NCBI GenBank assembly: GCA_021792755.1
Contig: JAJYUA010000034.1
Location: 1-35,444, forward strand
Direction: 5' to 3'
DNA from: Pseudomonadota bacterium
GTDB taxonomy: Bacteria; Pseudomonadota; Gammaproteobacteria; Steroidobacterales; Steroidobacteraceae
DNA length: 35,444 nucleotides
In this document: positions 1-35,444 of the stretch, in pieces
Layout of the letters: each line of letters begins with the position of its first letter
How positions within the stretch are numbered: the stretch's first letter is position 1
Notes under the pieces: generated by a model
Seen by the model: only the letters and a program-made list of their open reading frames with translations
Told to the model about the DNA's origin: nothing
Databases searched by the model: none
Program-made: the position numbers and the translations under genes

Positions 1-158
1 CCGTCAACCACCCTCGGTGGGAGCCGAGTGCCCGAATCGGGCCCGCTCGGATCTGTGCGGGGGGCGTTCAGTAATGTGCGTCCCTACCGCGATCAGGCGT
101 GATTCGGACTATGTGCTTTCGCGTCGGGTACCTTGACAGAGAAGGATCCTGTAGGGCG

Positions 159-176
159 ATTCCTTGGACAAGGAAT
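159..176 (-). terminator. Stem-loop just after the first GT2 gene
   Basis: A perfect 8-bp inverted repeat (attccttg / caaggaat, two bases between) lies 14 to 32 bases past the stop codon of the leftward GT2 gene. No T-run follows it, so it may be a terminator or an mRNA 3'-end stabiliser rather than a classical intrinsic terminator. Positions 1-158 contain no gene I can support. Confidence 0.35.
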
Positions 177-190
177 TCTTCCGGGAGTTC

Positions 191-1207
191 TCAGGAATCC
201 GGGCCAGTGGCGGCCCGTCTCTGCAAGTGTGACGTGGCGCTTCGCCACAGGTTGGCAAGGACCCCGACGGAATGCCCGATGAAATATGCATATCCGACCG
301 CGAGCAGCTGGGGAATCAGGCGCCAGTCGCGCGGGGATTGGCGGAGGCGCTTTGCGGCGAGAAGGCTGGGGGCGACGAGCTGAAGGATCAGGCTGACGCC
401 AAGCCCGTAAAATGACTTCGGGCCCGGCGATAGCGCGGGGATCAGGGTCAGAGCAAGGACGGCGATGGATGCGAGCAAAAAGAAGAAAGTCAGAATCAAG
501 GTCAAATCGAATTCTGTTCTGACTTCAATGTGGTGGCTGCCGTGCCAGATTTCCTTTGTTAGCACATCCTGCCAAGTCTGCGGATATCCATGGTGAACGA
601 TGTGGCAGTCCGAGGTGGATACAAGGGCAAGTCCTCGGGAGCGAATCCGGTTTGACATGTCGTCATCTTCCCCGGAAATCAACGACTCGTCGAATCCCCC
701 TATGTCGCGAAGTAGCGACGTTCGTGCGATGAAACTGGAGGTTGCGATGGCCTTCACGCGCCTCGCCAAGCCAGGTTCAATACTGCTAGGGGCGAGGGAT
801 CTCTCGACCCATGTGCCGTCAGTAGGTGACAGGCACGGCCCGCCTACTGCCCCTATGCTTTCATCCGATTGAAGAAGACCGATTGCGGCCTGCAGCCATG
901 TTGCCGGGACGGAGCAGTCTCCATCGACGTAGGCGACGTATTCGCCTTTCGCGGCGGCAAGGCCGGCATTTCTGACGGATCCTATCTTTCCGGTGGAGAC
1001 AGATAGCACTCGGGCGCCCTCCGCATGTGCCAATTTTGCGGTGCGATCCGTTGAGGAGTGGTCTATGACCAATAACTCGAGCATTTCGCGCGGCCAGCCC
1101 GTTTTCATTACGGAATCGATACATTTCCCAATGTGTCGCTCTTCATTGTGTGCCGGTATGATTACCGATACGTATGGGGTCGTGGAGCGTGGGTGGGCGC
1201 TGTTCAT
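191..1207 (-). CDS. Family 2 glycosyltransferase with C-terminal membrane segments
   Basis: A 338-residue inverting glycosyltransferase that would add one sugar to a lipid-linked exopolysaccharide intermediate at the inner face of the cytoplasmic membrane. A GT-A fold is indicated by VSVIIPAHNE at residues 13-22, a DGD metal/nucleotide motif near residue 95 and GEDDD near residue 178. Hydrophobic stretches near residues 235-260, 265-285 and 295-315 suggest two or three membrane helices, common in processive or membrane-anchored GT2 enzymes. The ATG overlaps the stop of a truncated upstream paralogue (ATGA), so translation is probably coupled to it. It is the last gene of the leftward group that begins with the acyl-AMP ligase. 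Base composition looks less GC-rich than the genes to the right, suggesting a separate origin. Donor and acceptor sugars cannot be read from sequence. Confidence 0.88.
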   Translation of the reverse strand: MNSAHPRSTTPYVSVIIPAHNEERHIGKCIDSVMKTGWPREMLELLVIDHSSTDRTAKLAHAEGARVLSVSTGKIGSVRNAGLAAAKGEYVAYVDGDCSVPATWLQAAIGLLQSDESIGAVGGPCLSPTDGTWVERSLAPSSIEPGLARRVKAIATSSFIARTSLLRDIGGFDESLISGEDDDMSNRIRSRGLALVSTSDCHIVHHGYPQTWQDVLTKEIWHGSHHIEVRTEFDLTLILTFFFLLASIAVLALTLIPALSPGPKSFYGLGVSLILQLVAPSLLAAKRLRQSPRDWRLIPQLLAVGYAYFIGHSVGVLANLWRSATSHLQRRAATGPDS

Positions 1208-1353
1208 TGGATCGGCTTGAGGTCTTCTGAATATGAGAGCGGAATATCAAGTTGCTCGGGTGGCCATCCGGTTCTGCTGACGGATGCGATGCGCTTGCCA
1301 ATGCAATGTTCCTGGTTATGTGCGGGTATGATGACCGTTATTGACGGCGTCAC
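1204..1353 (-). pseudogene. N-terminal remnant of a GT2 glycosyltransferase
   Basis: A 49-residue reading frame starting at a GTG. It matches the N-terminus of the following GT2 gene: VIIPAHNQEHCIGKRI here against VIIPAHNEERHIGKCI there, and TGWPPEQLDI against TGWPREMLEL. After about 37 homologous residues it runs into unrelated sequence and stops, and its TGA overlaps the ATG of the intact gene. It lacks everything needed for catalysis. The most likely origin is an old tandem duplication followed by an internal deletion; the two copies differ too much for a recent event. It may survive only as a translational leader for the downstream gene. Confidence 0.7.
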
Positions 1354-1384
1354 GGGCTTTGTTTTCCCGCGGAACTCACGCGAC

Positions 1385-2608
1385 TCAGGCCGCTGAATCG
1401 TCGAACAAGAAATGCTCGAAGCGCTCCAGCACATGCGACATGTCGAAGGTACGATCGACGTACGCTTTACCACGCATCCCGAGTTCGTATGCATATTGCG
1501 GGTTCTTCAGTAGTGTGCGCGTATGGCCGCGCAGCTCCTCCTCAGTACGGCCAACCAGGATTTCCTCACCCTCGCGCGCGCCGATGCTTTTCAGGCAAAT
1601 CTCCGTGGTCACGACCGGTTTTCCGGCATGCATGGCTTCCATGATCTTGTTCTGCAACCCGGCGCCGGCGACCATGGGGTAGACGAAGACATTGACTTGC
1701 GCGATGTACGGCCAGATGGAGTCTACGGTACCTGTCACTTCCACGTCTGGGCCGGATAAGGCCCTCACTTTATCGACGGGTGAGCGGCCGATGATCATCA
1801 GTTTCAGGTCGGGGAACTCCGTCTTCAGGGGCAGGAACACCTTTTCGTAAAGAAGAAGGGAGCCGCGTACATTTGGGCGGTAACCCATGTTCCCCAAGAA
1901 TCCAATCAGTGGTGCCGTTTGCTTTGCCGAAGCGGATAACGTTTCACCCTCAAGATAGATCCCGTTCGGGATCACTTCTGCGTGAGCGGCTTTGCCGTCC
2001 GCTGAAGCTGCGGAGTCGGGGGCTGAAATATAGGCGGCGGCATCCACTCCTTTCAGGAGGCTCAATTCCCACCGGCGCGTCTTCCACAGATCAAAGGCGC
2101 GGTAGATGCTCATCAAGCCGCCTGGCGGCGGTTCTCTCGAGTAATGGAGGTACGGCGAGTCGATGCTGTCGTAAACAGTGCGGGCTCCGTCTAATTGCGA
2201 TTTCAACCGAGAGAGAAGCTGCCGATGCTCGTGCATCACCCAAAGAACCGAATCATATCGCTGTCCGGTTACAAACTCGCGGAGTTGGCGCAGTACGATG
2301 TCCGAGTGATATCGCGCGAACTGATACGGGCGCCCGAACGGCGACAGCATCTCGATGATGGTGAGGAGTCGATCGGCGAGTGTCGGCGGATTCCCGTTGA
2401 GGTGTTGAATGGAGACCCTCCGGAGTGTCCGTACGACAGGGTCCTCTGGTATCGTATTCCGGGGCTCACTGTGCACGAATACGTCTACAGCGTGTCTTCG
2501 CGACAACGACTCGAGGAGCGGGTAATACCTGATCGAAATCCCATTTTGCCGCGCTGGCCACGGAGCGAGGGGGAATATCATCAAGATGGATTTTGCGTTG
2601 TGGTTCAT
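1385..2608 (-). CDS. Family 4 (GT-B) glycosyltransferase
   Basis: A retaining GT4-type glycosyltransferase of about 407 residues, expected to act on nucleotide sugars at the cytoplasmic face during exopolysaccharide assembly. The N-terminal half has the PLAPWPARQNGISIR-type start of this group. The C-terminal half has the linker PNGIYLE, then IGFLGNMGYRPN, LMIIGRSP and the donor-binding stretch GAGLQNKIMEAM with the conserved glutamate. It resembles the sugar transferases found in exosortase (PEP-CTERM) exopolysaccharide loci. The start is uncertain: an ATG at 2608 is used here, but an in-frame GTG at 2623 would leave only 5 bp after the upstream sulfotransferase stop. No strong ribosome binding site is visible for either. 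It sits mid-operon between the sulfotransferase and the GT2 remnant, and shares their lower GC content. Confidence 0.87.
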   Translation of the reverse strand: MNHNAKSILMIFPLAPWPARQNGISIRYYPLLESLSRRHAVDVFVHSEPRNTIPEDPVVRTLRRVSIQHLNGNPPTLADRLLTIIEMLSPFGRPYQFARYHSDIVLRQLREFVTGQRYDSVLWVMHEHRQLLSRLKSQLDGARTVYDSIDSPYLHYSREPPPGGLMSIYRAFDLWKTRRWELSLLKGVDAAAYISAPDSAASADGKAAHAEVIPNGIYLEGETLSASAKQTAPLIGFLGNMGYRPNVRGSLLLYEKVFLPLKTEFPDLKLMIIGRSPVDKVRALSGPDVEVTGTVDSIWPYIAQVNVFVYPMVAGAGLQNKIMEAMHAGKPVVTTEICLKSIGAREGEEILVGRTEEELRGHTRTLLKNPQYAYELGMRGKAYVDRTFDMSHVLERFEHFLFDDSAA

Positions 2609-2628
2609 CGGCTGGTGGGGCACGGCGC

Positions 2629-3555
2629 TTAGTATCCGACGGTCTTTTGAGTTTTGCGTGTCACGAAGTCCAAAATGGCTCTGTCCGGCCAGGACAGATT
2701 TGCGGGTGTTCCGCGCGAGTCCCCGATGTCGCGCCGCTGAAGAGTGGACGAACGGGAAACGGGCCAGCCGAGATACTTCGATAGCCGTTCGACGTCCGCG
2801 GGATTGTCGAGGTCTTCGTAGCGAATCAACAGGCCACCCGCACTGCGGTGTCCCTCAACGAAACTGTGGGTCATTTCGGCCCAGTGCCTACCGAATTCGT
2901 ATGGGGTGCTGAGCAGGTCATCAGGCCAGCTCCGGAACCAACGTGCTTCGAGGCGGCGAAACGACAGATAGGCATCGTGCGGATGACGATACAGAAACAG
3001 GATCTTGCATTTAGGGTAAAGGGCTCGGAAATACATCGCGTGATCGATCGTCAGCCGCACCTCCTTGATACCCCATCGGTTTCGGCCGGTCGCCCGGGCC
3101 TGCTCTCCGTAAACGCTATCGAAGAATCGGCGATGTGCCTTTACCAGATAGTCGACGTCCGGGTACAGGTTTGCGACCCATTCATCTGACAGGTTCTTGT
3201 CGTCGCGTCTTGAGAGGAAAAAGCGCTCGAATGGCCACTGGGCCGTGAAGCAGCGGAATTGGTTTGCCATGCAGTCATGGATGTTCGAGTGGTCGAAGGG
3301 CTCGCCCCATATGAGAATGTCCCGGTTGTGCTCCATGATCATGCGTTGCAGCAATGTGGAGCCGGATCGCCACCCTGCCGAAAGCAGGAATATCGGTTGT
3401 TCGTCACATTCCCGGGTTTCCGGGGAAACCCGGGCGAGTGCGTCCTGAAGTCGAGAAGCGAGATCTGCAGAAGCACGGCGCGACGGGTTTTTGAGGTTCC
3501 ACGAGCCAGCGGGTCCAAAAAGGGCTCGGACGAGATTTTTCAGAGGTCTGGTCAT
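2629..3555 (-). CDS. PAPS-dependent sulfotransferase (cluster member 1)
   Basis: A 308-residue sulfotransferase predicted to move a sulfuryl group from PAPS to a hydroxyl or amine, here most likely on a sugar of the polysaccharide. The 5'-phosphosulfate-binding loop is FLLSAGWRSGSTLL at residues 56-69. The 3'-phosphate-binding region is LYRHPHDAYLSFRR in the middle of the protein, and LLIRYEDL near the C-terminus is also typical. The ATG at 3555 is chosen because the extension back to a GTG at 3711 has no family-like sequence, but neither start has a clear ribosome binding site. It follows the acyl-AMP ligase by 163 bp and precedes the GT4 gene by 20 bp. The sugar acceptor is unknown. Its motifs and length differ from the second sulfotransferase of the locus. 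Confidence 0.87.
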   Translation of the reverse strand: MTRPLKNLVRALFGPAGSWNLKNPSRRASADLASRLQDALARVSPETRECDEQPIFLLSAGWRSGSTLLQRMIMEHNRDILIWGEPFDHSNIHDCMANQFRCFTAQWPFERFFLSRRDDKNLSDEWVANLYPDVDYLVKAHRRFFDSVYGEQARATGRNRWGIKEVRLTIDHAMYFRALYPKCKILFLYRHPHDAYLSFRRLEARWFRSWPDDLLSTPYEFGRHWAEMTHSFVEGHRSAGGLLIRYEDLDNPADVERLSKYLGWPVSRSSTLQRRDIGDSRGTPANLSWPDRAILDFVTRKTQKTVGY

Positions 3556-3718
3556 GATAGCGCCGGTCCGCGGTAATGCCAGGCGGGAGGAGGCCGGGAT
3601 TGGGCTGTGTGCCGATAACGGGCGGCCGGTGCTCGCCGTTGCGGAGTCGGTGGCGGGTTTCACAACTGTACCCCTGACATCGAAGAATTGAAGAGCTTGG
3701 AATGAAGGCACACTTCAG

Positions 3719-5302
3719 TCATCGTGCGTGGCTCGCTTGCGATGAGGCTGCCGGAGGTGGTTGTTCCGCCAGCCGTCTTTTGTTGACTTTGCCATTCGAG
3801 GTTCTCGGCAGGCTCTCGCACAGGATCACTTGGGTGGGCACCATGTATGATTCGAGATGCTTCGCGCTCGTGGCGCGAATGGAGTGCGCGGTCAAGCCGG
3901 AATCCGCAACCACGTACGCCCGCACCGCTTCACCGAGCAGCGGATCGGGAACGCCGACGACGGCTGCCTCGCGCACCCCGGGGATGCGGTGCAGGGCAGT
4001 TTCCACTTCGACCGGGCTCACCTTCTCGCCCCGGGTCTTGATGATGTCGTCGGTCCGTGCGACGAAGTAAAGAAAGCCCTGCTCGTCCATGCGAAAGAGG
4101 TCGTGGGTGCACAGCACCCGCTCGCCGGGGAGCTTGCCGGGCTTGAGCATCTCTGCGCTGAGATCCGGCCGGTTCCAATAGCCGGCCATGACGTGCGGGC
4201 CGCGGACGTAGAGGATACCGGTCTCGCCGGGCGGGACCGGCTTGCCTTCCTCGCTGAGCAGGTAGACCTCGGTGCCCGGGATCGCCTTGCCCACCGAGCC
4301 CGGCTTGGCGTCGATGAGCCCAGGGTCCAGGTAGCTCACGCGCTTGCACTCCGTGAGGCCGTACATCTTGTAGATCCGCGCATGGGGGAAGACCTCGCGC
4401 AGGCCGCCCACGAACGGCTCCGGCAGCGCCGCCGCGGTATTGGTGAGGCGTGCGACCGAGGGGAAGCAGAGGGGCGCGCGCCGGTGGGCGGCGAGCAGGG
4501 TGGCGAAGATCGTCGGCACGCCCGGGAAAACCGTCACGCGCTCCTCGCGCATGCGGCCTAGCACCTGGCCGAGGAAGGTGAAGGACCGCTCGAGCACCAG
4601 GCAGGCCCCGAGCGCGACGGCCATGAGGAGCTGGTACAGGCCGTAATCGAACGACAGCGGCAGCACACAGAGGATCCGCTCGTCCTGCGTGAGGCACAGG
4701 TACTCGATGAGACTGCCGACGGTGAACACCATCGCCTGGTGCGTCTGCATGACGCCCTTCGGACTGCCGGTGCTGCCCGAGGTATAGAGGATCGCGGCGA
4801 GATCCAGGGGGATCACCGGCACGGGCTCTGCCAGCGGCTGTGTGCGCTCGAGGGCGGCCTCGAGCGAGTCGGCGCCCTTCGCCTCGCCCGCGCACAGCAG
4901 CGCCGGGGGCGCCTCGAGCCCCCGAAGCGCCTCCTCGAACGCCGGCCGAAGCGCGCTGTCCGTGACCAGCGCGCGCGCGCCACAGTCCTCGAGGATGAAC
5001 CGCAGCTTGCCCGCCCTGGTCTGCGGATTGACGAGGACGAAGACACCGCCGGCGATCAGCGTGCCAAAGATCGCCGCGGCGCAGGTCGCGCAGTTCTCCA
5101 GGTAGATGGCGACCCGATCGCCCCGGCCGACGCCGCGGGCGCGCAATGCGCCGGCCATCCGCTGCGCAGCGTCAAGGAGCTGCCCGAAGGTATGGGCGCG
5201 TCCGTCGGCAACCAACGCGGCTCTCTCCCGCGCATCCGGGTCGCCGCGTTGCAACAGGCTCTCATGCAGCAGGCGTTGGGCTTTCAGGGGTTTCTCGGCC
5301 AC
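3719..5302 (-). CDS. Acyl-AMP ligase, exopolysaccharide-associated
   Basis: A 527-residue AMP-forming ligase of the ANL superfamily. It should adenylate a carboxylic acid and pass it to a thiol, very probably the phosphopantetheine of the carrier protein encoded divergently next door. Signatures are the P-loop LYTSGSTGSPKGVMQT near residue 171, MYGLTECKRVSY in the acyl pocket region, DLFRMDEQGFLYFVARTDD at the hinge, and the catalytic lysine in PRTSNGKVNKRRL near the C-terminus. Translation starts at a GTG with GGAGG seven bases upstream. It resembles the AMP-forming ligase family associated with exosortase A loci. The acid substrate cannot be deduced; it could be an amino, hydroxy or fatty acid that decorates the glycan. 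It is the first gene of the leftward group. Confidence 0.9.
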   Translation of the reverse strand: MAEKPLKAQRLLHESLLQRGDPDARERAALVADGRAHTFGQLLDAAQRMAGALRARGVGRGDRVAIYLENCATCAAAIFGTLIAGGVFVLVNPQTRAGKLRFILEDCGARALVTDSALRPAFEEALRGLEAPPALLCAGEAKGADSLEAALERTQPLAEPVPVIPLDLAAILYTSGSTGSPKGVMQTHQAMVFTVGSLIEYLCLTQDERILCVLPLSFDYGLYQLLMAVALGACLVLERSFTFLGQVLGRMREERVTVFPGVPTIFATLLAAHRRAPLCFPSVARLTNTAAALPEPFVGGLREVFPHARIYKMYGLTECKRVSYLDPGLIDAKPGSVGKAIPGTEVYLLSEEGKPVPPGETGILYVRGPHVMAGYWNRPDLSAEMLKPGKLPGERVLCTHDLFRMDEQGFLYFVARTDDIIKTRGEKVSPVEVETALHRIPGVREAAVVGVPDPLLGEAVRAYVVADSGLTAHSIRATSAKHLESYMVPTQVILCESLPRTSNGKVNKRRLAEQPPPAASSQASHAR

Positions 5303-5407
5303 GCGAGGGCCTCCGAGGGCGTCGGCGCGGGAGCGTGACAGAATTCCTTGAGCATATGCGGCCCGAGCATATACTTACCGTCCAGGGGGTGAAAGGGATC
5401 GGTTCGC
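5303..5407. promoter_or_regulatory. Divergent promoter gap with repeated GAGCATAT
   Basis: This 105-bp gap separates the leftward ligase gene from the rightward carrier-protein gene and must carry promoters for both groups. GAGCATAT occurs at 5350-5357 and again at 5365-5372, 15 bp apart, and the first copy contains the palindrome GCATATGC. Spacing of about one and a half helical turns could suit a paired operator, and the second copy runs into TATACT, a possible -10 element for the rightward genes. No regulator is assigned. Confidence 0.4.
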
Positions 5408-5656
5408 ATGACTTTGCGCGCGGAGCTCAGGCAATTCATCTTGGAAAACTTTCTGCTGACGCGGGACGATTCCTCCCTCGGTGATGCCGACTCCCTGACG
5501 GCGCGGGGGATCCTGGACTCCACCGGCGCGCTCGAGCTCGTGATGCACCTCGAGGAGCGGTACGGCATCACGGTTCAGGACGAGGAGCTGCATCCCGACA
5601 ACCTGGATTCCATCGACCGGATCGCCGCCTTCATCGAGCGCAAGCGCGCCGCCTGA
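5408..5656 (+). CDS. Acyl carrier protein
   Basis: An 82-residue acidic helical carrier protein. The phosphopantetheine attachment site is the serine at position 38 in GILDSTGALELV, where the usual DSL is DST. The rest follows the four-helix pattern, with EERYGITV and DNLDSIDRIAAFI in helices three and four. It is encoded opposite an acyl-AMP ligase and 48 bp before an AsnB-type amidotransferase, so it most likely holds an activated acyl group for transfer to the polysaccharide rather than serving fatty acid synthesis. Similar ligase, carrier and amidotransferase trios are known from exosortase-linked exopolysaccharide loci. No phosphopantetheinyl transferase is seen in the window, so a housekeeping one must charge it. 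Confidence 0.9.
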   Translation: MTLRAELRQFILENFLLTRDDSSLGDADSLTARGILDSTGALELVMHLEERYGITVQDEELHPDNLDSIDRIAAFIERKRAA

Positions 5657-5704
5657 GGGACCGCCGATCATGACACCCCATCCAGCAGAGGAGAGCTAAC
5701 CCCG

Positions 5705-7645
5705 GTGTGCGGCATCGCCGGCGCCCTGCTCGTGCAGGGTCAGGCCCCGCTCCCCGATCCTGCGCGCATGATCGCGACCCTGCGGCATCGCGGGCCGGAT
5801 GGGACGGGGTGTTTCCGCTCCCCGGTGTGCGCGCTGGCGAGCGCCCGCCTCAGCATCATCGACCTTCAGACCGGCGAGCAGCCGCTCGCCAACGAGGACG
5901 AGAGCGTCTGGACGGTGTTGAACGGGGAAATCTTCAACTACCTCGAGCTGCGCGCCGAGCTCAAAGCCCGCGGCCACCGGTTTCGGACCCGCTCGGATAC
6001 CGAGGTCATCGTTCACGCCTACGAGGAATACGGCGAGCGGTTCATCGAGCGTCTGACCGGCCAGTTCGCGCTCGCCCTGTGGGATGTGCGGCGGCAACGG
6101 CTGCTGCTCGTGCGCGATCCTGTCGGGATCCGGCCGCTCTTCTACACGAGGGTCGGTGGACAGCTGCTGTTCGCCTCCGAGATCAAGGCCCTTCTCGCCG
6201 CCCCGGTGACGGCCGGCCTGGATGAGCAGGGGCTGGCGCAGGTCTTCACGTTCTGGGGCACGGTGGGCGAGCGCACGGTGTTCAAGGGCATCCGCAGCCT
6301 GCCCCCGGGACACCGGCTCGTCGTGGAGAAGGGCACCGAGCGGCTCGAAGGCTACTGGGACTGGACGTTCCCGCAGGGGCAGGGCCGGACGGATCTTTCC
6401 GAGGACGAGGCCGCGGAGGGTCTGCATGCGCTGCTCACCGATGTCGTGCGCCAGCAGCTGCGCGCCGATGTGCCCGTCGGGGCCTACTTGAGCGGGGGGC
6501 TGGATTCCTCCGGGATTGCCGCCCTCGCCCGCGAGCAGGTCGGGACGCTGCAAACGTTCTCCCTCACCTTCGAGGACCCCGAATTCGACGAGAGCGCCTA
6601 TCAGCGCCAGATGGCGGATTTCCTCGGGGTCCGGCATTGCACGTTCCGGTGCACGGCGCTGGACATCGGCAACGCCTTCCCGGATTTGATCCGGCATACG
6701 GAAACGCCGGTGCTGCGCACCGCGCCCGCCCCCCTGATGCTGCTGGCGCGGCACGTGCATGAAGCCGGGCTCAAGGTGGTCCTCACGGGGGAGGGGGCGG
6801 ATGAGGTCTTCGGCGGCTACGACCTCTTCAAGGAAGGCAAGATCCGCCGCTTCTGGGCCCGGCAGCCGGACTCGAAATGGCGGCCGCTGCTGTTCGGCCG
6901 GCTCTACCCCTATCTGACGCGCTCGCCGGTGGCCAACCGGCACTTTGCGCGCCTGTTCTTCGGCCAGCGCCTGCAAGAGCTCGACAACCCCTTCTACGCG
7001 CATCTGACCCGCTGGAGCAGTACGCGCGGCATCTTCAAGCTCCTCTCGCCGGAGCTGCTGGCGAGCCTCTCGAGCGCAGCGCCGGAAGAGACGCTCAGGC
7101 GCCAGCTGCCGGCCGAGTTTCCCGCCTGGAGCGAGCTGGCGCGGGACCAGTACATCGAGGTCAAGACCCTGCTGGAAGGCTACCTGCTCTCCTCCCAGGG
7201 CGACCGGGTCTCGATGGCGCACTCGGTGGAGGGCCGCGTCCCGTACCTCGACACCCGGGTGATCGAGTTCGCCAATGGCTTGAGTGCGCGCTACAAGCTG
7301 CGCGGCCTGCGCGAGAAAGTCCTGCTGCGCCGCGCGCTGAGGCGGGCCGTGCCGCCGGCCATCCTCGAGCGCGTCAAGCAGCCCTACCGCGCCCCGGACA
7401 GCCGCTGCTTCTTTGAGGGCGGCAGGCCTTTGGCATACGTGCAGGAGCTGATGAGCCCGGCGAATGTGCGCCGCAGCGGCTATTTCCGTCCCGAGGCCGT
7501 GCAGCGGCTGCTCGAGAAGTGCCGGACGGGGCGCGCGCTCGGGGCGGGCGACAACATGGCCTTCGTCGGCGTACTCTCGACGCTGCTGCTGCAGGAGCAA
7601 TTCTTCGGGGGGCGGGCGGCGCCGGCGGCGCCGGTGAGCGCATGA
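5705..7645 (+). CDS. AsnB-type glutamine amidotransferase
   Basis: A 646-residue class II amidotransferase of the asparagine synthase (glutamine-hydrolysing) family. The GTG start is fixed by the sequence: the next codon is Cys2, the N-terminal nucleophile exposed when Met1 is removed (MCGIAGALL), and GAGGAGAG lies upstream at about 5687. Glutaminase motifs LRHRGPDG and the RLSIIDL region are present. The synthetase half has the pyrophosphatase loop LSGGLDSSG near residue 263 and GEGADEVFGGYDLF. Family members release ammonia from glutamine and channel it to an adenylated carboxylate. In this setting the acceptor may be a carrier-bound acyl group or an uronic acid rather than aspartate. It resembles the exosortase A-associated amidotransferase. 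Its stop overlaps the next gene's start by ATGA. Confidence 0.9.
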   Translation: MCGIAGALLVQGQAPLPDPARMIATLRHRGPDGTGCFRSPVCALASARLSIIDLQTGEQPLANEDESVWTVLNGEIFNYLELRAELKARGHRFRTRSDTEVIVHAYEEYGERFIERLTGQFALALWDVRRQRLLLVRDPVGIRPLFYTRVGGQLLFASEIKALLAAPVTAGLDEQGLAQVFTFWGTVGERTVFKGIRSLPPGHRLVVEKGTERLEGYWDWTFPQGQGRTDLSEDEAAEGLHALLTDVVRQQLRADVPVGAYLSGGLDSSGIAALAREQVGTLQTFSLTFEDPEFDESAYQRQMADFLGVRHCTFRCTALDIGNAFPDLIRHTETPVLRTAPAPLMLLARHVHEAGLKVVLTGEGADEVFGGYDLFKEGKIRRFWARQPDSKWRPLLFGRLYPYLTRSPVANRHFARLFFGQRLQELDNPFYAHLTRWSSTRGIFKLLSPELLASLSSAAPEETLRRQLPAEFPAWSELARDQYIEVKTLLEGYLLSSQGDRVSMAHSVEGRVPYLDTRVIEFANGLSARYKLRGLREKVLLRRALRRAVPPAILERVKQPYRAPDSRCFFEGGRPLAYVQELMSPANVRRSGYFRPEAVQRLLEKCRTGRALGAGDNMAFVGVLSTLLLQEQFFGGRAAPAAPVSA

Positions 7646-8643
7646 CGCAGGAGCCGAAAAGCACACTGCAGTGGAGCGTCCTCGATATCGATGCGCGCTC
7701 GGAGGTCGAGCGGATCGCCGGCGCGCTGCGCGAGGCGGCAGTGAGCGTATTGCACAAGAGGGGGGCGGTGGTGGCCATCTCCGGCGGGGTCGACAGCGCG
7801 GTCTGCGCGGCGCTCGCGGCGCGCGCCTTCGGGCCCGAGCGCGTGCTCGCGCTCATCCTGCCGGAGCACGAATCCTCCCCCGAGAGCTCGGTGCGCGCCC
7901 GCTCCCTCGCCGTCCATCTCGGCCTCACGCCTGTGGAGCAGGACCTGGGTGCGACGCTGACGGCGATCGGCTGCTACCGCTCCCGGGACGAGGCGGTGCG
8001 GCGCGTGCTGCCGCAGTACGGGGCCGGCTGGCGGATGAAGATCGTGGTGGCGGGCGGGCTCGAGGGGCGGATCAATCACTTCAAATTGGTCGCGCAGTCC
8101 CCGGACGGAACGACTCACGAGGCCCGCCTCGGCTTGCGCGATTATCTTCAGATCGTGGCCGCCACCGGCTTCAAGCAGCGGGTGCGCAAGTCGATCGAAT
8201 ACTTTCACGCCGACCGGCTCAACTACGCGGTGATCGGCACGCCCAACCGCCTGGAATACGACCAGGGCTTTTTCGTCAGGAACGGCGACGGCGCGGCCGA
8301 CATCAAGCCCATCGCGCATCTTTACAAGTCCCAGGTGTACGCGATCGCCGAGCACCTGGGTTTGCCCGCGGACATCGCCTCGGCGCTCCCCACCACGGAC
8401 ACGTACAGCCTGACCCAGGGGCAGGACGAGTTCTACTTCGCGCTCCCCTACCGGCAGATGGACCTGGCACTTTGGGCGCTGAATCACGGAATCGCGGTGG
8501 CGAGCCTGGCCGAGGCGCTTCGGATCTCGCCGCAGAAGGCCGGACACGTCTATGATGACATCCGCGCCAAGCGGCGTGCGACACGATATCTTCACAGACC
8601 GCCCCTTCTCCTCGGCGCCGTGCCCGAGGTGGATCGCGCATGA
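7642..8643 (+). CDS. NadE-like ATP pyrophosphatase (NAD synthase family)
   Basis: A 333-residue protein of the NAD synthase fold. ISGGVDSAV at residues 46-54 is the ATP-pyrophosphate loop, and GTPNRLEYDQGFF, NGDGAADIKPIAHLYKSQV and LPTTDTYS match NadE in order. There is no N-terminal nitrilase/glutaminase domain, so it would need free ammonia or ammonia from a partner. It is longer than usual ammonia-dependent NadE (about 275 residues), with extra sequence between the P-loop and the GTPNR motif containing VAQSPDGTTHEARLGLRD. Its position in a tight operon with an amidotransferase, a carrier protein and a deacetylase argues for amide or amine formation on a glycan precursor instead of NAD synthesis, though that is inference. 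ATG overlaps the AsnB-type stop and its own stop overlaps the deacetylase start. Confidence 0.8.
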   Translation: MTQEPKSTLQWSVLDIDARSEVERIAGALREAAVSVLHKRGAVVAISGGVDSAVCAALAARAFGPERVLALILPEHESSPESSVRARSLAVHLGLTPVEQDLGATLTAIGCYRSRDEAVRRVLPQYGAGWRMKIVVAGGLEGRINHFKLVAQSPDGTTHEARLGLRDYLQIVAATGFKQRVRKSIEYFHADRLNYAVIGTPNRLEYDQGFFVRNGDGAADIKPIAHLYKSQVYAIAEHLGLPADIASALPTTDTYSLTQGQDEFYFALPYRQMDLALWALNHGIAVASLAEALRISPQKAGHVYDDIRAKRRATRYLHRPPLLLGAVPEVDRA

Positions 8644-9434
8644 ATGAGCCCGCCAAAAAGAAGATCAAGAGCGTCCTGGGACGGATGGCCGAGGCGGTGG
8701 GCATTTTCGCGCGCGACTTCCGCTCGAAGATGGTGGTGGTCACCTTCCATCGCATCAACGACTGGATGGAGGAGGACGGGATCACCTGCCACCCGGTGAA
8801 ATTCGAGGCGTTCTGCGAATTCTTTCGCAGGCACTTCCGCGTGGTGCGCGTCTCGGAGCAGATCGCCGGCTGTCGGAACGGACGGGCAATGGGCGGTACC
8901 TTGTCGATCACCTTCGATGACGGTTACCTCGACAACTTCGAGGTCGCCGCGCCCATTCTGCGCAGGCTCGGCCTGCCGGCGGCTTTTTTCGTGGCCACCG
9001 GCTTCATCGGCACGGACTTCAAGCCCCCCTGGGACGAGCATCTCGCCCGCCAGCCCGGCTGGATGAGCTGGGACCAGGTGCGCTCGCTGCGGGATCAGGG
9101 CTTTGAGATCGGCGCGCACACCAACGAGCACATCGATCTCGGCACCAAGGACCCGGAGGCGATTCGGGCCGAGCTCGCGAGGTGCCGGGCGAAGTTGCAG
9201 GAGGCCCTCGGGGCGCCGCCGACCCTATTTGCCTATCCGTTCGGAGGCCGGGAGAACATTTCCCCGTCGTCCCTGGACCTGGTGCGCGAGGCGGGCTTCG
9301 AGTGCTGTCTGGGTGCCTTCGGCGGCGTCAATCCCCCGGTGGCCGATCCCTTCCGCCTCAACCGGATCAGTGTCGGGGGATGGTTTGCCACGCCCCACCA
9401 GCTGGGACTGGAGATCCTGCTGCGCCGCGCGTGA
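8640..9434 (+). CDS. Polysaccharide deacetylase (NodB homology domain)
   Basis: A 264-residue carbohydrate esterase family 4 protein, predicted to remove N- or O-acetyl groups from sugars. Motif 1 is SITFDDGYLDN near residue 93, holding the catalytic and metal-binding aspartates. Motif 2 is GAHTNEH near residue 160, giving the two metal-binding histidines. LFAYPFGGRE and the final HQLGLEILL are also typical. There is no signal peptide or membrane anchor, so it probably works on lipid-linked or nucleotide-linked intermediates in the cytoplasm. It overlaps the preceding NadE-like gene by 4 bp (ATGA) and is the last gene of the rightward operon. Its last 210 bp overlap the oppositely oriented GT2 gene. 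Confidence 0.9.
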   Translation: MNEPAKKKIKSVLGRMAEAVGIFARDFRSKMVVVTFHRINDWMEEDGITCHPVKFEAFCEFFRRHFRVVRVSEQIAGCRNGRAMGGTLSITFDDGYLDNFEVAAPILRRLGLPAAFFVATGFIGTDFKPPWDEHLARQPGWMSWDQVRSLRDQGFEIGAHTNEHIDLGTKDPEAIRAELARCRAKLQEALGAPPTLFAYPFGGRENISPSSLDLVREAGFECCLGAFGGVNPPVADPFRLNRISVGGWFATPHQLGLEILLRRA

Positions 9435-10397
9435 CGGTAGCGTTTTCGCCCCGAGCGACCTCACGAGCTCGTACGCGATGCGCGCGGCTCCCCTCATCTT
9501 TCGCCGCCCGGAGCCCGGGAGGGCGAGCGCTTCGGTGTAATGCTCGAAGCCATCGAGTCGCCTGCCGGCGCGGATCAGCGCAGTGCCCGCGTCGATCCAG
9601 GCTTTCACCAGCCGATCGTTCAGCACCGCGCGCCGGGCGGGGGTGTCGACCTGGTGTTGCAAGGGCAGCAGCGCCCACAGCTTGTCGAGCGCCATGAGCG
9701 AGATGTCCCGGGTGACATTTGCATCGTGCCTGCGCACCTTTGCGAGAACCTCCCGGGTCAAAGCGACCTTGCCGCGCATGAACACCCGGGCGACGAACTC
9801 GAGGTCCTGGCACCTGCGCAGAAACTCGTTCAGCCGCAGGTCGGCGAGGCCGGCCTTGCGAAACAGCATGCACTGCATGTAGGCCGGGATTTCCTCGAAT
9901 GCGATGAAATGAGCGAACGCGTCGCCGTCGACGAGGAGGGCGTCGCCCTGCCCCGAGGGGGTGAGCGGAAGCGTCGTCAACTCCGGGTAAAAGTCGAACT
10001 GCTCCGCCAGAGTCTCTCCGGTCTCCTCCTTGAAACGGACGAAATTCGTGAACGAGCAGACGAGGCTTTCGTCGCGCTCGAGCACCGCCACCTGCCGCTC
10101 GAGCATGGCCGGGCGCCACAGGTCATCGGCGTCGAGGAAAGCCAAGTACTCGCCCGAGGCGAGGTCGATGCCTTTGTTGCGCGCCGCCGCAGTGCCCCGG
10201 TGCGGCTGCTCGATGTAGCGGATCCTGGGATCGCCGTACGCCGAGACGACGGAGCGGGTATCGTCGCTGGAGCCGTCGTCGACGATCAATATCTCGGCGG
10301 CCGGGTGCGTCTGCGCGAGCACCGAGTCGATGCTCTCGGCGATGTATTTGAGGCAATTGTAGCTCGGTATGATGACCGAGACGCGGGGATCGTTCAT
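9225..10397 (-). CDS. Family 2 glycosyltransferase, tandem paralogue A, with run-on C-terminus
   Basis: A GT2 glycosyltransferase of 390 residues as read. VSVIIPSYNCLKYIAESI at the N-terminus, LIVDDGSSDDTRSV, RNKGIDLASGEYLAFLDADD (the metal-binding DxD) and CQDLEF are clear. It is closely related to the next GT2 gene, with matching blocks from the N-terminus to PGSGRRK. That paralogue ends about 26 residues after this block, whereas this frame loses the expected stop near 9,435 and continues for about 70 residues on the strand opposite the deacetylase 3' end. The extension has no family character. Either the original stop was lost or there is a frameshift or base error near the deacetylase stop. 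The functional enzyme is probably about 320 residues. Confidence 0.82.
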   Translation of the reverse strand: MNDPRVSVIIPSYNCLKYIAESIDSVLAQTHPAAEILIVDDGSSDDTRSVVSAYGDPRIRYIEQPHRGTAAARNKGIDLASGEYLAFLDADDLWRPAMLERQVAVLERDESLVCSFTNFVRFKEETGETLAEQFDFYPELTTLPLTPSGQGDALLVDGDAFAHFIAFEEIPAYMQCMLFRKAGLADLRLNEFLRRCQDLEFVARVFMRGKVALTREVLAKVRRHDANVTRDISLMALDKLWALLPLQHQVDTPARRAVLNDRLVKAWIDAGTALIRAGRRLDGFEHYTEALALPGSGRRKMRGAARIAYELVRSLGAKTLPSRAAQQDLQSQLVGRGKPSPDTDPVEAEGIGHRGIDAAEGTQTALEARLAHQVQGRRGNVLPASERIGK

Positions 10398-10488
10398 GGC
10401 GTGGGCAAGTGCCCCTGGCAGGGAGTTTTCATCCTATGCGGGGCAATGCCGGCACGCCGTGCTCCACCTCTCATCGACGGAAGGGTGA

Positions 10489-11508
10489 TCAGGGCGTCTC
10501 GTTTCGCCGCGACGGCGACTCTAGCGCCGATTCGACGTGATTGTAGACTGTACGTAGGAGGCCATTGAATTTCCGCCTTCCCGAGCCCGGTATCCTGAGC
10601 GCCTTCAGATAGTGCGCCCATCCGGCGCCGCGCCGACGCCTGAGGATCTGCGCGGTCGCGCAGTCGATGTGCGCCTTGACGATACGATCGTTCAGGGCCT
10701 TGCGCCGACTTTCGCCTTCGATCCTTCCGCGCAGCCGCAGCAGAGCCTTCAGCTTGTCCTCGGCCATCAGCGAGACGTCCCGGGTGACGTTCGTGTCGTG
10801 GCGCCTCACCTCCGCCAGCACCTCGGGGACGAAGCCGACGCCGCCCCTGGCGGCGACGCGCAGGAAGAATTCCAGGTCCTCGCATCGGTGCAGGGACTCG
10901 TCGAGCCGCATCTGCGCGATCACGGAGCGGCGAAACAGCGTGCACTGCATGTAGGACGGAATCTCTCCGAACCCGACCAGCTGGGCGAACGCATCCCCCT
11001 CGATGGTGAAGCCCAGCCCCCGGGCGCGCCTGGTGCGCAGCGTCGCAAGCTCCGGATAGAACGAGAACTGCCCCGGCAGCAGCTCGCCGGTCTGCTCGAC
11101 GAAGCGGACGAAATCCGTGAAGGAGCAGGCGAGGCGCTCGTGGCGGGTGAGGAGGGCGAGTTGCCTCTCGAGCATGGTCCTGCGCCAGCGGTCGTCCGAG
11201 TCGAGAAAGGCGATGTATTCGCACGCGGCGAGCGAGATCCCGTGGTTGCGGGCCGCGGAGATGCCGCTGTGTGGGATCGGCACGTAGCGGACCCGGGGAT
11301 CCTTGAATCGCGAGACGACGCTCCTGGTGTCGTCGGTGGAGCCGTCGTCGATGATGAGGATTTCCCGGGGCGGATGGGTCTGCGCGAGCACCGAGCCGAT
11401 GCTCTCGGCAATGTATCTGCCGTTGTTGTAAGTCGGGATGATGACCGATACGCCGGCACCGATCGGGGCCGCGACCTGAGCCACGGCCGGTCCGGCGCAA
11501 TCGTCCAT
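10489..11508 (-). CDS. Family 2 glycosyltransferase, tandem paralogue B
   Basis: A 339-residue GT2 glycosyltransferase. [54 protein letters not shown] with DDR, and [11 protein letters not shown] mark the donor site and the GT-A fold. The ATG at 11508 is chosen because the frame stays open upstream to 12012 only through the decayed remains of a GT4 gene, with no GT2 character there. It is 91 bp upstream of paralogue A on the same strand and shares long blocks with it, so the pair arose by tandem duplication and may add successive similar sugars. Both carry an unusual shared middle section around [10 protein letters not shown] / FDFYPELTTL that would be a useful family marker. Substrate unknown. 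Confidence 0.87.
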
Positions 11509-11793
11509 CGATGCGGCATCCACTGATCCTCCAGGCGCCACCCGCGGCGCATCGATGTTGCGACCGGGACGCAGGATAGTCCGCGAAGGCCGCGAATGCA
11601 CGCTTCGCGGATCGGCGACAGTGAAGCGGGCGCGAGGCCGGTGTCTCGATCGGGCGACAGTTTCTTCCGAGAGCCGGTCGGCTGGCGAGCGCGCCCTCGA
11701 TGCTCCGTCGCGGTACCCGGCGTCATGGCGAGCCTCGCGGGCCGCGAGCGGGCGCTCGATGTGCGCTGTCCGATCAGCCCGCGCCGGCGCGTC

Positions 11794-12124
11794 GACCTGG
11801 CCGATGAGCGTCGCCTCGGCCGCAATCCCCCATTGGGCCCTCCAGCGGCCGTCCTTGTGTGCGCAGGGTTGAAATCGCGTGACATCGAGGCCGTTGTAAA
11901 CCACGTCGCCGGGATTGCGCGGGCTCGAGGGTGAATGCCGCTGCACGAAAGCGCTCGGAAAGAGGCGCCTGTCCGCACACCGCGCCAGCCACAGGTAGTG
12001 CGCGCGCCGCATCGCGGGATGACCGGAGAACCGCTTCCGTTCCCCGCACGATCGGGCCGCCGCGATGGAGCACGATGACCGTACGGGAATCCGGGCCGGC
12101 CGCGGCGTTTCGGGGCTGTCTCAT
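11794..12124 (-). pseudogene. Frameshifted, deleted remains of a GT4 glycosyltransferase
   Basis: Two frames hold consecutive pieces of a GT4 enzyme. From 12124 one frame gives [20 protein letters not shown], the glycine-rich N-terminal start of the family. From about 12010 the next frame gives [21 protein letters not shown], then [14 protein letters not shown] (the inter-domain linker) and ATLIGQV. Some 100 residues that should separate the two pieces are missing, and after ATLIGQV the donor-binding domain is unrecognisable. The 285 bp from 11509 to 11793 are open but have no recognisable family sequence and are probably the rest of the decayed gene. The long open frame therefore joins GT4 debris to the intact GT2 gene downstream and should not be read as a fusion protein. 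Confidence 0.72.
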
Positions 12125-12262
12125 GCTCGCTGATCTCGTGGCGCTCTCGAGTCCGGCATCGGTGTCACCGCCGTGTGCCGCATCATTGCTGCCTGCCGGG
12201 GCCCTGCCAGGGGGACAGCCCTCAGGCGGGCGCCGGTTCGCCGCAGAAGCTCGCGCTCTCGA

Positions 12263-13540
12263 TCACAGCCTGCCGTCCACGTCCGCGGCCGCGAACACGT
12301 GCTTGATGTCGTAGAGCATGTGATTCCTGCGGCAGAGCTTGTGAACCCGTGCCGCGCCGAGCTCGCGGAACTGCCTGTGCGCCACCGCCACGACCGCGGC
12401 GTCGTAGCCGTTTTGCTGCAAGGATCGAGTGAGGCGCAGCCCGTACTCGTGCCGGCACTGGGCCGCATCCGCCCACGGATCGTACGCATCGACGCGGGCG
12501 CCGTATTTCTCGAGCTCCCGCACCACCTCGATCACCTTGGAGTTGCGGATGTCGGGGCAGTTCTCCTTGAACGTGACGCCGAGCATCAGGATGCGCGCGC
12601 CATTCACCTGGATGCGCTTCAAGGTCATGAGCTTCACGATCTCACCGGCGACGTAGAGCGGCATGTTGTCGTTCAAGCGGCGCCCGGCGAGGATCATCTC
12701 CGGGTGATAGCCGATCTCCTGCGCCTTGTGCGTCAAGTAGTACGGATCGACCCCGATGCAGTGGCCGCCGACCAGCCCCGGCCGGAACGGCAGGAAGTTC
12801 CACTTCGAGCCGGCGGCCTGCAGCACCTCCTCGGTATCGATGCCGAGGCGGGCGAAGATGAGGGCGAGCTCGTTGATCAGGGCGATATTGACGTCGCGCT
12901 GGGTGTTTTCGATGACCTTGGCGGCCTCGGCCACCTTGATGCTCGAGGCCTTGTGCGTGCCGGCGGCGATGATCGAGCGGTAAAGGGCGTCGACGAATTC
13001 CGCCGCTTCGGGCGTCGAGCCCGAAGTGACTTTCTTGATGCTCGGCAGCCGGTGCTCCTTGTCGCCGGGGTTGATGCGCTCGGGACTGTAGCCGACGAAG
13101 AAGTGGCGGTTGAAGACGAGGCCCGACTCCCGCTCCAGGATCGGTACGCAGACCTCCTCGGTGCAGCCGGGGTAGACGGTCGATTCATAGACCACCACGT
13201 CGCCTTTCTTCAGCACCTTGCCGACGCTCGTGCTGGCCGCGATGAGCGGGCTGAGGTCCGGGCGCTTGTACGTGTCGATCGGGGTCGGCACCGTGACGAT
13301 GTACACCCGGCAGGGCTCGAGGTCCTCCAGGTCCGAGGTGTACGTGAGTCGCGCGGCGGCGGCGAGCTCCTTGCGGCCGACCTCGAGCGTGCTGTCGCGG
13401 CCGGCCTCGAGCTCCTTGATCCGGGCGGTCTTGAGGTCAAAGCCGGTGGTCTCGAAGTGCTTGCCGAACTCCACCGCGAGCGGCAGGCCGACGTATCCGA
13501 GGCCGACCACGCCGATGCGGCACTTCCGCAATTTGAGCAC
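12263..13540 (-). CDS. tviB: UDP-N-acetyl-hexosamine 6-dehydrogenase, TviB/WbpA type
   Basis: A 425-residue nucleotide-sugar dehydrogenase that would oxidise UDP-GlcNAc (or a close relative) twice with NAD+ to the uronic acid form. It has the Rossmann motif [18 protein letters not shown] near the N-terminus, [12 protein letters not shown], and the catalytic cysteine in [12 protein letters not shown] near residue 260. [16 protein letters not shown] follows, and then the C-terminal UDP-binding domain. A GTG start at 13540 is preferred over the ATG at 13600: it gives the usual short N-terminus ([10 protein letters not shown]), the same length as TviB, and has ACGGAGA eight bases upstream. It provides the uronate building block for the polysaccharide. 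It stands alone, with 155 bp separating it from the next leftward gene. Confidence 0.9.
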
Positions 13541-13695
13541 GCGAATGTCTCCGTGGATTCTTAAATGGGGATTCCGAGCGGCGCGCAGGCCGTATCCCAT
13601 GATACCAGGGCGGCGGGACGTGCGGCCCGTCAACACGCCCGCGCCCGCGGGCGGGGCTCGCCGACGGCCGCGGCGAGCCGGCGCCCGTACGGGCG

Positions 13696-14391
13696 TCAAC
13701 GGAAGAACCGCTCGTAATCCCTGGCGTAGAGCCTCTCGATCCTCGCCCGCAAGCGCCGATCCAGGCCGGAAAGCTGCGGTGTCTGGGGTATGAGGAGATC
13801 CTTGGCCAGCTTCTTCAGCGGATTGGCGCAGTCGGAGGGCCGGTTCCACTCGCGCCGGTTGTGATGCGCGAACGAGGGATGCAGGCCATCGTCCGCGGTG
13901 ACCTCCCGAAGCCAGTGCCCGATCTCATCGAGGCCGGATTCCAGGTGAAAGACCTTGCAGCCGTCGGGGACGATGTCGGCGGCGGGCACGAAGTGGTTGT
14001 CGAATCGATAGCTGAAGAAATCCTCACGCCTCTCCAACCTGGAGAGGAACCTCGAGAGGCTGACGGATCGCGCAATGAATCCGTCCTCCTTGTTGTGATG
14101 ATAGGCGCTGAGGAATCTCGCGACCGGATCGCGAACGCAGGTGAAGCGGAAATCGAACATCCGCAGGTCCATGAGCCGCGCGAGGTCCTTGCACAGGATG
14201 TGCTGGGGAGAGGAGTTGTTCCATCTGTCCGTCCCGAGACGCCGCCAGTCGCGGTCCATGAAAGACACGGCGATGCCGGCCTTCGCCAGTCCGTCCTCGA
14301 TCGAGGTGCCGCCGCATTTGGGAACGTGGGAGAAATAGATCAGCCGGTTGTTATGCCTGAAAAAGGGCACTGTGCCGCTCTCCACTTTCAT
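13696..14391 (-). CDS. Sulfotransferase (cluster member 2, short type)
   Basis: A 231-residue protein of the short sulfotransferase family related to carbohydrate sulfotransferases. [14 protein letters not shown] at residues 19-32 is the 5'-phosphosulfate loop, and [18 protein letters not shown] is the 3'-phosphate site with its conserved arginine and serine. The C-terminal [19 protein letters not shown] is the usual family ending. The frame stays open far upstream, antisense to the next gene, but homology begins only at the ATG at 14391. It is divergent from the glycosyltransferase-methyltransferase fusion gene, with a 222-bp gap that should hold promoters for both. It is not similar to the other sulfotransferase of the locus outside the PAPS motifs, implying a different acceptor position. 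Confidence 0.85.
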
Positions 14392-14613
14392 CGTTCGGCG
14401 GGCGCCTTCGGCGCTCTTCTGCGGTGCACTTGCGCCCCCGATTCCGCCGCCCGATGCCTGCGCGCAGTATGGCACAGCCGAGCGATCTGCGGGCCGGCGG
14501 GGCGGGCAGGGCCGGATGGCGGCGCGTGCTGTCCGGTTCTGGCGACGCCTGCGCGCGCGGCGGTCGAGCCTGTATGCTTGGCCGAGGTGCAGCGGCGGAC
14601 CGGAACTTTCAAG

Positions 14614-16104
14614 ATGAGCATCCTGGAGAAGCTGGACATATTTGCCCATCGGAAAGCGCTTGCCACCGCTGCGGCGGCGCACCCCGGCGCACGGGTGCAC
14701 CTCTCGTGTGTGGTCGATGACCAGCCGCGCTTCAGAATGGAGGCGTGGAACTGGCTTCTGTCTCTCAATGCGCTGCGCACGCGCTGCCGGGTGTTCATCC
14801 ATCACATGCCCGGTGCCCTCGCAGAGAAGACCCAGGCGCACTTCCGGGCGCTCGGCGCGACGCTCATCGAAACGACGCCGTTCGGCGACGGCGCGGCCCG
14901 CTATTGCAACAAGATCCGCCAGCTCGCGACGCGCGAGCTGCTGGATGCCGACTTCGTCATTCTCTCGGACACCGACATCGTGTTCCTCAAGGACCCGTAT
15001 CTGCTGGTGCGCGCGGGGCGGTTCAGAGCCAAGACGGTGGATGCGCCGAATCCGCCGCAGCCGATGTGGTCCGAGCTCTGCGAGCGGGCGGGCCTCTCGG
15101 GGAGAATCGGCGGGGTGGCGTTGGAGATGTATCCGAAGGAGAGAACGTTCCGTACCAACTTCAACGGCGGCCTTTACGTCATGCCCGGCGCGGCCGCCGA
15201 AGCGCTGGGGGCGCTTTGGGAGCGCTGGGCGCGCTTTTGCCTGAAGCAAGCGGATCTGCTGGGGGAGTATCTGCACCATTCCGACCAGCTGGGCATGGGG
15301 ATGGCGCTCGCCGAGAGCGGCATCGCCATCGACCCGCTTCCCACCGGAGCGAATCTGCCCATCCACCTCGAGAAGCGGCTGCTCGCCCGGATCGGCCGCC
15401 AGGAGATCAGCGGCATTCACTACCATCGGCACGTCGAGCGCCACGGCCTGCCGCGCGATGTGGGTATCCCTTGGATCGACACGGCGATCCGCCGGGTGAG
15501 GGATGAGCTGGTCGTTGAGCGCAGGAAGGGATTCGCCAATGACCTCTTCTGGGACTACCGGTACGCGCACTGGCCCGAGCTGGGCTCCGGCCTGGGCTCC
15601 CGCGGCGAAGTGCTCGCCCACAAGCAAAGCCTGCTGCGCCCCTATGTCGAGAGGATCGGCGCGGACACGCTGCTCGATGTGGGCTGCGGGGATCTGGAGG
15701 TGTTTGCGCCGCTGCCGGTGGTGAATTACACCGGGATCGACGTTTCGGAGCAAGCCCTGGCCCTCGCGCGCGGAAAAAGACCGGAATGGACGTTCGAGGC
15801 GCGCGGGATCAGTGACTTCGAGACGCAGAGCTTTGACTATACGTCCTGCATCGATGTCCTCATTCACCAACCGAGCGAGGCCGCCGCTCGAGCCCTCGCG
15901 CGCGAGCTCGTGAGGGTGGCGCGCAAGGGCGTTCTCTTCAGTGCCCACAGCGAGATCATCGATGGCGCGGGGATCTCCTTCAATTCCGGGCGGCTGCGCG
16001 AGTACATGGCGTTGCTGCCCGGCATCTGCGAGGTGAGCGAGATCGGGCGCTATCGCGACACGACGCTGTATTTCGCAAGGAAGAGGGCGGGAGCAACTCC
16101 GTAG
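14614..16104 (+). CDS. Glycosyltransferase-like / SAM methyltransferase fusion protein
   Basis: A 496-residue two-domain protein. Residues 1 to about 290 resemble a nucleotide-sugar-binding GT-A-like domain: a hydrophobic strand ending in DFVILSDTDIVFLKDP near residue 120 supplies a DxD metal site, and FRTNFNGGLYVM and YLHHSDQLGMGMAL follow. From about residue 340 a class I methyltransferase begins, with TLLDVGCGDLEVF as the SAM loop near residue 354, YTGIDVSEQALALA next, and FDYTSCIDVLIHQ. It probably adds a sugar and then methylates it, or methylates the product of a partner enzyme, possibly capping chains. The ATG at 14614 is the first start with family sequence after it; no strong ribosome binding site is visible. 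It is convergent with the next GT2 gene, 17 bp apart. Confidence 0.78.
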   Translation: MSILEKLDIFAHRKALATAAAAHPGARVHLSCVVDDQPRFRMEAWNWLLSLNALRTRCRVFIHHMPGALAEKTQAHFRALGATLIETTPFGDGAARYCNKIRQLATRELLDADFVILSDTDIVFLKDPYLLVRAGRFRAKTVDAPNPPQPMWSELCERAGLSGRIGGVALEMYPKERTFRTNFNGGLYVMPGAAAEALGALWERWARFCLKQADLLGEYLHHSDQLGMGMALAESGIAIDPLPTGANLPIHLEKRLLARIGRQEISGIHYHRHVERHGLPRDVGIPWIDTAIRRVRDELVVERRKGFANDLFWDYRYAHWPELGSGLGSRGEVLAHKQSLLRPYVERIGADTLLDVGCGDLEVFAPLPVVNYTGIDVSEQALALARGKRPEWTFEARGISDFETQSFDYTSCIDVLIHQPSEAAARALARELVRVARKGVLFSAHSEIIDGAGISFNSGRLREYMALLPGICEVSEIGRYRDTTLYFARKRAGATP

Positions 16105-16121
16105 CAGCGCGCCGCCGCCTG

Positions 16122-17096
16122 TCAGGGGCGGGTGGGGCGCGGGGCGATCGACGCGCGGCGGCGGGCGGCGCGGGCGCGCGCAAACCGCAACAGATGCCGC
16201 GGAAAGGACTTGGCGCTGTGGCGGCGCAGCAGTCCGGCCGTCCGCCACGCCGCCGCCGCCCAGGCGCGGGGCGAGCCATCCGCCATCCCTGCGTACAGGG
16301 GCCAGCAGAGGAACTCGTCGGTCAAGTGCCGTATGTCGGATTCGGTCAACGCGAGCAGAGAGCGGTTGGCGAGCAGCCAGGAGAGGAACGCGAGCGTCGC
16401 TTGCGCGCAGCGCAACCCGTCGCGCAGCATGGCCGGGGTGAGGTTGATGGGGCTGGTGCGCCAGCGGATGCAGGCGCCTTCGATCGGCTGGATGCCGCCT
16501 CGAGCGCCAAGGAGCGCCCAGGTGGCATCGTCCGAATGCCAGCCGCTGTCGAAGGAGACGAAGCCGCCGAGGGCCTGGAAGGCCTGTCGGCGGAAAACAT
16601 GCGCCGCCGGCACCGCGTAGATCTCGTCCGCAAGCCTCTGGCGCAGGTACTGCGCCGCGCAGGCCGTCGCCGCTGCCGCAATGCCATCGCGCAGGATGGC
16701 ATCGTGCTCGTCGATCACCCTGACGCCAAAAGAGTACAGGTCGAATTTGCCGCCGCAGGCGGCAAGCGTGCGCCGGAATGACTCGACGCAATTTTCCTCG
16801 AGCGCATCGTCATCGCCGGGAAGAAGGACCCATCGAGCGCCGGAAAGGGCCACCGAGCGGTTCCAATGTCCGGCAAGATCGGTGGCGCCGAGATTGCGCT
16901 CGAAGCGAACGTACCGGATCGGCAGCCGATCGAGGAAGGTCTCGCAGAGGGGCTCGAGGGGCTCGGGACTCGCGTCGTCGCAGACGATCACCGAGAAGTC
17001 CTTCGCGCTCTGATTGGCCAGCGATTGCAGCAGCGCCGGCAGGAATCTCCCCTTGTAGGCCGGGATCACGATATCCAGGGAGTCGGAGGTGCGCAT
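16122..17096 (-). CDS. Family 2 glycosyltransferase
   Basis: A 324-residue GT2 enzyme. LDIVIPAYKGRFLPALLQSL opens the GT-A fold, SVIVCDDASPEPL forms the nucleotide site, and RWVLLPGDDDALEEN gives the acidic metal motif. GGFVSFDSGWHSDDATWALL near the middle matches the acceptor-side region where an aspartate usually acts as base. It is not close to the tandem GT2 pair. No membrane segments are visible. The last 40 residues are rich in arginine and alanine and look poorly conserved. It lies between the fusion gene, which converges on it, and the sugar-1-phosphate transferase, which diverges from it across a 289-bp gap. That gap is GC-rich apart from a short stretch near 17,255 (ttcattttacatttatcc), a plausible promoter. 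Confidence 0.85.
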   Translation of the reverse strand: MRTSDSLDIVIPAYKGRFLPALLQSLANQSAKDFSVIVCDDASPEPLEPLCETFLDRLPIRYVRFERNLGATDLAGHWNRSVALSGARWVLLPGDDDALEENCVESFRRTLAACGGKFDLYSFGVRVIDEHDAILRDGIAAAATACAAQYLRQRLADEIYAVPAAHVFRRQAFQALGGFVSFDSGWHSDDATWALLGARGGIQPIEGACIRWRTSPINLTPAMLRDGLRCAQATLAFLSWLLANRSLLALTESDIRHLTDEFLCWPLYAGMADGSPRAWAAAAWRTAGLLRRHSAKSFPRHLLRFARARAARRRASIAPRPTRP

Positions 17097-17385
17097 GGGG
17101 TGCCGCTTCGTTTGCCGTCGCAGGGCGCGAGCCCGCCTGCGGCGCCGATGGTCTCATATCGCGGCGGCGGGCTTCCATTGGCGATGGGGCGGGCACGGGG
17201 CGGAAGGGGGATTTGCCTGAAGTGTGACGGTTCGCACGCTGCGCGCCGCCGTTCATTTTACATTTATCCTCCTGCCGGTAGACTTCGCGCCCTGAACCGG
17301 GGGCGCCTCGCCGGGTCTATTCCCCGGCACGGCGTGCGCGCGCCTTGCGTGGCCGATCACGAGGAACCCAGGACAGGGGGGACCC

Positions 17386-18798
17386 TTGCGTATCCGCGTT
17401 TTTGGACACTACGTTTACGCCTCGATCGCGCTGCTCGCGATCATCGAGGCCCTGGTGTTCTTTGGGGCGGTCTATGGCGCGGCCCTGATCCGCTTCCACG
17501 GCTCGCTGCGCTTCCTGTCGGATCCCCCTGCGGACCTGAGCGGGGCGTTGTGGCCGCGGGCGCTGCTGTTCAGTGTCGTCACGATGCTGTGTCTGCTCGC
17601 CTTCGGCCTCTACAGCTCGCGCCAGCGAGCGAGGCTGCTCGGGATGGCGCTCCGGATCATCCTGGCGGTGCTGATGGCCTTCGCGGTGGCCTCGGCGCTC
17701 TTGTACCTCATCCCGAATCTGTGGATCGGCCGCGGAGTCGTGGGCCTGGCCGCCCTGGGCGCATTTCTGGGGATGATCGTCTCGCGCACGGTCTTCTCCA
17801 GGGTGGTGGACGAGAACGTCTTCAAGCGCCGTGTGCTGATCTATGGGGCCGGCCGCTCGGCCGCCACGATCGCGGAGCTGCGCCGCCGCGCGGACCGGCG
17901 GGGCTTTCACGTGGTCGGGTTCGTGCCGGCCGCGGGGGAGGTGTTGGCGGTGGACGGCAGTCGGGTGCTTGCGCGCAAAGGCTCCCTGGTCGAGCTCTGC
18001 CAGGAGCACGATGCGGCGGAGGTGGTCGTCGCCATGGACGACCGGCGGCGGGGCTTTCCGATCTCCGAGCTGCTCAACTGCCGGCTCGCCGGGGTGGACG
18101 TCACCGAGCAGTTGACTTTCCTCGAGCGCGAGACCGGCCGGGTCCGCCTCGACATCCTCAATCCCGCCTGGCTCATCTTCGGCGAGGGCTTCAGGCGCAA
18201 TGCGGTGCGGCGGCTGACGGCGCGGACGCTCGATCTGTCCGCCGCGCTCGTGGTGCTCGCGCTCGCCTGGCCGTTCATGCTGCTCACGGCGCTCGCCATC
18301 AAGATCGAGGACGGCCTCAGGGCGCCGGTGCTGTACCGCCAGCGCCGCGTGGGGCTTCTCGGGGAGCCGTTCGAGCTCATGAAGTTCCGCAGCATGCGCG
18401 TCGATGCCGAGAAGGACGGCCAGGCCCGGTGGGCGTCGAAGGGCGATCCGCGCGTCACCAGGGTGGGGGCCTTCATCCGCAAGGTGCGGCTCGATGAGCT
18501 GCCGCAGCTGCTGAACGTTCTGCGCGGGCAGATGAGCTTCGTCGGGCCGCGCCCGGAGCGGCCGGAGTTCGTCGCGGAGCTCGCCGAGCGCATCCCGTAC
18601 TACATCGAGCGCCACTCGGTGAAGCCGGGCCTCACCGGCTGGGCGCAGCTGTGCTATCCCTACGGGTCATCGGAGCAGGATGCGCTGGAGAAGCTGCAAT
18701 ACGACCTGTATTACGTGAAGAACAACACGCTGCTGTTCGATCTGGCGATCCTGGTGCAGACCGCCGAGGTGGTGTTTCTCGGCAAAGGGGCGCGCTGA
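17386..18798 (+). CDS. Undecaprenyl-phosphate sugar-1-phosphate transferase, exopolysaccharide type
   Basis: A 470-residue polyprenol-phosphate sugar transferase that would start each repeat unit by moving a sugar-1-phosphate from a UDP-sugar to undecaprenyl phosphate. About four N-terminal hydrophobic segments (residues 10-135) are followed by a Rossmann-like domain (RVLIYGAGRSAATIAEL), another membrane segment near residue 285, and the catalytic domain with YRQRRVGLLG, ELMKFRSMRVDAE, RKVRLDELPQLLNVLRG and SFVGPRPERPEF. It resembles sugar transferases of the PEP-CTERM-associated group. It starts at a TTG with GGACAGGGGGGA just upstream. Its last 64 bases and 19 bases beyond the stop are repeated exactly 2,006 bp downstream, so its 3' end may have been supplied by an inserted element. 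Confidence 0.92.
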   Translation: MRIRVFGHYVYASIALLAIIEALVFFGAVYGAALIRFHGSLRFLSDPPADLSGALWPRALLFSVVTMLCLLAFGLYSSRQRARLLGMALRIILAVLMAFAVASALLYLIPNLWIGRGVVGLAALGAFLGMIVSRTVFSRVVDENVFKRRVLIYGAGRSAATIAELRRRADRRGFHVVGFVPAAGEVLAVDGSRVLARKGSLVELCQEHDAAEVVVAMDDRRRGFPISELLNCRLAGVDVTEQLTFLERETGRVRLDILNPAWLIFGEGFRRNAVRRLTARTLDLSAALVVLALAWPFMLLTALAIKIEDGLRAPVLYRQRRVGLLGEPFELMKFRSMRVDAEKDGQARWASKGDPRVTRVGAFIRKVRLDELPQLLNVLRGQMSFVGPRPERPEFVAELAERIPYYIERHSVKPGLTGWAQLCYPYGSSEQDALEKLQYDLYYVKNNTLLFDLAILVQTAEVVFLGKGAR

Positions 18799-18817
18799 GC
18801 GCAGCGCGCCTGCGGTG
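18735..18817 (+). repeat. 83-bp direct repeat, left copy (3' end of sugar-transferase gene)
   Basis: These 83 bases are identical to 20741-20823. They code for the last 20 residues of the sugar transferase (ending AEVVFLGKGAR) plus its stop and 19 bases of flank. With one mismatch the match extends about 8 bases further left. A perfect duplication of a gene's 3' end on both sides of a foreign-looking insert is the usual footprint of site-specific integration into a gene end, this copy being the one rebuilt on the gene. Confidence 0.95.
18790..18809 (+). terminator. GCGCGCT/AGCGCGC hairpin over the sugar-transferase stop
   Basis: A 7-bp perfect stem (GCGCGCT, six-base loop, AGCGCGC) spans the stop codon region of the sugar transferase. 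It is present again at 20796-20815 because it lies inside the 83-bp repeat. No T-run follows. It could be a transcription end signal or a structure recognised during integration of the inserted unit. Confidence 0.4.
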
Positions 18818-18857
18818 CGGCCGGGCCGGCCGCTCCTGATGCGGTATCATCCACCTC

Positions 18858-19289
18858 ATGCGAGCCCGTCGTACACCCAATCCCAAGCGGCGTATCCGGT
18901 CGATGCCGGCAGCGGCTCGGGAGCGCGCGCGGCTTGAGGAGCTCGCGGGCCTGGCATCCTATGGGGGCAATGCGGAACACAAGCGCAATCCTGGCGACTT
19001 CGGGCTGAATCCGCCCAGTCTTCCGCGGCAAGGCAAGACCTTGTGCGATGAATCGGCGGTTTTCAAGCGCAGTGATGCACTGACTTTATTGCGCGCAGGG
19101 TTTCTGCGAGGGCTGACGAGCGTCCAGGAACGGCACGGCTGGCCGCAGAACGTGTGGGCCGTGGCGCCGAACGGCATTCCCCTGGAGGCCATGCTCGAGA
19201 ATCCCTCGACGGGCGCGTATCACGGGTATCCGATGCAGGAGGACGATCCACTCGCCGAGGAGGTGCTCGAGCGATGGAGACGCTCATGA
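18858..19289 (+). CDS. 143-residue protein of unknown function, first gene of the inserted pair
   Basis: I cannot assign a function. The N-terminal 30 residues are very basic (RARRTPNPKRRIRS) and might touch nucleic acid, or the true start may be the ATG at 18903 (MPAAARERARL). The rest looks like a compact conserved domain. It includes HKRNPGDFGLNPPSLPRQGK then LCDE; a helical stretch FKRSDALTLLRAGFLRGL; QNVWAVAPNGIPLEAML; and YHGYPMQEDDPLAEEVLERW. I have an impression of similar small proteins elsewhere but cannot verify it. The stop overlaps the start of the next gene (ATGA), so the two proteins are probably made in a set ratio and act together. The gene begins 59 bp after the sugar-transferase stop and could be read from its promoter or from a weak one near 18,843 (TATCAT). 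Confidence 0.75.
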   Translation: MRARRTPNPKRRIRSMPAAARERARLEELAGLASYGGNAEHKRNPGDFGLNPPSLPRQGKTLCDESAVFKRSDALTLLRAGFLRGLTSVQERHGWPQNVWAVAPNGIPLEAMLENPSTGAYHGYPMQEDDPLAEEVLERWRRS

Positions 19290-20641
19290 CGACGACGTTT
19301 GCCATCCACAGGCAGTGGGAGTCGGCGCTGCACGAGTCGCCGGAAGTGCGAGATACAGTTGCCTCGCTGAAGATCGTGGTCGGTAGGGACGTGATCACGC
19401 GTAACGAGGACGAGTGGGCCCAAACCGTCCGCGATGAGGTGCGCGTGTCGGCCTACCCCCTCGCCCTATGGCTCGCCTCGTCCTGGTGGCGCCTTCGATG
19501 GGAGCCGTTGCCGAAGGCCGTTCCTGACCGGTCATGGCGCATGGCTCATGAGCTTGTCGCCGCCGGCTATGGCTACGTCTGGCCAAGGATGGTTTTCGCG
19601 TCAGATGGAGAGGTCGTGAACGTGTGGGCCGTGCCGTCCAGGCCGGATTCCCGGGCGGTCGTCCGCTACCTCACCCACTCCTGTCACGCCGTGTCTGCTT
19701 TGGACTTCGAGCGTACCGTCGATGAGTTCATCAATGGTGTTTTGGCGCGCCTGGACGCCGCCGGGATCGGGCGCACAGCGCTGCACGATCTTTGGAGGGA
19801 GATCACCGAAGAGCGCCGGGAAGCTTCGCTCACCGTGCAGCGCCGCCTGGAGGCATTGCTCGGCTTCGATCCGGATGAGTCTCCTGAAGGGCTCCTCACC
19901 GCGTTCGAGAGCCTCATTCCGCGGGCCGGGCTCTCCGCGCTCGATGAGATCGCCCCTGTGTGTGCGTCCGCAAATCCTGCGGGGATGCTGAAGCAGGTGC
20001 TCTGCGCGGCTGACGCCGAGGGTCTGAAGGGGCGCATCGCCCTGCCTCGGGAAACGATTGATTCGGCGACGACCCTGCCCGAGCCGGGTTGGCGAAAAGG
20101 CCGGGAGTTGGCCAGGAGGTTGCGGCGCTCTCTGGGTTTGAATGGTGCAGCGGTGCCCGACGGCGTTCTCTGCGGATTGCTGGGACTCGCCACCGAGCGA
20201 GCGATGGATCTGCAGGGCGCGGCTCGGCCGGTATTGGCCATGGCGGTGCGCGAGAAGGCCGGGGAAGAGTTGAAGTTTGTCCTGCGCAGGCGCAATCGCC
20301 ATGGCCGTCGCTTCGAGCTGGCGCGCTTCCTGTGCGACTATGTCATTGCCGGTGAGGCGGACCACTGGCTGCCCGTGAGCGATGCGAAAACGTCCCGGCA
20401 ACGGACTCAACGGGCTTTTGCGGCGGAATTCCTCTGTCCCGTCGAAGCGCTCGAGGCGTTCATGGCGGGTGATTTTTCGATGGACGCGGTGGAGGAGGCT
20501 GCGGAGCGGTTCGAGGTCGGGCCCGCCGCGGTACAAGCACAATTGGTGAACAATCGGCTGCTCCCGTCCCAGGTATTGACGGAATACGGCGGTGGAGTCG
20601 ACCTGCCGTATTTTCACTTGCCGCCGCAGGTTGACACCTAG
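19286..20641 (+). CDS. ImmA/IrrE-like protein with degenerate metal site
   Basis: A 451-residue protein. The C-terminal third resembles the ImmA/IrrE (COG2856) metallopeptidase family: RRFELARFLCDYVIAG near residue 341 sits where members have a RRFTLAHELGH-type motif, and RTQRAFAAEFLCPVEAL near residue 374 matches the usual E..AN.FAAELLMP helix. Both zinc-binding histidines and the catalytic glutamate of HExxH are absent, so it should not be an active protease of the known type. The first 330 residues are helical and unassigned (RTVDEFINGVLARLDAAGIG, FDPDESPEGLL). The ATG at 19286 overlaps the upstream stop; an ATG at 19274 is possible. ImmA/IrrE proteins commonly act with repressors, antitoxins or mobile elements, so a toxin-antitoxin, anti-repressor or defence role is plausible. 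Confidence 0.78.
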   Translation: MTTTFAIHRQWESALHESPEVRDTVASLKIVVGRDVITRNEDEWAQTVRDEVRVSAYPLALWLASSWWRLRWEPLPKAVPDRSWRMAHELVAAGYGYVWPRMVFASDGEVVNVWAVPSRPDSRAVVRYLTHSCHAVSALDFERTVDEFINGVLARLDAAGIGRTALHDLWREITEERREASLTVQRRLEALLGFDPDESPEGLLTAFESLIPRAGLSALDEIAPVCASANPAGMLKQVLCAADAEGLKGRIALPRETIDSATTLPEPGWRKGRELARRLRRSLGLNGAAVPDGVLCGLLGLATERAMDLQGAARPVLAMAVREKAGEELKFVLRRRNRHGRRFELARFLCDYVIAGEADHWLPVSDAKTSRQRTQRAFAAEFLCPVEALEAFMAGDFSMDAVEEAAERFEVGPAAVQAQLVNNRLLPSQVLTEYGGGVDLPYFHLPPQVDT

Positions 20642-20740
20642 GCCCCGGTGCGCCGACCCGGCCTGCCGCAGTCGCTCGAAGCGCTGCGCAGCCGGACGGG
20701 CTTCGCCGCTCCGCGGCAGCAGCGCCCGGCGCGCGCTGCG

Positions 20741-20823
20741 GTTCGATCTGGCGATCCTGGTGCAGACCGCCGAGGTGGTGTTTCTCGGCAAAGGGGCGCG
20801 CTGAGCGCAGCGCGCCTGCGGTG
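20741..20823 (+). repeat. 83-bp direct repeat, right copy
   Basis: Identical over all 83 bases to 18735-18817. Here the sequence coding the sugar transferase C-terminus is separated from its gene, preceded by unrelated GC-rich sequence and followed by the tail of the oppositely oriented small gene at 20836. If the insert entered by site-specific recombination at the gene end, this is the displaced original 3' end beside the original flank. Confidence 0.95.
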
Positions 20824-20835
20824 TCAGGTTAGACT

Positions 20836-21018
20836 CTACTCGGCCGCGCCGTCCGGATCCTGCGCCGCCTTCACGCGCGTCCTCCAGACCTCGAAAGGAT
20901 CCCACGCGCTCGAGCGCTGGGGAAGCATCCGCTGCCGGCTCTGTTCGGTGAGCGATCCGCGCGAGGCATTGCGGGTCGTCGATGGGCTGTGAGCCAACCG
21001 TTTGGTTTCAGCTTTCAT
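20836..21018 (-). CDS. Small 60-residue protein of unknown function
   Basis: A short leftward gene ending 13 bp from the right 83-bp repeat. The C-terminal block SAWDPFEVWRTRVKAA has the look of a conserved motif seen in small proteobacterial proteins of unknown role; the N-terminal half is basic and serine/threonine-rich. There is no signal peptide or membrane segment. It is probably native to the chromosome and was the convergent neighbour of the sugar-transferase gene before the insert arrived. No function is proposed. Confidence 0.5.
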   Translation of the reverse strand: MKAETKRLAHSPSTTRNASRGSLTEQSRQRMLPQRSSAWDPFEVWRTRVKAAQDPDGAAE

Positions 21019-21352
21019 CCGTCTCGTTCCTCCATCTCGATATCACGTCGTTCCCAGGCGGACGCCTGTCTCGCCGCCGCCGCGTCCCGGATCAATTGCC
21101 GGTGCCCGAGCGGGGCGGGGAGTTTAACTCATTATGTCGTCGCTGCCACAGTTCCCGTATAACGCCGGGATGTGAAGGCCGCATGACGTCGCGGGGCAGC
21201 TACGCTCGCCGATGCACGCATCTTCGCGCGGTGGGGTGCGGATTTGTCATGCGGCGCATCATTCTGTGAACTGCGTCACGCCGCCCGCCCGGGCCCGCCG
21301 CTTGCGGCGGCTCCCGCCCCACCTCTGCCGCCGGCGCCACACGGTGCCCGGG
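21019..21352. other. Gap without a gene
   Basis: No convincing coding sequence in either strand. The frames that are open have no recognisable domains. The part from 21,060 to 21,250 is mixed in composition and could hold the promoter of the small leftward gene. The rest becomes strongly GC-rich as it approaches the tandem repeat. Confidence 0.5.
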
Positions 21353-21460
21353 GCGGGCCGCACCGCCCTGGCGGGCCGCACCGCCCTGGCGGGCCGCACC
21401 GCCCTGGCGGGCCGCACCGCCCCGGCGGGCCGCACCGCCCCGGCGGGCCGCACCGCCCCG
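21353..21460. repeat. Six tandem copies of an 18-bp unit
   Basis: The unit is GCGGGCCGCACCGCCCTG. Copies 1-3 end in CTG and copies 4-6 in CCG; otherwise all six are identical and in perfect register, followed by a partial copy. It lies 12 bp beyond the glrR stop, so it is in the 3' untranslated part of that operon. Because 18 is a multiple of three it stays open in several frames (for example GGPHRP repeats), but no gene with a credible start covers it. The block of single-base variants shows copying by slippage or unequal exchange. Confidence 0.93.
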
Positions 21461-21472
21461 GCGGCCGGGTGT

Positions 21473-22873
21473 CTATTTGTCCCTTTGTTTGAACTCGTCG
21501 GCGGTCAGCTGGTGGCGCGCGAGCAGCTTGTAGAAATCCGTGCGGTTGCGCTTGGCGAGCCGCGCCGCCTGCGTGACGTTGCCGGCGGTGATCTGCAGGA
21601 TCTGCGAGAGGTAGCTGCGCGTGAACTCATCGCGCGCCTCATCGAAGGAGGGCAGGTGCCCGGCGGTGCCGCCCAAGGACTGCTGCACCAGCTCCACGGG
21701 GATGATGGGGGTCTGCGAGAGCGCGACGTTCTGCCGCACGACGTTGTAGAGCTGGCGGATGTTGCCCGGCCAGTCGGCGGTGGCGAGCAGCTCGACCGCC
21801 TCGGGCGCGTAGATCTTGCGCGTGCCGGCCTCCTCGGCGATCTGCGCCAGGAAGTGCGCCACCAGCAGCGGGATGTCCTCGCGGCGGCGGCTGAGCGAGG
21901 GCATCTCGATGTGCACCACGTTCAGCCGATAGTACAGGTCCTCGCGGAACTGCCCCTCGGCGAGCATCTGGCGAAGGTCGCGGTGGGTGGCGGAGATGAC
22001 CCTGACGTTCACCGCCATGGCGCTCGTTCCGCCGACGGGGCGGATGAGCCCCTCCTGCAGCACCCGCAACAGCTTCACTTGCAGCCGAAGCGGCATGTCG
22101 CCGATCTCATCGAGCATCAGCGTGCCGCCGTCGGCGGCCCGAAAGAGGCCGTCGTGGGCGCTGGTGGCGCCCGTGAAGGCGCCCCGCTCGTGCCCGAACA
22201 GCTCCGATTCCAACAGGCTCTCGGCCATGGCGCCGCAGTTGATCGCGACGAAGGGGTGGCCGTGGCGGGGACTTGCGAGATGGATGGCGCGCGCGAGCAG
22301 CTCCTTGCCGGTGCCGCTTTCCCCGGTGATCAGCACGCGCGCATCGGTGCCGGCCACCATGTGCGCCTGGGCGAGCTTCTCCTCCATGACCGCCGAGCGG
22401 GTGATGATGCCGGCGCGCCAGTCCTCGTCGGAAGCGCCGAAGCCGGAGATCCTGAGCGCCTTCTGCACCTGGTCGAGCAGCTCCTGCTTGTCCACGGGCT
22501 TGGTGAGGAAGCCGAAGGCGCCCATCTGCGTCGCCTGCACCGCATCGGGAATGGTGCCGTGGGCGGTGAGCAGGATCACCTTCAGGCCCGGCCAGCGCAC
22601 CTGCAGCTCCTTCAGCAGCCCGATGCCGTCCATGGGCTCCATGCGCAGGTCGGTGATCACGAGGTCGGGCCGGAAGCGCCCGGCGGCTCCGAGCGCCTGC
22701 GGGGCGCTCTCGACGGCCTCCACGTCGTAGCTCTCCGCCCGCAGGCGGATGGTGAGCAGCCTGAGCAGCCCCGGGTCATCGTCGACGAGCAGGATGCGGG
22801 CCTTGCGCCGCCCGCAGTTCGTGGGCAGGGTCGTGCGCGGCTCGTGCTGCAAAGCGGTGGCGGAATGGGTCAT
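21473..22873 (-). CDS. glrR: Sigma-54-dependent response regulator GlrR
   Basis: A 466-residue NtrC-type activator, partner of the sensor kinase encoded two genes upstream. The receiver domain has the acidic pair in ILLVDDD, the phosphorylation site Asp75 in LVITDLRM, and the switch lysine in FLTKPVDKQEL. The AAA+ domain has Walker A GESGTGKE near residue 183 and the sigma-54 contact loop GAFTGA near residue 231. The C-terminal helix-turn-helix is GNVTQAARLAKRNRTDFYKLL. In enteric bacteria GlrR (QseF) controls glmY, a small RNA that tunes amino-sugar synthesis, and cell-envelope genes. Target promoters were not found in the window. Its ATG overlaps the stop of the lipoprotein gene (ATGA). The kinase-lipoprotein-regulator order is the one seen in E. 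coli. Confidence 0.92.
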   Translation of the reverse strand: MTHSATALQHEPRTTLPTNCGRRKARILLVDDDPGLLRLLTIRLRAESYDVEAVESAPQALGAAGRFRPDLVITDLRMEPMDGIGLLKELQVRWPGLKVILLTAHGTIPDAVQATQMGAFGFLTKPVDKQELLDQVQKALRISGFGASDEDWRAGIITRSAVMEEKLAQAHMVAGTDARVLITGESGTGKELLARAIHLASPRHGHPFVAINCGAMAESLLESELFGHERGAFTGATSAHDGLFRAADGGTLMLDEIGDMPLRLQVKLLRVLQEGLIRPVGGTSAMAVNVRVISATHRDLRQMLAEGQFREDLYYRLNVVHIEMPSLSRRREDIPLLVAHFLAQIAEEAGTRKIYAPEAVELLATADWPGNIRQLYNVVRQNVALSQTPIIPVELVQQSLGGTAGHLPSFDEARDEFTRSYLSQILQITAGNVTQAARLAKRNRTDFYKLLARHQLTADEFKQRDK

Positions 22874-23517
22874 TGCGGTGGTGCCTCGGTGCCGAGTTTG
22901 CCCTCGAGCGACTTCTCGATGTTGGCGATGGCGATGAGCTTCGCCCGCGCCTCCCCGAGTTGTCGCTGCAAGGTGAAATTGAGTTGTTCGGTGCTGAGGA
23001 GCCTGTGCTGGAGGTTGGCCAAGCGCTGAGCTCCGGTGGCCTGAAGAGTGCGATTTTCCGTGCGCAGCGTCAATTGTCGCGTAATCAGGACAAGCTCGAA
23101 GCGCGCGAGCGTCTGCTCCCCCGGCGAGAGGCTGCTGTCCGGATCGGACAGCAGCCGCTCGAGCAGCGTTTGCGCCCGCGGCAGATCGGCGGCGGGCGTG
23201 CCGCCCCCCGGCTGCCCGAGCAGCAGCGCGAGACGCAGCGTCTGGCGGTCGCCGGGGTTCCCCTGGTAGGCCTGCTCGGCCGCGGCGAGCAGGCCTGTCT
23301 GGCCCGCGGGCGGGGCGTCGAGCCAGCGCCTGAGCAGAATGAGGTCGTCCCGCAAGGGATGGGGGGACGCCGGTTTGCGCAGCGCCGGGGTCGCCTTGGC
23401 GGTGAATGGGTTGATGAGCTCGCGGCTCGTCTGGCAGCCGGCGAGGGCCGCCAGGCTCAAGGCCGCGAGTGCCGCGGCAAGGCTCGCGGGCCGGAGGGTC
23501 TGCAGTTCAAGCGGCAT
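22870..23517 (-). CDS. qseG: QseG-like outer membrane lipoprotein
   Basis: A 215-residue lipoprotein. The ATG at 23517 starts a signal peptide (residues 1-27) ending in the lipobox LAALAGC with Cys28 as the lipid anchor. The longer open frame upstream overlaps the kinase gene and has no family character. The mature part is mainly helical with a heptad-like C-terminal region (LANLQHRLLSTEQLNFTLQRQ), suggesting a coiled coil. In E. coli the equivalent lipoprotein sits between the GlrK and GlrR genes and contacts the kinase periplasmic domain to set its activity. Primary sequence conservation in this family is low, so the name rests on position, lipobox and length. It overlaps both neighbours (11 bp and 4 bp). 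Confidence 0.78.
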   Translation of the reverse strand: MPLELQTLRPASLAAALAALSLAALAGCQTSRELINPFTAKATPALRKPASPHPLRDDLILLRRWLDAPPAGQTGLLAAAEQAYQGNPGDRQTLRLALLLGQPGGGTPAADLPRAQTLLERLLSDPDSSLSPGEQTLARFELVLITRQLTLRTENRTLQATGAQRLANLQHRLLSTEQLNFTLQRQLGEARAKLIAIANIEKSLEGKLGTEAPPQ

Positions 23518-24985
23518 GGGCCTGGCTTTCTTCCTTCGGAGGACGGTCACGGATGATGCTGATGGGCATGCGGATGCGAAAGTGCGCGCCGGGGAATTCC
23601 CCGTCGACGATCTGCACGGTGCCGCCGTGCGCGGTGACGAATTCCAACACCACCGACAGGCCGATGCCGGTGCCCTTGATGGAGATGCCGTTCGCGGCCC
23701 GGCCGGTGTAGAAGGCCCTGAAGACCTGCTCGCGCTCGTCCTTGGGGATGCCGGGGCCGGTATCGGCGACATCGAGCACCAGGTGCTCGCCGAACGTGCA
23801 GGCGCGGATGTGGATGGTGCCGCCCTTGGGGGAGTACTTGACGGCGTTCGAGACCAGGTTCTCCAGGATCAGGCGCACCTTGCCACGGTCGGCCACGAGC
23901 GTCACATCCTGCACCTGCACATCGAGGCGCATGCGCTGGGAGAGCACGGTGAGCTGCTGGCTCTCGAGCACCTGGCGCACGAGCGGGCGCAGCCTGAACT
24001 CGCTCGCGTCCAGGCCGACGGTGGAGGTCTGCCAGGCGCTGAAGGAGAGCAGGTTCTCGATCATGCGCTGCAGCTGGATGCCGTTGTCGCGCAGGATCGC
24101 GGTGACCTCGCGCTGGCTCGAGTCGAGCTTGCCCACCGCCCCATCCATCAACAGCTCCGTGCCCTCGCGGATGTTGGCAAGCGGGGTCTTGAGCTCGTGC
24201 GACATGTGGCGCAGGAACCGGTCGCGCTCCTCGTTGAGCTCGATGAGGCGCAGCCGCAGCCACTCGATCTGCGTGCCCAGGCGCTCGAGGTCGTGCGGTC
24301 CGCTCACGGCGATGCTCTGGTGCAGGCTGCCGTGGCCGAGGGCGCGGATGGCCTGGTCGATCTGGCGAAGCGGCCGCCCGACGAGCAGCGTCAGCAGGGA
24401 GATGGCGACCACGGTGAGCGGAATGAGCAGCGCGGCCTGCCAGAAGAGCAGCTCGCGCGCCCGGTCGGTGAGCGCCTTGAGCGAGGCGACCTCGGTGTCG
24501 ATCTGCTGGTTGCTCTGGCGGGCGATGCGATCGACCAGGGTGCCGAGGGTGGCGAAGCGCCTGGTGAATGCCGCGGTCTCGGTGAGGGCGATGCCGGGCG
24601 GGGTGGTGAGCACCAGGTGGCGGACCTGCCGCTGCTTCGCGGCGAGCTTGCCCAGCGTCTGCCTCGTGGGCGTGCCCGCCTGTCGGTAGAGCAGCCGGCG
24701 GGTGGCCGAGAGCGCCTCGTCCTGGTGCCGGTAGACCTGCAGCAGCTTCGAATCATCGAGCACGTCGTACAGGCGCGAGGTGCGGTCCAGGGCGTCGATC
24801 TCGCTGAACAGCTTCTGGCTTTCCCGGGCGGCGGTGACGCCCTGCAGGACGATCCGCTGGCCGCGCGAGGACAGGGCGCGGAACTGCAGGGCCGCGGTGA
24901 CGATGGCCACCAGCAGGGGCAGGGCAAGAAGCGCCAGCCCGAGAAGCATCAGGCCGCTCAAGGACTTAGGGCGCAACCAGCGCAT
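23507..24985 (-). CDS. glrK: Sensor histidine kinase GlrK
   Basis: A 492-residue membrane sensor kinase. Transmembrane segments lie at about residues 9-33 and 177-200, with a periplasmic helical sensor region between them. A HAMP linker follows (GRPLRQIDQAIRALGHGSL). The HisKA domain holds the phospho-accepting histidine in FLRHMSHELKTPL near residue 262. The ATPase domain shows N-box ILENLVSNAVKYSPKGG, DTGPGIP and GTGIGLSVV. Upon an envelope signal it should phosphorylate GlrR. The ATG at 24985 is preferred over an open extension to 25054, because it leads directly into the first membrane segment and leaves 32 bp after the galE stop. Co-orientation with galE is notable. Confidence 0.9.
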   Translation of the reverse strand: MRWLRPKSLSGLMLLGLALLALPLLVAIVTAALQFRALSSRGQRIVLQGVTAARESQKLFSEIDALDRTSRLYDVLDDSKLLQVYRHQDEALSATRRLLYRQAGTPTRQTLGKLAAKQRQVRHLVLTTPPGIALTETAAFTRRFATLGTLVDRIARQSNQQIDTEVASLKALTDRARELLFWQAALLIPLTVVAISLLTLLVGRPLRQIDQAIRALGHGSLHQSIAVSGPHDLERLGTQIEWLRLRLIELNEERDRFLRHMSHELKTPLANIREGTELLMDGAVGKLDSSQREVTAILRDNGIQLQRMIENLLSFSAWQTSTVGLDASEFRLRPLVRQVLESQQLTVLSQRMRLDVQVQDVTLVADRGKVRLILENLVSNAVKYSPKGGTIHIRACTFGEHLVLDVADTGPGIPKDEREQVFRAFYTGRAANGISIKGTGIGLSVVLEFVTAHGGTVQIVDGEFPGAHFRIRMPISIIRDRPPKEESQAHAA

Positions 24986-25017
24986 TGTGGCGATTGTACT
25001 CTCGCCCGTCCCGGGTG

Positions 25018-26013
25018 CTAGTCCCACGGCTCTCGCTGCAGCCGTTCCTCCCACGCCAGCGAGTGGCGCACGATGGTATCGAGGTCATCGAGCCGGGGCG
25101 TCCAGCCGAGCAGGCTGCGGATGCGCTCGGCCCGCGCCACGAGCGCCGGCGGGTCGCCCGCCCGGCGCGGCTCCTCGCGGACCGTGAGGCGCCGGCGCGA
25201 GACGCGCTCGACGCTCTGCAGCACCTCCCGCACGCTGTAGCCGTGGCCGTAGCCGACGTTGAGGACCGTGGAGTCCCCACCGGCGCGCAGGTACGCGAGC
25301 GCATCGAGGTGGGCGGCGGCGAGATCCTCCACGTGGAGGTAGTCGCGCACCCCGGTGCCGTCGGCGGTCGGGTAGTCGGTGCCGAAGATCGCAACGTGCG
25401 GGCGCTTGCCGATCGCGTGCTCGCAGGCGACCTTCACGAGGAGCGTGGCCTGCGCGGTGGCCTGGCCCACGCGGCACGCCGAGTCCGAGCCCGCCACGTT
25501 GAAATAGCGCAGCGCCACGTGCCGCAGCGGTGAGGCCGCCGACACATCGCGCAGCATCCACTCCGACATCAGCTTCGAGGTGCCGTAGGGATTGATGGGC
25601 GCGGTGGGGCTGTCCTCGGCGGCGAGGCCGCTCGGGGGGATGCCGTACACCGCGGCGGTGGAGGAGAACACGACATGGCGCACGCCGGCCTCGAGACAGC
25701 ACTCGAGCAGCGAGCGGGTCGAGCAGGTGTTGTTGCCGTAGTATTTCAGCGGCTCGCGCACGGACTCCGGGACGATGGTGTAGGCGGCGAAGTGCATCAC
25801 CGTGTCGACCCGGTGCGCGGCGAGCACCTCGCGCACGGTGTCCCGGTCCCCGACCCGGCCGATGACGAGCGGGGCATCGAGCACGGCGCGGCGAAAGCCG
25901 CGCGTGAGATCATCGAGCACCACGACCTGCTCGCCGCGCTCGCGCAGCTTCAAGACCACGTGGCTGCCGATGTAACCGGCGCCGCCGGTGACGAGGATGC
26001 TGGAGCGGTTCAT
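25018..26013 (-). CDS. galE: UDP-glucose 4-epimerase
   Basis: A 331-residue extended short-chain dehydrogenase that interconverts UDP-glucose and UDP-galactose (and possibly the N-acetyl forms) with bound NAD+. The Rossmann motif is ILVTGGAGYIGSH at residues 6-18, MHFAAYTIVPESV follows, SSTAAVYG supplies the catalytic serine, and YGTSK supplies the Tyr and Lys of the YxxxK pair. ALRYFNVAGS and GVRDYLHVEDLA complete the family pattern. It is the first gene of the leftward operon with glrK, qseG and glrR and would feed UDP-galactose to envelope polysaccharides. It diverges from srkA with a 50-bp gap that must hold both promoters. Confidence 0.94.
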   Translation of the reverse strand: MNRSSILVTGGAGYIGSHVVLKLRERGEQVVVLDDLTRGFRRAVLDAPLVIGRVGDRDTVREVLAAHRVDTVMHFAAYTIVPESVREPLKYYGNNTCSTRSLLECCLEAGVRHVVFSSTAAVYGIPPSGLAAEDSPTAPINPYGTSKLMSEWMLRDVSAASPLRHVALRYFNVAGSDSACRVGQATAQATLLVKVACEHAIGKRPHVAIFGTDYPTADGTGVRDYLHVEDLAAAHLDALAYLRAGGDSTVLNVGYGHGYSVREVLQSVERVSRRRLTVREEPRRAGDPPALVARAERIRSLLGWTPRLDDLDTIVRHSLAWEERLQREPWD

Positions 26014-26063
26014 GCGAGAATGGAGCCCAAGTCCGTGAAGGCGATCATCATAAACGAATCCCG

Positions 26064-27083
26064 ATGAGCAAAACCTCGCGCCGTCCTCCCGCCGCCCGAT
26101 CGCGCGCCGAAGCGCAACCGTTTGCGAGCCTGAGCCCGCAGCGGGTGCTCGAGGCCGCCCTGAGCGCCGGGCTCGAGCCCGACGGACGCCTCCTCGCCCT
26201 GAACAGCTACGAGAACCGCGTCTATCGGCTCGGCGCCGCCCAGGGGTTCCTGGTGTTGAAGTTCTATCGCCCGGCGCGCTGGAGCGATGCGCAGATCCTC
26301 GAGGAGCACGCCTTCACCGCCGAGCTCGCCGAGGCGCAGCTGCCGGTGGCGGCCCCGATCGGGGGCGGGGGCGGGAGCCTGTTTCACCTCGGGGGCTTTC
26401 GCTTCGCGGCCTTCCCCTGCCTGCCCGGCCGCGCCCCGGAGCTCGATGCGCCGGGGGCGCGCGAAGTGCTCGGCCGCGCGCTCGCGCGCCTGCACCAGGT
26501 GGGTGAGCGCCGGCCCTTCGAGCACCGGCCCACCCTCGGCATCGGCCGGCTGGGCGGGCAGGCGCGCCGGATCGTGCTCGGCTCGCAGCTCTTGCCCGAG
26601 GCGCTGCGCGAGCGCTACGAGCGCCTGAGCGAAATGCTGCTCGAGCGCATCGGGGGCCTGTACGAAGAGGTCGGCCCGGTGTCGCACGTGCGGCTGCATG
26701 GGGACTGCCACCTCGGCAACCTGCTCTGGGACGAGCACGGGCCGCTGTTCGTGGACCTGGACGATTGCGCCATGGGGCCGCGCATCCAGGACCTGTGGAT
26801 GCTGCTGTCCGGGGCCCCCGCCGAGCAGCAGGCGCAGTGGGGGCAGCTGCTGGGCGGTTATGCCCAGTTCGCGGATTTCGATTTCCGGGAGCTGCGCCTG
26901 ATCGAGCCGCTGCGGGCGCTGCGCATGCTGCATCACGCCGGCTGGGTCTGCCAGCGCTGGACCGATCCGGCCTTTCCGCGGGCGTTTCCCTGGTTCGGCG
27001 AGCCGAGGTACTGGGAGGGCTATCTCAACGATCTCGCCGCGCAGCTGCCGGCGATCGAGGAGCCGCCGCTGCTGGCTCGCTGA
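26064..27083 (+). CDS. srkA: Stress-response serine/threonine kinase SrkA (YihE family)
   Basis: A 339-residue protein kinase of the aminoglycoside phosphotransferase-like fold. NSYENRVYRLG and FLVLKFYRPARWSDAQILEEH hold the nucleotide loop and ATP-anchoring lysine. HVRLHGDCHLGNLLW near residue 212 is the catalytic loop, and FVDLDDCAMGPRIQDLWML gives the metal-binding aspartate. RALRMLHHAGW near the C-terminus is a family hallmark. In E. coli SrkA phosphorylates protein substrates and protects against oxidative and envelope-stress-linked death. It is monocistronic in appearance, divergent from galE. The first 20 residues are variable and basic. Confidence 0.93.
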   Translation: MSKTSRRPPAARSRAEAQPFASLSPQRVLEAALSAGLEPDGRLLALNSYENRVYRLGAAQGFLVLKFYRPARWSDAQILEEHAFTAELAEAQLPVAAPIGGGGGSLFHLGGFRFAAFPCLPGRAPELDAPGAREVLGRALARLHQVGERRPFEHRPTLGIGRLGGQARRIVLGSQLLPEALRERYERLSEMLLERIGGLYEEVGPVSHVRLHGDCHLGNLLWDEHGPLFVDLDDCAMGPRIQDLWMLLSGAPAEQQAQWGQLLGGYAQFADFDFRELRLIEPLRALRMLHHAGWVCQRWTDPAFPRAFPWFGEPRYWEGYLNDLAAQLPAIEEPPLLAR

Positions 27084-27227
27084 GACCAAGGGTACGGGCA
27101 GCATCCGGAGGGCGCTGCGAGGATCCGCCTGGGAGGCAAAACGAGGGGAAATTCACGGTTTTTCAACCCGATGCGTGCGCGGCGGCGCCGGCGGCGCTAC
27201 GGTTGAGTCCAGGACGCTCCCAAGCGG

Positions 27228-30143
27228 ATGCTCGACGCAGGGCCGCCTACCACGATGTCCAAGCAAAACGCAGAGTCCTCTGCCAGATCGGCTGAAGAGG
27301 TCGCGCGATCCGCCACCCTCAGCTCGAGCTCGGCAACCACCATCGTGCGGGCCGAGCCGGGCATGCTGGCCGGCGCCCCGGGGCTTCACCCGCAGGTGCG
27401 AACGGTGGTGAAGGAGGTGCAGCTGCGCACCGGGCGAGAGACGCCCGATGTCGGGATGATGCTGCACCTGTTCAGCGCCCAGTTCGAGGCCATGGATGCC
27501 GAGCGGCGGGGCATCGTGCAGTCCATGCGCCTGATGGCCGACGAGGCCGCCGAGCTCGCCTACCGCTCGCATGAGTCGCAGCTCACCGAGCGGGTCGTGC
27601 AGGCCGAGCGGGCGGTGTTCGAGCAGCTCACCGGCGCCGTGCCGCTCGCGGAGGTGCTCGCCTCGGTGAGCCGCTTCATCGAGTCGGTGGGCGTGGGCAC
27701 GGCCTGTGTGATCTCCGTGCTCGCCGAGGACGGACGCACGTTCGCGCACCTGGTGGGCCCGAAGCTGCCCGCGCCGCTGCGCTCGGTGCTCGAGCACGCG
27801 CAGATCGGTATCCGCAACGGCTCCTGCGCCGCGGCGGTGTACCTCGATCGGCCGGTGCTGGTGGCGGACATCGCCACCGACCCGTTCTGGGAGCGGCATC
27901 GGGAGACGGCGATCAAAGCCGGGCTCAACGCCGCCTGGTCCACCCCCATCAAGGCCGCCGACGGCACGGTGCTCGGGTGCCTCGGCGTGTTTCATCACAC
28001 GCCGGGCCTTCCGGGCCAGCGCGAGCGCCGGATCATGGATCACGCCGCCCAGATCGCCGGCATCGCCATCGCCAGGCGCCTCGCCGAGGAGGCGCTGCGG
28101 GCGAGCGAGGCGAAGTTCCGCGGCCTGTTCGAGAGCATCGCCGAGGGCGTGTACCAGAGCGGCCGCGACGGGCGTTTCAACTCGGTCAATCCGGCCTTCG
28201 TCGCGATCCTCGGCTACGAGAGCGCCGAGCAGCTCTATCAGCTTCAGGACCTGGCGCTGCTTTACTGGAACCCGAATGACCGTGCCGAGTTCATCCGCCG
28301 GGTCGAGACCGAGGGGGAGATCCGCAACGCCGAGTTCGTGCTGCGCCGTCGCGACGGCCAGCCGGTGGTGGTGCTGGAGAACGCCCGCGCCGTGCGCGAC
28401 GGCAGCGGCGAGGTGAGCGGCTACGAGGGCACCATCGCCGACATCACCGAGCGCAAGCGCGCCGAGCAGGCCGTGTTCGCCGAGAAGGAGCGCGCGCAGG
28501 TGACGCTGCAGTCGATCGGCGATGCGGTGATCAGCACCGATGCGGACGGGCGCATCGACTACATCAACCCGGTGGCCGAGAACCTCACCGCCTGGCGGCT
28601 CGAGGAGGCGCGCGGCCGCCCGATCGGGGAGGTGCTGACGCTGGTCGATGAGCTCACGCGCGAGCCGATCGACAATCCGCTGCTGTGCGTGCTCGGCCGG
28701 GCGCGCAACAACTCCGCCACCGAGCACGCGGTGCTGATCACGCGCGGGGGCCACGAGGTGGCCATCCAGGAGACCGCCGCTCCGATCTGCAACCGCCAGG
28801 GCAAGGTGATCGGCGCCGTGATGGTCTTCCACGACGTCACCCGCGAGCGGCGCTTGAAGCGAGCCCTGTCCTACCAGGCGAGCCACGATGCGCTCACGGG
28901 CCTCATCAACCGCCGCGAGTTCGACACCCGGCTGCGCGCGGCGGTGCCCGCCGCCCAGCGCGGCGAGGCCACCCATGCGCTGCTGTACATCGACCTCGAT
29001 CAGTTCAAGGTCGTCAACGACACCTGCGGGCACCCGGCGGGGGACCGGTTGCTGCGCGACATCACCGGACTGCTGCAATCGCGGGTGCGTGCCTCCGACA
29101 CCATCGCCCGCCTGGGCGGGGATGAGTTCGGGGTGCTGCTCGAGAGCTGCACGGTGGAGCAGGCGACCCGCATCGCCGAGGGAATCCGCCAGGGGATCCG
29201 GGATTATCGGTTCACCTGGGGCGCGGTCACGCTCTCGATCGGCGCGAGCGTCGGGGTCGTGCAGATCAGGGCCGACACCGAGAGCGTCGCCAACCTGATG
29301 AGCGCCGCCGACATCGCCTGCTACGCGGCCAAGGACGAGGGCCGCAACCGCATCCATCTCTACGAGTCCGACGGGCTGAGCCACCCGCGGCACCGGGAGA
29401 TGCACTGGGTGGCGCGGGTGACGCGCGCGGCGGAGGAGAACCGCCTGGAGCTGTACTTTCAGCCGATCCGCCCGATCGCCCACGGCCGGCGCGCCTTCTA
29501 CGAGCTGCTGGTGCGGCTGCGCGACGATGACGGGCAGCTGGTGCCGCCCGGGGAGTTCATCCCGGCGGCCGAGCGTTACAACGTCATGTCGGTGATCGAC
29601 CGGTGGGTGGTGCGCCGCGCGATCGAGTTCCTCGCCGCCTGGCGCGCGCAGGCGCCCGCGTTGCCGCTGCTCGCGGTCAATCTTTCCGGCACCTCGCTCA
29701 ACGAGCAGTCCTTCATCGACTTCGTGATGCAGCAGGTCGAGGAGTGCGGGCTCGCCGAGGCGCTGTGCTTCGAGATCACCGAGACCGCCGCGGTGACCAA
29801 CCTGTCGAACGTCGCGTTCGTCATGCAGGAGCTGAAGCGGCGCGGCTGCCGCTTCTCGCTCGATGACTTCGGCACCGGGCTGTCCTCGTTCAGCTATCTG
29901 AAGACCCTGCCGGTGGATTTCGTGAAGATCGACGGACAGTTCGTGCGCCGTGTCGCCGATGATCCGGTGGACCGCAGCATGGTCGAGGCGATCTGCAAGG
30001 TGGGGCGTACGCTAGGCATTGAGACGGTGGCCGAGTGCGTCGAGGTGCAATCAGTGCTCGATGAGCTCGGGCGCATTGGGGTCGACTACGCGCAAGGGTT
30101 CTTTCTGGCCACTCCGCTGCCCATCGAGCGGCTGAAGCCGTAG
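27228..30143 (+). CDS. GAF-PAS-PAS-GGDEF-EAL cyclic-di-GMP protein
   Basis: A 971-residue cytosolic signalling protein. A GAF domain spans about residues 140-285, two PAS domains about 290-415 and 424-545 (each ending in a TIADITERKRAEQ or VTRERRLKR linker). The GGDEF domain covers 550-705 and EAL 735-965. The cyclase site LGGDEFG near residue 629 is intact, with an RASD inhibitory site five residues before it. In the phosphodiesterase domain the signature is ELL rather than EAL, but the catalytic set looks complete: NLSGTSLN, EITETAAV, DDFGTGLSSF, VKIDGQFV, TVAECVE and QGFF. It may make or break cyclic-di-GMP depending on bound signals. No membrane segment is visible. The start could instead be the ATG at 27255. 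Near an exopolysaccharide locus it could influence matrix output. Confidence 0.92.
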   Translation: MLDAGPPTTMSKQNAESSARSAEEVARSATLSSSSATTIVRAEPGMLAGAPGLHPQVRTVVKEVQLRTGRETPDVGMMLHLFSAQFEAMDAERRGIVQSMRLMADEAAELAYRSHESQLTERVVQAERAVFEQLTGAVPLAEVLASVSRFIESVGVGTACVISVLAEDGRTFAHLVGPKLPAPLRSVLEHAQIGIRNGSCAAAVYLDRPVLVADIATDPFWERHRETAIKAGLNAAWSTPIKAADGTVLGCLGVFHHTPGLPGQRERRIMDHAAQIAGIAIARRLAEEALRASEAKFRGLFESIAEGVYQSGRDGRFNSVNPAFVAILGYESAEQLYQLQDLALLYWNPNDRAEFIRRVETEGEIRNAEFVLRRRDGQPVVVLENARAVRDGSGEVSGYEGTIADITERKRAEQAVFAEKERAQVTLQSIGDAVISTDADGRIDYINPVAENLTAWRLEEARGRPIGEVLTLVDELTREPIDNPLLCVLGRARNNSATEHAVLITRGGHEVAIQETAAPICNRQGKVIGAVMVFHDVTRERRLKRALSYQASHDALTGLINRREFDTRLRAAVPAAQRGEATHALLYIDLDQFKVVNDTCGHPAGDRLLRDITGLLQSRVRASDTIARLGGDEFGVLLESCTVEQATRIAEGIRQGIRDYRFTWGAVTLSIGASVGVVQIRADTESVANLMSAADIACYAAKDEGRNRIHLYESDGLSHPRHREMHWVARVTRAAEENRLELYFQPIRPIAHGRRAFYELLVRLRDDDGQLVPPGEFIPAAERYNVMSVIDRWVVRRAIEFLAAWRAQAPALPLLAVNLSGTSLNEQSFIDFVMQQVEECGLAEALCFEITETAAVTNLSNVAFVMQELKRRGCRFSLDDFGTGLSSFSYLKTLPVDFVKIDGQFVRRVADDPVDRSMVEAICKVGRTLGIETVAECVEVQSVLDELGRIGVDYAQGFFLATPLPIERLKP

Positions 30144-30568
30144 CCGGGCGCGCGCGCACCGCGTGGCATTCTTGCTGACAGGCCCGCGCCCGGGTGCGCA
30201 GGCAGCTGCGCATCGGTCCTGCGGCGCGATCGGTATCGGATTGCATCGGCTTTGCTCCCTGGGCTCTTGAGGGCCTGGCCTGTTCGGACCACTGCCATGC
30301 AAGAGACATGCCCGGCTGAACAAAGGGCAAGACATTCAATTGGTTGCGGGATCCAGGGCCCTTCCGGCCGCCGGAATATGTAAGAAAGACCGACAGCGGA
30401 CGCGCCGGTGCCGGTCGGCCGTGCGCGGGCTGAGCGCACCCGCGGGCGGGGCGCGCGAGGCACTGTTGCCGCTCGAGGCCGGCGGCGGCCCGCGCGCCTC
30501 GCTCTGCGCGGTCCGCCCCTGCCCGAATCATCCCACTTTATCGCGGGCAACCGGGCATACTCGGGCGG
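30144..30568. other. 425-bp intergenic region, no gene supported
   Basis: No credible coding sequence. A stretch of about 140 bp near 30,240-30,380 is less GC-rich than the surroundings and stands out by eye, with an open but unassignable leftward frame (LSYIFRRPEGPWIPQP). The 70 bp before the XylE-like gene include ATCATCCCACTTTATCGC-like sequence that could hold its promoter. I see no riboswitch, tRNA or terminator I can defend. Confidence 0.4.
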
Positions 30569-32023
30569 ATGAGCAAGAGCAATACGGGACTCGTGGTCGC
30601 GCTGACGTTCGTGGCCACGCTCGGGGGGCTGCTGTTCGGCTACGACACCGCGGTGATTTCCGGGGCGGTCGGGGCGATCGATCACTACTTCATCGATCCG
30701 CAGCACCTCTCGCAGACCGCCGCGAGCACCCTCTCGGGCTGGACGATCTCGAGCGCGCTGTTCGGCTGCGTGCTCGGCTCGGGGGTGGCGGGGTGGATCT
30801 CGAGCCGCCTCGGGCGCAAGCGCGGTCTGATGATCGCGGCCCTGATGTTCCTGCTGGGCTCGATCGGCTCTGCCGTGCCGGAGCTCGGCCTCGGGGTGAT
30901 CGGGCGCATGGGCCCGGCGGCGCTCACGCCTTTCATCTGCTACCGCATCCTCGGGGGCATGGGCGTCGGCATCGCCTCGATGATCTCGCCGCTGTACATC
31001 GCGGAGATCGCCCCGAGCGAGATCCGCGGGCGGCTGGTCTCCTGCAACCAGCTCGCCATCGTCGTCGGGATCCTGCTGGTGTACTTCGTCAACTGGTTCA
31101 TCCAGTCGCTCGGCACCCATGCCTGGTATCTCTCGACGGCGTGGCGGGTGATGCTCGCCTCGGAGTCGGTGCCGGCGCTGCTGTTCCTGGCGCTGCTTTT
31201 TTTCGTGCCCGATACGCCGCGCTGGTTCGTGATGCGCGGCCGGAGCGAGGAGGCGCTGCGCCAGCTCGCCCGCGTCAACGGCGAGGCCGCCGCGCCCGGG
31301 ATTCTCGCCGACATCGAGCGCACCCTCGCGGTGCGCAGCGGGCGGCTGCTCGCCTTCGGGCTGCCGGTGCTCGCGATCGGCATCCTGCTGTCGGTCTTCC
31401 AGCAGCTGGTCGGCATCAACGCGGTGCTCTACTACGCGCCGCTCATGTTCCGCAACATGGGCGCGTCCACCAACTCCGCGTTCCTGCAGACCGTGGTGGT
31501 CGGGGCCGCCAACCTGCTGTTCACGTTCGTCGCGATCGCCTGCGTCGACCGCCTCGGGCGCAAGCCCCTGCTGGTGATCGGCTCGAGCGCGATGGCGGCG
31601 GCGATGTTCGCCCTCGGCGGCCTGTTCGATGCGCACGCGCTGGGGCTGTGGGCGCTGGTGGCGGTCGTCGCCTACATCGCCGGCTTCGCCCTCTCCTGGG
31701 GCCCGGTCGTGTGGGTGCTGCTCGCGGAGATGTTCCCCAACTCCATCAAGAGCAAGGCGATGGCTATCGCGGTGGCCGCGCAGTGGCTGGCCAACCTGTT
31801 CGTCTCCTGGTCGTTCAAGGTGCTCGACGGCAACGGCTGGCTGAATGCGCACTTCAACCACGGCTTCGCCTACTGGATCTACGGGTCGATGAGCGTGCTG
31901 TCGGCGGCTTTCGTGCTGCGCTTCGTGCCCGAGACCAAGGGCCGCACGCTCGAATCGATCCAGGAGCTCTGGCACGCACACCGCCGCGGCGACCGGCTCG
32001 CCTCGGCTGAGGCGCTCGACTGA
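30569..32023 (+). CDS. xylE: Sugar:H+ symporter, XylE type (major facilitator superfamily)
   Basis: A 484-residue twelve-helix sugar porter of the inner membrane. It follows E. coli XylE closely: VATLGGLLFGYDTAVISG in helix 1 with the proton-coupling aspartate, LGRKRG in loop 2-3, YRILGGMGVGIASM with PLYIAEIAP, PDTPRW in the central loop, FQQLVGINAVLYYAP in helix 7, DRLGRKPL in loop 8-9, FALSWGPVVWVLLAEMFPN in helix 10 and VPETKGRTLE after helix 12. Residues equivalent to the XylE sugar-binding QQ, N and W are retained, so D-xylose or a related hexose is the likely cargo. No xylose catabolic genes are next to it; a convergent GntR-type regulator follows. The exact sugar is inferred from similarity only. 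Confidence 0.9.
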   Translation: MSKSNTGLVVALTFVATLGGLLFGYDTAVISGAVGAIDHYFIDPQHLSQTAASTLSGWTISSALFGCVLGSGVAGWISSRLGRKRGLMIAALMFLLGSIGSAVPELGLGVIGRMGPAALTPFICYRILGGMGVGIASMISPLYIAEIAPSEIRGRLVSCNQLAIVVGILLVYFVNWFIQSLGTHAWYLSTAWRVMLASESVPALLFLALLFFVPDTPRWFVMRGRSEEALRQLARVNGEAAAPGILADIERTLAVRSGRLLAFGLPVLAIGILLSVFQQLVGINAVLYYAPLMFRNMGASTNSAFLQTVVVGAANLLFTFVAIACVDRLGRKPLLVIGSSAMAAAMFALGGLFDAHALGLWALVAVVAYIAGFALSWGPVVWVLLAEMFPNSIKSKAMAIAVAAQWLANLFVSWSFKVLDGNGWLNAHFNHGFAYWIYGSMSVLSAAFVLRFVPETKGRTLESIQELWHAHRRGDRLASAEALD

Positions 32024-32103
32024 CCGGGTGCCTCGAGGCGCCTCGGGGGCGCGGGCGGCGCGCTCGCAAAGCCGCACCGGCGCGGGCCGGGGGCTCGAGC
32101 CGG

Positions 32104-32859
32104 TCAGCGTTTCTTCGCCTGCATGCGGCGGGTGAGGTCGATGCGCTCGACGCCGATGTCGATCACGCGCCGCATGGCCTCGGCGGCGGCCGACTCATCG
32201 CCCGCCTCGATCGCATCGACGATGTCGGCGTGCGCGCCCACGGTGGCCTGGTAGTCGAGCGGATCGTCGACCGGGGAGCTGTACATGAAGGAGGCGACCA
32301 GCGCCGTGTCGATGACGCTCGCCGCCGAGCGCATCATGGGGTTGCCGGTGGCGTTGCCCACCACCAGGTGAAACTCGAGATCCGCCTCGGCGAAGCTCTG
32401 GCGATTGTGCCCGCCGCGGCTCATCTGCTTCAGGCACTCGCGCAGGCTCGCGACGTCCTGCGCGGAGCGCCGTTGCGCGGCGAGCGCCGCCGCCGCCGGC
32501 TCGAGCGCCCGGCGCACCTCCACCAGGCCGTGCATGAACTCGTCATCGAACCCCAGGCGCACCCGCCACGCCAGCACGTCGGCATCGAAGTAGTTCCAGT
32601 ACATGCGCTCGCGCACCCGGGTGCCGACGCGCGTCTTGGAAATCACGAAGCCCTTGGCGGCCAGGGTTTTCATCACTTCGCGGATCACCGTGCGCGAGAC
32701 GTGAAAGCGCTCGATGATCTGCGGCTCCGGCGGCAGTTTGCTGCCCGGTGGATACAGCCCCTTCAGCAGCTCCATCCCGAGGAGCGCGGCGATGTGATCG
32801 TGACTTGATTTCGCCCGCTCCAGCGTGAGGCGGCTCAGGAGCGGCAGCGGCTGCGGCAT
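32104..32859 (-). CDS. GntR-family transcriptional regulator, FCD subfamily
   Basis: A 251-residue repressor-type regulator. The N-terminal winged helix-turn-helix reads LLKGLYPPGSKLPPE then RFHVSRTVIREVMKTLAAKG, followed by SKTRVGTRVRE. The C-terminal FCD effector domain has EVRRALEPAAAALAA, ADLEFHLVVGNATGNP (metal-binding Asp and His) and GAHADIVDAIEAGD. The last histidine of the usual metal set appears to be valine (AMRRVIDI), so metal binding may be altered. Members typically respond to sugar acids or other carboxylates. It converges on the XylE-like gene (80-bp gap) and diverges from the enoyl-CoA hydratase gene (134-bp gap), so it may control either. Confidence 0.9.
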   Translation of the reverse strand: MPQPLPLLSRLTLERAKSSHDHIAALLGMELLKGLYPPGSKLPPEPQIIERFHVSRTVIREVMKTLAAKGFVISKTRVGTRVRERMYWNYFDADVLAWRVRLGFDDEFMHGLVEVRRALEPAAAALAAQRRSAQDVASLRECLKQMSRGGHNRQSFAEADLEFHLVVGNATGNPMMRSAASVIDTALVASFMYSSPVDDPLDYQATVGAHADIVDAIEAGDESAAAEAMRRVIDIGVERIDLTRRMQAKKR

Positions 32860-32940
32860 GATGGGGTCGCCTAGGTACTTTCCGCCGGATGATCGAGTCG
32901 CACGGGCGCTCTCGATATCATCGGGGGGCCGGGCTCTGAG

Positions 32941-32973
32941 ATAAGTAATATCATACTATTTTTTGTCGAGACA
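32941..32973. promoter_or_regulatory. AT-rich divergent promoter with possible GntR operator
   Basis: An unusually AT-rich stretch between the GntR-type gene and the enoyl-CoA hydratase gene. It contains the inverted repeats AGTA-N6-TACT (32944-32957) and TGTC-GA-GACA (32964-32973). GntR/FCD proteins bind short interrupted palindromes near their own promoters, so autoregulation here is plausible. The exact operator and start sites are not established. Confidence 0.4.
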
Positions 32974-32993
32974 GTCTTTAGCCGAGGGCCATC

Positions 32994-33746
32994 ATGAGCG
33001 AGCGGGTAATCGTGACATACCGGGGCGCGGTGTGCGAGGTGCGTTTGAACCGTCCCGAGAAGCGCAATGCGTTGACGCTGGAGATGTATCGCGCATTGGC
33101 CGAGGCGATCGCGACAGCCGAGGCGCTCGATGAGGTGCGCGTCGTGCTGCTGAGCGGCGAGGGCGCCTGTTTCACCGCGGGCAACGATCTCAAGGACTTC
33201 CTCGCCGGTCCGCCGATCGACGATCCCGACCACCCCACGGGCCGCTTCGTGCGCGCCGTGGCGGCGATGAGCAAGGTATTGATCGCGGCGGTGCACGGCC
33301 CCACGGCCGGGCTCGGCCTTACGCTGCTGCTGCACTGCGATCTGGTGGTCGCCGCCGAGCGCAGCACGAAGCTGCTTGCGCCGTTCGTGCAGCTCGGCCT
33401 GGTGCCGGAGGCGGCGAGCACCCTGCTGCTGCCGGCCCTGATCGGCCAGCAGCGCGCCGCGGAGCTGCTGCTGCTCGGGGAGCCGCTCGATGCGCCGGCC
33501 GCGAAGGCCTGCGGCCTCGTCAACCGGGTGGTGGACGATGAGGGGCTCATGGAGGAGGCGAGGAGCCTCGCCGAGGCGGTGGCCTGCCGGCCGCGCGAAG
33601 CGGTGCGCGCCGCCAAGCGCCTGCTGCGCCACGGGCGCACGCAGGATGTGGCGGGCAGGATGGAGGAGGAATTGCGCGAATTCGCGGCCCGGCTGAAATC
33701 CGAGGAGTTCGCGGCCGCCGTGCAGGCGTTCTTCGCCAGGCGCTGA
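32994..33746 (+). CDS. Enoyl-CoA hydratase/isomerase family protein
   Basis: A 250-residue crotonase-fold protein acting on acyl-CoA thioesters. RLNRPEKRNALTLEMY opens the fold, CFTAGNDLKDFL forms the first oxyanion-hole strand, and AAVHGPTAGLGLTLLLHCDL the second. In LLAPFVQLGLVPEAASTLLLP only the second glutamate of a typical hydratase is present (GLVPEA); the first position is glutamine. This pattern is more like delta3-delta2-enoyl-CoA isomerases or PaaG-type enzymes than true hydratases. It stands alone, divergent from the GntR-type gene. The physiological substrate is not evident. Confidence 0.88.
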   Translation: MSERVIVTYRGAVCEVRLNRPEKRNALTLEMYRALAEAIATAEALDEVRVVLLSGEGACFTAGNDLKDFLAGPPIDDPDHPTGRFVRAVAAMSKVLIAAVHGPTAGLGLTLLLHCDLVVAAERSTKLLAPFVQLGLVPEAASTLLLPALIGQQRAAELLLLGEPLDAPAAKACGLVNRVVDDEGLMEEARSLAEAVACRPREAVRAAKRLLRHGRTQDVAGRMEEELREFAARLKSEEFAAAVQAFFARR

Positions 33747-33755
33747 GCCGCCTGA

Positions 33756-33795
33756 GCCCGATCCGTGCCGCCCGCCGGCACGCGCCGCATCGGGC
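33756..33795. terminator. Two-tier hairpin between convergent genes
   Basis: An outer 7-bp stem (GCCCGAT at 33756-33762 with ATCGGGC at 33789-33795) encloses an inner 6-bp stem (GTGCCG at 33765-33770 with CGGCAC at 33776-33781). It sits 10 bp after the enoyl-CoA hydratase stop and 41 bp before the crcB stop on the other strand. No T-run is present, but the position suits a shared transcription end for both genes. Confidence 0.55.
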
Positions 33796-33835
33796 CCTCG
33801 CGCCCGGCGCGCGGCGGCGCGCGCGATCCCCGGGC

Positions 33836-34216
33836 CTATCCTTTTGCCCACATGAGGGTCGCCATGCCGGCAAAGGTCGCCAGCAGCGAGGCGCTGACGT
33901 GGGTGGCCACCTCGGTGAGCGCCCAGCCGCTCTGGCCCCGTTGCAGCGCGGTCACCACCTCGGCCGAGAAGGTCGAGAACGTGGTCAATCCCCCGCAAAA
34001 GCCGGTGATGATGAACAGCCGCCACTCTGGCGGCAGCGCCGGGTTGCGCGCGAAGAAGGCGATCGCGAGTCCGATCACATAGGCGCCGATGATGTTGGCG
34101 GCGAGCGTGCCGGGGGGCAGGGAGGGGAAGAGGCCGTTCAGCCGGTTGCCGAGCCACCAGCGCAGCAGCGCCCCGACTGCCGCCCCCACGCTGACCGCCG
34201 CAATCGCTTTCCACAT
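33836..34216 (-). CDS. crcB: Fluoride ion channel CrcB/FluC
   Basis: A 126-residue four-helix membrane protein that exports fluoride as a dual-topology dimer. Hallmarks are [10 protein letters not shown] near residue 15, [16 protein letters not shown] with the conserved asparagine in helix 2, [17 protein letters not shown] with the phenylalanine-box and threonine pore residues in helix 3, and a final hydrophobic helix. Length is normal for the family. I looked upstream on its strand for the crcB-type fluoride riboswitch and could not make out the conserved core, so regulation is unknown. It converges on the enoyl-CoA hydratase gene. Confidence 0.94.
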
Positions 34217-34332
34217 GCCAGATGCTCTCCGTCAGGCCCGCTCGAGCGGGGTTGGTGCAAAAGGACGTATATTCCGGCTTTCGGCACCGTGATGGCAAGC
34301 GGTTGCACCGCCGCCTGCCTTTGCCGTCAAAA

Positions 34333-34415
34333 GCCGGGGCGAGAACCGGTGGCAAGACCTCGAGTCCGGCTCATGACCGCAAGGTCGCGGGCGCAAATCC
34401 TGCGCCCCGCCACCA
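34333..34415 (+). pseudogene. tRNA-Met-like (CAT anticodon) sequence, probably degenerate
   Basis: The 83 bases align with initiator-type tRNA-Met. An acceptor stem gccgggg/ccccgcc pairs at six of seven positions, the anticodon loop is CTCATGA with a stem carrying one mismatch, AAGGTCG forms the variable region, a five-pair T stem is present and the 3' end is ACCA. The T loop reads CGCAAAT where TTCAAAT is expected, an extra base lies between the T stem and the acceptor stem, and the D arm is long and weakly paired. It is therefore more likely a decayed copy or an integration-site remnant than a working tRNA. Confidence 0.45.
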
Positions 34416-34665
34416 CATTCCATACAGCCCGCCGCGCTTGCGGCGGCTTGCAGCAAAACGCTGCGGTTCACTCCAGCCCCGGCAACCCGGCAGGGACGCT
34501 CGCCGGCTTTCGTACTGCCCGGGCACAGCGGCACCTTCCCTCCGAACAGGTCGAAGATCAGCGCCTGGGCTTGCAGGCTCGATCGGAGCTGCGCAGGCCG
34601 AAATCACCTGCGATGCTGGCGCCGCGTCGCTTCTCCGTGGAGAGCCAGGACATGAATCGCGGCTA
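34416..34665. other. Non-coding stretch between tRNA-like sequence and truncated gene
   Basis: No gene is supported. Several frames are open, as expected in GC-rich DNA, but none has recognisable sequence or a good start. A short inverted repeat GCCGC-GCTT-GCGGC lies near 34,432. The context, a tRNA-like sequence on one side and an IS-interrupted gene on the other, suggests debris of an earlier integration. Confidence 0.4.
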
Positions 34666-35317
34666 TCACTTCTGCTCCTGATTCCTTCCGACTGCCGCCA
34701 TCTGCTCGTCGATTGTGACCTTGCCGGTTTCGGCGGCCATCGCTGCCGCGGTGCGGGCGCGCGCGATCATCCGCTTCACCTCCGAATTTGCAGGGATGGC
34801 GAGAAGTTCGATGTCCGGATGCGCATTCGCAAACACCCGGAATATCTCATCGGAGAACGCCTGTCCGATGTAGTCGATGCCGGTGAAGTCGAATACGACT
34901 GTCTTGAACAGCTCCACTTCGGCGAGTACTCGCTTGGCCTGGGACCGGGACACGAGCTTGTCGGTGCCATGGCGGGCGAGGTCCACAGGGACGACAGTCT
35001 TGGTGAACTCGAAGTCATCACCCGAGAGGTACGCGTCAAACACCTTCTTGGTTGTGCGCGATGTGTGATTGTTGAGGCTCATGAAAACCGTAGTCCCATC
35101 CCGTTCGCGGCCGGCCTCGAGCATCCAATCGAGCGGCTTGCCGTGCTGGTGCGTAAAGAATGAGCCGCCTGATAGGATGCCGAACGAGTCAAACATGCGT
35201 GAGGTGAAAAGGATGTCCTCACCGGAATGATTCTTGGGGTCCGTGGTGAGCTTGCCTTTGGAGAGTTCAACGATCGCATGCCTTGCATCGAGCAGCCCCA
35301 GCTTGCTTTGAATCTTT
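34666..35317 (-). pseudogene. HATPase-DUF4325 (STAS-like) protein, 5' end removed by an IS
   Basis: The C-terminal part of a two-domain regulatory protein. The frame runs back without a stop to the IS end near 35,318 and carries LLDARHAIVELSKGKLTTDP, then NHSGEDILFTSRMFDSFG, which fits the ATP-lid region of the histidine-kinase-like ATPase found in this family. The STAS-like DUF4325 domain follows: DLARHGTDKLVSRSQAKRV, VVFDFTGIDYIGQAFSDEIF and SEVKRMIARA. The missing N-terminus would hold the first ATPase motifs and usually a helix-turn-helix. The ATG at 35196 could give a 176-residue protein with only the STAS-like domain. Such proteins often lie in accessory or defence-rich regions. Confidence 0.65.
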
Positions 35318-35334
35318 GGGCTCTGTTGAAAAAC
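35318..35334. repeat. Probable terminal repeat of an insertion sequence
   Basis: The sequence GGGCTCTGTTGAAAAAC lies exactly where the interrupted gene loses coding sense, eight bases before the transposase stop codon. TGTTGAAAAA-type ends are common among insertion sequences. The other end and any target duplication are outside the window. Confidence 0.5.
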
Positions 35335-35341
35335 GAGTGGG

Positions 35342-35444
35342 CTATGCGGTGACGTAGGGGTTGATGCGGGAGAAGTCGAGTTTGCCGGCGATCATGAAGA
35401 TGACCGTGCGGATAGTGCGGAAGCGGCCGTACCCGCGGGCCTTG
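35342..35444 (-). mobile_element. Insertion sequence, transposase C-terminus (partial)
   Basis: The last 33 residues of a transposase read leftward from the window edge to a TAG at 35342-35344. KARGYGRFRTIRTVIFMIAG followed by KLDFSRINPYVTA is the kind of C-terminus found in DDE transposases, with a resemblance to the ISL3 group that I hold only tentatively. The rest of the gene and the right IS end are beyond the window. The IS end at about 35,318 truncates the neighbouring HATPase-DUF4325 gene. Confidence 0.6.

Follow-up and report, generated by a model that had tools for sequence, protein, structure and literature searches.

The epsB locus and its inserted unit

The window analysed here, a 35,444-nt stretch of DNA from a member of the Steroidobacteraceae, contains an epsB-type glycosyltransferase gene whose product matches the XrtA/PEP-CTERM profile TIGR03013 with an E value of 7.5e-172 (Table 1). 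The repeat at the end of this gene consists of 64 bp of coding sequence and 19 bp of flank, since the epsB stop codon ends at 18798, and these 83 bp recur base for base 2,006 bp downstream (start to start), so that the coordinates agree with what an earlier, sequence-only reading had described. Extended to 90 bp, the repeat contains one mismatch. A search of the whole genome (57 contigs) with the 83-bp sequence reported two matches, both of them the window copies. The unit between the copies (18818-20740) contains P1 and P2 only, the two cargo genes that had been noted before and that are present in the list of open reading frames. The ATG of P2 overlaps the P1 stop codon by 4 bp; an alternative start at 19274 would give a protein of 455 aa. 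The hairpin within the repeat would correspond to a terminator-like end of epsB. No tRNA gene was found in the window and no RNA family at the insertion site, and among the 25 longest inverted pairs listed only the self-complementary hairpin of the repeat joins both unit ends.

Comparison with relatives at the window's site establishes that the unit was inserted. Six loci from five genomes of the same genus carry epsB without the unit, the distance from the end of the gene to the common flank being 449-484 bp; the search for an empty site that the sequence-only reading had proposed was thus successful, and its view of an insertion that keeps the gene end whole is borne out by the intact epsB. 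Relative to these empty sites, the second repeat copy of the window stops cleanly at the original epsB flank. G003, the genome of another species of this genus, has the insertion at the identical site with a repeat of 213/214 bp (99% identity), and because of this second occurrence the concern that the second copy might be an assembly artefact is unlikely to be justified. In G000 and in G003 the repeat copies are nearly identical within each genome, and the two copies evolve in concert.

Table 1. Coordinates of features at the epsB locus in the window
Feature	Position	Strand	Basis or remark
epsB-type glycosyltransferase (TIGR03013, XrtA/PEP-CTERM system), insertion target, intact	17386..18798	+	ORF and profile match
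Target duplication copy 1: last 64 bp of epsB plus 19 bp	18735..18817	+	exact repeat
Hairpin within repeat	18789..18810; second at 20795-20816 in copy 2	.	hairpin is not common to the repeats of the family
Unit left end: P1 leader, 40 bp	18818..18857	+	G003 DNA match begins at 18831
P1, 143 aa, no Pfam family, proposed RNase toxin	18858..19289	+	
P2, 451 aa, CdiI-like N-terminal domain and IrrE/CapP-like domain without HExxH, proposed antitoxin and sensor	19286..20641	+	
Unit right end: 99-bp tail	20642..20740	+	
Target duplication copy 2, gene-end fragment	20741..20823	+	G003 counterpart repeat is 213/214 bp
Original right flank of epsB, adjoins epsB in relatives without the unit	20824..21472	.	
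Sigma-54 response regulator of the EPS locus	21473..22873	-	epsB is followed on the right by this DNA in empty-site relatives

The boundaries of the unit are defined by five closely related units at different sites. On the left their DNA similarity stops some 60 bp ahead of the P1 hit, on the right close to where P2 ends, and we conclude that a block of ~1.85 kb is what moves. Three further near pairs, outside these five boundary units, have longer flanks in common: 1.3 kb on the left in L086/L089, 4.5 kb on the left and 1.0 kb on the right in L056/L069, and about 0.35 kb on the left in L107/L118.

Properties of P1 and P2

P1 matched no Pfam, NCBIfam or PADLOC family, and neither P1 nor P2 matched an integrase or transposase model, in line with the earlier description of a unit that has two cargo genes and no integrase of its own. 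Nothing significant was found among solved structures for the sequences of P1 and P2, or among viral models for the P1 fold. The matches of the predicted P1 fold are weak, but 11 of the 12 listed are toxin-antitoxin, CDI or colicin-type entries, and the predicted structure weakly resembles RNase toxins, including HigB and BrnT. Residues H41, K42, R57, S88, Y121 and H122 of P1 are invariant. P2 has weak profile matches only, to IrrE-, RmrA- and CapP-like proteins. According to its predicted fold, the N-terminus resembles a CdiI immunity protein, and the C-terminus, assigned to the ImmA/IrrE fold, resembles CapP and IrrE. The HExxH motif is absent from all 37 aligned members of the P2 family, which distinguishes them from CapP, IrrE (PprI) and ImmA, and these letters occur anywhere at all in one of 120 P2 homologues. 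An invariant FExxR takes its position (placed by reading, as the Pfam match spans residues 371-424 only). Because HExxH is missing throughout and FExxR stands in its place, P2 is probably not a protease. On these structural resemblances P1 would be the toxin and P2 the antitoxin of the pair.

P1 has no relatives among 50,697 phage records and one in viral contigs, counts on which carriage of the pair by phages was rejected; five relatives were found in plasmids, with 29-57% identity.

The P1-P2 family and its bracketing repeats

P1 and P2 are paired in all 81 loci found by P1, some of which are cut by contig ends; of 184 family loci found, the best 80 were used. They include L081 from Zoogloea and L112 from Alcanivorax, and repeat-bracketed members are known from several phyla. 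Among the 118 nearest neighbours of family units, no more than a single one matched any given integrase or transposase family, and the families with such a single match were only partly listed. An association with defence islands was rejected, no PADLOC model having matched more than 3 of the 118 neighbours (174 models matched at least one). Some neighbours are defence genes, such as BrxC/D in L090 and dptH on a Massilia plasmid. We recognised no publication naming the P1-P2 pair in the literature searched.

Of 61 family loci, among them G003, 11 have the unit bracketed by direct repeats, compared with 10 of 888 random intervals from 68 loci, all in windows of equal size that could be applied to 61 of the 81 loci; inverted repeats bracket none of the 61. 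Other occurrences of the cargo pair between duplicated stretches, which the sequence-only reading had suggested looking for, therefore exist in excess of the controls. In longer windows, with at least 300 bp on each side (73 of the 81 loci, G003 included), 12 of 73 were bracketed. Controls for this count came from 50 loci (the first 1,000 of 1,560 random intervals). Their upstream windows could be shorter than those of the actual units, so the comparison was rerun with equal windows. A count restricted to the 59 of 79 loci with at least 1 kb of flank on each side, in which G003 and L125 were not entered, gave 11 bracketed loci including L089, L095, L118 and L051. The L051 repeat, of which inverted copies are present too, may be a dispersed one, that of L089 sits at both contig ends, and the downstream copy lies 0.6 kb (L095) and 2.1 kb (L118) from P2; L089, L095 and L118 are outside the 12/73 and 11/61 counts. 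No internal repeat was found in short stretches of two further family loci, L127 and L128, or in L207, which covers 10 kb around the L127 unit.

The family repeats measure 22-599 bp and derive from unrelated genes wherever the gene is readable, while most loci have no repeat. Of the 15 duplicated stretches examined, 5 contain GCGCGC, and the window's own site, counted in two genomes, accounts for two of these. Bracketing direct repeats were also found at 4 of 22 HigB loci and 4 of 24 BrnT loci (the loci used out of 30 for each toxin, beside 68 of 80 family loci, with the window and G003 not entered), and at none of 21 epsB loci of relatives (21 of 28 loci used). As the HigB and BrnT toxin loci show comparable rates, we rejected the idea that the footprint is specific to the P1-P2 family. 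For L165, one of the BrnT cases, comparison with its relative did not support a clean target duplication.

Discussion

We consider it reasonably probable (about 0.6) that the P1-P2 unit is a self-contained module, most likely of the toxin-antitoxin type, that was inserted with a long direct target duplication, joined by the host and retained by addiction. The sequence-only reading had instead proposed a satellite mobilised in trans, for which an integrase supplied from elsewhere would use the gene end and the GCGCGC hairpin as attachment site. The strong hairpin within the repeat fits such a scheme, as does the resemblance to integrase-type islands in gene 3′ ends, where the gene end likewise stays whole and direct repeats lie at both ends. 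The unit differs from these islands in having neither an integrase nor a constant core, the family duplications varying in length, sequence and position, and the window lacks a tRNA gene. An attachment core of 213 or 599 bp would also be very long for integrase-type enzymes, and GCGCGC occurs in 5 of 15 duplicated stretches. For want of an integrase or a constant core we rejected both the satellite and the hairpin as its recognition site, and regard a satellite of this kind as very improbable. A DDE transposon or insertion sequence does not fit: among the 25 longest inverted pairs the one that joins the unit ends is the hairpin of the repeat, and the duplications are long and variable rather than short and fixed.

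Two other routes could produce the same arrangement. A tandem duplication of epsB together with the pair, followed by deletion, would yield an identical final structure of gene, pair and gene fragment without any insertion of the pair with a repeat, and in L101 and L098 what is detected downstream of the full gene is just an internal part of it. However, it requires at least two steps at each of many loci, random intervals of the same loci rarely show such a structure, and the second copy ends cleanly at the original flank in the window, as does the repeat at the stop codon of the gene in L081; we regard the route as quite unlikely. Slightly better placed, though still unlikely, is single-crossover integration of a circle carrying the pair and a piece of the target from a donor strain, the repeat being the homology arm. 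This would account for long variable repeats and intact genes, and mismatches between the copies lean towards third codon positions in L081 (16/27), L090 (15/22), L107 (16/29) and L118 (25/43). It is slight or missing in L101 (11/23), L098 (3/7), L085 (2/8), L072 (2/8) and L045 (0/1), and it would also be expected if one copy remains under selection. Moreover, the copies within G000 and within G003 hardly differ, though gene conversion could bring this about, and the first joining of the pair to each gene piece is left unexplained. The nature of the pair is a separate matter. A role of the two genes as a regulator of stress or anti-phage responses, with mobility due to other causes, is the most credible of the alternatives, if a doubtful one: CapP and IrrE, which the P2 C-terminus resembles, are regulators, and defence genes occur among the neighbours. 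Against this stand the toxin-antitoxin, CDI or colicin-type entries that dominate the weak P1 fold matches, the CdiI-like N-terminus of P2, and the strict pairing in 81/81 loci with a 4-bp overlap, as in type II toxin-antitoxin pairs.

In the model of a host-joined toxin-antitoxin module, the unit would have entered just downstream of epsB in the common ancestor of the window genome and G003. The long target duplication, at least 83 bp and in G003 213/214 bp, would arise with the insertion and leave an intact gene at one end of the unit and, at the other, a fragment of the gene end next to the original flank. As the unit has no recognisable recombinase, host DNA repair or replication would join its ends to the target, by illegitimate or template-switch joining or by single crossover of a circle carrying a target piece, and the unit would be retained since losing the pair carries a cost.

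Insertion of restriction-modification units with long target duplication was reportedly described by Nobusato in 2000 and Furuta in 2010. As reviewed in PMC3874152, such units insert with long variable target duplications, of the order of 100 bp, unlinked to a known mobile element. For PaeR7I, loss of a temperature-sensitive plasmid was selected in E. coli (PMC3031569). The P1-P2 footprint fits this mode of insertion, not that of an integrase-type satellite, and the P1-P2 unit is likewise small, probably of addiction type and unlinked to a known mobile element. It differs in that the cargo is not a methyltransferase/endonuclease pair, in the toxin- and immunity-like predicted folds, and in the occurrence of bracketed members in several phyla. 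The HigBA and BrnTA operons of type II are similar in their two overlapping genes, in the weak likeness of P1 to HigB and BrnT and in the rate of bracketing, but we found no sequence family in common, and P2, with 451 aa and CdiI-like and IrrE-like parts, contrasts with HigA and BrnA, which are small antitoxins. Compared with CdiA-CT/CdiI pairs, the unit has no room for a CdiA-type carrier and P2 adds the IrrE-like domain.

Since relatives of the pair show the duplication footprint above chance, small gene pairs of the addiction type may be mobile although they encode no enzyme for movement. A wider generalization, in which toxin-antitoxin-type modules at large would be recombinase-free mobile units that enter by long target duplication, each leaving the gene with one complete copy, and whose repeats recombine to give exact excision, amplification and re-entry, is speculative and in our view improbable; in its boldest form the RNase and antitoxin proteins of the module would themselves help to make the joints. 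The findings extend the restriction-modification footprint to an apparent new toxin-antitoxin family whose putative antitoxin is unusual, an immunity-like domain being fused to one that is protease-like but lacks the catalytic motif. The P1-P2 family bears on the question of how small addiction modules can spread between chromosomes when they have no transposase. Its dozen or so marked insertions, its unit ends that can be defined and the empty relatives at the window's site make the joining mechanism accessible to comparative study.

Results

The perfect 83-bp direct repeat described in the sequence-only reading is confirmed, and a search of the genome to which the window belongs reported no match beyond the two copies. 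The gene supplying the left copy matches the family model TIGR03013 (XrtA/PEP-CTERM glycosyltransferase, an epsB-type gene), and the 1,923 bp between the copies hold two genes, the proposed toxin P1 and the proposed antitoxin P2, which overlap by ATGA. Neither has an NCBIfam model; P1 gave no match in Pfam or PADLOC, while P2 gave an IrrE-like match below threshold in Pfam and, in PADLOC, weak ones to RmrA and capP. A GC-rich 18-bp tandem repeat of about six copies lies between repeat copy 2 and the sigma-54 regulator.

Positions of the features discussed
Sequence	Feature	Position	Remark
Window	Direct repeat copy 1	18735-18817	last 64 bp of glycosyltransferase gene + 19 bp flank
Window	P1	18858-19289	143 aa
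Window	P2	19286-20641	451 aa
Window	49-bp stretch	20685-20733	between unit tail and repeat copy 2
Window	Direct repeat copy 2	20741-20823	perfect 83-bp match to copy 1
Window	18-bp tandem repeat	21334-21477	
L072	Bracketed stretch	5646-9706	
L089	86-bp direct repeat	1-86, 4186-4271	both contig ends
L189	P1-P2 relatives and dptH	5001-6655	Massilia sp. H6 plasmid

The P1-P2 stretch is an insertion. When P2 was searched in 99 genomes including the window's own, a single one of the 98 others gave a strong match (G003, same genus, 88% identity), the remainder being three marginal rows with E values of 4e-4 to 9e-4. G003 carries the same pair at the same place, between direct repeats of 213/214 bp that are 99% identical. 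Looking for an empty site in related genomes, as had been proposed, proved fruitful: in five of the same genus (G030, G006, G011, G020 on two contigs, and G023) the window's right-flank DNA comes next after the epsB end, with its regulator-gene part beginning 449-484 bp on, and alignment of the site has one gene end only, adjoining the flank. P2 was not found in these five genomes, some of which are incomplete. In G004 and G012 it is ~1.23 kb to the shared flank.

Over the 83 bp, the window's two repeat copies are the same and those of G003 have a single difference; six sites differ between the species yet agree between both copies of each genome, and the repeats of this site appear to recombine. 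The unit has diverged between the two genomes about as much as the epsB end (~10% and ~9%, respectively), so that the simplest reading would be one old insertion followed by gene conversion between the copies, with separate insertions at exactly the same position in the two genomes less likely. The second copy differs in its 5′ part, comprising 83 bp after a 49-bp stretch without DNA match in G003 in the window, and 213/214 bp in G003.

Relatives of P1 were sought by a pattern-based scan covering genomes of 84,980 species, which yielded 184; the best 80 were retrieved, and one more from viral contigs brought the total to 81 loci. P2 follows P1 in all 81, cut by a contig end in a few, and the hosts of the best 80 of 184 include Pseudomonadota, Acidobacteria, Chlorobi, Planctomycetes and cyanobacteria. 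Five units are 85-92% identical in DNA (L081 Zoogloea, L082 Dechloromonas, L084 Rhodocyclus, L086 Accumulibacter, L090 Pseudomonadota) and differ in their flanks. Their similarity starts 45-73 bp ahead of the P1 hit start and ends somewhere from 46 bp short of the P2 hit end to 22 bp past it, so the moving block is ~1.85 kb, made up of a leader, P1, P2 and little more. The pair forms a family of mobile units. Three other near pairs have longer common flanks (L086/L089, L056/L069, L107/L118), which would fit a common site or additional shared cargo. The L089 contig with the pair bears an 86-bp direct repeat (96.5%) at both ends, perhaps because the assembly broke at repeats flanking the unit. 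In L189 the P1-P2 relatives adjoin dptH, a phosphorothioation-dependent restriction gene, and the annotated start of P1 appears too short.

In a test with windows of equal size (2.5 kb on the upstream side of P1 and 300 bp beyond P2, with a 40-bit minimum), the unit is bracketed by direct repeats in 11 of 61 family loci and by inverted repeats in none, against 10 direct and 4 inverted in 888 length-matched random intervals from 68 of the family loci (direct repeats, Fisher p 7e-9, the intervals not being independent). In a previous run whose upstream windows reached 5 kb, the counts were 12/73 loci against 6/1,000 random intervals; G003 is one among both the 11 and the 12, and the L051 repeat may be a dispersed one. 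Allowing the downstream copy to 2.5 kb (at least 45 bits) gave 11/59 against 6/113 (p 0.007), and 1.5-kb windows 7/68 against 10/303 (p 0.02).

Duplicated pieces whose gene could be read stem from unrelated genes. L081 repeats 599 bp, up to the stop codon, of a gene taken for GGDEF; L090 repeats 371 bp of the 5′ portion of a BrxC/BrxD ATPase gene; L101 repeats an internal 112 bp of a gene taken for ilvC; and L098 repeats an internal 54 bp of what is presumably an isocitrate dehydrogenase gene. GGDEF is matched by two, and KARI domains by one, of 118 neighbours of family units. Other repeats measure 390 bp (L072), 311 bp (L107), 140 bp (L085), 70 bp (L112), 56 bp (L064) and 22 bp (L083), and identity between copies is 79-100%. 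Where both gaps are tight (window, G003, L064, L081, L083, L085, L112) the unit between the repeats measures 1,853-1,980 bp, in agreement with the independently found unit boundaries. L072, L090 and L107 have ~1.8-2.3 kb of extra DNA between the repeats, upstream of P1, with metallo-beta-lactamase-like and cupin genes in L090 and an AAA_15/AAA_21-type ATPase gene in L072; the presence of this ATPase inside the bracketed stretch suggests that units may pick up further genes.

Discussion

We favour, at a probability of roughly 0.6, an addiction-type unit that is free of a recombinase and was inserted along with a long target duplication, the duplication perhaps being made during joining of the unit to its target. 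The insertion and the repeat of the sequence-only reading are retained, but its possible satellite, mobilised in trans and with a hairpin that could be part of the recognition site, is given up since no recombinase is recognisable in the unit and, across the family, the target piece is neither constant nor short. The original papers on insertion of restriction-modification systems with long target duplication are Furuta 2010 and Nobusato 2000. The nearest published likeness to our unit is this type of insertion, with a long and variable duplication on the order of 100 bp, as outlined in a review (PMC3874152) and cited in PMC3031569. PMC2654758, citing Nobusato 2000, draws a parallel between restriction-modification and toxin-antitoxin systems with regard to addiction and to their apparent mobility. 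Among literature titles and abstract openings, with most subscription papers lying outside, no report of toxin-antitoxin modules with such a footprint was found.

Moved genes of Arabidopsis leave a similar footprint according to PMC2869330, which also gives a circle model. With a circle, the repeat of our unit would be a homology arm brought in by it and not a duplication made at joining, which we consider less likely; among mismatches between repeat copies, third codon positions are favoured in 4/9 repeats and little or not in 5/9, and such a lean is compatible with both duplication during joining and a circle-borne arm.

A footprint specific to the P1-P2 family was also considered and rejected, as loci of the toxins HigB and BrnT speak against it. 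In one BrnT case (L165, and L205) a complete gene and a 242-bp interior fragment of it, 91% identical, flank the locus, which makes it resemble the P1-P2 finding in another toxin family; L165 was discarded as a clean target duplication because the downstream DNA of a relative does not match. In the 1.5-kb test, and with small control sets, bracketing was seen in 4/22 HigB, 4/24 BrnT and 0/21 epsB loci of relatives. Since the HigB and BrnT rates are no lower than the 7/68 of the P1-P2 family, the footprint may be common to modules of the toxin-antitoxin type.
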